A stretch of DNA of 64,000 bases from Desulfomicrobium sp. ZS1 (GTDB lineage Bacteria > Desulfobacterota > Desulfovibrionia > Desulfovibrionales > Desulfomicrobiaceae): assembly GCF_024204645.1 (NCBI RefSeq), contig NZ_CP100351.1:1054001-1118000 (forward strand), written 5' to 3'. This document shows positions 1 to 64,000 of this stretch, in pieces. The notes beneath the pieces were generated by a model. The model saw only the letters and a program-made list of their open reading frames with translations. It had not been told where the DNA came from and ran no database searches. The translations under genes and the position numbers were made by a program. Each line of letters starts with the position of its first letter. The first letter of the stretch is position 1.

Positions 1-9242: not shown

Positions 9243-9647
9243 TCTCAGCATCGAGGCTCCAGCACGGACAGCAGTCTGGTCAACGTGCCCTCGTCGAAGT
9301 CGGCAGGGATATCCAGGGCGTAACGATTGGAGACCATGAGACCAATAGACGGGGCTTTCGAGGCGAACGTAAACGGCAGCGCCACAAGAGCGGGAATTGA
9401 GGCGGTTTCGCTGCCAGAAGATGGTCGGGACTTTGTTATCCAGTATTGGAACGTGCTCAAAGCCAAACCATTTTCGCGGCAGTATCGGGTCTTGGCGAGG
9501 CCACTCTCCCGCCATTGCTGGACGTGCGCCATCCAGCGTGCCGCGCGATTCTGTGCAAACTGAGATTTCATGAGGTCCTCCTTGAATTGGAGGCCCATTA
9601 TCTCACATGAAAAATTTATGGATAGATGCGGACCGGTGAGCGCTTAC
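8920..9647 (-). mobile_element. IS66-family remnant (tnpA-tnpB, tnpC missing)
   Basis: Complete IS66 elements carry tnpA, tnpB and a large tnpC transposase between inverted repeats that begin GTAAGCG. Here the upstream end is visible: on the minus strand GTAAGCGCTCACC starts at 9647. tnpA and tnpB follow, but the similarity stops near 8920-8930 inside the end of tnpB. No tnpC exists and no second inverted repeat is seen before the kps promoter. The element is therefore truncated and cannot move by itself. The left boundary is approximate. Confidence 0.8.
9245..9571 (-). CDS. tnpA: IS66 TnpA accessory protein
   Basis: 108 residues from the ATG at 9571, chosen because AAGGAGG stands at ideal distance before it; the ATG at 9598 has none. 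The N-terminal helix-turn-helix is typical of the family: MAHVQQWRESGLAKTRYCRE then NGLALSTFQYWITK. It looks intact but belongs to a broken IS66 copy without tnpC, so it has no expected function. Confidence 0.85.
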   Translation of the reverse strand: MKSQFAQNRAARWMAHVQQWRESGLAKTRYCRENGLALSTFQYWITKSRPSSGSETASIPALVALPFTFASKAPSIGLMVSNRYALDIPADFDEGTLTRLLSVLEPRC

Positions 9648-10068
9648 TCGAGATCGGTCATGTCCCAAAGCGCTTGAAGTATAAATAACCCGATGATTGA
9701 TTGAATGCCTTTCTTCGGTCTGCCAAAATCTTCTGAAAAATGCTTAGTAAAGAAATGTATCGGTATTTTTGGGAAGATTTCTTTTCTGAACGTGTAATAA
9801 TTGGATCTTTTAAGCATCTTGTGATGCTTTTAAGTACTCCATGAAATGAAGTCTAATAGCTCTTTTTATCTTCTATCTTTAATTCGCAACATTGTAGTAT
9901 TTTTTTAATGTTGAAGACAAAAGTCTTTACTATATTAACTAAAAAATTAATAGATTAGTTCTGTATTGGGTGCTAAGAGACTTTTTGCAGGAAAATCTAA
10001 TATCTCATAGGTTAAAAAGATTGGAATATGGTGTTTGCAGAGCGCTTACGTCAATAGTTTAAAAATTA
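9648..10068. other. AT-rich gene-free gap with a second IS66-end-like motif
   Basis: No coding frame here is supportable. The stretch is AT-rich with short inverted repeats (CAACATT ... AATGTTG near 9887-9922). The ten bases GAGCGCTTAC at 10040-10049 repeat exactly, in the same orientation, the outer end of the IS66 remnant at 9638-9647. This may be the end of an older copy. Confidence 0.5.
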
Positions 10069-11820
10069 TTATTCTTCAACAGAGTAATTATATATAGAAG
10101 AGTTAATTAATGATTTTTGAACACAATTATTATGACGAATATTGTCATCTATTTTTTCATCCAAAAATCCTGGCATATCTGGACATGAAAAAGCTGGAAA
10201 TTCAAATGTTGTATTATCTATCCATTTGAACTCGCTAAAATCTACAAAACCATAAGTATTTGATTCATTGAATATTCCTAAACTTTTTCCATCTTCAGTT
10301 CTAATTAAATAAAGCCAACTAAACCCATCACTAGAATATGGAGTTACTACATATTTTGAATCAGGAGACCATGAAATATTAGTTCCTCTTATTCCATATT
10401 TTCCTGCTGTAGTCTCATAACCATCACTTAATGATAAAGATATAATGTAAAAAATACAGTAATCTGGATACCTACCTTCTACTAAAAGATATTCACCATT
10501 AGGGGATTTAGGATAAATTATAAGTCTTTCAATTTGTGCAGGTATGAATTTTCCAGTACCATCGTTAATATCTCCACCATCAATTCTTGTTTTGATTTTA
10601 TTATCATTTATAGTCAACCATCCATCTTTAGAAATATTATAACCACATTTTGTCTCTCCTGGATTAAGAACAAAATATTCATCATAACATCCATTGATAG
10701 GAGAAAACCACCCCAATACTGTGGTATTATTTTTATCATTTAAAGATTCTATATGTACTAATTCAGTTGATTTATCTTTTGAAATTTTTAAAGAACCCCA
10801 TGCACTATTTCTATCAATGTTTTGTTGAAATACTCTAATCTCTTCAGCAAAATCATTAACAGAAGCAACAATTGCGACATGTCCTTCTTTAAAAGTTATT
10901 TTTCCTTTATTTACATAAGTAAATGTATTAAAAAAAATCATATCTCCTGATTTAGGTAGCTTTTCAAACTTTACTCCTTCTTCCGTATAAATATGTCTAA
11001 CAAGTGTTTTATGTTCTAATTTGTCCCAAAATTCTTTAGCAAACCCCCATTCCGTATTTATTTCAGATTTTGTTCTAGGATAGTTTTTTGAATAAAATCT
11101 TTTTACAAGATCAACACATTGATAAGGTGCTTCAATTTTCCAATTTGATCCGCAAGTTCCTTTTAAAGTACCAGTGCAATCCCCATTTGAAAAAGCTTTG
11201 ACTCCATTATATGTTCCTATTGGCCATCCTAAATCTCCTTCAGATATAGCTATTGAAGCTGAATCTGATATAATTTTGCTATGAACATTTAGCGCCTTCT
11301 CTTTTTGCTTTTGAATTGCTAATGTCTCCAGCTCTTTTCTTTGTTGTATCTCTTTCTGTTGCTTTATATATGCTTCTTGTTCGATCCGTTCCTGTTCTTG
11401 AATTTGTTTTTCCTGCGCATCATCTTCTGCTATATCAGAAGGCGTGTTAACCGCAGCAACTAACATTGCATCTTTAACCCCTTCGATTTTTACTACATAA
11501 TTTAATGCACTTACTACTGCTTGGGCGGCCTTTTTTATTTCTGGACCCTCCACAAAACTCGCTTGTAATAGATAGATGTTAGCACCGTTGTTTATGAGCA
11601 TTCTCATCCTTCTTGGTCCTTCATACATTTCGATCGTCACATATCCGCTTTCTTCATCTGAAACACGCAGCTTCACACCTTCTTTCTTTAAATACGGATT
11701 AACTTCCAACTCTTTTTGAATTTTTTTTGTTAAACTATCAAAAGCATACACATTTTCAACAAATAAAAATGAAATCAAAAAGCTCAAAAATAAAAAGGAT
11801 ATTACTATGAATGTCTTCAT
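10069..11820 (-). CDS. secreted CHAP-domain protein with C-terminal beta-propeller-like region
   Basis: 583 residues from the ATG at 11820, chosen for its GGGGGA ribosome site and the clear signal peptide beginning MKTFIVISFLF and ending near NVYAF. An N-terminal domain of about 100 residues is not recognised. A Gln/Glu/Lys-rich coiled coil (about 130-178) leads to a CHAP amidase/peptidase domain (about 198-345), with the catalytic Cys in YQCVDL (Cys235), His in EGHVAIVAS (His314) and a downstream Asn in FQQNI (Asn334). The last 200 residues contain repeats such as ISWSPDSKYVVTPY, like TolB/WD-type propeller blades. CHAP enzymes cleave peptidoglycan peptides or amides. The gene is strongly AT-rich and lies among insertion sequences, so it is probably acquired. 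Its target (own wall, competitor or phage role) is unknown. Confidence 0.82.
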   Translation of the reverse strand: MKTFIVISFLFLSFLISFLFVENVYAFDSLTKKIQKELEVNPYLKKEGVKLRVSDEESGYVTIEMYEGPRRMRMLINNGANIYLLQASFVEGPEIKKAAQAVVSALNYVVKIEGVKDAMLVAAVNTPSDIAEDDAQEKQIQEQERIEQEAYIKQQKEIQQRKELETLAIQKQKEKALNVHSKIISDSASIAISEGDLGWPIGTYNGVKAFSNGDCTGTLKGTCGSNWKIEAPYQCVDLVKRFYSKNYPRTKSEINTEWGFAKEFWDKLEHKTLVRHIYTEEGVKFEKLPKSGDMIFFNTFTYVNKGKITFKEGHVAIVASVNDFAEEIRVFQQNIDRNSAWGSLKISKDKSTELVHIESLNDKNNTTVLGWFSPINGCYDEYFVLNPGETKCGYNISKDGWLTINDNKIKTRIDGGDINDGTGKFIPAQIERLIIYPKSPNGEYLLVEGRYPDYCIFYIISLSLSDGYETTAGKYGIRGTNISWSPDSKYVVTPYSSDGFSWLYLIRTEDGKSLGIFNESNTYGFVDFSEFKWIDNTTFEFPAFSCPDMPGFLDEKIDDNIRHNNCVQKSLINSSIYNYSVEE

Positions 11821-12133
11821 GACTTTCCCCCAAGTAATATTTAGTTTTAAAATCAAAACTTGCTCATAAGTTCTTTATATTATGAGTTAAATATACTTAA
11901 TCAATTTTAATTTTAGCATGGTAAGTCAGCAGCATCAAGAAATTTATTTCCGTATTTAGCAACATTTACTTATCCGATTATGATCCGTCTTCAGCCTGCC
12001 TCAATTGATACAGAGGAAAAGGTTTTGATTTGGCCGCAAGCTTTATTATATTAAGGAACCATCAGTTCAAGACGAAATCGGTGGTTAAAACGGCAACTGA
12101 ATCCCTTAACATGTTGAAATATATTTTTTTTTT
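11821..12133. other. AT-rich gap upstream of the CHAP gene and the BRO fragment
   Basis: 313 bases with no supported gene. It should hold the promoter of the CHAP gene, but I see no convincing -35/-10 pair. A run of 13 T residues lies just before the BRO-N fragment, and slippage there may have broken that gene's true start. Confidence 0.4.
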
Positions 12134-12226
12134 TTGCCGAAAATCGAAGGTGAACTGTGGTTTGTGGCAAAGGATGTTTGCGATGTGTTGGATATTACGA
12201 ATGTTACTCAAGCTATTAAAAGTCTT

Positions 12227-12251
12227 GGTCCTTCCGGAAACTCTGTGGGTA
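12227..12251. repeat. ISL3 terminal inverted repeat, downstream end of transposase
   Basis: Begins GGTCCTTCCGGAAACTCTGT and ends GGGTA. It pairs with 13535-13559. The target duplication AAAGTCTT lies immediately outside, at 12219-12226. Confidence 0.92.
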
Positions 12252-12257
12252 GCGTGT

Positions 12258-13497
12258 TCAAACTGACCTCGGGTACAGATCGAGCCCACCGCAGAAAAAA
12301 TAGATCGCCGTCTTGAAATTATCCTTGTTGCTGTACCCACACGCCTTTCGCTTGATGCTCATGATCTTGCTGTTCAATTCTTCAGCGACGCCGTTGGTGA
12401 TCCGGTGGCGGCAGAAAGTCAGGATATTTTCAAGATGCCGCGAAAGTAACTGTCCCACCCGCTTCATTGGTTCCAAGTCGGAATGATCAATCCATTCATT
12501 TTATCCAACGTTTGAAGAATCTACGTCCCCATCCAGGAGACATATAGCCCCACAATGACTGCAAGTTCTCTTTCATGGCCCACGCTTTGGCCACCTTGAG
12601 AGTGCTGGTCTTGAGGACGTCGAATGTCGGCTGATGCTTGGCAGGCAAGTTCTCGGGCCGAAACAGCCAAAGGTACTTGGTCCCTTTGAGGGTTTTGTCG
12701 CTCTGAGCCATCAGGGCCTTATGTTCTTGCTTGCGCACTTTATCCACGGCTTCGTTCACGTGTTTCATGACATGAAATCTGTCGTGGACGATTTTGGCTC
12801 CGGCATCCGGCACATGCGCCATGGTCACCGTGAAATATGGCTCCCACATATCCATTGCGATGGCCCGTATGGAATCCAGTTGGCCGGGTGAGAGTCTGCG
12901 GTAGTATTCTTCCAGGCTGCTCTTCTTCCGCTCTTCGGAAACATGCTCGACAGTGCTGCGCATAAGGTCGCAGACGATGGTCATGTAGGAGTGTCCTTTG
13001 CGGAATGCTTTCTCGTCCACTCCGAGATAGTGAATCGGTCGGGCTCCTTGCGTGAAAGGCCTCGTCGAACAGCCCGCTCCATTACTCCCCAAACCTCATC
13101 CCATGTGAGTTTCAGCAAGCGCCGAGAGCCATCCACTGTCGCGCACTACGTGAGCACATCTTATGATCCAGCGCTCCATGAGCAATGTGAAGCGAGACCG
13201 TGGCTCAGCCCAGGGTACAAGCACCTAGTGCACTCCATGTTCCGGGCATTCCACTCGCGGAACTCGGGCATGAAGTAACGTCTTGAATTGACATGTATCC
13301 AGGTGACGCCAGACTCGCTCGCCTACATGGTCCCGGCAGGGCAGAAGCTTGCCGCACTCTGGACATGGCCAACGCTCGCCAGGGCCATGGTCTAGCCAAA
13401 TATCAACACTATTCTCGGATACTTTAAGCTCAACCTTATCAACAAACCAAGGGGCTTTGACTCCAAGAATCTGCGCGTAAAGTTCGGTGTCTCTCAT
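12258..13497 (-). pseudogene. ISL3-family transposase, multiply frameshifted
   Basis: The gene starts at the ATG at 13497 behind GGAGG. The N-terminal zinc-finger part (WPCPECGKLLPCRDH ... VECPEHGV) is intact down to an in-frame TAG just after HGVH, near 13222. The frame then needs an extra base removed near WII[A]DVL. A further TAG follows shortly after, and one base is missing between RGLSRKE and [14 protein letters not shown]. The DDE core ([40 protein letters not shown]) is readable in the long middle segment. Another small insertion near 12490 separates the C-terminus (NGVAEELNSKIMSIKRKACGY). Several independent lesions mark it as long dead. Confidence 0.9.
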
Positions 13498-13534
13498 AGG
13501 CGTCCTCCGTGAGAAGACTCCTAACCAAGTCATT

Positions 13535-13559
13535 TACCCACAGCAATTCCGGAAGGACC
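13535..13559. repeat. ISL3 terminal inverted repeat, upstream end of transposase
   Basis: Reads TACCCACAGCAATTCCGGAA then GGACC, the inverted partner of 12227-12251. The target duplication AAAGTCTT lies immediately outside, at 13560-13567. Confidence 0.92.
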
Positions 13560-13609
13560 AAAGTCTTGAAGATTATGAATGGTCTATGTTTAACATAGGT
13601 CGTCAGGGA

Positions 13610-13651
13610 GAAAAACTTTACATTTACTGGTCACGTTCGAAAAACTTTACA
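13610..13651. repeat. 13-bp direct repeat pair
   Basis: GAAAAACTTTACA occurs at 13610-13622 and again at 13639-13651, exactly where the BRO-N similarity ends. It may mark a deletion or recombination junction. Confidence 0.6.
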
Positions 13652-13973
13652 CTTTGTACATTCATGCAGCCATCGAAATTCTGAATTATTCTTTTTATTT
13701 TAGCATTTGTGCCACTGGACCAATTATTGCATTAACTGGAGATATGACTTTGACAACGTTTGTTCACGGATTCAGGATATACTTTTTAAGTAGTCGACTA
13801 CGTTTTGGTTTGGAGATGAAGGGTCAATTCGAAAACAATGTTTCTGATATAGATCAAACTGGAAAAATGTCCTTTTGGTAAAAATGTGGAAATTTCGGTG
13901 CTGAAGGAATATGCTGCGCTAGAAGCATCTGTCAGAAAACAAAGACAGCGAAGCAACATATGGAGATAATCAC
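13652..13973. other. AT-rich gap, no supported gene
   Basis: About 320 bases between the BRO relic and the small membrane protein gene. A 75-codon frame (13654-13881) exists but has no recognisable features and no ribosome site, so it is not annotated. Confidence 0.4.
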
Positions 13974-14348
13974 ATGAAATTATTTAGCAACGCGGCTGTG
14001 TTTGTAATTCTGTATGTCCTGTTCATGCTTCCAACATATGTTCTGCCTTATTTTGGCTCAAATTCATCTGTACTCAATACTATTGTGCTCGCTTCTGATG
14101 ATGGATTTAACCCATTATTTTTTCTACACCTAGGATCATTTATTGTTTTGATTGTGATTGCATGGTTCCGTGGGGTTTTAATTGACAAAAAGTGGTTAAT
14201 TATATTTCCAATCATGAGCACTGTCTTTGACCTGACACCTTTTCTGAATCACATACCTCTTATTCCTACAATCATGCATTTGCTTGTCATTATTCTAGGA
14301 GTTATTGTAGTGAAATCTAGCGTACCAGTAAGACAACAAAGTGCTTAA
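13974..14348 (+). CDS. small integral membrane protein of unknown function
   Basis: 124 residues with four hydrophobic segments, at about 5-27, 46-66, 72-90 and 93-114. GGAGATAATCAC precedes the ATG, a good ribosome site. The composition is AT-rich. It resembles small phage- or plasmid-borne membrane proteins in layout only; I do not recognise the family. It stands alone on the plus strand inside the mobile region. Confidence 0.65.
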   Translation: MKLFSNAAVFVILYVLFMLPTYVLPYFGSNSSVLNTIVLASDDGFNPLFFLHLGSFIVLIVIAWFRGVLIDKKWLIIFPIMSTVFDLTPFLNHIPLIPTIMHLLVIILGVIVVKSSVPVRQQSA

Positions 14349-15270
14349 TGATTGTTAGTATATTAAAAATTTTTTCAATATACTATTGATGGATTGCTGG
14401 ATGGTTTTGTTATAGTGAAAATAATAGCAAAATGTCACCAAAAAGACAAGACGCACGAGGAGAACAAGCATTTTTATTGTGATCTCTTGTCGTGTTCTGG
14501 CGCTTGGTTGGGTCGGTTATGACCTTGGCCTAGATTAAAAGTTCGACCTTCAAGGTTAGCCATTAGCAGCTAACAACCTTTGTTCATTGTAAATATAATT
14601 GAAATTGCGCCCTAATCTGCGTACTCCGTCTCGGGAAGTCTCAATCAGTATACCAATCCGTATATTTCATGATTGATATCCGTGGCAAAAAGCAATCACG
14701 GAAAATTTGTCATTTTTTATATTTTTGTTTGATTCTGCGGGGTCAAGAATGTAGGTCATAAATTACGTAATTTTTTTGTTCTTAAATAGCTAAATTTGAT
14801 TGATTTTGAAGAATTAGCTGCGACGCCTCTGCTAGTCCCCCCTTCGACACCATCTAAAAAGATAAGCCGCTGAAGTATAACAACTTTAGTGGCTTTTTCT
14901 TTGGTCTAAAGGTCCATATAGGCCCGTCCGTACAGCCTGCTGGTACAATCTCGAAGGGGGTAGGCATGGAGACGGGTCAAGTTTCGGGCGATGCGGTTGA
15001 TAGCCGTAATGGTCATGGTCGGAAAATGCGGAAGCGTGCAGGGTCGTTACTTTGGGTATATCGTTAAGTATGACACTTAGTATCCATGGTGTTCAACTCC
15101 TTCACTTACTGCAAAGAGCAACAAATTCACATCCGGTTTTCGTACCCGGGATCGGTTTCCAAATTGGGAGCCCTATCTGTTCACGCCTGTTGTTGGAAGA
15201 CCGTGCTGATCAGATAGGTCGTGTAGCCCGCGTAACAATTATGGCTCTGCGATGTCGGGTGAGGATCGGT
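14349..15270. other. 920-base gene-free stretch at the end of the mobile region
   Basis: I find no convincing coding frame. A 78-codon plus-strand frame at 15052-15288 runs antisense into the TlyC gene and looks random. The stretch contains the terminator hairpin at 14864-14898. Composition shifts from AT-rich to chromosome-like near 14900, suggesting the boundary of the acquired segment. Confidence 0.5.
14864..14898 (+). terminator. rho-independent terminator
   Basis: AAGCCGCTGAAGT (14864-14876) pairs with ACTTTAGTGGCTT (14883-14895) through 13 positions including two G-U pairs, with a six-base loop ATAACA and a T run to 14898. It is on the plus strand, well after the small membrane protein gene. 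Confidence 0.8.
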
Positions 15271-16596
15271 TCAGCTATTCGATGTTGATGTGGGCATGAT
15301 TTTTTTCTCGTGTACGTCATCCAGCCTGCTCGCTAGAATTTTATCGGGCCGGTTGCCATCAAGGTCAACGACTTCAAGCCTCCATCCTTCCCACTCGACC
15401 ACATCACTCGTGCGAGGAACGCTGCCGACAAGCCACATCATCATGCCGCTCAATGTGTTGTACCGTCCTTTGTGCTCTTCGGGAACGAATTTTAAATTGA
15501 GTCGATCCTTGAGTTCCGGGATAGGAATGAGACCATCAAGAAGCCAAGAGCCGTCTTCGCGCTGTACGCCCCAAACGTCTTCGGGATCGCGTGTTTTGAA
15601 CTCGCCGGTGAGCGCTTCAAGAACATCTTGCAGTGTGATGAGACCCAATATTTCTCCATATTCGTCTATAACAAAAACCATTTGAACGCCGGATTCGCGG
15701 AATTGCTTCAGCAATTTTATTCCTGTAAGGGTTTCCGGCACAAAAATAGCGGGTTGCAGGTAATCTTGGATGTTGCTTGATTCGCCTTGTATTCGTTGTT
15801 TGAGCAATCGTTTCGCAGTGATAATTCCAACAGTATTGTGCAATCCACCATGGCAGACAGGATACCTGGAATGGTCCGAGTTCATCAGGTTTCCCAGACT
15901 GCTTTCCAGTGGCTTGTCTATATCGAGATAGATGATCTCGCTGCGTGGCGTCATCAGTGAAGCGATTTGACGATCGTCCAGACGGAATACATTGCGCATT
16001 ATTTCATGCTCTTGCTTTTCGATCAGTCCGACCTGCGATCCTTCGGCCAGCATGGAGTGGATATCTTCTTCCGTGAGGTTGGCACTGTTCAATTCTTTTT
16101 TTCCAAGGAGTCGTAGCAGACCGTCAGTGGAAACGGAGAGCAGAAAGACAAACGGGCGTGACATGGCGGCCAGCACCGAGATCGGTTTGGCCATGAATGT
16201 TGCGATGCCTTCCGCATGAAACTGGCCAATTCTTTTTGGCACCAATTCGCCAACAACAATGGAAAAGTATGTGATGACCACGACAACAAGAGTGGTTGCA
16301 GTTATTGAGCTGGTTTTTTCAGCAAGACCAAGTTGGTTGAGCATGCCGGCGAGAGGGTCGGCCAGCGCGGATTCACCCACGATGCCGTTCATGATACCTA
16401 TGACGGTGATCCCGATTTGGACAGTGGAAAGAAACTGCGTGGGATCTTCCGCCAGGCGCATGGCGACAACCGCAGACTTGTCGCCATCTTCAGCCAGTCG
16501 TTGAAGGCGGCTTTTACGTGCCGTCACAAGGGCTATCTCGGACATGGCGAATACGCCGTTGAGTATGATGAGAGCTGCTAATAGCGCAATATTCAT
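15271..16596 (-). CDS. TlyC/CorC-family membrane protein (DUF21-CBS-CorC_HlyC)
   Basis: 441 residues. An N-terminal DUF21/CNNM transmembrane domain (about 1-180, four hydrophobic segments; VVGELVPKRIGQFHAEGIA is the typical motif) leads to two CBS domains (about 200-330, MTPRSEIIYLDID and FVIDEYGEILGLITLQDVLEALTGE). A C-terminal CorC_HlyC domain ends in VDLDGNRPDKI. Proteins of this family are linked to Mg/Co efflux and were long labelled haemolysins; cation transport is the better-supported role. It is a monocistronic minus-strand gene, downstream of uspA and well separated from it. Confidence 0.9.
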   Translation of the reverse strand: MNIALLAALIILNGVFAMSEIALVTARKSRLQRLAEDGDKSAVVAMRLAEDPTQFLSTVQIGITVIGIMNGIVGESALADPLAGMLNQLGLAEKTSSITATTLVVVVITYFSIVVGELVPKRIGQFHAEGIATFMAKPISVLAAMSRPFVFLLSVSTDGLLRLLGKKELNSANLTEEDIHSMLAEGSQVGLIEKQEHEIMRNVFRLDDRQIASLMTPRSEIIYLDIDKPLESSLGNLMNSDHSRYPVCHGGLHNTVGIITAKRLLKQRIQGESSNIQDYLQPAIFVPETLTGIKLLKQFRESGVQMVFVIDEYGEILGLITLQDVLEALTGEFKTRDPEDVWGVQREDGSWLLDGLIPIPELKDRLNLKFVPEEHKGRYNTLSGMMMWLVGSVPRTSDVVEWEGWRLEVVDLDGNRPDKILASRLDDVHEKKIMPTSTSNS

Positions 16597-16943
16597 GCTT
16601 TTTCTCCTGAACCCGTATTATGGTCTTCATGGTCGATAGTAAACTATCTCAGGTTTGGGCGGGTCTGGAAAGAGCCAGGCAGGTCGGTTCGACGTGAAGT
16701 TCTGCTGACACGTGCCGGCTCGCAAACTGAAGTTTGATCCGTCCTTCAAGCTGGAGCTGGAGCGTCAAATCAGACAGGTACAAGGCTGATTTATTAATGA
16801 ATACAGATTGGTATGCTTTTTTGCAGCAAATTCAGACTGGAGAGATTCCCCCGGAGGTGATTCGTGAGCAAACAAGACGAGCAGGATATTTCGGCCGGCC
16901 TCCAAGGGAAGGGGATGCCGGCCGATGTGCAGCTTTTTTTCCT
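16597..16943. other. gap between uspA and the TlyC gene
   Basis: About 350 bases. It should hold the promoter of the TlyC-like gene. On the plus strand it has a near-perfect Shine-Dalgarno (GGAGGTGAT at 16853-16861) before a GTG, and a 9-bp palindrome; both are listed separately. Nothing else is supported. Confidence 0.5.
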
Positions 16944-16947
16944 CTAA
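16864..16947 (+). CDS. possible 27-residue peptide behind a strong Shine-Dalgarno
   Basis: GGAGG (16853-16857) lies 6 bases before the GTG at 16864. The frame reads MSKQDEQDISAGLQGKGMPA and then DVQLFFL before TAA. It is charged at the start and hydrophobic at the end, and it overlaps the uspA stop in antisense. No family is recognised. The strong ribosome site is the only support, and it may be chance. Confidence 0.2.
   Translation: MSKQDEQDISAGLQGKGMPADVQLFFL
16891..16925 (-). terminator. possible terminator hairpin after the SulP-uspA operon
   Basis: TCGGCCGGC (16891-16899) and GCCGGCCGA (16917-16925) form a perfect 9-bp inverted repeat with a 17-base loop, about 20 bases after the uspA stop. 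There is no U tract on the minus strand; a T7 run lies on the plus-strand side. The direction is therefore uncertain. Confidence 0.35.
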
Positions 16948-17807
16948 CGCATAAGCAGGGTCGGAATTTTTGCGGAGCGCAGCAGGTCTGATGTCTTGCT
17001 CCCGAAGAACAGGTTGCGCAGTGGGGAATGGCTGTAGGCACCCATGATCAGCATATCGATTTCCTGATCACGCACGTATTGGGCGATGATGCTCTCCGCA
17101 TCGCCGGGGATAAAAGCGTCGGTCACCTCGAATCCTGCCGAATCCAGTGTCGTCTTGGCCCATTCAAGCTGTTTGGGCGCATTTTGACCGCCCTTGCCGG
17201 ACATCACCAGATGGATCGGCAGGCCCTGAAACAGGGGGCTGGCCGCGACCATCTCCACGCCCTTTCGGGTCACTATTCCGCCGTCGAAAGCGATCATGAC
17301 CCGGTGCGGTTCAGTGAAACTCGCGGTGACGGTCAGAATGGGTTTGCGCAGGGCGCGGACCACGCTCTCCAGATTTCGTCCCAGGTCACGCTGGGTGGTT
17401 TCGGCTGATTCGCCGCGACGACCGAGCACGAAAAGGCGCACGTTCTTTTCCTGCTCCATTAAGGTGTCTTCCAGGAGTCCGGCGCGCAGGCGCATATCGG
17501 GAGATTTCACCCCGGCCGCAATGGCCTGCTCGCGCAAGCGGTTGAGGAAGATGCGGCCTCGTTCGCGGGCGTCCTTGCTGCGGGCCTCATCCTGGTCCAC
17601 AAGCTCGTTCATGAGCGTTTCCTGCGCATCAAAGCCGATGGCTCCGCTGTGGTCGCTGCCTGTCGCCACCATCGGGTTGCGGTCGATGATGTGCAACAAC
17701 TCCAGCGGGGCCGACATGCGTCTTGCGGCCCAGGATGCGTATTCGACCACATGCTCGGCGTATTGCGATTGATCGACGCAGGCCAATATCCTTTTTTCAT
17801 TGGTCAT
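16944..17807 (-). CDS. tandem universal stress protein (UspA family)
   Basis: 287 residues from the ATG at 17807, which has GAGGAG before it. There are two Usp domains, about 1-150 (KRILACVDQSQYAEHVVEYA) and 155-287 (HRVMIAFDGG ... DMLIMGAYSHSPLRNLFFGSKTSDLL). The second keeps a nearly complete ATP-binding loop. It starts 14 bases after the SulP stop, so the two form one operon. Usp proteins of this kind often pair with SulP or other transporters and probably sense nucleotide or energy state. Confidence 0.92.
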   Translation of the reverse strand: MTNEKRILACVDQSQYAEHVVEYASWAARRMSAPLELLHIIDRNPMVATGSDHSGAIGFDAQETLMNELVDQDEARSKDARERGRIFLNRLREQAIAAGVKSPDMRLRAGLLEDTLMEQEKNVRLFVLGRRGESAETTQRDLGRNLESVVRALRKPILTVTASFTEPHRVMIAFDGGIVTRKGVEMVAASPLFQGLPIHLVMSGKGGQNAPKQLEWAKTTLDSAGFEVTDAFIPGDAESIIAQYVRDQEIDMLIMGAYSHSPLRNLFFGSKTSDLLRSAKIPTLLMR

Positions 17808-17821
17808 CTTTGATTCTCCTC

Positions 17822-27168: not shown

Positions 27169-28391
27169 GCGGGTCCTCGTTTTTCCTTGCGTTCGCCATA
27201 TGCTTTAGCCAGCCCCCCGTGGGATGTTTCCCGGTAGAGGCTCGGCAGGTCGTGTCCTGTCTCTTTCATGACTCGCACCACTTCGTCAAAGGGGATGCGG
27301 TGGGAGCCGTCCGATAAAAGCGCCATGTGCGCGATGCCGACGGCCTTGGAGGCGGCCATGGCGTTGCGCTCGATGCAGGGTATCTGGACCAGTCCCCCCA
27401 CGGGGTCGCAGGTCAGACCCAGGTGATGCTCAAGCCCCATCTCGGCGGCATACTCGATCTGGCGGATGGTGCCGCCCATGAGCTGGGCGGCGGCCGCCGC
27501 GGCCATGGCGCAGGCCGAACCGACCTCGCCCTGGCATCCGACTTCGGCCCCGGAGATGGATGCGTTTTTCTTGATGATCACTCCGATCAGTCCGGCCGTG
27601 GCCAGAGCCTGCAGAATGGACCGGGGGCGTAGCCCCATGGTTTCCTGCTGGTAGCGCAGCACCGAGGGCAGCACTCCGCTGGCCCCGCAGGTCGGGGCCG
27701 TGACCACGGTCCCGCCGGAGGCGTTCTCCTCGGACACGGCCAGCGCGTAGGCGGCCAGCAGGCCGGTGCGGCGCATCTCCAGTCCGCCGAGCAGGGTTTT
27801 CTGGTGGTAGGAACTGGCCTTGCGGGCCAAACCCAGACCGCCCGGCAATACTCCTTCAGTGGTCAGTCCACGCTCCATGCAGTCCCGCATGGCGTTCCAG
27901 ATGCCTTCCAGGAAGATCCAGATGTCATCGCCTTCATGGCGGGACACGAATTCCCAGTAGGTGATTCCTTCGTCGGCGCAAAGATCCATGATTTCCGTCA
28001 GGCTTTGCAGCGGATAGACTTGGGGCGTGGCGAAGGTTGAGCCCCTGTCGCGCAGGGCGCCGCCGCCGATGCTGAACACGGTCCAGCTGTCGAGTACGTG
28101 TCCGTTTTCGTCCAGGGCCGTAAAGTCCATGGCGTTGGGATGCTCGGGCTGCTGGCGGTCCTGGGCCCAGACGATTTCGACGGGGAAGGGGGCCAGGGCT
28201 TCCCGGATGGCCTTGTCGGTGAGGTGCCCCTTGCCGGTGGCGGCCAGACTTTCGTACAAAACCACCTGGAACGACGCCGCGCCGCTCATGCGGGCCCGGA
28301 ACTGCTCGGCGGCGAGTTTGGGGCCCATGGTGTGGCTGCTGGAGGGACCTGCGCCAATTCGATATATTTCCCGGATGGATTCCATCCGCAC
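27165..28391 (-). CDS. sdaA: L-serine ammonia-lyase, iron-sulfur type
   Basis: 408 residues in one chain with beta and alpha domains fused. The serine-binding SSSHTMGP motif is at 17-24, and the cluster region contains TAPTCGASGVLPSVLRY, GCQGEVGSACAMAAAA and LTCDPVGGLVQIPCIERN, with the cysteines that hold the [4Fe-4S] cluster. It deaminates L-serine to pyruvate and ammonia, feeding carbon metabolism. It is shorter than E. coli SdaA (about 454) mainly in the first domain. It is divergent from the DUF493 gene with 116 bases between the starts. Confidence 0.95.
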   Translation of the reverse strand: MRMESIREIYRIGAGPSSSHTMGPKLAAEQFRARMSGAASFQVVLYESLAATGKGHLTDKAIREALAPFPVEIVWAQDRQQPEHPNAMDFTALDENGHVLDSWTVFSIGGGALRDRGSTFATPQVYPLQSLTEIMDLCADEGITYWEFVSRHEGDDIWIFLEGIWNAMRDCMERGLTTEGVLPGGLGLARKASSYHQKTLLGGLEMRRTGLLAAYALAVSEENASGGTVVTAPTCGASGVLPSVLRYQQETMGLRPRSILQALATAGLIGVIIKKNASISGAEVGCQGEVGSACAMAAAAAAQLMGGTIRQIEYAAEMGLEHHLGLTCDPVGGLVQIPCIERNAMAASKAVGIAHMALLSDGSHRIPFDEVVRVMKETGHDLPSLYRETSHGGLAKAYGERKEKRGPA

Positions 28392-28507
28392 CTCGCCACG
28401 TGGAAATTTGGTATTGACTGTCCGAAAAAGTCTGGGTCATGAAGTCCGTCACGGACGCTGGTCCTTGGACTAGCCGCCCCGCACGCATCCGTCAACAAGG
28501 AGCCCCG

Positions 28508-28762
28508 ATGAATAAGCCGGAACTCGAGTTTCCCCTGCACTGGGAATACAAAATAATCGCGACGCGGACCGATGAAGCTTTCGCGGCCATTTGCGCTACG
28601 ATAACCGCTCACGGCTTTGCCGAAATACCGTGCGCCAGCAACGTTTCCCGTAACGGATCGTATGTGACCTACACAGTGTGCATGCGCATCGAGAGCCGGG
28701 ACCAACTTGACGGTCTGAGTTTGGCCCTGTCAGGTTGCGAAGGCGTGAAGTACCTGCTCTGA
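28508..28762 (+). CDS. DUF493 (YbeD-like) protein
   Basis: 84 residues from the ATG at 28508 behind AAGGAG. The small alpha/beta fold (FPLHWEYKIIATRTDEAFAA ... YVTYTVCMRIESRDQLDGL) matches the YbeD/DUF493 family, which resembles ACT-like regulatory domains. In other proteobacteria it lies near lipoic-acid genes; here it stands alone, divergent from sdaA, so an amino-acid-linked regulatory role is only a guess. Confidence 0.8.
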   Translation: MNKPELEFPLHWEYKIIATRTDEAFAAICATITAHGFAEIPCASNVSRNGSYVTYTVCMRIESRDQLDGLSLALSGCEGVKYLL

Positions 28763-28817
28763 CGGGCGTGAATGGTTATCGGTGAAGAGTGAATGGCTGG
28801 GAATCTTCGGGTGTTTG

Positions 28818-28845
28818 ACTCTTACGAATTTTCAAGAGTTTTTTT
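28818..28845 (+). terminator. weak rho-independent terminator after the DUF493 gene
   Basis: ACTCTT (28818-28823) pairs with AAGAGT (28834-28839) and is followed by a T run to 28845. The stem is short and AT-rich. Confidence 0.5.
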
Positions 28846-28924
28846 ATTATAGACAGTTGTGGATATGTGCTGGCCTTTTCTTCACCAAATATCATTCATA
28901 AATCACCATTTATAAATTTTCCCC

Positions 28925-28953
28925 TTGACTGCCCACAGGTAAAACCGTAGAAG
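28925..28953 (+). promoter_or_regulatory. candidate promoter for tRNA-Lys
   Basis: TTGACT (28925-28930) with a 17-base spacer before TAGAAG (28948-28953), about 70 bases before the tRNA. A fair -35 and weak -10, judged by eye. Confidence 0.35.
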
Positions 28954-29024
28954 CCTCTTCGTTGTCGGCGCGAAACATGTTTTGAAGGCTAATGCCTTGA
29001 CATGCTTTGCATATTCCGACTCGC

Positions 29025-29100
29025 GGGCCAATAGCTCAATTGGTAGAGCATCTGACTCTTAATCAGCAGGTTCAAGGTTCGATTCCTTGTTGGCCCACCA
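29025..29100 (+). tRNA. tRNA-Lys (CTT)
   Basis: Starts GGGCCAATAGCTCAATTGGT and has anticodon loop CTCTTAA (CTT at 29058-29060). The T arm is AAGGTTCGATTCCTT and the acceptor strand is TTGGCCC, with an encoded CCA ending at 29100. Its acceptor and D-arm sequence nearly equals that of the tRNA-Met at 22401-22476. Confidence 0.96.
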
Positions 29101-29110
29101 GCGCACCCAC

Positions 29111-29146
29111 GGGGTTGCGGAAAGTATTTCCGCAACCCCTTTTTTT
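29111..29146 (+). terminator. strong rho-independent terminator after tRNA-Lys
   Basis: GGGGTTGCGGAAA (29111-29123) pairs perfectly with TTTCCGCAACCCC (29127-29139) over 13 bases with a 3-base loop, then seven T residues. Confidence 0.95.
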
Positions 29147-29317
29147 CGTTTTGGGCTTGGTAAATCGGGAGTTGGAGCGGCTTGCGGCGGAAACGCGGAG
29201 TAAAATTGCGGGTCGATCCGGTGTCGGATGCAAAGAAAAAGGCATGTGATCGCGGCGAATCGTAAGCGCGCCACATGCCTTTGCGTTCATCGTGAACCGG
29301 GTCGTCCGGCCCGGCTT

Positions 29318-30487
29318 CTACGCCTTCGTTCGGCTCAATCTCGGCAACAGCAGCAGTACCAGTGAACTTGTGATCACGCCCACCAGCGCCATGGTCAGGA
29401 TCTTGTTGTCCCAGGGCAGGGCGATGAACCACATGGCCGTGGCGCCGCACACAAAATAGGTGAACATGATCAGCGAGGCCGCCGAGCCCGCGTCGTTCTT
29501 GACCTGTTCGAGCAGGAAGTTGCTGCTCGGGGGGCGGGTCAGCCCCAGGCTCATGGTCATGGCCGCCATGGGCAGGGCCATGCCCCAGGGGCCGAGTCCG
29601 GAGCACAGGGCCAGGATCGTGGCGAAGATCAGAATCCCGGCATAGCCGAGAATGATGATGCGAAAGCCGGGCATGCGTTTGAGCAACCTGCCGCAGATCC
29701 AGAACCCGAGCATGAGCGCGGCGGAATTGAAGGCGAAGAAGTAGCTGTATTCCTGCTCGCTCAGACCGAAATAGGTCACGAAGATGAAGGACGACCCGCC
29801 GATGAAGCAGAAAAGCGGGGTCATGCCCAGCGCGATGAGGGTGCACAGGGTCATGAAGCGCGGGTTGCACATCAACCTCACGTAGCTGCCCATGACTTGG
29901 CGAAGGGTGCGCGTCGTGGCCGGGGCTGGTTCCTTGAGTCTCCAGACCCCGCTGATGGCCAGGGCGCCAAGGAGCATCTGGGCGTAAAAGATGGCCGACC
30001 AGTCGGAGAAGGTGAGCATGAGGCCGCCGAGCACGGGCGCGAGCATGGGGGCCAGGGACACGATGACGGCCATGTGCGCCAGGGCCCGTTCCCGCTCCGC
30101 CCCTACGAAATAGTCCTTGGTCATGGCCAGGGACAGCGTCGCGGCAGAGGCCGCCCCCATGCCTTGCAGGACGCGTCCGACAATGAGCGCCATAGGGCTT
30201 TCCGCCCGGGCGCAGACCAGACAGGCCAGGATGTAAAGGGAAATACCGCCCAGGAGCACGGGCTTGCGGCCATAACGGTCCGAAAGCGGGCCATAGAAGA
30301 GCAGGGCCAGGCTGAAGCTGACGAAAAAACCGACCAGAGTCAGGTTGATGACCGCTTCCGTGGTTTGCCAGTTCTCGGTCATGGCGGGCAGCGCAGGCAG
30401 GTACATGTCCGTGGACAGGGGCGGAAAAGCCGCGAGTAGGGCCAGAATGAGCAGGGCGCGTATTTTTATGGGGGCTGGTATTGTCAT
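29318..30487 (-). CDS. MFS multidrug transporter, Bcr/CflA family
   Basis: 389 residues with about 12 membrane segments. The N-terminal LSTDMYLPALPAM and the loop 2-3 motif GPLSDRYGRKPVLLGG are typical of Bcr/CflA drug-H+ antiporters (DHA1), as is GRVLQGMGAASAATLSLAM. The expected role is export of antibiotics or small toxic compounds by proton antiport. The ribosome site is weak. It is divergent from the unknown gene at 30661, with the shared promoter region at 30488-30660. Confidence 0.92.
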   Translation of the reverse strand: MTIPAPIKIRALLILALLAAFPPLSTDMYLPALPAMTENWQTTEAVINLTLVGFFVSFSLALLFYGPLSDRYGRKPVLLGGISLYILACLVCARAESPMALIVGRVLQGMGAASAATLSLAMTKDYFVGAERERALAHMAVIVSLAPMLAPVLGGLMLTFSDWSAIFYAQMLLGALAISGVWRLKEPAPATTRTLRQVMGSYVRLMCNPRFMTLCTLIALGMTPLFCFIGGSSFIFVTYFGLSEQEYSYFFAFNSAALMLGFWICGRLLKRMPGFRIIILGYAGILIFATILALCSGLGPWGMALPMAAMTMSLGLTRPPSSNFLLEQVKNDAGSAASLIMFTYFVCGATAMWFIALPWDNKILTMALVGVITSSLVLLLLPRLSRTKA

Positions 30488-30660
30488 AATGATTTTTTGT
30501 TGGTTTGAGGGGCTCGCCTACTATCCGCGTGCGGGGCAGGCAAGCAAAACTCCAATGGATTTTTTTTGGTTTTTTTGCGGGCAAAGAACGGTTGGCCCTT
30601 CGGCGGAACAATCTCTGCACTACGGTGATGCAGCAGGAAGATTTTTCCCGGAGGTATCAC

Positions 30661-31128
30661 ATGAGCATCGCACCCCTGGCCGCTCTCGGCATCGCCAAAA
30701 CGGCATTTTCCATCATCGGTTCCCTGGCCGACGCAATGAAGCGTCCCTCGGCGGAATCCACCGGTTCTGCCATGGTCGCGGCGGTGCCGCAGGAATCTTT
30801 GTGGCATCAGATCGGCAAGGAAGTGGACTTGAGTTCCATGACCAAAGATGACCTCGCCAAGGTCTCGTCGATGCTCTACGACAACGGCCTCATCAGCCTG
30901 CGAGATCACGCCACCATGAGCTTCGATCCAAGCTTCGTGGGTTCCTCGAACCTGCTGACGGCGGCGGACGGATCGGGCCGCGTGGACTGGATGGCGGAGT
31001 TTCAGGCGCGGTTGGCCAAACACCAAAAAGATGGCGATACCCAATCCGCCGCCCAGGATGGCCGCGTGCTCGACATCCTGTCCCGGCTGCAGGCCGGAGC
31101 CAAGGGAGTCACTTCGATCCGGGTCTGA
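30661..31128 (+). CDS. conserved small protein of unknown function
   Basis: 155 residues from the ATG at 30661, chosen for CCGGAGG before it. The N-terminus is Ala-rich and weakly hydrophobic (LAALGIAKTAFSIIGSLADAM). A central helical part (MTKDDLAKVSSMLYDNGLIS) and a C-terminal helix (VLDILSRLQAGAKGVTSI) follow. No family is recognised and no cysteines or metal motifs are present. The codon use fits the chromosome. Confidence 0.75.
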   Translation: MSIAPLAALGIAKTAFSIIGSLADAMKRPSAESTGSAMVAAVPQESLWHQIGKEVDLSSMTKDDLAKVSSMLYDNGLISLRDHATMSFDPSFVGSSNLLTAADGSGRVDWMAEFQARLAKHQKDGDTQSAAQDGRVLDILSRLQAGAKGVTSIRV

Positions 31129-31244
31129 CCCGGCAAGGACTGCCACCCTGAGTCTGCAAACGCGATGGCTGAGGGCACTGCAAAATGTCGTCATCCCTTG
31201 AAGAAGGGATTAATGCCTTTTTAACCACATGAAAATACTGGAAC

Positions 31245-31433
31245 TGGATTCCCGCCTTCGCGGGAATGACTCCGTGAATTGGCCTCCGTATTCATCCGAG
31301 CGGGAATGACGAAGGGTCTGGGTTCTGCGTCGATGTCATCCCCGTGTAGACGGGGATCCATGTCCTTGATTTTTTGAAGACCGGAAGATGGATTCCCGCC
31401 TACCCATGTTGGGCACACATTCGCGGGAATGAC
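31245..31433. repeat. cluster of REP-like palindromic repeats
   Basis: Three palindromic units lie between the unknown gene and the BASS transporter. TGGATTCCCGCCTTCGCGGG begins the first (31245-31270). GTCATCCCCGTGTAGACGGG begins the second (31335-31362). The third, with a longer loop, spans 31388-31433 and ends CGCGGGAATGAC. All share the arms GGATTCCCGCC / GGCGGGAATCC. Sister copies are at 37112-37156, 37465-37492 and 37513-37539. Confidence 0.85.
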
Positions 31434-31480
31434 TTTGGTGCCTCGCTACTTTGTGCATTGGCATTATAGCTGAAATTTCT

Positions 31481-32431
31481 TCACTTCTTCAAGCCGCCAT
31501 TTTTCGAATATACGACCGTGTCCCGTGCCCAAATCCGGGCCAGGGCGACTCCCGTCAAATTCTGCCACAGGCTGAAAATGGCTCCCGCCAGGGCCGCTGT
31601 TGGGCCGAAAAACGTTCCGGCCAGGGCCACGGCCAATCCTGAATTCTGCATCCCCACTTCAATGGAAATCGTGCGGGCCGTGATGGTCCCGCCTCCCAGC
31701 ATGCGCGTTCCCCAAAATCCGCACAGGTAGCCCATCGCGTTGTGCAGGATGACCGCGAGCATGATCAGCGCCGGAAATTCCAGAATCGTCTTTTGATTGA
31801 GGGCCACCACGCAGGCGATGACGGCGGAGATGGTGACCACCGAGATGGACGGGAAAATCCTGATCAGCGGCTTCAGGCGCTCGCGCAGCAGATGGCGCAG
31901 GATCAGGCCGTCCAGCAACGGAAAGACCACGATCCAGAACACGGAACGGACCATGGCCCAGAAATCCACAGCCACCCGTTCTCCGGCCAGCAGTTCTACC
32001 AGGGCCGGTGTGGCCAGAGGCGCGATGAGGGTGGAGAGAAGGGTCATGACCACGGACAGGGGCACATCGGCCCGTGCGAAGTAGGCGATGACATTGGAGG
32101 CCGTGCCCGAAGGACAGCAGCCGACCAGAATGACGCCCACGGCCGCCTCGGGCGACAGGCGCAGCGCCAGACAGAGGGCCCAGGCGATGAGCGGCATGAT
32201 CAGATATTGCAAACCCACGCCGAGTCCCGCCGTCCGCCACTCACGGCCCACTCGCGCGAAATCGCCGAAGTCCAGGGTCAGGCCCATGCCGAACATGATG
32301 ATCCCAAGCCCCAGGGCGATGTGCGGCTTGATCCAGGCGAAAAGCGGAGGATGAAAGAGGGCCAGCAGGGAGAATCCCACGGCCAGGGTCAGGAAATTGC
32401 GTTCGATCCATTGGGGCAGGGTGCGCAGCAT
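31481..32431 (-). CDS. bile acid:sodium symporter (BASS) family transporter
   Basis: 316 residues from the ATG at 32431 (GGAG before it). There are nine to ten membrane segments. Family motifs are GIIMFGMGLTLDFGDF, VGCCPSGTASNVIAYFARADVPLSV (the Na/substrate crossover) and ISIEVGMQNSGLAVALA. Bacterial BASS proteins import organic anions with sodium; the substrate here is unknown (pantoate, pyruvate and sulfur organic acids are known for relatives). Confidence 0.92.
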   Translation of the reverse strand: MLRTLPQWIERNFLTLAVGFSLLALFHPPLFAWIKPHIALGLGIIMFGMGLTLDFGDFARVGREWRTAGLGVGLQYLIMPLIAWALCLALRLSPEAAVGVILVGCCPSGTASNVIAYFARADVPLSVVMTLLSTLIAPLATPALVELLAGERVAVDFWAMVRSVFWIVVFPLLDGLILRHLLRERLKPLIRIFPSISVVTISAVIACVVALNQKTILEFPALIMLAVILHNAMGYLCGFWGTRMLGGGTITARTISIEVGMQNSGLAVALAGTFFGPTAALAGAIFSLWQNLTGVALARIWARDTVVYSKNGGLKK

Positions 32432-32604
32432 GCAGGGCTCCGAAGTTCGCGTTCGCGGTGGGTGAGTGTGGTCCCAAAAGGCGGGGAGAGTCAACGGGAA
32501 GCAGGGAAAGCGGGGGAACGGCGCGGGCCGGGCGCATGGCCCATCCGTTGAGGAAAGCCCGCCGCAAGGAATCGACTGCCCCGGAAATGCTCCGGGGCCG
32601 CCGG

Positions 32605-32931
32605 TCATCTCCAGTCTTTGCGCGGCGCCGTGGTGACGAGCTGAATGCCGGCCTGATAAAAGCCGGACCAACCGTCAGTATCTTTTTTGCACCAGCGGAT
32701 GAAGCCCGTCAGGAAGGTGCTGCTTTCGTAGTCTATGGTGCCCCTGATCTCGTCGGCAAGGTAGATGTTCACAGGCACATCGTCGACGGCAACCTCGCAG
32801 TCAAGCTCCAGCAGGAGCCCGTCCGGACTTTGATTGATGATCCTGGCCGGGCAGGGGCTGGGCAGAGATGGGGATACGACGGCGCAGCGCTGCAGACTTG
32901 CAGTCCTGTTGAACTTTCTGTTTTCCGGCAT
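32605..32931 (-). CDS. PilZ-domain protein
   Basis: 108 residues from the ATG at 32931 (GGAG before it). It contains the c-di-GMP-binding RxxxR (RKFNR, residues 6-10) and the [D/N]xSxxG motif (NQSPDG), followed by beta strands, so it is a stand-alone PilZ domain. It probably senses c-di-GMP, for example from the SiaD cyclase encoded 9 kb away or others. It lies alone between the BASS transporter and an acidic protein gene. Confidence 0.8.
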   Translation of the reverse strand: MPENRKFNRTASLQRCAVVSPSLPSPCPARIINQSPDGLLLELDCEVAVDDVPVNIYLADEIRGTIDYESSTFLTGFIRWCKKDTDGWSGFYQAGIQLVTTAPRKDWR

Positions 32932-33228
32932 GAAATGCTCCGAATGTGGGAGTTGCGAAAAATTATGTCTGTGATGCAGTTTAAAACTGCTTCTCAGCAA
33001 GCCATCGTGAGCGTGGTTTATTTGCGCGACATATCCGTTATTTTGCACAATGCCAATAGGTTGCTTGAAATTCTCCTGGCTCGGGTGCGGGCGCATGCAC
33101 AGGCGTGGGTGGAGTCCGGGTCGTGTTGGCGCGTTACGCGTGTTTCCGGGCAAAAAAAGCGAAAGGGCGTGGACGCATCGGGAGTGATGCGCCAACGCCC
33201 CGTGCATGCGCTGGTCTGATTGTCTGGC

Positions 33229-34137
33229 CTAAACCTCGGTGTTGAGCTGAGCCGAGGCGTCATCGACAGGGGTGGCGCCAGTCCCGGCTCCTGAACTCAG
33301 ATTTTTGTATATCTCCAGAAATTTCGAGTAGGCCGCTCCGTTGCCCCGAGGTTCGCTCAGCGGAGGTAGCTGCTGTGCCGCTGTCGCATCGCTCTGCAAT
33401 GTGCCCAGGCTTGCGCTGAACCAGTCTGAAAGGTCCTGCAAGGCGGTTTTGAACGTCGTGCCCTCTACAGACTGCTCAAGACCTTCCTCCAACGCATCGG
33501 CCCCCTCCTCGCTCAATGTCGCGGCAAGCTGTTCCGGAGTTTGCTCATCGGGGCTCGGCGCATCGCCATCTTCCTGAAGCTCGGCCAGCTCCTGCTCGTC
33601 AGGGGCAGGCTCTTCCACGACGGGCACTCCGGCAAACGCTCCTTCAAGCTTCTCAAGGAAGCTTGAAAATGTGGCGTTTATGCTTTCCAGGGTTGTGGAC
33701 AGGGGCGTTTGCGCCGCCTTGTCTCCTTCAAGCAGATGTTGGATTTCGTCTGCGAATGACTCGGCCAGTTCCTTGTCCTGCGGGGACAGGTCCTGCTCTT
33801 CTCCAAGAGCACCCGCTTTTGCCGCAAGATCGTCGAGCAGTCCGGGAACCCTGCTTTCAAACGCTTTTGCCGCGTTCTGGGCAGCTGCTTGCTGGAGTTC
33901 GTCATGGAAGTTGATGCGCAGGCGCACGTCCGCGACGCCGCTGAAGTGTCCTTCCTGCAGGAGACGGAGCACTCCTTTCGAGCCTTCCGTGTCGGTGGTC
34001 TCGGCCGGAGCCGTGATTTCGTTCTTCCTTGCCTGCGAAGCCCCTTCCTGCGCGGCAGTGCGCGCTTCGTCGTGTTTGGGCTTGGCGTTCATCCAGGCTT
34101 GCTGGACATGCTGATTGTCTGAGGCGTGTACGTTCAT
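33229..34137 (-). CDS. acidic low-complexity protein of unknown function
   Basis: 302 residues, very rich in Glu, Asp, Ala and Gln, with no signal peptide or membrane segment. Residues 170-225 are almost all acidic or small (APDEQELAELQEDGDAPSPD). The N-terminus (HASDNQHVQQAWMNAKPK) and the region LRLLQEGHFSGVADVRLRIN look ordered. AAGGAG precedes the ATG. I do not recognise the family; a partner-binding or regulatory protein is a guess. Confidence 0.75.
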   Translation of the reverse strand: MNVHASDNQHVQQAWMNAKPKHDEARTAAQEGASQARKNEITAPAETTDTEGSKGVLRLLQEGHFSGVADVRLRINFHDELQQAAAQNAAKAFESRVPGLLDDLAAKAGALGEEQDLSPQDKELAESFADEIQHLLEGDKAAQTPLSTTLESINATFSSFLEKLEGAFAGVPVVEEPAPDEQELAELQEDGDAPSPDEQTPEQLAATLSEEGADALEEGLEQSVEGTTFKTALQDLSDWFSASLGTLQSDATAAQQLPPLSEPRGNGAAYSKFLEIYKNLSSGAGTGATPVDDASAQLNTEV

Positions 34138-34582
34138 GATGCTGCTCCTTGAAAAGGTGCCTGATGCCGTTCTTATCGGCGATTCGGCGAGAAATCTTTA
34201 CCTCTGTGGCCTCCATTGCTGCAAAGAACATGCTATGCGCGGAGCTGCCGCCCCCTCCCTTAAGGCTTATCCACCGGCCGGGTCCAGAATGTCCGGAAAT
34301 TGGGGCCGTTGCGGATCGGGCAGCGTCGATTGTTCTCTGCACGTTTACAATATCCGCTTCATCGGGTAGGGCCGCTCTGCATCTTTTGCCGGATGAATCG
34401 ATGCAGGATTCCGAGAGCCGCCTCTGCAAAGCACGAAGCGTCTTGATGCCAGTATCAGCGAGTACTGTGTGTATGGTTGTAGCGCTTCCAGTGTTTCATT
34501 GCGTCAGGTTTGGATGTTTTTCGCTCGATAATATATTATTTTTCCAAAATAGTGGTTCTGAAGAGACAAGGAGAATGGGAAT
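34138..34582. other. divergent promoter region without a gene
   Basis: About 445 bases between the acidic protein gene and the APC permease. An AT-rich block with TAATAT near 34533 lies about 50 bases before the permease start and may be its -10. Frames crossing the gap have no family features. Confidence 0.4.
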
Positions 34583-35932
34583 ATGAGCATGGAGTTGAAC
34601 AAGAAATACGGGCTTTTCACCGCAATCGCCATGGTCGTGGGCATCGTCATCGGCAGCGGCGTGTTTTTCAAGGCCGAAAAAATTCTCACCGCCACGGGCG
34701 GCAATCTGCCGCTGGGGATTCTGGCCTGGGTCATCGGTGGGTTCATCATGATTTCCTGCGCCTACACATTTTCGCTTATGGCCACGAAATACGAGCGCGT
34801 GAACGGCATCGTCGACTACGCCGAAGCCGCCATGGGCAAGAAATACGGCTATTATGTCGGCTGGTTCATGGCGCTCATCTATTATCCGACCCTGACCTCG
34901 GTCCTGGCCTGGGTTTCGGCCAGGTATACGGCAGTGCTCTTCGGGTGGGACATCACTGGGGGCGAGTGCATGACCATCTCCGGCTTCTTCCTGGTGGCGA
35001 GCTATGCCTTGAACGCCCTTTCTCCAGTGCTGGCCGGAAAATTCCAGGTCACGACGACCGTGGTCAAGCTGATCCCGCTTTTGCTCATGGCTGTGGTCGG
35101 CACGGTGTTCGGCTTGGACAACGGCATGATCGTGCAGAACTTCACCACCTCCGTTACGAAAGTTGATCCGCTCATTGCCGTGTTCACCGCCGTGGTGGCC
35201 ACGTCTTTCGCTTACGAGGGGTGGATCATCGCCACCAGCATCAACGCCGAACTCAAGGACTCCAAGAGAAATCTTCCCTTGGCGCTCATGGCGGGCACCT
35301 TCACGGTCATGGTCGTCTATATATTGTATTACGTCGGCTTGGCGGGAGCGGTCACCAATCAGACCCTGATGGAAGGCGGCCAGGAAGGGGCGAAGCTGGC
35401 TTTCGAGACCGTGTTTTCAAGCCTGGGCGGAACGCTCATCTTCGTTTTTGTCATCATCTCCTGCCTGGGCACCCTGAATGGCCTGATGCTCGGATGCACG
35501 CGCGGCATCTACTCCATCTCCGCCAGAAACCAGGGTCCTGACCCGTTCATGTTCAAACAGATCGACAATGCGACCAACATGCCCACGAACTCCGCCGTTC
35601 TGGGCCTCCTGCTGTCCGCGTTCTGGCTGGTGTATTTTTACGGGGCGAATCTCACCACGCCGTGGTTCGGCTTTTTCTGCTTCGACCCTTCGGAACTGCC
35701 CATCGTGACGATCTATGCTCTGTATATCCCGATTTTCGTGGTCTTCATGAAAAAAGAATCCGACTTTTCGGTGTTCAAACGCTACATCATGCCCTCTTTG
35801 GCCATATTCGGCAGCCTATTCATGATGTTTGCCGCCTGCTTTTCGCACGGCATGGCCGTTGTGGCGTACCTGGCCATCTTTGGCGTGGTGATGCTGGGCG
35901 GGGTTTTCTTTTCGCGGGAACGCGAGTTGTAG
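34583..35932 (+). CDS. APC-family amino acid permease
   Basis: 449 residues with about 12 membrane segments. The first helix carries the APC substrate-site GIVIGSGVFFK, and FAYEGWIIATSINAELKDSKRNLPLAL is the typical helix 6 plus loop. It resembles amino-acid transporters of the YjeM/APC type; the exact substrate is not readable. AAGGAG lies 9 bases before the ATG. A strong terminator follows at 35968-36013. Confidence 0.9.
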   Translation: MSMELNKKYGLFTAIAMVVGIVIGSGVFFKAEKILTATGGNLPLGILAWVIGGFIMISCAYTFSLMATKYERVNGIVDYAEAAMGKKYGYYVGWFMALIYYPTLTSVLAWVSARYTAVLFGWDITGGECMTISGFFLVASYALNALSPVLAGKFQVTTTVVKLIPLLLMAVVGTVFGLDNGMIVQNFTTSVTKVDPLIAVFTAVVATSFAYEGWIIATSINAELKDSKRNLPLALMAGTFTVMVVYILYYVGLAGAVTNQTLMEGGQEGAKLAFETVFSSLGGTLIFVFVIISCLGTLNGLMLGCTRGIYSISARNQGPDPFMFKQIDNATNMPTNSAVLGLLLSAFWLVYFYGANLTTPWFGFFCFDPSELPIVTIYALYIPIFVVFMKKESDFSVFKRYIMPSLAIFGSLFMMFAACFSHGMAVVAYLAIFGVVMLGGVFFSREREL

Positions 35933-35967
35933 CGTTTGTTTAGGAGTCTTTTGTTTCGCAGATAAAA

Positions 35968-36013
35968 GAAGCCGGGCGGCTGCAGTCACGCAGCCGCCCG
36001 GCTTCTTTTTTTT
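35968..36013. terminator. bidirectional terminator between the APC permease and thiY
   Basis: GAAGCCGGGCGGCTGC (35968-35983) pairs perfectly with GCAGCCGCCCGGCTTC (35990-36005) over 16 bases, with a 6-base loop. Eight T residues follow on the plus strand and four on the minus strand, ending both converging genes. Confidence 0.95.
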
Positions 36014-36028
36014 AGGGGGGCGTCCGGC

Positions 36029-36964
36029 TCAGCGCAGCTCCACCGCCCATTTCTCAAGCTCAGGCACAGTGTTCACGATCTTCTCCTTCAGCAGAAAATC
36101 AGCGAACCGGGTGTAGCGTTTATTGTCCAGAGCCCCAGGGCGCAGGGCGAAGCGGGGCAGGGTGTCTCTCCAGGCGCGGCGGTTCAGATCGTCATCCAGG
36201 CTGGCGCGGTCGCCGGAGACGAAGAGCTTCCAGCTCTCGTCAGGATGGTTGATCAGGTATTGCACGCCTTCCTCAAGCGCGTCGACAAAGGCGCGCAGTT
36301 TCGGGTCGGAAAGCGTGTTCGAAGCGGCGACGAGGATCAGTTCGTCGTAGGCTGGCACGCCGTATTCCTCCACGAAAAAGGCCCTGCCGGGGCGCCCCTC
36401 GATGTCCATCTGGTTCAGTTCGAAGTTGCGGAACGCGCCGATGACGGCGTCGGTCTGGCCCGTGAACAGGGACGGGGACAGGGAGAAGTTGACGTTGACG
36501 AGTTTTACGTCGTTGAGAGTCAATCCTTCTTTTTCAAGCATCACTTTAAGAAGAGCGGTTTCGAAGCCGCCCACGGAATAGCCCACGGTTTTGTCCTTCA
36601 GGTCCGCGATGGATTTGATGGGGCCGTCTTTGAGCACGACCAGCGAATTGAGCGGCGTGGCCACGAGGGTGGCGATGCGGGTCAGCGGAAGGCCTTCGCT
36701 GACCTGCATCTGGTGCTGATGCTGGTAGGACACTGCAATGTCGGCCTGCCCCGCGGCCACGAGCTTGGGCGGGTCGTTGGGGTTGGAGGGTGCGATGATT
36801 TCCACGTCCAAGCCGTGCGCCTTGAAGAAGCCTTTTTCCAGAGCCACGTAGAGGGGCGCATGGTCGGGGTTGACGAACCAGTCCAGAAGCACGGTCAGCT
36901 TTTGGGCCTGGGCCGAGGTGGCGCATAAGAGGAGGGTGGCCAGGAGCAGGGTGATTTTTTTCAT
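36029..36964 (-). CDS. thiY: thiamine-pyrimidine ABC transporter substrate-binding protein (ThiY/THI5-like)
   Basis: 311 residues from the ATG at 36964 (AAGGAT before it). A signal peptide (MKKITLLLATLLLCATSAQA) precedes the NMT1/THI5-like fold, with KLTVLLDWFVNPDHAPLYVALEKGFF, the diagnostic start of pyrimidine-binding ThiY. It should deliver formylaminopyrimidine or HMP to ThiXZ. It lies 600 bases downstream of thiX; the gap is filled with repeats. It probably belongs to the TPP-riboswitch operon, but the repeats may weaken its linkage. Confidence 0.92.
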   Translation of the reverse strand: MKKITLLLATLLLCATSAQAQKLTVLLDWFVNPDHAPLYVALEKGFFKAHGLDVEIIAPSNPNDPPKLVAAGQADIAVSYQHQHQMQVSEGLPLTRIATLVATPLNSLVVLKDGPIKSIADLKDKTVGYSVGGFETALLKVMLEKEGLTLNDVKLVNVNFSLSPSLFTGQTDAVIGAFRNFELNQMDIEGRPGRAFFVEEYGVPAYDELILVAASNTLSDPKLRAFVDALEEGVQYLINHPDESWKLFVSGDRASLDDDLNRRAWRDTLPRFALRPGALDNKRYTRFADFLLKEKIVNTVPELEKWAVELR

Positions 36965-37564
36965 GTTGATATCCTTGGGTTGGGCGCGGGGCGCCGTGGT
37001 TTGAAGAATGGGAAAATGGTTTGTGGCAGTGCGGCCGCGTTCCGGATCGAGAGTGGGAGCGTGACACATTTGCCTGTCTATTCATGCACAACATTTTCAA
37101 GTCGCAGCAGTGTCATTCCCGCGAACGTGTGCCCGTTAGGGTAGGCGGGAATCCAGAGTATTTTTGCCTCTGTTGGTCGCATCAGGAAATGGTTTGCACC
37201 AGTGCGGCCGCGTCCCGGTTCGATTCGGGCCGGGGCCGCCAAAACTCCTTCACCGGCCTCGTAATGCTTTCCCGTCGCTGCTGTCGAACAGACTGCCGCG
37301 CTTCGACCGGGAGGCGACGGGAAAACAAACGATGCCTGGCTCAGTCAAACAGTTGCCGCCCCCGGCCCGCATCAAACCGGAACGCTGGGCTGGCGATTTG
37401 AGAAGGGGCATCGCGAAGCATTTGCCTGTCTGTCCATGGCGCAGAATTTCCTAATCACCTCGGTGTCATTCCCGCGTAGGCGGGAATCCATGCCCTTTTA
37501 ACCGAGGCGAAGATGGATCCCCGCCTTCGCGGGGATGACGCTGGAGTATCGCGAACGTGCATCC
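36965..37564. repeat. 600-base block of dispersed repeats between thiY and thiX
   Basis: Gene-free. It holds REP-like palindromes at 37112-37156, 37465-37492 and 37513-37539. It also holds a full hairpin repeat at about 37184-37400, with stem 37268-37278 / 37314-37324, related to 46481-46650. Partial copies of its ends are also present: AAATGGTTTG near 37015 and 37187 with GTGCGGCCGCGT at 37029 and 37203, and ATTTGCCTGTCT at 37068 and 37420. The block looks like several rounds of repeat insertion. Confidence 0.8.
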
Positions 37565-38314
37565 TCACTGCATTCCCTGCCTCGGCTGCCAGTAAACCAG
37601 CCTGTCCAGCAGGCGGTCGATCAGGAAATAGAGGGTCAGGGACGTGACCGCCAGGACGGTCAGGGCCGCGAACATGATGTCGATCTGCATGCGGGCGTTG
37701 GCGTGCAGCATGTAGAACCCAAGCCCCGCGCTCGACCCCACCCACTCCCCGACCACGGCCCCGATGGGCGCCACTGCCGTGGCCACGCGCAGGCCCGAGG
37801 CGAAGGCGGGCAGGGCCGAGGGGATGATGATGGTGCGCAGCACGGCCAGGGGTTTTGCGCCCATGATTCGAGCCAGTTCCAGCAGGTCGGGCTCGGTGCG
37901 CTGCATGCCCGAGTAGAAGGACGATGCCACCGGAAAAAAGATGATCAGCACCGCCATGCCCACCTTCGAGGCCATGCCGTAGCCCAGCCACAGCACCAGA
38001 ATCGGAGCAAGGGCAAAGACCGGGATGGCCTGGCTGACCACCAGCACGGGCAACATCCAGCGCTTGAGGAGCGGCGAAAGGATCATGATTAAGGCCGCGC
38101 TTGTGCCCAGGATCGTGCCCAGGGCCAGGCCCAGCAGGATCTCGGCCAGCGTCGTGCCCAGGTGAGAGAGCAGCAGCGGAAATTTGTCGATCAGGGCGTG
38201 GCCGACGGGGAGTGGTCCGGGCAGGATGTAGGGTGGGGCTCCGGTCAGGGTGACCAGGAGTTGCCACAGCAGGAGAAAGCCAGCCGTCAGGATCAGGGGG
38301 CGTAGGATGTTCAT
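37565..38314 (-). CDS. thiX: thiamine-precursor ABC transporter permease ThiX
   Basis: 249 residues, about six membrane segments, with the BPD-type permease loop (GMQRTEPDLLELARIMGAKPLAVLRTIIIPSALPAFASGLRVA), the EAA motif that docks on the ATPase. The start overlaps thiZ by 4 bases. With ThiY and ThiZ it forms a pyrimidine-precursor importer. Confidence 0.92.
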   Translation of the reverse strand: MNILRPLILTAGFLLLWQLLVTLTGAPPYILPGPLPVGHALIDKFPLLLSHLGTTLAEILLGLALGTILGTSAALIMILSPLLKRWMLPVLVVSQAIPVFALAPILVLWLGYGMASKVGMAVLIIFFPVASSFYSGMQRTEPDLLELARIMGAKPLAVLRTIIIPSALPAFASGLRVATAVAPIGAVVGEWVGSSAGLGFYMLHANARMQIDIMFAALTVLAVTSLTLYFLIDRLLDRLVYWQPRQGMQ

Positions 38315-39066
38315 GCCGCCTCCCCGTTCATGAGTCGTTTGAGCAGGTTCGCATACAGGGTGGTCACTTCCGGATTGCCTGCTTCGCGCGGAGGCAGACC
38401 GGCGGGTTCGATGGTTTCAATCATCTTCACGGGAGTTCCGCCGAGTACGACGATGTTGTGGCCAAGGCGCAGCGCTTCCATGGGATCGTGGGTGACCAGC
38501 ACCACGGTCGCGCCCACGGTCAGGCGCGCGGCCAGGTTCTGCAGGCGCACGCGGGTCAATGCATCGAGAGCGGAGAAAGGCTCGTCCATGAGGATGACGG
38601 GCCGCTCCTCCATGAGCGTACGCAAAAGCGCCCCGCGCTGGCGCATGCCCCCGGACAGTGCGGCGGGTAGCGTGTCCTCGTAGTCGGTCAAGCCCGCTTC
38701 CCGGATCAGGGCCAGGGCTTTGGCGCGTTTTTCGTGCGAAAGTTCGCCCCGCAGACGCGCCCCGAGGAGGACGTTGTCGAGCAGCGTGAACCAGGGCAGG
38801 AGCAGGTCGTTCTGACTCATCCAGGCCACTGTGCTGTCTGTTGTGGGCTCGAAACGAATCCGCCCCGTGAAATCAAGGTTCGGCGATCCGGCCATGAGCT
38901 TGAGCAGGGTCGACTTGCCGCATCCGCTCGGACCCAGGATGCAGGTCGTGTGTCCGCCCTTCAGGGTCAGGGACAAATCCGCGAAGAGTGGTTGACCGGC
39001 GAAATCGAGGCAAAGGCCCTCAAGGACGATGTCCGGGGCGGTCTGCATGGGCGTTGAGAGATGCAC
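38311..39066 (-). CDS. thiZ: thiamine-precursor ABC transporter ATPase ThiZ
   Basis: 251 residues. Walker A LGPSGCGKSTLLK, signature LSGGMRQRGALLR, Walker B VILMDEPFSALD and switch VTHDPMEAL are intact, close to nitrate/taurine-type ATPases. The frame begins with GTG at 39066, 2 bases after the thiD stop; an ATG at 39048 is an alternative start. It powers ThiX. Confidence 0.92.
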   Translation of the reverse strand: MHLSTPMQTAPDIVLEGLCLDFAGQPLFADLSLTLKGGHTTCILGPSGCGKSTLLKLMAGSPNLDFTGRIRFEPTTDSTVAWMSQNDLLLPWFTLLDNVLLGARLRGELSHEKRAKALALIREAGLTDYEDTLPAALSGGMRQRGALLRTLMEERPVILMDEPFSALDALTRVRLQNLAARLTVGATVVLVTHDPMEALRLGHNIVVLGGTPVKMIETIEPAGLPPREAGNPEVTTLYANLLKRLMNGEAA

Positions 39067-39068
39067 GG

Positions 39069-39884
39069 CTACTCGAAGAACCGGTAGAAGTGATGCACCG
39101 GCCCGTGGCCTCGGCCGATGACGTACGCGGCTCCGGCTCGGATGGCCCCGCTTATGTATTCCTTGGCATGGCGCACTGCCGTCTCCACATCCTCGCCCCT
39201 GGCCAGGTTCGAGGCGATGGCCGAGGACAGGGTGCAGCCTGTGCCGTGGTTGTTGCGGGTCGGGATGCGCACGCCGGGCAGGGTCACGATGCGGCCTTCG
39301 GGGCCAAGGTACAGGATGTCGTCGCTGTCGCCCGATTCCAGGTGCCCGCCTTTGACCAGCACATTTGCACAGCCCAAGGCCGCAAGCTGAGTGAGCGCTT
39401 TAAAGGCCGCCTCCCGGGTGGCGATTTCCCGGCCTAGCAGCACTGAGGCTTCGGGCAGGTTCGGCGTGATGAGCGTCGCCAGGGGAATGAGCTCGCTTTT
39501 CAAGGCCTCGATGGCTTCGTCCTGCAAAAGCTTGTCCCCGCTCTGCGCCACCATGACAGGGTCGAGGACAACGGTCTTGACCCCGTGCCGGATCAGGCCC
39601 TGAGCCACGGTGCGGATCAGTTCAGGGGAAAAGAGCATGCCGATTTTGACCGCGTCGGCCCCGATGTCGCCGAGCACCGCGTCCATCTGCGCGGCCACGA
39701 AGTCCACGGGCACGGCGTGGATGCCGGTCACGCCGAGGGTGTTCTGGGCGGTCAAGGCGGTGATGACGCTCGCCCCGTAGCAGCCGTGGGCCGCGATGGT
39801 TTTGAGGTCGGCCTGGATTCCGGCCCCGCCGCCGCTGTCGGACCCGGCGATGGTCAATACCCGGTGATATGCGCGCTGGTTCAT
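39069..39884 (-). CDS. thiD: hydroxymethylpyrimidine/phosphomethylpyrimidine kinase
   Basis: 271 residues from the ATG at 39884, which overlaps the thiE stop by 4 bases. Motifs: VLTIAGSDSGGGAGIQADLKT at the N-terminus, DPVMVAQSGDKLL, and the anion-hole HGTGCTLSSAIASNLARG. It phosphorylates HMP twice to HMP-PP, the pyrimidine donor for ThiE. Confidence 0.95.
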   Translation of the reverse strand: MNQRAYHRVLTIAGSDSGGGAGIQADLKTIAAHGCYGASVITALTAQNTLGVTGIHAVPVDFVAAQMDAVLGDIGADAVKIGMLFSPELIRTVAQGLIRHGVKTVVLDPVMVAQSGDKLLQDEAIEALKSELIPLATLITPNLPEASVLLGREIATREAAFKALTQLAALGCANVLVKGGHLESGDSDDILYLGPEGRIVTLPGVRIPTRNNHGTGCTLSSAIASNLARGEDVETAVRHAKEYISGAIRAGAAYVIGRGHGPVHHFYRFFE

Positions 39885-40516
39885 GGCTGTTCCTTGGCGT
39901 GGCGAATGATGGTTTTGAGTTCCGCGGCTGCTAGTTGCGGGTCCGGGGCCGAGACGATGGCCGAGACCACAGCCACCCCGTCGCACCCGGCGCGGATGAC
40001 CTCGGCCGCGTTGCCGGGTTTGACGCCGCCGATGCCGACCAGCGGCAGGGACACGGCCGCGCGGATAGCCGCGACGCCGTCAAGGCCCAAGGCCGGGGCC
40101 GTGTCGGTCTTGGTCGGGGTGGAGAACACGGGGCTGATGCCTACATAGTCCGCGCCTTGGGCCTCGGCACGTACGGCGTCTTCCACGCATTCCGCCGAGA
40201 TGCCGATGAGCATGGAGTGTCCGACCACGCGGCGGGCGTCGGCGATGAGCATGTCGGTCTGGCCCAGATGCACGCCGTCTGCACCCACCGCCAGGGCCAC
40301 GTCGATGCGGTCGTTGATGATCAGCGGGATACCGGTCCCGGCCAGCACTTCCCGCACGGCCCGCGCCTCGGTTACGAACTGCCGCGTGGAGCACTCTTTT
40401 TCGCGCAGCTGCACGCAGGTCACGCCTCCGGCCACGGCGGCGCGGACAATGTCCACGGTGGAGCGGCCCAGGGACAGACCCCGGTCCGTGACCAGGTACA
40501 GGGACAGATCAGGCAT
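39881..40516 (-). CDS. thiE: thiamine-phosphate synthase
   Basis: 211 residues from the ATG at 40516. It has the TIM-barrel sequence of ThiE: LYLVTDRGLSLGRSTVDIV, CVQLREKECSTRQF, IINDRIDVALAVGADGVHLGQTDM, YVGISPVFSTPTKTD and VGIGGV. It joins HMP-PP and hydroxyethylthiazole phosphate to thiamine phosphate. It overlaps thiM by 8 bases and thiD by 4. Confidence 0.95.
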   Translation of the reverse strand: MPDLSLYLVTDRGLSLGRSTVDIVRAAVAGGVTCVQLREKECSTRQFVTEARAVREVLAGTGIPLIINDRIDVALAVGADGVHLGQTDMLIADARRVVGHSMLIGISAECVEDAVRAEAQGADYVGISPVFSTPTKTDTAPALGLDGVAAIRAAVSLPLVGIGGVKPGNAAEVIRAGCDGVAVVSAIVSAPDPQLAAAELKTIIRHAKEQP

Positions 40517-41324
40517 GGTGTTCCTCGCGGATGCGGCAGCCTTTGGCCAGATCTTCGGGGGAGAGATTGTAGAGGGCGTCCAAAAGGTGAATCTGGAAGG
40601 TGCCGGGGCCGTCGGCCTTGGTTCCGGCCCGCTCCCCGGCCAGCCCGAAGAAGGCCAGGGCCGTGGCTGCGGCGGAGACGGGATCGGGGTCCACGGCATG
40701 GAAGGCTCCGACCAGGGCCGTGGCCGAGCAGCCCGTGCCCGTAACGTAGGGCATGAGCCTGTGCCCGCCTTCGATGATCAGCGTGCGCCGTCCGTCGGTG
40801 ACCAGATCCGTGGGGCCGGTGATGGCCAGGGTCGTGCCCAGTTCGCGGGCCAGGGCTCCGGCCGTTTTGGCCGCATCCTCGATGGAGTCGGTGGCGTCCA
40901 CGCCTTTGGTCGTGGAGCCCTGGCCGCCCAGAGACAGGATTTCCGAGGCGTTGCCGCGCACCACGCTGACCTTTGTCCAGGCCAGGATGGATTTTGCGGT
41001 TTCGGTGCGAAGCCCGGTCGCCCCGGAACCCACCGGATCAAGGATGATGGGCTTGCCGAGGGCTGTGGCCCTGCGCCCGGCCTTGAGCATGGCTGCGACC
41101 CACACGTCGGTCAGAGTGCCGATGTTGAGCACGAGTGCCCCGGCGTAGGCGACCATTTCTTCGACTTCATTCTCGGCATGGGCCATGACCGGGGACGCGC
41201 CGCAGGCCAGAAGCACATTGGCGGTGTAGTTCATGACCACGAAATTGGTGATGTTGTGGATCAGGGGTTTGGTCTGTCTGAGGGCGCGCAGATTGTCTGC
41301 GGCCTTGCGGGCAAAATCGGGCAC
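40509..41324 (-). CDS. thiM: hydroxyethylthiazole kinase
   Basis: 271 residues from the GTG at 41324 behind GAGG. I rejected the ATG at 41486 because that start would read through the TPP riboswitch. Motifs: PLIHNITNFVVMNYTANVLLACGASPVMAHA, IILDPVGSGAT and VTGTGCSATALVGAF. It phosphorylates the thiazole alcohol for salvage. It is the first gene behind the riboswitch. Confidence 0.95.
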   Translation of the reverse strand: MPDFARKAADNLRALRQTKPLIHNITNFVVMNYTANVLLACGASPVMAHAENEVEEMVAYAGALVLNIGTLTDVWVAAMLKAGRRATALGKPIILDPVGSGATGLRTETAKSILAWTKVSVVRGNASEILSLGGQGSTTKGVDATDSIEDAAKTAGALARELGTTLAITGPTDLVTDGRRTLIIEGGHRLMPYVTGTGCSATALVGAFHAVDPDPVSAAATALAFFGLAGERAGTKADGPGTFQIHLLDALYNLSPEDLAKGCRIREEHHA

Positions 41325-41400
41325 GGTGTACCTCGCACTGCTGTTGGCGTTGGGGCAGCAGGGGCGAGGATTTGGTGGGGCGGCCGCTTCCGGCTTCGTC

Positions 41401-41475
41401 TTGCAATTCCCTTCGCTGGCATGATCCAGATCAGGTTCAACGGGTATCATCTCAGGCTCCTCGCCACCCCTGCAA
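41401..41475 (-). promoter_or_regulatory. TPP riboswitch (THI element)
   Basis: The minus strand reads TTGCAGGGGTGGCGAGGAGC, then CTGAGA (41455-41450), ACCC, GAACCTGATCTGG and GCCAGCGAAGGGA, closing with TGCAA that pairs with the 5' TTGCA (P1). All conserved thi-box positions are present. It lies 77 bases before the thiM GTG and should shut the salvage operon when TPP is high. Confidence 0.96.
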
Positions 41476-41525
41476 AAACTCGTCATTGGCTAGGATAAGC
41501 GGGGGGAGGTGTCAAGGTGGGACCG

Positions 41526-42320
41526 TCACATGCCGATCGAGCAGTTCCGTCCGGCATTTTTGGCCTTGTAGAGAGCTTCGTCGGCGCGCAGCAGGGTCTT
41601 GTCGATGTTTTCTCCGGTGCGGTGTTGCGTATAGCCGATGCTTATCGTCGGCGCGGGGATTTCTTCGCTGATGCGGGGCGCCGCGGCCACGGCGAGGCGC
41701 AGGCGTTCCGCCACGAGCGGAGCGTTCGCGCTTTCGCAGGCCGGGAAAAGGAGCAGGAATTCCTCGCCGCCCCAGCGCGCGCACATGTCGTATTCCCGCA
41801 GCGCGAGTTCCAGCGCGTGGGCCACGGCCTGCAGGACCCTGTCACCGGCGGCATGCCCGAACTTGTCGTTCACGGCCTTGAAGTCATCAACGTCCGCGAT
41901 CATGACCGTGAAACCGGCTTCGGGCTTTCGCGCAGCCTGGGCCGCGGTCTCTTCGAGACGAATGGTCATGTAGCGGCGGTTGGGCAGATTGGTCAGGGAA
42001 TCGTAGTTGGAGGCGTGCTCTAGGCGTTCCTTAAGCTGATGCAGCATGGTCTGGTACTGGTCGCTGATGCGCACGATCTTTTCCAGCTGACGCACCTTTT
42101 TTTCGTAATTGACCAGATAACCTTGGCTGCGTTCGCGTTCGGCGGCCTGGAAGCGGTCCGCGATGTGGGTCAGCCGGTCCAGCAGGCGCTGCTGATCCAT
42201 ATAGCGCTGAAAAAGCTCGCGTAGCGGTTCTTTCCACCCATCCACAGGAGTGTCGGCGGTGAGCAGGGCTTCGATCTGTTCTTCCAGGTTGTCGTTGAGG
42301 TGAAGTGGCGACATGTTCAT
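41526..42320 (-). CDS. siaD: diguanylate cyclase SiaD
   Basis: 264 residues. The N-terminal helical segment (about 1-100) is the SiaC-binding part, ending in a coiled coil before the GGDEF domain. The signature is RWGGEEFLLLF, active, and an inhibitory RxxD site (REYD) lies exactly five residues before it. No membrane segment is seen. In Pseudomonas the SiaD cyclase works only with unphosphorylated SiaC. The start overlaps siaC by 4 bases. Confidence 0.92.
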   Translation of the reverse strand: MNMSPLHLNDNLEEQIEALLTADTPVDGWKEPLRELFQRYMDQQRLLDRLTHIADRFQAAERERSQGYLVNYEKKVRQLEKIVRISDQYQTMLHQLKERLEHASNYDSLTNLPNRRYMTIRLEETAAQAARKPEAGFTVMIADVDDFKAVNDKFGHAAGDRVLQAVAHALELALREYDMCARWGGEEFLLLFPACESANAPLVAERLRLAVAAAPRISEEIPAPTISIGYTQHRTGENIDKTLLRADEALYKAKNAGRNCSIGM

Positions 42321-42694
42321 GACCTCGGGGCGATAGTGAAGGGAAATGTGCAGTCTTCCTTGAACTCCTCGGCCAGTTCTCCGACGCGCTCGTTGTCGGG
42401 GTCGTAGCTCCAGAGCACGTTGACCTGGCGTCCGCTCTGATGGGCTTCCTCCAGCCGGTCGAAGATGTCCATCATGGCCCGGATGCTGCTCGTGTTCAGG
42501 TAGACGAGCTCCAGGTCGAAGGATAGGGGGCGCGAGGTCTCCTTCAGAAAGGTGTCGATCCAGTCGATGATGGGCTGGAAAAACTCGAAGGGATTTTCCG
42601 GGTAGGAGTCTCCGGCCATGAAGACGCGGCCCACTTTATGGTCCATGCGCACTGCGGGGGTGCTGGGTGTTTGCGCGAGTTCAAGATCGTTCAT
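42317..42694 (-). CDS. siaC: SiaC regulatory phosphoprotein (DUF1987)
   Basis: 125 residues with the SiaC fold. The motif FDLELVYLNTSSIRAMMDIFDRLEEA carries the Thr in NTSS that is phosphorylated by SiaB and dephosphorylated by SiaA in Pseudomonas aeruginosa. It activates SiaD by direct binding. It lies 27 bases downstream of siaB. Confidence 0.92.
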   Translation of the reverse strand: MNDLELAQTPSTPAVRMDHKVGRVFMAGDSYPENPFEFFQPIIDWIDTFLKETSRPLSFDLELVYLNTSSIRAMMDIFDRLEEAHQSGRQVNVLWSYDPDNERVGELAEEFKEDCTFPFTIAPRS

Positions 42695-42721
42695 GCTATT
42701 CTCGTTACGTATTTCGAAGAG

Positions 42722-43258
42722 TTAAAGTACGACGCGCAGGCTCAGGAAACTGCGCTGCCCATCCATTTCCCGCACGGTGGCGACAAGAGGGCGGGACGCT
42801 TTGCGGGCCATGTCGATGAGCCCCAGACCGGCGCTACCGTTCAGGATTTCTCGCGGCTGACGCAGTTGGGCCTTGAAGAACGCCTTGAGTTCGTTCCGAT
42901 CCATGGCCGCCAGCTCGTCTACGCGCTTGAGCAGTTCCCGGCCATCGTCCGGGGTCACGACATTGCCCGCGCTGACGACATAGTGTCCGTCTTCGCGGGA
43001 GACGACGATGGCCGCATTGGCCGCGCCTGCGAGCTCCGGATGCTGATCGGCGTAGCGGCGGATGTTCTGGGTCATTTCTATGTACACGGCGAAAATGTCG
43101 GCCACGGCGCTGGGCTGCTCCTGCTGGTGATTGAGATAATCGCGCAGGGCCCGGCCGATCTCCTCGATCAGGGCGGCGTTGATGGGGCCGTTGAAGCAGA
43201 CCATGATCTGTTGCTGGTCGAAGATTTCGCGCAGGTCGAAAAGGTCGGGGGTGGTCAT
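42722..43258 (-). CDS. siaB: SiaB-type protein kinase (DUF6272)
   Basis: 178 residues. The sequence NGPINAALIEEIGRAL, the helix with IEMTQNIRRYA (kinase N box) and GSAGLGLIDMARKA (G-box-like) match the GHKL-type SiaB family that phosphorylates SiaC. It overlaps siaA by 4 bases. Confidence 0.9.
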   Translation of the reverse strand: MTTPDLFDLREIFDQQQIMVCFNGPINAALIEEIGRALRDYLNHQQEQPSAVADIFAVYIEMTQNIRRYADQHPELAGAANAAIVVSREDGHYVVSAGNVVTPDDGRELLKRVDELAAMDRNELKAFFKAQLRQPREILNGSAGLGLIDMARKASRPLVATVREMDGQRSFLSLRVVL

Positions 43259-45348
43259 GTTGCGTTCTCCTCGGTGAGGAAGGGGGATTCAAAACGAAAG
43301 GCCAGCACGGTGATGTCGTCGCGTTGCGGGCGGTCTCCACGATAGCCGGACAGCTCGCGGGTGAGCGATTCCTCCTGAACTTCAAGAGGCAGTCCGGAAT
43401 TTTCTCTGATCCATGTCACGAAGCCGCTCCGCCCGAAAGGCAAGCCCCTGTCTCCGCCGGATTGGTCCAGAATCCCGTCGGTGACAAGATAAAAAACATT
43501 GCCCGGCTCAAGGTCCAGGGTTTGGCAGGTGAAGGGGCGGGGCCTGCGGTCGTTGATTCCGCCCCGGTCGCCCCGGAAGTGCTTGACCTCGGTCTTTCCC
43601 GCCACGAAGAGGTCGATGTGGGCACCCGAAAAATGGACCTGGCGGGTCTTCCACTCGACAAAGCACAATCCGATATCCATAGATGTGGCCAGACGTTCCA
43701 GGCGCTTTGTGTCCGGCATCATGGAGCGCACGGCTTTGTCCGCGCTTTCCAGCAGCGCGGCAGGGTTGTTCCAGGGCTGCTCCAGGGTGGCGCGTTCCAG
43801 GGCCGCATGGGCGATCATGGTCATGAAGGCTCCGGGCACGCCGTGGCCCGCGCAGTCGATGACGCCGAACAGGCAGCCCTCGGCCTGTTCCCGGTACAGG
43901 TAGAAGTCGCCGCCGACCACGTCGCGCGGATGCCAGACCACGAAATACTGCCCGCGCAGGCGCTCGCTGAGCTGGCGGTCCGGGAGGATGACCCGCTGGA
44001 TGAGGCTCGCGTAGCGAATGCTCTCCGTCAGCTGGCGATGGGTGGTGGCCAGCTCGGCATGGGTGCTCTCAAGCTGGGCCGTACGCTCGGCCACGCGCTG
44101 TTCAAGCTCCGCGGTGTGGGCCTGGACCTGGGCGGCCATGGAGTCGAAGGCGCGGGACAGCGCGCCGATTTCATCATTGCGGTTCGATTGCAGCCGTGTT
44201 TCATATCGACCCATGGCCAGTCTGCGCGCCGAGTCGGTCAGGGCCAGCAGGGGGTGCAAGACTAAACGGTCAAAGCCCAAGGTCAGGGTCAGGATGACTA
44301 GAATCAGAATCAGCGCGCCGCCCACCAGGGCCAGGTTGATGATGTCCGAAGACAGGATTCCCTCGGCCGCAGGGTTGACGCTGCTGACCACGGTCCAGCC
44401 AAGTTCCGGAAGGTGCGCCAGCGCCATCATGCGCGTTCCGTGCTGCGTGGCAACCTGCAGCGAACTCACATCCGTCCCTCTGCGCCGTATTTCGGCCAGG
44501 GAGCGGGCGAGAGTCTCGCGGTCGCGGTTTTCGCTCAGTTCAGCGAAAACGGTGCGTGAGGTGTCATGCTTGTCCATGGCCCCGTACTCGATTCTGGCCG
44601 CGTCGGGATGGGCCACGATGCGCCCCTGTGCGTCGACAATAAAGCTCATGGCCCCGGCTGAACGTGCCACGAGCATGGTTTTCAGAAATCTGTCCAATTG
44701 CATGCCGGTGCCAACCAGACCCAGAGGCATGCCCGCCGCGTTGCGGACCTGCACGTTGATCCACAGATTGGTCACTTTGAGCGTGGCGTCGGGGTTGATG
44801 TTGAGCGTGTAGGGAATCGCGTGGTTCATGGTCGAAAAATACCATCCGTCATCGCTTTTGGTCCGATCGAGGGTGTATCGGTACCTGGCGCTGGGGCTTT
44901 TGGGGTCGGCATAATAATAGGCCAGCGTGCGATGATGTATGACAAAATAGGATTGGTCGGCGAAAGCTTGCCGAAACCCTGCGGCTTCGGCTAAAAAACG
45001 GGTCCGGGCCGGAGCTTCCTGCTCTTTCAAAAGCCAGTCCATAAGGGCGCTTAGGCCGGCAAAACGCTGGGCCATGGCCAGTTCCCGGCCAACCAGCGCC
45101 TGGATCTTTTCGCGGGTCAGCTGCGCTTCGGCGACGGCCAGCCTGCGGCTCAGGTCCGTGGTCAGGTCGTGCATAATCCGTTGGCCGATGGTCACGGAGA
45201 GCAGAAGCACCGCAGACGATATGACCAGAAGCAGGAGCCCTATTTTGCGGCGCAGGCCAGTGGCACGATGTCGGAGGGACTGCGGATCTGGGTGGGGACA
45301 AGGGGAATCGGTCATTGTATGTGCTGCGTGCTCCATTGCGTCAGTCAT
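43255..45348 (-). CDS. siaA: SiaA: membrane PP2C/SpoIIE-type phosphatase
   Basis: 697 residues. Membrane segment at about 35-56, periplasmic sensory region (dCache-like, about 57-335), second membrane segment near 337-360, HAMP (about 360-410), coiled coil and a PP2C/SpoIIE domain (about 450-695). Metal sites are VVGGDFYL, GVIDCAGHGVPGAF and RDDITVLAF. It dephosphorylates SiaC in response to an outside signal. The start codon is uncertain: ATG 45348 has no clear ribosome site and 45315 is also possible. It is the first gene of the sia operon. Confidence 0.93.
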   Translation of the reverse strand: MTDAMEHAAHTMTDSPCPHPDPQSLRHRATGLRRKIGLLLLVISSAVLLLSVTIGQRIMHDLTTDLSRRLAVAEAQLTREKIQALVGRELAMAQRFAGLSALMDWLLKEQEAPARTRFLAEAAGFRQAFADQSYFVIHHRTLAYYYADPKSPSARYRYTLDRTKSDDGWYFSTMNHAIPYTLNINPDATLKVTNLWINVQVRNAAGMPLGLVGTGMQLDRFLKTMLVARSAGAMSFIVDAQGRIVAHPDAARIEYGAMDKHDTSRTVFAELSENRDRETLARSLAEIRRRGTDVSSLQVATQHGTRMMALAHLPELGWTVVSSVNPAAEGILSSDIINLALVGGALILILVILTLTLGFDRLVLHPLLALTDSARRLAMGRYETRLQSNRNDEIGALSRAFDSMAAQVQAHTAELEQRVAERTAQLESTHAELATTHRQLTESIRYASLIQRVILPDRQLSERLRGQYFVVWHPRDVVGGDFYLYREQAEGCLFGVIDCAGHGVPGAFMTMIAHAALERATLEQPWNNPAALLESADKAVRSMMPDTKRLERLATSMDIGLCFVEWKTRQVHFSGAHIDLFVAGKTEVKHFRGDRGGINDRRPRPFTCQTLDLEPGNVFYLVTDGILDQSGGDRGLPFGRSGFVTWIRENSGLPLEVQEESLTRELSGYRGDRPQRDDITVLAFRFESPFLTEENAT

Positions 45349-45797
45349 CGAATATTATGTCAAATTTTCAGTAGATTGCAATGCTTGCGGGGTGTTGTCA
45401 ACGACATCTGTCGCCATGCGATGGTTTTATCCATTACGCCATAAGGTATTGTGCTTATGGGTGTTCGTGAAGTATCCAGTGTATGACGACGTGCTGCGAT
45501 ATTGTTTTGTCTGGTGATCTGAAGATCCTGCGCAATGCGGCTCGGGCCATGGCTGAGACCACGCCGTCCATCAAGAACCCGCGTATCGTCTGCGGGCATT
45601 TTGCGTTGGCTAGCCAGGGCGTTGGGCTTTCGGCGTCCTGTTTCGTCATCACGACTCATGGCGACTCATGGCGACATGGATGTGGATTCCGCGCCGGTAA
45701 GGGGCATGTGTGTTCATATCGAATTTCCCTGCAGGCACGCGGGGCGGAAATATTGCCGCGTTCTTAACAGAAATACAGCTAACGCCAGGGTAGAGAT
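45349..45797. other. gap between siaA and the PP-loop gene
   Basis: About 450 bases between divergent genes. It should hold both promoters. Frames on both strands (45360-45659, 45483-45767) show no family features. A short tandem repeat GACTCATGGC occurs twice near 45652-45671. Confidence 0.4.
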
Positions 45798-46460
45798 ATG
45801 ACTTTTTTCGAAAAGATCGCGCTGACCAGATCGCGGATGGTCGAGGTGCTGGAGCGTTTCGGCCCCGGCGCGGCCGTGGGCTGGACCGGGGGCAAGGACT
45901 CCACGGTGGTGTTGGCTCTGTGGCGGGAACTGCTCGCGGCCAAGAGGCCAGGCGCTTCCGTGCGGGCCCTGAATTTGGATACGGGCTGCAAGTTTCCGGA
46001 GGTGCTCGCCTTTCGCGACCGGCTGGCCCGCGAGTGGGATTTGGAACTGCACATTGTCCGGCCCGGTGTCGATCTGTCCCGCTATCCGCTGGCTGTTGAC
46101 CCGGTGGCCTGCTGCGGCGATTTGAAGATCCGTCCTTTGAATGAGGCCGTGCGGGGCTTGTCCATCCCGGCCCTGTTGACCGGGGTGCGCGCCGACGAGA
46201 ATCGGGATCGGGCGAACCGGCCCTGGCTGGAAGATCACGGCGACCACGTCCGGGTTCTGCCCATTCTGGAATGGACGGAACTGGACATCTGGACCTTCAT
46301 GACGCGCGAGTCGATCCCCTGGTGCACGCTTTACGATCAGGGCTACCGCTCGCTTGGCTGCATGCCCTGCACCTCCCGCTCGGGCCATGGCGAGCGTTCG
46401 GGCCGCGACGCGGCCAAGGAAGAGCGCATGGGGCAACTGCGGAGCTTGGGGTATTTTTAG
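45798..46460 (+). CDS. APS/PAPS-reductase-family PP-loop protein without the catalytic cysteine
   Basis: 220 residues. The PP-loop is GWTGGKDST (28-36). Cys105-Cys106 and Cys188-x-x-Cys191 reproduce the CC...CxxC [4Fe-4S] pattern of bacterial APS reductases with the usual spacing of about 80. Those enzymes end with a mobile ECG(L/I)H tail carrying the catalytic Cys. Here the chain ends RSLGYF without any Cys, so it cannot follow the normal reductase mechanism. It may be a thiouridine-type or other sulfur-transfer enzyme, or an APS-binding protein. AGGG precedes the ATG. It stands alone. Confidence 0.85.
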   Translation: MTFFEKIALTRSRMVEVLERFGPGAAVGWTGGKDSTVVLALWRELLAAKRPGASVRALNLDTGCKFPEVLAFRDRLAREWDLELHIVRPGVDLSRYPLAVDPVACCGDLKIRPLNEAVRGLSIPALLTGVRADENRDRANRPWLEDHGDHVRVLPILEWTELDIWTFMTRESIPWCTLYDQGYRSLGCMPCTSRSGHGERSGRDAAKEERMGQLRSLGYF

Positions 46461-46480
46461 GGCGTTTGGGGAAAAGCCGT

Positions 46481-46650
46481 CTCCATGCGGTCGCGTCCCG
46501 GTTCGTCCCGGCCAAGGACCGTCGAAACTCCTTCGCTGGCCTCGTAGAGTCGAACCATTACGTGCGGATTTGACAGGGCGAGGCAGCGCGACCGGCAATG
46601 GTTCGACAAACGATGCCTGGCTCAGTCAGACAGTCGATGGCCTTGACCGG
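46481..46650. repeat. dispersed hairpin repeat, copy upstream of ispG
   Basis: Conserved left flank (GCGTCCCGGTTCG, AAACTCCTTCGCTGGCCTCG), then stem GTCGAACCATT (46549-46559), a 37-base centre, the perfect partner AATGGTTCGAC (46597-46607), and the conserved right flank AAACGATGCCTGGCTCAGTC. The other copy is at 37184-37400. Stem sequences differ completely but pairing is kept. Confidence 0.8.
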
Positions 46651-46803
46651 GACGGACCGAGGCGCTCGGAACGATCGTTGGTGGGGGAAGAATTTCTGTC
46701 TCTTTGTATGTGAGCCAGCTTTCTTTTGTCCGGCAGAGGCGGTTGGAAATTTAGGATTTCCCGTCCTTGGCTTTGAAGACCAAATTCATTACGCTCCCCC
46801 GCC

Positions 46804-47907
46804 ATGACGCAAAACGATCCATCCGTACTTTTTCCTCGCGTAAGGACCCGCTCCCTCTTTGTGGGCGGAGTTGGCATTGGTGGGGACAACCCTGTGCGTG
46901 TGCAGTCCATGACCAACACAGATACCCGTGACGTGGACGCGACCCTGTCCCAGATCAAGGCCCTGGCCGGGGCCGGCTGCGAGATCGTGCGCCTGGCCGT
47001 GCTTGATCTGGAAGCGGCCATGGCCCTCAAAACCATCTGCGCCGCCACGCCCGTACCGCTTATCGCCGATATCCATTTTGATTCCCGTTTGGCCGTGCAG
47101 GCCGTCGAGGCGGGCGTGAAGGGCCTGCGCATCAACCCCGGCAATATCGGCGGCCCGGACAAGGTCGATCGCGTGGTGGACGCGGCCCGCGCGGCGGGAG
47201 TGCCCATCCGCATCGGCGTGAACAGCGGTTCCGTGGACAAGGAACTGCTCAAAAAGCACGGCGGCCCGACCCCTGCGGCCATGGTCGAGAGCGCTTTGGA
47301 ACATGTGCGGTTGCTGGAAGAGCGCAAGTTCGGGGACATCAAGATTTCGCTCAAATCCTCAAGCGTTCTGGGCACTATCGCGGCCTATCGGCTCATGGCG
47401 AAGACCGTGGATTATCCGCTGCACATCGGCGTGACCGAGGCCGGTACGGCCATGCGAGGGGCGGTCAAATCGTCGGTGGGCCTGGGCATCCTGCTGGCCG
47501 AGGGCATCGGCGACACGCTGCGGGTTTCGCTCACCGCCGATCCCGTGGAGGAAATGCTCGTGGCCTGGGAGATCCTGCGCGCTCTGGGACTTCGGTCCAG
47601 AGGACCGGAGATCGTCTCCTGCCCGACCTGCGGCCGCACCGAGATCGGGCTCATCGAACTGGCGAATGCCGTGGAAGACAGGCTGCGCGGGGTGGAGGAC
47701 GTCTTCACCGTGGCGGTCATGGGCTGCGTGGTCAACGGGCCTGGCGAGGCGCGGGAGGCGGACATCGGCGTGGCCGGTGGCCGCGAGTCGGGCCTCATCT
47801 TCCGCAAGGGCGAGGTCGTGCGCAAGGTCAAGGGCCGCTCGGAGCTCTTGCCCGCCTTCATGGAAGAGCTGGAGAAATTTCTGGAGGAGCGGCGGGGTGT
47901 GGCATGA
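46804..47907 (+). CDS. ispG: 4-hydroxy-3-methylbut-2-en-1-yl diphosphate synthase
   Basis: 367 residues of GcpE/IspG. It has VGGVGIGGDNPVRVQSMTNTDTRDV, DIHFD, GLRINPGNIGG and VGVTEAGT-type segments (HIGVTEAGTAMRGAVKSS). The [4Fe-4S] ligands are SCPTCGR (Cys-x-x-Cys) and Cys in GCVVNGPGEA. It makes HMBPP in the MEP isoprenoid path. dxs and ispA lie 9-10 kb downstream on the same strand. Confidence 0.96.
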   Translation: MTQNDPSVLFPRVRTRSLFVGGVGIGGDNPVRVQSMTNTDTRDVDATLSQIKALAGAGCEIVRLAVLDLEAAMALKTICAATPVPLIADIHFDSRLAVQAVEAGVKGLRINPGNIGGPDKVDRVVDAARAAGVPIRIGVNSGSVDKELLKKHGGPTPAAMVESALEHVRLLEERKFGDIKISLKSSSVLGTIAAYRLMAKTVDYPLHIGVTEAGTAMRGAVKSSVGLGILLAEGIGDTLRVSLTADPVEEMLVAWEILRALGLRSRGPEIVSCPTCGRTEIGLIELANAVEDRLRGVEDVFTVAVMGCVVNGPGEAREADIGVAGGRESGLIFRKGEVVRKVKGRSELLPAFMEELEKFLEERRGVA

Positions 47908-47961
47908 AAGCCCGCCAGCTGATTCCGGCTGAGGGAAATGCCTGCCGCACGGGGGTGAGAC

Positions 47962-49050
47962 ATGCCTGGTAAGGATTTTCAGGACCGCGCCGTCGGGGCC
48001 ATCATGGGGGCCTTCATAGGCGACGCCTTGGCTCTGGGACCGCATTGGTACTACAATCTGGACGACCTGCGCCGCGACTACGGCGATTGGATCACCGGCT
48101 ATACCGACCCCAAGCCCGGCCGTTACCATGCAGGCTTGAGGGCCGGACAGCAGTCCCAGGCGGGATTCATCCTTGAACTGACGCTGGCCTCTCTGGTGGA
48201 GCGCGGCGGGTATGATGCCGAGGATTTCTGCCAGCGCATGGACCATGAGCTGTTTCCCCTGCTCGACGGCACGCCCGTGAGCGGACCGGGGAGCTACACC
48301 AGCCAGTCCATTCGCGAGGCCTGGCGGCGGCGCGTCAAACAAAAGCTGCCGTGGGGACAGACCGCGGGACAGGCCGATACCACCGAGGCCATCGAACGCA
48401 CCCTGGCCATCGCGGTGCGCTACGCCCTTGATCCCGCGCAGCTTGCCACGGCCGTGGCCGGTAACGCCGCCCTGACCCAGGCTGACGACCTCGTCCTGTC
48501 CCTGACCGTGGCCTTCGGCGCCGTGCTCGGGCAACTGGTGCAGGGACATCCGCTGGATGCGACGATTTCCGACCGGCTTATGAAGCTGGTCAAGACCGGG
48601 GAGCTGCCGTTTCACGCCGTGACGCGCGAGAACCTGCAGCCGCCACGGCCGGGTGATCCCGATCCGCCGCGCGCCGGGCGTTTCGCGTCTCCGGACGCGC
48701 TCCTGTCCCCGGCGTACATGGCCGCCGCGGCTGCGGACCCAGGCGTGCGCATCGAACCGGCCTGGAAGGTCTCCCTGGTCTATGGCATGCCCTGCGCCAT
48801 CTACCATCAGCTGCCCGCAGCCTACTATCTTGCGGCGCGCTTCCGTGACGACTTTGAATCCGCCGTGCTCCATGCGGTGAACGGCGGCGGACAGAACCAA
48901 GCCCGCGCTATCCTGACCGGCGCCCTGGTCGGAGCTCAGACGGGATTTTCCGGCATCCCCTGGCGCTTCACGGACGGCCTTGTGCGAGGCACCGACCTGC
49001 TGGAGCTTGCGGAGAGGCTGGCGGAGCAGGCGGCGGGGGAGGGCCGTTGA
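47962..49050 (+). CDS. ADP-ribosylglycohydrolase-family protein with altered metal site
   Basis: 362 residues. The N-terminal GAFIGDALALGPHWYYN is the family start. At the C-terminus, where dinuclear-Mg enzymes have GGDTDT, this protein has NGGGQNQARAILTGALVGAQ, so the key Asp residues are Gln/Asn. This form recalls the J1-crystallin branch of the family. The reaction may be lost or changed. GGGGGTG precedes the ATG. The stop overlaps the TTG start of the next gene. Confidence 0.88.
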   Translation: MPGKDFQDRAVGAIMGAFIGDALALGPHWYYNLDDLRRDYGDWITGYTDPKPGRYHAGLRAGQQSQAGFILELTLASLVERGGYDAEDFCQRMDHELFPLLDGTPVSGPGSYTSQSIREAWRRRVKQKLPWGQTAGQADTTEAIERTLAIAVRYALDPAQLATAVAGNAALTQADDLVLSLTVAFGAVLGQLVQGHPLDATISDRLMKLVKTGELPFHAVTRENLQPPRPGDPDPPRAGRFASPDALLSPAYMAAAAADPGVRIEPAWKVSLVYGMPCAIYHQLPAAYYLAARFRDDFESAVLHAVNGGGQNQARAILTGALVGAQTGFSGIPWRFTDGLVRGTDLLELAERLAEQAAGEGR

Positions 49051-50186
49051 GTTCCAAACTTTTTCACTACGGTTCCCTTTTGGGAAAGATCAAGTCTCGT
49101 ATCCGCTCGGCGCAGGCGAAAGCGGCGCTTTCCGCTAACGCGGAGATGATAGCCATGTATTGGGACATCGGGCGGATGATCCATAATCGTCAAGTTGAAG
49201 AGGGGTGGGGGGCGGGCGTCATTCCTCGGCTGGCTGCGGATTTGAAAAATGAACTACCTGAAGTTAAAGGATTTTCTGAACGAAATCTGAAGTACATGAT
49301 TCGTTTTGCTCGAGAATATGGTAAGGATTTGGATGATGGGTTTCTTTCTTCGCGGGCAATTGTGCAGCAGCCTGCTGCACTTTTCGCAGATGGCGATGAT
49401 CGAGGACCAATTGTGCAGCAGGTTGCTGCACAATCGGAAATGCCCCTTGCCGTCATATTGGGGCTGCCGTGGTTTCATCACATAACCCTCTTGGAGAAGG
49501 TCAAGGATCCGTCCGTTCGGGCATGGTATGCGTGGCGGGCACTGGAGCAGGGCTGGAGTCGGGATGCGCTTATGGCCCAGATCAGGGGGCAGGTACACAA
49601 GCGTCAGGGCAGCGCAGTTACAAACTTCATCGCGACCTTGCCGGCCATCCATGCTGATCTGGCGCAGCGACTTCTCAAGGATCCTTACCTCTTTGATTTT
49701 TTGACTATCGAGGAACCGTTTCACGAACGGGAACTGGAAACCAGTCTTGTCCGGCATCTGGAGAAATTTCTTCTTGAACTGGGGGCGGGTTTTGCGTTTG
49801 TCGGACGCCAGTATCACTTGGCGATAAGTGACCGGGATTTTTATCTTGATCTGCTGTTCTACCACTTGAAGCTGCGCTGTTTCATCGTGATTGAACTGAA
49901 GAAGGGCGACTTCAAACCCGAGTACGCCGGGAAAATGAATTTTTATTGTTCCGTGGTCGATGACCAGCTCAGAAACGAAAGCGACAACCTGACCATTGGC
50001 TTGATTCTGTGTCAGACCAAAGACAGGATCCTGGCGGAATACACGTTGCGCGACATGCACAAGCCTATTGGTATTTCCGAATACGAATTGACTCGGTCAT
50101 TGCCGGAGAACTTCAAGTCTGCATTGCCTACCGTGGAAGAGATTGAAGCGGAATTGGACGGGCTTGGCAGTGGGGAACGAATTTGA
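49047..50186 (+). CDS. DUF1016 (YhcG-type) PD-(D/E)XK nuclease-like protein, first copy
   Basis: 379 residues starting with TTG at 49047, which overlaps the preceding TGA. The N-terminal helical DUF1016 domain has YWDIGRMIHNRQVEEGWGAGVI and FSERNLKYMIRFAREY. The C-terminal PD-(D/E)XK nuclease core has FVGRQYHLAISDRDFYLDLLFYHLKLRCFIVIELKKG. Residues 103-127 hold a duplicated IVQQ(P/V)AA motif coded by two palindromic DNA repeats. This family is often found near restriction or mobile genes; its task is not established. A second copy lies at 52338-53378. Confidence 0.9.
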   Translation: MSSKLFHYGSLLGKIKSRIRSAQAKAALSANAEMIAMYWDIGRMIHNRQVEEGWGAGVIPRLAADLKNELPEVKGFSERNLKYMIRFAREYGKDLDDGFLSSRAIVQQPAALFADGDDRGPIVQQVAAQSEMPLAVILGLPWFHHITLLEKVKDPSVRAWYAWRALEQGWSRDALMAQIRGQVHKRQGSAVTNFIATLPAIHADLAQRLLKDPYLFDFLTIEEPFHERELETSLVRHLEKFLLELGAGFAFVGRQYHLAISDRDFYLDLLFYHLKLRCFIVIELKKGDFKPEYAGKMNFYCSVVDDQLRNESDNLTIGLILCQTKDRILAEYTLRDMHKPIGISEYELTRSLPENFKSALPTVEEIEAELDGLGSGERI

Positions 50187-50252
50187 GCCGTAACAGACCA
50201 TGTTCTATTCAGTAACTCATTAATTTATCTATATTCCTCGAGGAGACATTTC

Positions 50253-51995
50253 ATGCTGTTCAGCAAATTCTACGTGCCCACCCTGAAGGAAACCCCGGCC
50301 GAGGCCGAGGTGATCAGCCACAAGCTTCTGCTGCGCGCGGGCATGATCCGCAAGCTGACCAGCGGCATCTACACCTACATGCCGCTTGGCCTTCGCGCCA
50401 TCAACAAGGTCGCCAGCATCGTGCGCGAGGAGATGAACCGGGCCGGGGCCCAGGAAATTTCCATGCCCATGGTGCAGCCGGCCGATCTGTGGCAGGAGAG
50501 CGGGCGCTGGGATTTCTACGGCAAGGAGCTCCTGCGCCTCAAAGACCGCAACGGCCGCGACTACTGCCTCGGACCCACGCACGAGGAGGTCATCACCGAT
50601 CTTGTACGTGGCGAGGTCCGCTCCTACCGTCAGCTGCCCATCAACCTGTACCAGATCCAGACCAAGTTCCGGGACGAGATCCGGCCCCGCTTCGGCCTCA
50701 TGCGCGGCCGTGAGTTCATCATGAAGGACGCCTATTCCTTCGACAAGGACGATGAGGGCGTGAACGCCAGCTACCAGGCCATGTACGACGCCTACACCCG
50801 CGTCTTCACTCGTTTGGGCCTGGAATTTCGGGCCGTTAGCGCAGACTCCGGCGCCATCGGCGGCAGTTTTTCCCATGAGTTTATGGTGCTGGCCGACACC
50901 GGCGAGGACACCCTGGCTGTGTGCACGTCCTGCTCCTACGCCGCCAACCTGGAGAAGGCCGAAACAAAGTCCCAGCCCATGTGCACGACTACCTGCGCCG
51001 CGTTCGAGCAGGTGGCTACTCCGGGTAAGCACACGGTGGAAGACGTGGCCGGATTTTTGGCCGTGGCTACGACCCAGGTCATGAAGACCCTGCTCTTCGA
51101 CGTGGACGGCAAATCCGTGGCCGTGCTGCTGCGCGGTGACCGCGAAGTCAATGACGTGAAGTTGAAAAACCTTCTCGGTGCGACCAGCGTCGAGCTGGCC
51201 ACCCCGGAACAGGTCGTGGCCTGGACCGGCGCGCCCGTGGGCTTTGCCGGACCGGTGGGCCTCAAGGTCGACGCCATCTACGCAGACCATGAAATCGCGG
51301 CAGGCACGGACTTTGTCTGCGGAGCCAACGCCGCTGACACGCACCTCCTCCACGTCGACCCGCGCCGCGACATCATCTTGTCCACGGACGCCGCCCCCAC
51401 GGGCTACGCGGACCTGCGCTCCATCACCCTGGACGACCCCTGCCCGGCCTGTGGCGGCTCCCTGACCATGCCCAAGGGCATCGAGGTCGGCCACGTCTTC
51501 AAGCTCGGCACCAAGTATTCCAAATCCATGAACGCGACCTTCCTGGACGAGAACGGTAAGGAACAGCTCCTTATAATGGGCTGCTACGGCATCGGCGTCA
51601 GCCGCGTGGTCGCGGCCTGCATCGAGCAGAACAATGACGCGAACGGCATGATCTTCCCGCCGTCCATCGCGCCCTTTGAAATCACCATCCTGGCCATGTC
51701 CACCAAGGACGAAAAGGTCATGGCCAAAGGCCGTGAAATCCACGACTGGCTCGAATCCCAAGGCATCGACACCCTCTTCGACGACCGCGACGAGCGCCCC
51801 GGCGTAAAGTTCAACGAAGCGGACCTGCTCGGTTCCCCCATGCAGATCGTCATCGGTGGCAAGGGGCTGGAAAAGGGCGTGCTGGAGGTGAAGAACCGCA
51901 AGACGGGCGAGAAGAGGGAGCTGCCCGTGGCGGAGTGGCAGAATGCGGTTCTGGAATGGAGGAAGGAAGTGATGAAGGAGTGGGGGCTGGCGTAG
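50253..51995 (+). CDS. proS: prolyl-tRNA synthetase
   Basis: 580 residues, bacterial type with the YbaK-like editing domain inserted (about 230-390). Class II motifs: motif 1 [31 protein letters not shown], motif 2 region [27 protein letters not shown], and motif 3 [23 protein letters not shown] precedes the ATG. Confidence 0.97.
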
Positions 51996-52069
51996 CCTGC
52001 TAATTTTGAAAACGAGGCCGGGACGTTGCGGCGAACCGCAATGCCCCGGCCGTTGACCCTCTGGAACCT

Positions 52070-52321
52070 ATGTACATATTTTCCGTCCGAACCCTGACCC
52101 AAGCCATCAAGGATGTCCTCGAAGGCGAATTCCCGTTTGTCTGGGTCCGGGGGCAGGTTTCCAACCTCTCTCGCCCTCCGTCCGGGCCTGTGTATTTTTC
52201 CCTCAAGGACGATGCCGCCACTTTGAGCGAGGTCTGGTTCAAGGGGATCAACCTAAAGTCGGGGATGGCGAACGGGGTTAATCCGGTGCCGGCGAGCCCT
52301 TCCAACTGCGCAGTAAGCTGA
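52070..52321 (+). pseudogene. xseA': truncated 5' duplicate of xseA
   Basis: The first 59 codons match the intact xseA at 53391: about 163 of 177 bases are identical by my eye count, most differences at third positions. Similarity weakens after FKG but GTTAATCC...GCCGGCGAG is still recognisable, then the frame ends at 52321. Only the start of the OB-fold remains, so it is not functional as a nuclease subunit. It lies 16 bases before the second DUF1016 gene and may serve as its translated leader. Confidence 0.92.
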
Positions 52322-52337
52322 GAGCAGGGAGCGAAGC

Positions 52338-53378
52338 ATGAAACAGCTTGTTAAGCCGGAGATGGCTGATTCAACCATCCTTGTGAATACACTCCGGGAC
52401 TTGATCCGTCAGGCGCGGCAGCAGGTGCTGCGCAGCGTCGATACCATACAGGTGCAGACGTATTGGCAGATCGGCAGGCATATCGTTGAGTTCGAACAGG
52501 GCGGGCAGGCTCGGGCCGATTATGGAAAGCGGCTGTTGTCCAATTTGGCTGATGCGCTCACCCAGGAATTCGGCAAGGGATTTGATGAGCGTAACTTGCG
52601 GAATATGCGGGCTTTTTTTCAGTGCTTTCCGAATTGGAACGCGGTGCGTTCCGAATTGAGTTGGACGCATTACCGCCTGCTGCTACGGGTGGATTCACCT
52701 GAGGCGCGCAACTGGTACATGGACGAAACGGCAGGGCAAAATTGGAGCACGCGGGTTCTTGAGCGACAGATAGGCACCCTGTTTTATGAACGTTTGTTGT
52801 CCAGCAAGGATAAGCAGAGGTTGCTCGAAGATTCGCGAGAGCAGGTGCGGTCGGAGATCGGTTCACCACGCGATTTCGTGCGTGATCCGGTTATGCTGGA
52901 ATTTCTGGGTGTTCGTGATTTGGCTGGATTGCTGGAGTCTGATTTGGAGCAGGCGCTCATGAATAAGCTGCAGCAGTTTCTGCTGGAACTTGGCAAGGGC
53001 TTCGCTTTTGTCGCACGTCAGCAGCGCGTAAGCACAGAAACGCAGGATTTTTATATTGACCTCGTGTTCTATAACTATGTGCTCAAGTGTTTTGTGCTGA
53101 TCGATCTGAAGACAGGTCATCTTTCGCATCAGGATATCGGTCAGATGGACATGTATGTGCGTCTGTATGACGATTTGCGCCGTGGGGAAGGCGACAACCC
53201 GACAGTTGGAATATTGCTTTGTGGCAGCAAGGATCATTCGGTTGCCAGGTATTCCGTATTGCACGAAAGTCAGCAGTTATTTGCAAGCAAATACAGGTTG
53301 GTGCTGCCCAGCGAAGAGGAACTTCGCCGGGAACTGGACCGTGAAACCCAGGCTGCGCGGTCGTGGCTTAGCGATTAA
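52338..53378 (+). CDS. DUF1016 (YhcG-type) PD-(D/E)XK nuclease-like protein, second copy, inserted at xseA
   Basis: 346 residues, GGGAG before the ATG. DUF1016 N-terminal domain (VQTYWQIGRHIVEFEQGGQARADYG; FDERNLRNMRAFFQCFP) and nuclease core (FVARQQRVSTETQDFYIDLVFYNYVLKCFVLIDLKTG). It lies exactly between a truncated xseA start and the intact xseA, with only 12-16 bases on each side, so its arrival and the xseA duplication are probably one event. It is a diverged paralogue of the gene at 49047. Confidence 0.9.
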   Translation: MKQLVKPEMADSTILVNTLRDLIRQARQQVLRSVDTIQVQTYWQIGRHIVEFEQGGQARADYGKRLLSNLADALTQEFGKGFDERNLRNMRAFFQCFPNWNAVRSELSWTHYRLLLRVDSPEARNWYMDETAGQNWSTRVLERQIGTLFYERLLSSKDKQRLLEDSREQVRSEIGSPRDFVRDPVMLEFLGVRDLAGLLESDLEQALMNKLQQFLLELGKGFAFVARQQRVSTETQDFYIDLVFYNYVLKCFVLIDLKTGHLSHQDIGQMDMYVRLYDDLRRGEGDNPTVGILLCGSKDHSVARYSVLHESQQLFASKYRLVLPSEEELRRELDRETQAARSWLSD

Positions 53379-53390
53379 GAGAAGCCGCCC

Positions 53391-54761
53391 ATGCACATAT
53401 TCTCCGTCTGCACCCTCACTCAAGCCATCAAGGACGTCCTCGAGGGCGAATTCCCGTTCGTCTGGGTCCGGGGGCAGGTTTCCAACCTCTCTCGCCCGCC
53501 GTCCGGGCATGTGTATTTTTCCCTCAAGGACGATGACGCCACCTTGAGCGTGGTCTGGTTCAAGGGGGCTCAGCCCAAGGGTTCCAAGGAAGGAGACGAG
53601 CGGGTCAATCCTGTTACCGGCGAGGTGGAGAGCGGGGAGCCTTTTGAGCTTTGCGATGGGCAGGAAGTGCTCGTGGCCGGGCGCATGAATGTCTATCCGC
53701 CGCGCGGGGCCTATCAGCTGGTGGCGGAGTTGGTGCAGGGGCAGGGTTTGGGCGAGTTGGCCGTGGCCTTTGAGGCCATGAAGGCCAAACTTGCCGCCAA
53801 AGGGTATTTCGATCCGGACCGCAAGATGGTCCTGCCGCGCAATCCGCGTCGGGTGGCCGTGGTCACGGCTCCCCAAGGCGCGGCCTTGCAGGATTTTCTG
53901 CGCATCGCGGGCGACCGGGGCTATGGTGCCACCATTCGGGTCTATCCGAGCCTGGTGCAGGGCGAGAGCGCTCCGGCCCAGATCGCCGCCGCCCTGGACC
54001 GCGCCGACCGGGACGGATGGGCCGATGTCATCGCGCTCATTCGCGGCGGCGGGTCTCTCGAAGACCTGTGGGCCTTCAACACCGAGCCCGTGGCCGAGGC
54101 CGTGTTCCGGGCGCGGCTGCCGGTCGTGTGTGGGGTGGGGCATGAGGTGGATACGAGCATAGCCGATCTGGTGGCGGACCAGCGCGCGGCCACGCCGTCC
54201 CACGCGGCGCAGATTTTGTGGACCGAACGCGGCGTGCTGCGTCAGCAGACCGACGAAACTTTCCTGGCCCTGACGCGCGGCATGGATCGCTTGCTGGACC
54301 TGCGCGAGCGGGATCTGCAGCGCCATGCGCAGGGACTTGCCTGGCATTCCCCGGCCCGTCGCATCGAGCGCGGCGGCTTTGAACTGGAGCGCTTGGCAGG
54401 CCGTCTGCAGCAGGCCATTGGCACGCAGGTGGAAAGCCGCGCCATGACTCTGGCGCGTCTGCAGGATCGGATGTATCGATCCTTTGGCCCGGCCGCGATG
54501 CTGGCGCTGCGTTCGGAGCTGGACAGGGCGGAAGGGGCCCTGGAGCAGGCCGGAAGCCGTTTCGTGCGCGTGCGTCTGGAAAGTCTGCGTGGAATCGAAG
54601 GCCGTCTGGCCGCCCTGGACCCTGCGGCCCCGCTGGCGCGTGGGTACGCGCTGGTCAGGGGTTCAGCCGGTTTTGTTCGTTCGCGGGAAGATGTGCAGGC
54701 GGGGGATGAAATCCGGGTACAGGTCGCGGACGGGGAATTTTCAGCGGAGGTGTTGCCATGA
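53391..54761 (+). CDS. xseA: exodeoxyribonuclease VII large subunit
   Basis: 456 residues. N-terminal OB-fold (FSVCTLTQAIKDVLEGEFPFVWVRGQVSNL), catalytic region with RVAVVTAPQGAALQDFL, IRGGGSLEDLWAFN and GVGHEVDTSIADLVADQRAATPSHAA, then a coiled coil and C-terminal GYALVRG. It cuts single-stranded DNA with XseB. The ribosome site is weak (GAGAAG). It starts 12 bases after the DUF1016 gene, which now lies in its former upstream region. It overlaps the M23 gene by 4 bases. Confidence 0.96.
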   Translation: MHIFSVCTLTQAIKDVLEGEFPFVWVRGQVSNLSRPPSGHVYFSLKDDDATLSVVWFKGAQPKGSKEGDERVNPVTGEVESGEPFELCDGQEVLVAGRMNVYPPRGAYQLVAELVQGQGLGELAVAFEAMKAKLAAKGYFDPDRKMVLPRNPRRVAVVTAPQGAALQDFLRIAGDRGYGATIRVYPSLVQGESAPAQIAAALDRADRDGWADVIALIRGGGSLEDLWAFNTEPVAEAVFRARLPVVCGVGHEVDTSIADLVADQRAATPSHAAQILWTERGVLRQQTDETFLALTRGMDRLLDLRERDLQRHAQGLAWHSPARRIERGGFELERLAGRLQQAIGTQVESRAMTLARLQDRMYRSFGPAAMLALRSELDRAEGALEQAGSRFVRVRLESLRGIEGRLAALDPAAPLARGYALVRGSAGFVRSREDVQAGDEIRVQVADGEFSAEVLP

Positions 54762-55633
54762 CGTTTGGGCGAGTTCTTTTTTTCATGCTTTTGACCCTGT
54801 TCCTCTCGGCCACGCCTGGCCCGAGCCTGCATGCGGCGCAGCTGCGCCTGGAGTGTCCGGAGGTCATCGGCATCGGTCTGCCTTTCGTGGTCAGGGTCGA
54901 GTCCGACGAGCCTCTGGACCGGCTGCGCGTGGAGTGGGCCGGGAAGACGCTTAACGTGCCCGGCGCCGGAAAGACCACCGTTGAATTTCTGCTCGGCACC
55001 GACGTGCTCAAATCCAGGCCCGGCACCGAGACCCTGCGCATCCTCAAGCTTGGCCTCAGCCCCTTGGCCGTGCAGACCTCCATTCTGATCGAGCAGCGCG
55101 ACTTTCCCGAACAGCGCCTGACCGTGCCCACGGAGATGGCCAGCCCTCCGGCGGCGGTACGGGAGCGCATCGCCCGTGAAAACGCCGAGGTGCGGTCGGT
55201 GCTCGGCGCGGTCTCGCCCGTCAATCATCTGGTTCTACCGCTCATGCGGCCTGTGCCGGGCGAAGTCAGCAGCGCTTACGGGCTGAAGCGTTTTTTCAAT
55301 GATATGGAGCGCAACCCGCACCGCGGGCTTGATCTGCGGGCCGCGTTGGGCGATCCCGTACGGGCCGCCGCGCCCGGGCAGATCGTGCTGGCGGCGGATC
55401 ATTACTATGGCGGCCGTTCGGTTTTTCTCGATCACGGCCTGGGCGTGTTCACCGTCTACATGCATCTGGACGAGATCAAGGTCCGTCAGGGCGATATGGT
55501 CGAGGCCGGGGAGATTCTCGGGCTGGCGGGCCAGACCGGGCGGGTCACGGGGCCGCATCTGCACCTGGGCCTCTACGTGCTCGATCTGGCCATGGACCCG
55601 GCGGCCCTTTTTTTCGCGAAACAAAGCCAATAA
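54758..55633 (+). CDS. secreted M23-family metallopeptidase
   Basis: 291 residues with a signal peptide (VLFFMLLTLFLSATPGPSLHA). An Ig-like N-terminal part is followed by a LytM domain (about 165-290), whose zinc ligands are HRGLDL (HxxxD) and HLHLG (HxH). It should cut peptidoglycan cross-bridges or activate amidases. It lies between xseA and xseB, a common arrangement in this group (inference). The start overlaps xseA by ATGA. Confidence 0.93.
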   Translation: MTFGRVLFFMLLTLFLSATPGPSLHAAQLRLECPEVIGIGLPFVVRVESDEPLDRLRVEWAGKTLNVPGAGKTTVEFLLGTDVLKSRPGTETLRILKLGLSPLAVQTSILIEQRDFPEQRLTVPTEMASPPAAVRERIARENAEVRSVLGAVSPVNHLVLPLMRPVPGEVSSAYGLKRFFNDMERNPHRGLDLRAALGDPVRAAAPGQIVLAADHYYGGRSVFLDHGLGVFTVYMHLDEIKVRQGDMVEAGEILGLAGQTGRVTGPHLHLGLYVLDLAMDPAALFFAKQSQ

Positions 55634-55645
55634 ACAAGGCGTGAC

Positions 55646-55876
55646 ATGGCAAAAGCACAACAGACTTTCGAGAAACGGCTGGAACGGGTCCGTGAGATTA
55701 CGGCCCTGCTTGAAAGCGGGGATCTGCCTCTGGAACAGGGGGTGAAGCTCTTTCAGGAAGGGGTGCGCCTCTCCAAGGAATGCGCGGCGGAACTGGAACA
55801 GGCCCGCATCATCGTCGAGAGCGCCGGTCAGGAATCAGCGGCGCAGTCCGGGATTGCGTCCGGAGACGAAGCATGA
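55646..55876 (+). CDS. xseB: exodeoxyribonuclease VII small subunit
   Basis: 76 residues. It has FEKRLERVREITALLESGDLPLEQGVKLFQEGVRLSKECAAELEQA, the standard XseB helical hairpin. It overlaps ispA by 4 bases. Confidence 0.94.
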   Translation: MAKAQQTFEKRLERVREITALLESGDLPLEQGVKLFQEGVRLSKECAAELEQARIIVESAGQESAAQSGIASGDEA

Positions 55877-56760
55877 ATCCGCAGGAAATGAAGGCCGAGC
55901 TTAAGGCCCTGGGCGCTCTGGTGGAAGCCCGCCTAACCACGATTTTTGGCGATGGCCGCAGTCCGGCGCCTCTGGTCGCTTCCATGGAATACTCCCTCAT
56001 GGCCGGTGGCAAGCGCTTGCGTCCGGTGCTCTGTCTGGCCTGGGCCGAGCTGGTGGGCGGGGAAGCCGCCAAGGTGCTTGATTTCGCCTGCGCCATCGAG
56101 TGCATTCACACCTACTCCCTCATTCACGACGACCTGCCGGCCATGGACGACGACGACCTGCGCCGGGGCAAGCCTTCCAATCACAAGCAGTTCGACGAGG
56201 CCACGGCCATCCTGGCTGGGGATGGCCTTTTGACCGAGGCCTTTACCTTGGCGTCGTCTCTTGAGTTGCGGCCGGAGAGGATCCTTAAAGCCGTTTTTCA
56301 CCTCTCGACTGCGGCCGGTCCGCGTGGCATGGTCGGCGGTCAGGTTTTGGACATGGGGCTGACCGGGAAATCCGCAAGCCTGCCGCAGCTGCGCGAGATG
56401 CATGCCAAAAAGACCGGGGCGCTGATCGAGACGTCCTGCGTCACGGGCTGCATTCTTGGCGGCGGAAGCGACTCCGAGCAGCCCAAGGCTTCGGAATATG
56501 GACAGGCCATCGGTCTGGCCTTCCAAGTCACGGATGACATTCTGGACGTGATCGGGGACGAGGCCGCGCTCGGCAAGCCCGTGGGCAGCGACCAGGCCCA
56601 GGGCAAATCGACATATCCGGCCCTGCTCGGCATTGATCAGAGCAGAGTTCTGGCCAGGCAAAGCGTGGATCAGGCCCTGGCTGCCCTGGCGGGATTTTCC
56701 CACCCTCGCGCCGATTTTTTGCGGGCTGTGGCCCTCTATATTTTGGATAGAACGCATTAG
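55873..56760 (+). CDS. ispA: farnesyl/geranyl diphosphate synthase IspA
   Basis: 295 residues from the ATG at 55873. The first Asp-rich motif is DDLPAMDDDDLRRGKPS and the second is DDILDVIGDEAALGK; GGKRLRPVL binds IPP. It makes the C15 (or C10-C20) prenyl diphosphate. xseB-ispA-dxs order is common in bacteria. Confidence 0.95.
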   Translation: MNPQEMKAELKALGALVEARLTTIFGDGRSPAPLVASMEYSLMAGGKRLRPVLCLAWAELVGGEAAKVLDFACAIECIHTYSLIHDDLPAMDDDDLRRGKPSNHKQFDEATAILAGDGLLTEAFTLASSLELRPERILKAVFHLSTAAGPRGMVGGQVLDMGLTGKSASLPQLREMHAKKTGALIETSCVTGCILGGGSDSEQPKASEYGQAIGLAFQVTDDILDVIGDEAALGKPVGSDQAQGKSTYPALLGIDQSRVLARQSVDQALAALAGFSHPRADFLRAVALYILDRTH

Positions 56761-56768
56761 GAGCTTCA

Positions 56769-58676
56769 ATGACTGAACAAACCCTGCAGGAACTTTTTCC
56801 CATCCTGGCCGCCATCAAGAATCCCGGCGACGTGCAGGCCATGGATGAAAAGGAACTGACCAGGCTTGGCGAAGAGATTCGCCGCATGATCATTCAGACC
56901 GTGTCTGCTACGGGGGGGCATCTGGCTCCTTCCCTGGGGGTGGTGGAGCTGACTATGGCGCTGCTTCGCGTCTTTAACCCCGCCCGCGACCGTATTGTCT
57001 GGGACGTGGGGCATCAGGCCTATGCCTACAAGCTGTTGACCGGCAGGCTCGGACGCTTCCACACCCTGCGTCAGTTGGACGGGATCAGTGGCTTTCCCCG
57101 GATCTGCGAGAGCCCCTTCGATCATTTCGGCGTCGGCCACTCTTCGACTTCCATTTCCGCCGCTTTAGGCATGGCCGCCGCCCGCGACCTGTCCCATCAG
57201 GATCACAAGGTTGTGGCCGTCATCGGCGATGGCTCCATGACCGCCGGTCTGGCCTATGAGGGCCTCAACCAGGCCGGGGGGCTGGGCAAGAATATGGTCG
57301 TTGTTTTAAACGACAACGAGATGTCCATTTCGCGCAATGTCGGGGCGCTGTCCTCGTTCTTGAGTCGCAAGCTGTCCAAGCGCTGGGTGCAGCGCTTCAA
57401 GAAGGAAGCCGAGAACATCATGCGCCAGATCCCGAGGATCGGCGACGATCTGGCCGAATACGCCCGCCGCAGCGAGGACTCACTCAAAAGTTTCTTCACG
57501 CCGGGCATGCTCTTCGAGGCTTTCCGCTTCACCTACATCGGTCCCTTGCAGGGCCACGACATGCGCATGCTGACCAATGTCTTTCAGCAGACCAGGGAGC
57601 TTGAAGGCCCCATTCTGGTTCATGTCCTGACCAAGAAGGGCAAGGGGTACGCTCCGGCCGAAACCAATCCGACTTTTTTTCATGGGGTGGGCTGCTTTGA
57701 GCCCGAGACCGGGGCGGCCCGAAAGTTTGCGGCCTGTGCCCTGCCCAGCTACACGGAAGTGTTCGGCTCCACCCTGTGCAAGCTGGCCGAAAAGGACGAG
57801 CGCGTCGTGGCCATCACCGCTGCCATGCCCGAGGGCACCGGGGTGAGCTGCTTCGCGGACAGGTTTCCGGAACGCTTTTTTGATGTCGGCATCTGCGAGC
57901 AGCACGCCGTAACCTTTGCCGCCGGGCTGGCCTCGCAGGGCATGAAGCCCGTGGTGGCCATCTACTCGACCTTCATGCAGCGTTCCTACGACCAGGTCGT
58001 GCACGACGTCTGCCTGCAGAATCTGAACGTCACCTTCTGCCTGGACCGGAGCGGCCTGGTCGGCGAGGACGGGGCTACGCATCACGGCGTGTACGACCTG
58101 TCCTTTCTGCGCCATATCCCGGGCCTGGTGGTCATGGCCCCGCGCAACGAGCCCGAGCTGCAGCATATGCTGGCCACGGCTTTGGCCCATGAAGGCCCGG
58201 TGGCCTTGCGGTATCCGCGCGGAGTGGGCGAGGGCGCGGCTTTGGTCGAGACGCCGGAAATTCTTCCCCTCGGCCGGGGCGAGCTGCTGCGCGAGGGATC
58301 GGACGGAGTCATCGTGGCGCTTGGCAGCCGGGTCAACCCTGCCCTGGAGGCTGCCCGGATGCTGTGCGAGGAGACAGGCCGGGAAGTGGCCGTGTTCAAC
58401 GCCCGTTTCGTCAAGCCCCTGCCTGCGGAGCAGCTGCTGGTCTTGGCCGGCTCGCAACCCTTTATGCTTCTGGTCGAGGAGAACGCCTTGCCCGGAGGCT
58501 TCGGTTCCGCCGTGCTTGAGCTTCTGGCCGACCACGACGCGCTTTCCAGCCTGCGCGTGAAGCGGTTGGGCGTTCCGGACCGCTTCGTTGAACACGGCAG
58601 CCAGAAGGAACTCCGGGCCCAGGTCGGCATCAATAGGGACGGGATTTTGAATACGTTACGGGCGATGGTCCGCTGA
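56769..58676 (+). CDS. dxs: 1-deoxy-D-xylulose-5-phosphate synthase
   Basis: 635 residues. TPP-binding VVAVIGDGSMTAGLAYEGLN, the His in GHQAYAYKLLTGR, the transketolase motif VGICEQHAVTFAAGLA and RYPRG are all present. It is the first enzyme of the MEP path and uses TPP, made by the thi genes in this window. AGGAG precedes the ATG. It converges with the atp operon, with only 41 bases between and no clear terminator. Confidence 0.97.
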   Translation: MTEQTLQELFPILAAIKNPGDVQAMDEKELTRLGEEIRRMIIQTVSATGGHLAPSLGVVELTMALLRVFNPARDRIVWDVGHQAYAYKLLTGRLGRFHTLRQLDGISGFPRICESPFDHFGVGHSSTSISAALGMAAARDLSHQDHKVVAVIGDGSMTAGLAYEGLNQAGGLGKNMVVVLNDNEMSISRNVGALSSFLSRKLSKRWVQRFKKEAENIMRQIPRIGDDLAEYARRSEDSLKSFFTPGMLFEAFRFTYIGPLQGHDMRMLTNVFQQTRELEGPILVHVLTKKGKGYAPAETNPTFFHGVGCFEPETGAARKFAACALPSYTEVFGSTLCKLAEKDERVVAITAAMPEGTGVSCFADRFPERFFDVGICEQHAVTFAAGLASQGMKPVVAIYSTFMQRSYDQVVHDVCLQNLNVTFCLDRSGLVGEDGATHHGVYDLSFLRHIPGLVVMAPRNEPELQHMLATALAHEGPVALRYPRGVGEGAALVETPEILPLGRGELLREGSDGVIVALGSRVNPALEAARMLCEETGREVAVFNARFVKPLPAEQLLVLAGSQPFMLLVEENALPGGFGSAVLELLADHDALSSLRVKRLGVPDRFVEHGSQKELRAQVGINRDGILNTLRAMVR

Positions 58677-58717
58677 TTTCCGGCCGGAGCTGACTTCGAA
58701 AACCTTTGTCATGGCGC

Positions 58718-59605
58718 CTACTTCCCGCCCAGTGCTTCGAAGCCGGAGATGACGTCGAACAGTTCCGCATCGATGTCGCTCTGGCGCAAACGATGAAACG
58801 TTCCGTTGAGAACCTCCAGCAATTCATCGATGTTTTTATCGGCGCGTTGCATCGCCGATAGGCGGCTCGCATTTTCACTCGCAAGGGATTCGGCGCACGC
58901 GCGGAAAAGCGAGACGAAAAGATATTCACGGATGAGCGCTCGCAAGGTCGATGTGCCGCTGCCCATGACTTCGGGCAGGTTTTTCGTCGGCCAGGGAAGT
59001 TCGGTCAGCTTGCGTCGCCATTTTTCGTCCAGTGGGAGCAGTCGCTGATTGACGGGCGCGTAAACCGCCCCGGAAGTGGGGCGGTTATAGAAGAGGTGGA
59101 AGTCGGTGACTTCACTCTGGTTGCGAAGCCTCTCGCTCTTCACGAGAATTTGTCCTACGAGCGGTGTGATGCCTTTGACGGAGTTCGGCACGGTAAAGAG
59201 TCCCGTCAGCGGCAGGCCCGCATCCGCCAGACGCGCATGAACGCGCTCACCGACCGCCCAGACCTCCGGGTTGGCCGGTAGGGTAGCCAGCGTCTTGATT
59301 GCGTAATCGGCGACCACGTCATTGAACTGGCCCACCAGTCCCTGGTCTGAACCGAACACGACCGCGCCAATCACGCCCGAAACAACACGTCCTTTCCGTT
59401 CAAGATTCATGGGTGCCGGTCCACTTTGTCGGAAACATGCATTCAAACCAAGCTCCACAGTACGAAAGTAATCGGCGAGCGCACGCACCGATTGCTCGTA
59501 TTGTTCAATGCTTGAGGCGGCCACGGCCTTCATCGTGCGGACGACGGATTGGAGATCACCGGCTGTGCCGATTTTTCGGCGCAGATTCGCTATGGTGTCG
59601 CTCAT
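58718..59605 (-). CDS. atpG: N-ATPase subunit gamma
   Basis: 295 residues. N-terminal helix [26 protein letters not shown] and C-terminal [34 protein letters not shown] match gamma subunits, with the divergence usual in N-type enzymes. It overlaps atpA by 4 bases and ends the operon. Confidence 0.93.
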
Positions 59606-61203
59606 GACTTCTTCTCGATTTTAGAAACAGGCCCGGGTTTGACCTCCGTGTCGTTTTTTTTGATTTCCACTGGCGTGGGTTGGAAGTTTGCCAGCGAGTT
59701 GCGGGCGATTTGAATAATCGTTGTCCGATCCTCGTCGCTCAATTTTTCGGCTGTATATAATCTCTCATTCACCTTTGGCGGGATATCCGCAGCCGCTTTT
59801 TGCACGGCATTCTCGGCTTCCGTCATCTGGTCAATCGGTACAAGGTCGAAGAGTTCCGCAGTCAACGCCAAAAGCACGGCGATTTGCGCGGGCACTGGCA
59901 CAGGGGTGGATTCCTGCTGTTTGAGACAGGCCCTGATTCGCAGTCCGTGCTCGATGATCTTGCGGGTGTCTTCATCCAGACGTGCTCCGAATCGGGAAAA
60001 GGTTTCGAGTTCCTCAAACTGCGCATAAGCGAGCTTGAGGTCGCCCGCCACCGCGCGATAGGCCGCTCGTTGCGCTTTGCCGCCGACGCGCGAAACGGAC
60101 TTCCCCACATCGACCGCAGGCAGCACACCCAATTCGAACAGCGACGGAGAGAGGTAGATTTGACCATCCGTGATGGAAATCAGGTTGGTCGGAATATAGG
60201 CGGAAATGTCCTGCGCTTCGGTTTCGATGACAGGCAGAGCGGTGAGAGAGCCGCCACCGGCCTCTTCGCGCAGATGCGTCGCGCGTTCGAGCAGTCGCGA
60301 GTGGATATAGAAGATGTCGCCGGGGAACGCTTCGCGACCGGGCGGACGGCGCAGCAGGAGAGAGAGTTCGCGGTAGGCGCGCGCGTGGTGGGTGAGGTCG
60401 TCGTAAACAATCAGCACATCCCGGCCCGCTTCCATGAAATACTCCGCGATGCTGGTCGCGGCGTAAGGGGCGATGTACGCGAGGCCCGGGGGGTCGTTGC
60501 CTTCGGTCACGACAATGACGGCGTACTCCATCGCGCCATTTTCCTGCAAGGTTGCCACGGCCTTCGCCACGGCGGACGCACGCTGACCGATGGCGCAGTA
60601 GACGCACAAGACATTCTGGTCGCGCTGGTTGAGGATTGTGTCTATGGCAATGGCGGTCTTGCCCGTCTGGCGGTCGCCGAGAATCAACTCGCGTTGGCCG
60701 CGCCCAACGGGAATGAGCGCGTCGACGACCTTGAGGCCGGTCTGCAGAGGTACCGTGACGGGAGAGCGGTCCATGATGGGCGGGGCAGTGCGCTCGACGG
60801 GCAGGCGATGGTTTGCGGCCACTGGCCCGTTGCCGTCGAGAGGCCGACCGAGCGGGTCGATGACGCGTCCGAGCAGACCATCGCCCACGCCCACATCCAT
60901 GACCCGACCCGTACGCCGGACTTCATTTCCCGCTTGAAGATGCCAGTATTCGCCGAGCAGGACAATGCCGATTTCATCCTCGTCCACGTTGAACGCGATG
61001 CCCAGCACATCGCCGGGAAACGTCACCAATTCATCATAGCCCACACCGGGAAGACCCGACACCTTGGCAATGCCGGTGGCGACGCTGGTGATCGTGCCCA
61101 CCTCCCGTGGCGTCAGTTGCGGCGTGAATGTTTTCCGCACATGACTTATTCCGGCGAACACGCTGTCGAAAACGTTCTGAAGACTCTCGGGTTTCATGCT
61201 CAT
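59602..61203 (-). CDS. atpA: N-ATPase subunit alpha
   Basis: 533 residues. Walker [23 protein letters not shown], and the region [20 protein letters not shown] confirm an F-type alpha chain. The C-terminus has a Lys/Glu-rich tail. The ATGA overlaps with atpF and atpG show tight coupling. Confidence 0.95.
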
Positions 61204-62039
61204 GGGCTCTTTGTAACGGCCCTAGGTTCTTTAGGTTCGGGCTCGTCCTTGGCTTTAGACTTGTGTTGGGCTTTGGGTTTGGCGTTTTTTTTCAGGAGTT
61301 CGTCGACCCCTTCTTCCAGCGAAGACAGATAATCCGCAATGCTCCACGCTACCTTTTGTCCATTTGTGGTCAGCTCAATGCCGCTGATCAGGTTCGGCGC
61401 GGTCTGGAATTGAACGTGGACTTCAGACGAGAAGGTTTCGTTGAGCGCATTTTGTATCGCCTTGTGTTGCTCCGCCGGCAGGTCGTAGGCGCTGCGCACT
61501 AATGCGGGGCTTGGTCCTGTTTTAAGGGCTGCAGCGAGGCTTTCCTTCGCCTGGCTGTCCAACTCTCGCAAACGGCGAATGAACGTTTCGACCAGGCGTT
61601 CTTCCAAGCTCGTCGTGGCGAGATCGGTCAACGCCTTTCGCGCGATGGCGAATACTTCCTGTTGTGTTCGGCGGCTGATTGTTCGGCGTAAGGCATGTTC
61701 TTCGTTTCTCAGCGTTTCCTGTCGTTTGGCTTGTACGGCGTCGGCCGCATCCCGTGCTTCGTCGAGGAGTCGTTGACGCTCAGCTTTCACCTCGTCCATC
61801 GCTTTGTTCAACAGCGTGGCGCGTTGTCGGTCGAATTCCTCGTTTTTTTGCTGAAACTCGTCGCTCTTTTTTTGGGCTGCGGCCTCTTTCATGTCGGCGT
61901 TCGCGAGTCTCGTGGCGATCCGCTTTTCCCGCTCTTCGATGGCGCGAAGGATGGGTTTGTAAAGAAAGCGCTTCAGCAACCACATCAGGACGAGAAAGTT
62001 GAGCGTTTGCGCTCCGACCGTGAACCAATCGACTATCAT
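61200..62039 (-). CDS. atpF: N-ATPase subunit b with delta-like C-terminal extension
   Basis: 279 residues from the ATG at 62039 (GGGGAAG before it, 4 bases after atpE); an upstream ATG at 62093 would overlap atpE. The N-terminal membrane segment ([16 protein letters not shown]) and long charged helix are those of b. The last 110 residues ([14 protein letters not shown] ... [27 protein letters not shown]) look like the C-terminal part of the delta/OSCP subunit, which has no own gene here. N-ATPases are known to have an enlarged b and no delta. Confidence 0.92.
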
Positions 62040-62043
62040 GGCA

Positions 62044-62325
62044 TTACTTCCCCGCGACTTGGGCGATGGCGTAGTTCCAGAACGGGTTGGCAAAGATGAG
62101 AATCATCGAGACCACGAAACAGTAAATGGCCGTGGATTCGATCATCGCCAGGCCCACGAACAAAGTCCGAGTGATGGTAGCGGAGGCATCAGGTTGCTGT
62201 GCCAGAGATGTCAGCGCCGTCGCGACCGCTTTTCCTTCGGACAGTGCAGGCCCTATAGTGCCGAAACTGATTGTGATGCCGGCGATGACGATTGATGTCA
62301 CTGCGATAATAGTCATGCTGTCCAT
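62044..62325 (-). CDS. atpE: N-ATPase subunit c (rotor), two-carboxylate type
   Basis: 93 residues with two helices. Helix 1 has PALSEGKAVATAL with Glu30, and helix 2 has GLAMIESTAIY with Glu63, Ser64, Thr65 and Tyr68. Glu63-Ser-Thr...Tyr is the Na+-type ligand set, and the extra Glu30 replaces the usual Gln, the two-carboxylate pattern seen in some Na+ rings. A related Burkholderia ring was reported to use protons, so the ion remains open. Confidence 0.93.
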   Translation of the reverse strand: MDSMTIIAVTSIVIAGITISFGTIGPALSEGKAVATALTSLAQQPDASATITRTLFVGLAMIESTAIYCFVVSMILIFANPFWNYAIAQVAGK

Positions 62326-62356
62326 AGGTTCTCCTCGTGTTGTCGGTGTTCATGCT

Positions 62357-63052
62357 TCACTGTTTTGCCTTAGGCTCAGGCCTGTGTTTGCGAACGCGTA
62401 TGGCGGCCGCGATGTAAACCGCGGCGAGGATGCTGAAGATGTAAGCCTGCACCATGCCGGTGAGCAGCCCCAGCATGGTCATGACGATCGGAAAGAGGAA
62501 GGGAGTGATCGTGATCAGGATAGCGATAATCATCGTCCCGCTCATCATGTTGCCGAACAGACGGACGGCCAGGGCCAGCGTGCGCGAGATTTCACTGATA
62601 ATGTTAAAAGGCAGCATAATGAACGTCGGCTTCATATAGGACTTGAGGTAGTCGCCGAGCCCTTGTTCTTGGATACCGAAGAACGGCACGGCCACGAACA
62701 CGCACAGCGCGAGCGCAACCGTGGTCGAAAGCGAACCGGTCGGCGGCTCGTAACCGGGAATGACGGTGCAGAGGCTGGCTACGGCGACAAAAAGGAAGAG
62801 CGTGCCCAGAAAGTCGAGATATTTTTGCGGCTGAGGGAGGCCTATTTCTTCAATTTGTTTTTCGATGCCGGTGACGACGATTTCAAGAAGGTTCTGCCAG
62901 TGGGAACGTGCCAGATCCGTGGAAAGTTTGCGCGTAATGATTTTTGAACCAATGGCCATTACGAGCATCAGCCCCCACGTGAATGCAATGGTGGCGTTGA
63001 GTTTGAGAAACCCGTATTCCCAAAATATGATCTCGTCGGGGCTAAGCCGCAT
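62357..63052 (-). CDS. atpB: N-ATPase subunit a
   Basis: 231 residues. Five to six membrane segments, with the essential Arg in RTLALAVRLFGNMMSG and the last helix GLLTGMVQAYIFSILAAVYIAAA. It is the stator half-channel. It overlaps atpR by 11 bases. Confidence 0.93.
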   Translation of the reverse strand: MRLSPDEIIFWEYGFLKLNATIAFTWGLMLVMAIGSKIITRKLSTDLARSHWQNLLEIVVTGIEKQIEEIGLPQPQKYLDFLGTLFLFVAVASLCTVIPGYEPPTGSLSTTVALALCVFVAVPFFGIQEQGLGDYLKSYMKPTFIMLPFNIISEISRTLALAVRLFGNMMSGTMIIAILITITPFLFPIVMTMLGLLTGMVQAYIFSILAAVYIAAAIRVRKHRPEPKAKQ

Positions 63053-63356
63053 GGCTTTCTTCCTGCGCCAAGCAAGCCGGCTTATGCACCGCTTGCGTGA
63101 GCCGCGTCACGATAAGGCGCGCAATGAGAAATCCAAGGAGGCAGACCAGCAGCCTCTCCCAATGACCGTCTGCGATAAAATGAAATGCTGTCAGGGTAAC
63201 GCTCATTCTCAGCAACAGACTGCCGCAGAACCAAAACGTCGGCCGTTTGGACGAAACGCCTTTCCGCACCGTCCACCAGAGCCCGCCGAAGAACAGCGCG
63301 CCGAGCAAAACGCCCGCCATCAACGCCAGGATCAGTGTCAAAGTTTCATTCATCAT
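63042..63356 (-). CDS. atpR: N-ATPase accessory membrane protein AtpR
   Basis: 104 residues, three membrane segments (LTLILALMAGVLLGALFFGGLWWTV; FWFCGSLLLRMSVTLTAFHFIADG; LLVCLLGFLIARLIV). AtpR occurs only in N-ATPase operons and is thought to help c-ring assembly. It overlaps atpQ by 11 bases. Confidence 0.9.
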   Translation of the reverse strand: MMNETLTLILALMAGVLLGALFFGGLWWTVRKGVSSKRPTFWFCGSLLLRMSVTLTAFHFIADGHWERLLVCLLGFLIARLIVTRLTQAVHKPACLAQEESHAA

Positions 63357-63699
63357 TGTCCTCCTGTTCCTTCCTCATTTCCCTGTCTTCTTTGGACACC
63401 CAATGCCAGGCATTAAAACAGCCGATTGCGAGCCCGGCCACGAGCAGTGCCAGTGTCCAAGAGTGGCTTCCCGGATGGTGGTGGTCCAGCCAGATGCCGA
63501 GCGCCGCGCCGAGCAGCGTTGGAATCACCACCGACCAGCCTATAAGCCCCATCATACCCAGGCCAAACCAGATGCCCGGCGTGGGGTTGCGTCGCGCCTT
63601 GAGCTTGCGCGCCGCCTTGGCGCCGACTTTTTGACTGAACGTGGTCCGGTCTTTCGTGTTTTTGAGTTCCGATCTTTCATTCATGATGAAATTCCGCAA
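63346..63699 (-). CDS. atpQ: N-ATPase accessory protein AtpQ (AtpI-like)
   Basis: 117 residues (or 112 from the ATG at 63684). Basic N-terminal tail, then two membrane segments (GIWFGLGMMGLIGWSVVIPTLLGAALGIWL; LALLVAGLAIGCFNAWHWV), as in AtpI proteins. It overlaps atpC by 8-23 bases. Confidence 0.9.
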   Translation of the reverse strand: MRNFIMNERSELKNTKDRTTFSQKVGAKAARKLKARRNPTPGIWFGLGMMGLIGWSVVIPTLLGAALGIWLDHHHPGSHSWTLALLVAGLAIGCFNAWHWVSKEDREMRKEQEDNDE

Positions 63700-64000
63700 A
63701 GCGGCGGATAAAACCGCTCTCCATTTTCGCCATCACCGAGCGGACGATCTGCTCCCGCTCGTTGAAGTTCAGAAATTCCTGCTCCACCGTCTCGCGCAAA
63801 AGGCCCAAGTCCTTTCCTTCAATTGCGTTACGCACAGAGACAAACACATCAGGACCGGTCTTGACCAGGCTTCCTTCATCGACGGCTACGTAAATTTCAC
63901 CCTCCGCTTCGTTTTCGTAGATCAGAATTCCGGGCGTAAGCGCCGCGACGCAGTCGAGCCTGTGTGGCAAAAGTCCGAACGACCCTTCGCGGGTCTCTGC
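63677..64000 (-). CDS. atpC: N-ATPase subunit epsilon, 5' end beyond window
   Basis: The frame is open to base 64000. Its visible part begins AETREGSFGLLPHRLDCVAAL, the epsilon beta-sandwich, so the start codon lies outside; the TTG at 63970 is not the true start. The C-terminal helical part is short (EQEFLNFNEREQIVRSVMAKMESGFIRRF). atpD is expected upstream. Confidence 0.92.
   Translation of the reverse strand, partial: AETREGSFGLLPHRLDCVAALTPGILIYENEAEGEIYVAVDEGSLVKTGPDVFVSVRNAIEGKDLGLLRETVEQEFLNFNEREQIVRSVMAKMESGFIRRFAEFHHE

Follow-up and report, generated by a model that had tools for sequence, protein, structure and literature searches.

The present comparisons show that a small stand-alone protein of Desulfomicrobium sp. 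ZS1, encoded in the 64,000-nucleotide stretch of DNA analysed here (the window), does not belong to the APS/PAPS reductases that work through a tail cysteine, and it can be proposed with moderate confidence that its family comprises CysN-free, CysD-like, single-domain APS-handling enzymes, most likely of the adenylyltransferase type. This model proposes that the GGKDS PP-loop and the RxDE motif would bind ATP, or APS plus pyrophosphate, that the sulfate end would be held by K110, R131, R138, R200 and R203, that a flexible CysD-type tail would close over the active site, and that an APR-type [4Fe-4S] cluster would lie beside the sulfate. What the analysis shows directly is the motifs, the type of the tail, the conservation of both, the lack of a clear CysN and the presence of the family in genomes that have the enzymes of sulfate reduction; that it binds nucleotides and has a cluster, which substrate it takes, in which direction it would react and what it does in the cell are inferred.

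Table 1. Positions of the gene, of the motifs in its product and of other features of the window.
Feature	Position	Strand	Basis or remark
Stand-alone PF01507 protein, 220 aa	45798..46460 (stop included)	+	CysD-like, with APR-type iron-sulfur cysteines
PP-loop TGGKDST, residues 30-36, ATP type	45885..45905	+	67-row alignment
Cys105-Cys106, first half of the putative [4Fe-4S] ligands	46110..46115	+	translation and alignments
R131-x-D133-E134, CysD-type motif	46188..46199	+	67-row alignment
Cys176, invariant as a fifth cysteine; putative thiol within the site	46323..46325	+	
Cys188-x-x-Cys191, second half of the putative cluster ligands	46359..46370	+	translation and alignments
CysD-type tail E199-R-S-G-R ... 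R-S-L-G-Y-F220	46392..46457	+	L217 aligned with the catalytic Cys of APR ECG(L/I)H
ispG (GcpE), downstream neighbour	46804..47907	+	recurs in several other Desulfovibrionales loci
DUF1016/YhcG PDDEXK-nuclease gene	52338-53378		between two copies of the xseA 5' end
Second DUF1016/YhcG nuclease gene	49047-50186		DNA comparison with the 52338-53378 gene
TPP riboswitch	41391-41481	minus	Rfam, 55.8 bits (cut-off 54.3); 4 kb from the gene under study

Translation of the gene gives 220 residues, with cysteines at 64, 105, 106, 176, 188 and 191 and a C-terminal RSLGYF, and the open reading frame, the two cysteine pairs and the intact PP-loop are as described earlier from the letters of the window (the sequence-only reading). 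PF01507 (PAPS_reduct) is the only Pfam family matched (E 5e-38, 131.2 bits, over the gathering cut-off of 22.5), and the gene is the sole match over this cut-off in the 3.87-Mb genome, one more lying below it at 21.8 bits. Among NCBIfam models cysH scores best (NF002537, 111.3 bits) under a cut-off of 154, and the other reductase models (TIGR00434, 86.3 bits for a cut-off of 165.1; TIGR02055, 86 for 235.3) and the CysD models (NF003587, 101.7 for 195; TIGR02039, 78.9 for 396.6) likewise fall under theirs; the DndC model TIGR03183, at 17.9 bits for a cut-off of 290.4, does not include the protein. The closest matches with a genus name are from Desulfomicrobium, at 80 and 76% identity. An Rfam scan of 40000-52000 returned no family in the gene or immediately before it, the TPP riboswitch 4 kb away being the one match, and a promoter search found one promoter-like site by it, on the other strand and with a score near chance level.

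At the position of the ECG(L/I)H motif, found in 10/10 APR/CysH rows of a 67-row alignment, the family has xLGYF, and LGYF closes the protein in all of 42 Desulfovibrionales loci (some of which are the same genome twice) bar one fragment at a contig end. Across 46381-46900 none of the forward frames, all three of which were read, contains ECG(L/I)H, and with the LGYF ends of the orthologues this rules out a truncation or frameshift of the gene; the sequencing error that might have hidden a normal ECGLH tail, raised in the sequence-only reading, is thereby excluded. When the final 24 residues were compared against shuffled sequences as a control, and scored as mean z by group, the tail resembles those of iron-sulfur CysDs most closely (mean z 6.5, n=13, 4.8 to 8.1), followed by canonical CysDs (3.8, n=8, -1.4 to 6.0, one of the eight, L205b, being incomplete) and APR/CysH proteins (0.5, n=10, 0.0 to 1.3). 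The tail cysteine of assimilatory reductases is indeed missing from the protein and from the orthologues examined, as had been noted, but the accompanying description of a plain loss, 'no catalytic tail', is not supported, since a complete and conserved tail of another type, that of CysD, is present, with iron-sulfur CysD as its best match. The sequence-only reading had set the protein against reductases only, and the CysD character of the tail was overlooked.

The core motifs of the protein point in the same direction. The 67-row alignment comprised 18 Desulfovibrionales orthologues, eight orthologues from outside the order, three divergent members, seven clusterless homologues, 13 iron-sulfur CysDs, eight CysDs and ten APR/CysH proteins. 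K33, D34 and S35 of the PP-loop are each present in 57/57 rows outside APR/CysH and in 3/10 APR/CysH rows, and D133 and E134 likewise in 57/57 rows on the side of the family and CysD, as against 3/10 (D) and 5/10 (E) among APR/CysH. The GGKDS PP-loop and RxDE of the protein thus side with CysD rather than with most reductases, although GKDS is found as well in three archaeal CysH rows whose tail is ECGIH, so that the PP-loop alone is not decisive. K110, R131, R138, R200 and R203, which we take from APR structures to contact the phosphosulfate in relatives, are each kept in at least 66 of the 67 rows.

The likeness to CysD (E. coli b2752; P. syringae 1zun_A) extends over the GKDS PP-loop, RxDE, ERxGR, the GYF/GYM-type end and the fold, whereas CysD is longer before ERxGR by an insert that the 220-residue protein is without, has CysN as a partner, and in 7/8 rows has no full set of cluster cysteines, all four of which are present here. 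The iron-sulfur CysDs beside CysN (L045, L046, L048, L143-L150) and two proteins like them (L156, L175) share with it CC (13/13 rows), CxxC (12/13), K65 of DTxxK and a tail of the form ER(A/S)GRAQDxE...MQKLRxxGYM; they differ in the CysD-type insert, their length being 266-267 aa in eight examples from the phylum Desulfobacterota, and a CysN-like open reading frame was labelled in 9/11 of the loci examined. With assimilatory APS reductase/CysH (2goy, 7lhs) the protein shares the four cluster cysteines, the compact region from CxxC to ERxGR, the phosphosulfate-side residues and the fold, and differs in the tail motif and in GKDS, which is lost in seven of the ten APR/CysH rows. A clusterless sister clade, comprising seven proteins and the Desulfolutivibrio plasmid genes L151 and L152, has the same tail type, RxDE and Cys176, and is set apart by an extra insert before K110 and by the loss or breakage of CC and CxxC in all seven.

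In a tree without outgroup, APR/CysH (100/99) and CysD together with iron-sulfur CysD (100/100) form separate clades with the family between them. In the full-length tree, which includes five outgroup rows and was drawn with a midpoint root falling between these and the rest, the family lies outside the CysD clade and on the CysD side against APR, the group of the family and CysD having support of 98/94 and APR/CysH of 97/95. When the tail is removed (three outgroup rows), the best fit is that with the family grouped with CysD, 0.58 log units ahead of the free tree; a grouping with APR is not significantly worse (p-AU 0.30), and the test neither establishes nor rejects that all groups of the family are monophyletic (p-AU 0.50). 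The placement on the CysD side thus owes much to the tail. CysD, APS reductase and the family form three lineages, of which the tail-less tree leaves the nearest pair undecided. The predicted fold does not separate kinship with CysD from kinship with APR: for the AlphaFold model (pLDDT 83 on average, below 50 at residues 195-203 and 210-220), VIA-align gave Z scores of 20.7 with the PAPS domain of FAD synthase, 19.6 with CysD and 18 to 19.6 with APS/PAPS reductases, and Foldseek ranked CysH/APR first. The fold class is also that of LarE, TtuA, NcsA and TilS, and it is conceivable, if rather unlikely, that the protein adenylates or thiolates some other substrate (a tRNA, a cofactor, a sugar or another oxyanion), as other clustered PP-loop enzymes do; orthologue loci outside the order, which hold polysaccharide-type and sulfatase/phosphodiesterase-superfamily genes, would be in keeping with this. 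However, these PP-loop thiolases score Z of about 14 to 15, below the 18 to 21 of CysD, APR and FAD synthase, all five residues presumed to face the phosphosulfate are kept, and the carrier genomes are mostly sulfate reducers by AprA and Sat.

The spacing of the cluster cysteines is CC-x81-CxxC, and C105, C106, C188 and C191 correspond to the APR-type cluster motif (the CC-x80-CxxC class). The sequence-only reading had listed these four and missed Cys176, which is kept in 21/21 aligned orthologues and, in the 67-row set, in 18/18 orthologues from the order and 8/8 from outside it. Cys176 is retained in the clusterless clade, where CC is gone in 7/7 proteins and CxxC broken in 7/7; one of these (L172) keeps the first Cys of CxxC, and in another (L177) Cys176 is the only cysteine. 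Cys176 occurs in 0/10 rows with a tail cysteine, where Asn (seven) or His (three) takes its place, and in 39/57 rows without one. Such a distribution, in which the two cysteines never occur together and Cys176 outlasts the cluster, is what could be expected of an APS reductase that uses the core Cys176 in place of the tail cysteine, taking the sulfo group and releasing sulfite to a thiol partner, and the description of small 4Fe-4S relatives in M. jannaschii as APS reductase (in the accessible part of PMC6286981) is consistent with it. We regard this as a real but clearly less probable alternative. The complementarity rests essentially on one clade, APR, and may reflect one event; Cys176 is not tied to reduction, being absent from two divergent members (L153, L154) that have all four cluster cysteines and present in 4/13 iron-sulfur CysDs and in 1/8 CysDs (L096); plain APS reduction does not account for the ATP-type PP-loop and RxDE; and AprA is already in 27/28 genomes. 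Cys176 may be ancestral, as 3/5 phage outgroup proteins have a Cys at the same place in the motif. The phage PAPS-reductase-like proteins L206, L207 and L210 match the family in all five cysteines, having CC, CxxC and one Cys within the LY motif.

A combination of both activities can also be imagined, in which one small enzyme would activate sulfate with ATP and, without a change of site, reduce the APS it has bound to sulfite, with Cys176 as the thiol and the [4Fe-4S] cluster optional; this we consider improbable. It is equally speculative that such a protein would stand between CysD and APS reductase as a self-contained sulfate-to-sulfite enzyme, and there is similarly little likelihood that the catalytic cysteine arose first in the core and moved to the tail later, in APS reductase.

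The genome context bears on the adenylyltransferase reading through CysN, with which CysD works as the catalytic subunit (PMC6286981, accessible part). Among 31 genomes (23 with the family, three with divergent members and five whose only homologue is clusterless), not one reaches the cut-off of the CysN model, 336.1 bits, although a divergent CysN could score lower; scores were at most 119.4 bits in 30/31, in a range where GTPases of the translation type match as well, and 109.5 bits in the genome of the protein itself, the remaining genome (G217) reaching 266.6. The adenylyltransferase reading is supported by the CysD-type tail, the PP-loop with RxDE, the five conserved residues on the phosphosulfate side, the full-length tree and the absence of a clear CysN. 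However, the tail-less tree, cysH as the best NCBIfam model, the Foldseek ranking, the level VIA-align scores, the description of CysD as working with CysN and the CysN-like match of G217 count against it. In addition, Sat is over cut-off in 27/28 genomes (20 with the family, three divergent, five clusterless only) and sat has been named as essential in D. vulgaris Hildenborough (PMC10102598, accessible part), so that another ATP sulfurylase would either duplicate Sat or be too weak. AprA is over cut-off in 27/28 of the same genomes, the exception both times being a MAG (G300), which bears out the earlier remark that a sulfate reducer already has a dissimilatory APS reductase. A role other than ordinary APS reduction, as the sequence-only reading had proposed, is thus likely, because the tail cysteine is absent, the PP-loop intact and AprA present; Cys176 nonetheless leaves room for reduction through an internal cysteine.

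The profile used for distribution was an alignment of 21 orthologues, applied to 297 genomes of the order and 297 of the phylum. In Desulfovibrionales, 196/297 genomes have a match at E <= 1e-3; among the matches listed, 151 genomes reach E <= 1e-60 by hand count, three of these being divergent (G230, G234, G244), and genus g12 has nothing better than 1.7e-20. In the phylum sample, E <= 1e-60 is reached in 11/297 genomes, of which nine belong to other orders, and a further 15 fall in a band of 1e-45 to 1e-36, of which the eight examined encode the iron-sulfur CysD of 266-267 aa. AprA (E <= 1e-150) is present in 119/297 genomes of this sample, in 10/11 with the family and in 0/15 of the second band, an association in which related genomes are counted as they come and not as independent events. 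One gene copy (L164), in a genome given as 43% complete, is broken by frame changes.

No constant operon partner was seen in the Desulfovibrionales loci examined, where ispG, PNPOx-like and other neighbours vary by genus (in one listing the gene was located in all but 4/20 loci), and no functional link between ispG and the gene was shown in these loci; the survey of homologues proposed earlier thus confirmed the missing tail cysteine without yielding a constant neighbour in this order. Some genera have neighbours that we take, from sequence, to be Ech-hydrogenase-like and ferritin-like. The variable surroundings, together with the 101/297 genomes of the order that have no match at E <= 1e-3, might suggest a sensor of APS/ATP that is not an enzyme, or a weakly selected relic, which is highly improbable given that catalytic-type residues are invariant across families and that synonymous codon changes outnumber nonsynonymous ones in comparisons of the gene with L004 (32 to 10), L028 (73 to 35) and L025 (71 to 57), L024 as a fourth locus yielding no comparison; the gene is under selection.

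Outside the order, orthologue loci hold polysaccharide-type genes, and among neighbours searched against family libraries, sulfatase/phosphodiesterase-superfamily genes lie near five orthologues and one divergent member (L190). Pfam Phosphodiest genes adjoin three of these orthologues. Two iron-sulfur CysD-CysN pairs adjoin what is presumably a phosphodiesterase-superfamily-like gene, followed in one of them (L145) by presumed ABC-transporter-like genes. UDP-sulfoquinovose synthases belong to a family that uses sulfite, and a gene resembling UDP-sulfoquinovose synthase (440 bits, cut-off 575) adjoins the orthologue in three genomes, all of one genus, which would suit the reduction of APS through Cys176; however, such a gene is found in only 7/32 genomes (28 with the family or relatives, four without), in none over the cut-off, and was not found in the genome of the window, so that sulfite supply for UDP-sulfoquinovose is unsupported as a general role. 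In one genome (G050) a single small gene separates the clusterless homologue from an ATP-sulfurylase/APS-kinase fusion. APS kinase matches are common with and without the protein (54/61 genomes overall) and absent from four genomes that have it (G020, G121, G403, G369), and PAPS as a needed substrate is therefore unsupported.

Elsewhere in the window, two copies of 180 nt from the xseA 5' end, 91.7% identical, lie within 52067-53567 on either side of a nuclease gene, as if its insertion had duplicated the target; between this gene and the second nuclease gene no significant DNA similarity was detected. The genes behind the TPP riboswitch are, as we read them from sequence, a thiM, thiE, thiD run.

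No paper on the function of the family was found among the open-access papers searched, and terms for it gave no match in the text of PMC4215793 or, among the terms tried, in the accessible part of PMC10102598. In the available portions of two genome papers, dde_1789 of O. alaskensis G20 is given as CysH, PAPS reductase, and as 'shell', with 39 genomes lacking it (PMC10133479), and cysH is reported in Pseudodesulfovibrio genomes (PMC11505543); we infer that both are members of the family. The PAPS reductase of PMC10322725, as far as its accessible part goes, is of the AprAB type and of no help here. The protein common in Desulfovibrionales is thus probably what genome papers on sulfate reducers call cysH or PAPS reductase, and judged by its sequence this label is probably a misannotation, one that attributes to these organisms an assimilatory step from sulfate to sulfite for which the sequence gives no support. 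With its forms that have a cluster, lack one or lack Cys176, the family is also natural material for testing how ATP-dependent activation of sulfate and reduction of APS with a cluster diverged within one fold.

What the first reader, a model, noticed from the sequence alone, without database searches (positions are those of the whole stretch)
52030..53570. A DUF1016 nuclease gene flanked by two starts of xseA: an insertion that rebuilt its target
The first 177 bases of intact xseA (53391) recur at 52070 with about 14 differences by eye. The only thing between the two copies is one complete DUF1016 gene, with 12-16 bases on each side. A simple tandem duplication would give two near-identical copies; 8% divergence at mostly silent positions suggests that one of the two 5' ends came in with the nuclease gene from a related genome. 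The proposal is a small selfish unit that inserts into the start of an essential-type gene and brings a replacement start, so the host gene stays intact while the nuclease gene is fixed. This tactic is known for some integrases at tRNA genes. I do not know of it for DUF1016.
Basis: partly seen in the sequence, partly recalled or inferred. Interest (0 to 1): 0.68.

Follow-up and report, generated by a model that had tools for sequence, protein, structure and literature searches.

The report
Nuclease gene inserted at xseA start
A small predicted-nuclease gene has inserted at the start of the DNA-repair gene xseA, leaving the old start behind as a truncated open leader and xseA with an intact second start; related species carry other toxin-like genes at the same spot, sometimes with the same scar, so this looks like a way small defence or toxin genes spread without breaking the host gene.

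Summary
A 230-base truncated copy of the xseA start (52067-52296) precedes a complete DUF1016 nuclease gene and intact xseA. It is the strongest repeat in the window. Sister genomes show the empty site: the same 74-base proS-xseA gap with no insert. The truncated copy therefore sits at the native position, and the present xseA start belongs to the inserted side.

The event is not specific to DUF1016. In congeners this gap holds DUF1016 orthologues (with relic), a zeta-toxin pair flanked by a 138-bp 98.6% duplication of the xseA start, an unrelated DUF1016, a DUF559 nuclease, or an NTase-substrate-binding pair; some have nothing. Elsewhere, close DUF1016 relatives are bracketed by direct repeats of a neighbouring gene's start or end far more often than expected. 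In several loci the truncated start remains open and overlaps the cargo start by 4 nt.

Best reading: small defence/toxin cargo inserted with long target duplication, kept because the target is regenerated, and exchanged by ordinary homologous recombination through the duplicated start. Precedent exists for restriction-modification genes. Evidence that the new start came from a related genome is weak (first 57 nt only). Active homing by the nuclease is unsupported.

The parts
50253..51995 (+). proS (prolyl-tRNA synthetase), left neighbour, conserved in all relatives whose contig covers it
   Evidence: ORF; synteny
51996..52069 (.). native proS-xseA gap, 74 nt, the same length as in empty-site relatives G002 and G006
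52067..52296 (+). relic: truncated copy of the xseA start at the native position
   Evidence: direct repeat; Pfam tRNA_anti_2 N-terminal part
52070..52321 (+). relic ORF, 83 aa, still open; ends 16 nt before the DUF1016 ATG (4-nt overlap in G001, G004, G013)
52289..52337 (+). leader just before the DUF1016 gene, homologous in G000 and G001/G004 (0 of 500 shuffles reach the score)
52338..53378 (+). DUF1016/YhcG_C PD-(D/E)XK nuclease gene (cargo), 346 aa; PADLOC PDC-S02 defence candidate
53379..53390 (+). 12-nt spacer between cargo stop and xseA ATG, like that of G001/G004
53388..53624 (+). second copy of the repeat: the start of functional xseA
53391..54761 (+). intact xseA (exonuclease VII large subunit), 456 aa
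49047..50186 (+). second, distant DUF1016 gene between an ADP-ribosylglycohydrolase-like gene and proS; not part of the unit

Best explanation
A small cargo (short leader plus one DUF1016 nuclease gene) inserted at the 5' end of xseA in an ancestor of part of this genus, with a long (at least 230-nt) duplication of the xseA start. The upstream copy is the old native start, now truncated: it stays an open, probably translated leader that carries ribosomes from xseA's own promoter and start codon to the cargo. The downstream copy is the regenerated start of functional xseA. The duplicated starts also act as homology arms, so ordinary RecA-type recombination can move the cargo into an empty xseA, convert one copy by the other, or delete the cargo and restore xseA. 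The site accepts interchangeable toxin or defence cargo. Shown: relic at the native position, empty sites, recurrent cargo, flanking repeats elsewhere, open relic frames, unusually low divergence of the unit between G001 and G004. Inferred: RecA-type recombination as the route, leader translation, defence function, and clean excision.
For: (1) Native gap upstream of the relic, 74 nt as in G002 and G006. (2) The same gap holds different cargo in relatives. G008 has a zeta-like toxin plus small ORF between two xseA starts identical at 136/138 nt, including 19 nt of noncoding DNA. G013 has the zeta pair, then relic, then DUF1016, then xseA. (3) DUF1016 orthologues of the genus form one clade (100/99) ordered G013,(G000,(G001,G004)) inside a patchy multi-phylum tree. 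(4) The G001/G004 unit is nearly identical (DUF1016 dS 0.03) between flanks with dS 0.14-0.23; the low-divergence tract runs from just after proS to about nt 165 of xseA. (5) Relics are younger than the cargo: 56/57 identical to own xseA in G001 although DUF1016 dS G000-G001 is 0.44. (6) In 80 loci of close relatives, 15 spaced direct repeats bracket DUF1016 against 7 that do not, with 8.5% expected. (7) Relic frames are open and overlap the cargo start by 4 nt in G001, G004, G013, L057, L097, and by 8 nt in G008; DUF1016 starts show a peak at -4 generally, 33 of 80.
Against: The route of movement is not observed. DUF1016 dS between G000 and G001 is like that of the flanks, so one old insertion with losses in G002 and G006 is as good a history for G000 itself. 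The relic tail's similarity to xseA beyond nt ~234 is weak. In G000 the relic frame ends 16 nt before the cargo, so coupling is looser there. Five of the 12 bracketing loci are doubtful (small paralogous genes L101, L111, L133; DUF1016-internal repeat L100; dispersed repeats L135). Most DUF1016 relatives (about 68 of 80) show no flanking repeat.
Confidence: 0.6

Rival explanations
1. One-sided transfer (homology-facilitated illegitimate recombination): incoming linear DNA from a relative that already had cargo next to xseA paired homologously in xseA on the right and joined illegitimately inside the recipient's xseA start on the left, so the old start was left as a relic and the new start is donor DNA.
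For: The relic is contiguous with the native flank. Other insertions in the same gap lack a relic, as expected if the left joint fell in the intergenic region. The first 57 nt of functional xseA are closest to G013 (93%) while the rest follows sister G002. A similar process is proposed for T6SS immunity arrays (PMC5361080). Mirror cases duplicate a gene 3' end (L094, L046, L156, L172).
Against: 57 nt are too few: 5% of windows in the gene are as divergent from G002. In G008 the copies are 136/138 identical and both differences change the relic's amino acids, so no foreign donor is seen. It needs the cargo to have reached xseA in a donor first.
Confidence: 0.25
2. In-place tandem duplication of the xseA start with cargo trapped at the junction, followed by drift; no transfer through the duplicated starts.
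For: G008 copies nearly identical, including noncoding DNA. In G000 nt 58-180 the relic is closer to its own xseA (114/123) than to any other species'.
Against: The same site received unrelated cargo several times. The G001/G004 unit is too similar for its flanks. Relics are too similar to their own xseA given the age of DUF1016.
Confidence: 0.12
3. Homing: the DUF1016 nuclease cuts empty xseA starts and is copied in with a cleavage-resistant replacement start.
For: The protein belongs to the PD-(D/E)XK nuclease families (PMC1913061), and the two starts differ in G000.
Against: Non-nuclease cargo uses the same site with the same scar (G008 zeta). Close DUF1016 relatives sit next to unrelated genes. 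The G001 relic is 56/57 identical to its functional start over the retained part, so a resistance difference is not evident.
Confidence: 0.05
4. Site-specific integration by an integrase or cassette system that uses the xseA 5' end as attachment site.
For: Gene-end attachment sites that restore the gene are known for integrases (own knowledge).
Against: No recombinase in the unit. Repeat length varies from 57 to 230 nt at this site and targets differ elsewhere, unlike a fixed core.
Confidence: 0.03

Closest known systems
Insertion with long target duplication of restriction-modification genes (Helicobacter pylori; Nobusato 2000 as described in PMC1643837; RM systems with variable ~100-bp target duplications, PMC3874152)
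   Same: Small defence-type gene inserted with a long, variable duplication of target DNA and no transposase; one target copy intact
   Different: Cargo is a solitary DUF1016 nuclease or a zeta-toxin pair, with no methyltransferase; the truncated copy is an open leader overlapping the cargo start; one site receives different cargo in different species
Homology-facilitated illegitimate recombination and orphan immunity arrays (Vibrio T6SS, PMC5361080)
   Same: A conserved gene anchors incoming toxin cargo; displaced remnants of the old gene stay next to it
   Different: The anchor here is a housekeeping gene, not part of the toxin system
Mobile elements that integrate at gene ends and restore them (integrases at tRNA genes; own knowledge)
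   Same: Host gene regenerated by a copy at the insertion edge
   Different: No integrase, no fixed core, repeat length and target vary

Membership tests
DUF1016 / YhcG PD-(D/E)XK nuclease family | DUF1016_N plus YhcG_C domains above curated cut-offs | tested here: met
DUF1016 / YhcG PD-(D/E)XK nuclease family | nuclease activity | not testable with these tools
   no biochemical data; no relative in the PDB by sequence
Insertion with long target duplication (RM type) | insertion relative to an empty site in a related genome | tested here: met
   G002, G006 empty
Insertion with long target duplication (RM type) | direct repeats of tens to hundreds of bp derived from the target, one copy intact | tested here: met
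Insertion with long target duplication (RM type) | cargo is a restriction-modification system | tested here: not met
   only a DUF1016 gene lies between the copies
Insertion with long target duplication (RM type) | the two copies were identical when the insertion happened | tested here: inconclusive
   G008 136/138; G000 163/180 with discordant first 57 nt
Homing endonuclease element | cleaves the empty target site | not testable with these tools
   needs biochemistry
Homing endonuclease element | insertion at the site depends on the nuclease cargo | tested here: not met
   zeta-toxin, DUF559 and NTase-substrate-binding cargo in the same gap
Integrase-driven element at a gene end | recombinase gene and short fixed core | tested here: not met
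   no recombinase in the unit; repeat length varies

The most novel reading that the evidence does not exclude
Single-gene toxin and defence cargo form a widespread class of enzyme-free mobile units. They insert at a gene start or end, use the truncated start as a translated leader, regenerate the target, and then spread between relatives through the duplicated target as homology arms, with clean self-erasure possible.
Probability: 0.3. Interest if true: 0.75.

Novelty: new variant of a known kind. Interest (0 to 1): 0.52.

Why it matters
Many single-gene defence and toxin genes are patchily spread with no visible vehicle. A site with empty, single and stacked insertions, target duplications and interchangeable cargo makes one answer testable: host recombination plus regeneration of the target gene. 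It also gives a search signature (truncated gene start, open frame, overlap with cargo start) for finding recent arrivals and new defence candidates.

Tried and rejected
Testing donor origin of the xseA start by local similarity gave only a weak signal. The relic tail beyond xseA nt ~234 was first read as old xseA sequence; shuffles gave 4/500 and 11/500, so it is left open. Bracketing repeats in L101/L111/L133 (small paralogous genes), L100 (DUF1016-internal), L135 (dispersed repeats), and the DUF559 loci L189/L190 (repeat arrays or dispersed repeats) were set aside. Reading the 4-nt overlap as special to relics was tempered: it is common for DUF1016 starts in general, 33 of 80. Literature searches on DUF1016 or YhcG found no account of its mobility by target duplication; the 2010 paper on mobile RM forms is not held.

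Full report
Observation. The repeat is real and is the strongest in the window: 52067-52296 versus 53388-53624, 226 bits, against 78 bits for the next. Between the copies lies one complete gene of the DUF1016/YhcG nuclease type, which PADLOC lists as the phage-defence candidate PDC-S02. Downstream xseA is complete.

Empty sites and position. In the congeners G002 and G006 proS and xseA are separated by 74 nt and nothing else. In the window the distance from the proS stop to the ATG of the truncated copy is also 74 nt, and in G001 and G004 the upstream flank is homologous to the empty one. The truncated copy is therefore the old start, and the start now used belongs to the inserted side.

Recurrence at one site. 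The proS-xseA gap is a hotspot in this genus. G000, G001, G004 and G013 hold relic, DUF1016, xseA (G013 split over two contigs). G008 holds relic, a zeta-toxin-like gene (PF06414) with a small ORF, then xseA; its two starts match at 136 of 138 positions, including 19 nt of noncoding DNA. G013 has the zeta pair in front of its relic. G012 has a distant DUF1016, G003 a DUF559 nuclease, and G005/G014 a nucleotidyltransferase-substrate-binding pair, none with an obvious relic. G011 has 13 nt. Non-nuclease cargo at the same place, once with the same scar, argues against a process driven by the DUF1016 enzyme.

History. The genus's DUF1016 genes form one clade with order G013,(G000,(G001,G004)), inside a family scattered over many phyla. 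DUF1016 dS between G000 and G001 (0.44) is like that of the flanks (0.37-0.70), which fits old residence with loss in G002 and G006. Between G001 and G004, however, DUF1016 dS is 0.03 while neighbours are at 0.14-0.23, and the low-divergence tract starts just after proS and ends in the first 165 nt of xseA. The relics are also too young for an old insertion: 56/57 (G001) and 55/57 (G004) identical to their own xseA start, 163/180 in G000. Both facts point to recombination through the duplicated starts. A pair of Chlorobiaceae loci, L097 and L104, shows a comparable pattern: about 99% identity on both sides, but roughly 20-25% divergence in a short tract that covers the native flank and the first part of the relic.

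Origin of the new start. From nt 58 to 180 functional xseA is 119/123 identical to sister G002 and the relic 111/123. In nt 1-57 the functional copy is nearest to G013 (53/57) and the relic nearest to G006 (55/57), but 5% of 57-nt windows in the gene are as different from G002.

Generality. In 80 loci of close DUF1016 relatives, direct repeats of at least 40 bp spaced 1.0-2.6 kb bracket the DUF1016 gene 15 times and do not 7 times, with 8.5% expected. Leaving out doubtful loci, seven remain: an ABC-transporter start (L057, 191 bp), the start of a large ORF (L104 and L097), msrA (L125), hsdM (L066, where the start occurs three times with DUF1016 and then a PIN-type toxin between), an hsdM-adjacent repeat (L093) and a permease 3' end (L094) (the gene names for these loci are my reading of the translations). 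Other DUF1016 subfamilies (L046, L156) and zeta toxins (L158, L172) show the same. About 68 of 80 loci show no such repeat, so duplication is one outcome, or decays.

Leader. The truncated starts remain open frames: 83 aa (G000), 42 aa (G001, G004), 51 aa (G013), 49 aa (G008). Their stops overlap the cargo start by 4 nt in G001, G004 and G013 and by 8 nt in G008; in G000 the stop lies 16 nt before it. L057 and L097 also show 4-nt overlaps. DUF1016 genes in general favour a 4-nt overlap with an upstream frame (33 of 80). I infer that the old start, with its promoter and ribosome site, now feeds the cargo, and that the cargo hands ribosomes on to xseA 12 nt further.

Comparison. Insertion with long target duplication is described for restriction-modification genes (PMC1643837; PMC3874152), and one-sided homologous insertion with leftover gene fragments for T6SS immunity arrays (PMC5361080). 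This case is a variant: solitary nuclease or toxin cargo, a shared hotspot with interchangeable contents, and an open leader. I found no published account of DUF1016 moving this way, within the open library searched.

Noticed in passing
window 49047-50186: A second, distant DUF1016 gene whose TTG start overlaps the stop of an ADP-ribosylglycohydrolase-like gene; G002 keeps only its first 154 codons, G012 has a 73% relative in the same place without the glycohydrolase.
   Followed up: partly
L066 5805-8234: The start of hsdM occurs three times: before DUF1016, before a RhuM-like fragment plus a PIN-type toxin pair, and in the full gene; stacked insertions each ending on the hsdM start codon.
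   Followed up: partly
L046 668-3386: In G013 a different DUF1016 subfamily sits between a DMT-type transporter gene and a 683-bp 87.6% copy of its 3' part.
   Followed up: partly
L097 2950-3175 vs L104: Two Chlorobiaceae loci nearly identical except for a short strongly diverged tract covering the native flank and the first part of the relic.
   Followed up: yes
L030 8920-9878: In G003 the proS-xseA gap holds a DUF559 gene followed by repeated GC-rich units.
   Followed up: no
window 37203-37389 and 46486-46669: A dispersed direct repeat, 66% identical over 189 bp, outside the finding.
   Followed up: no
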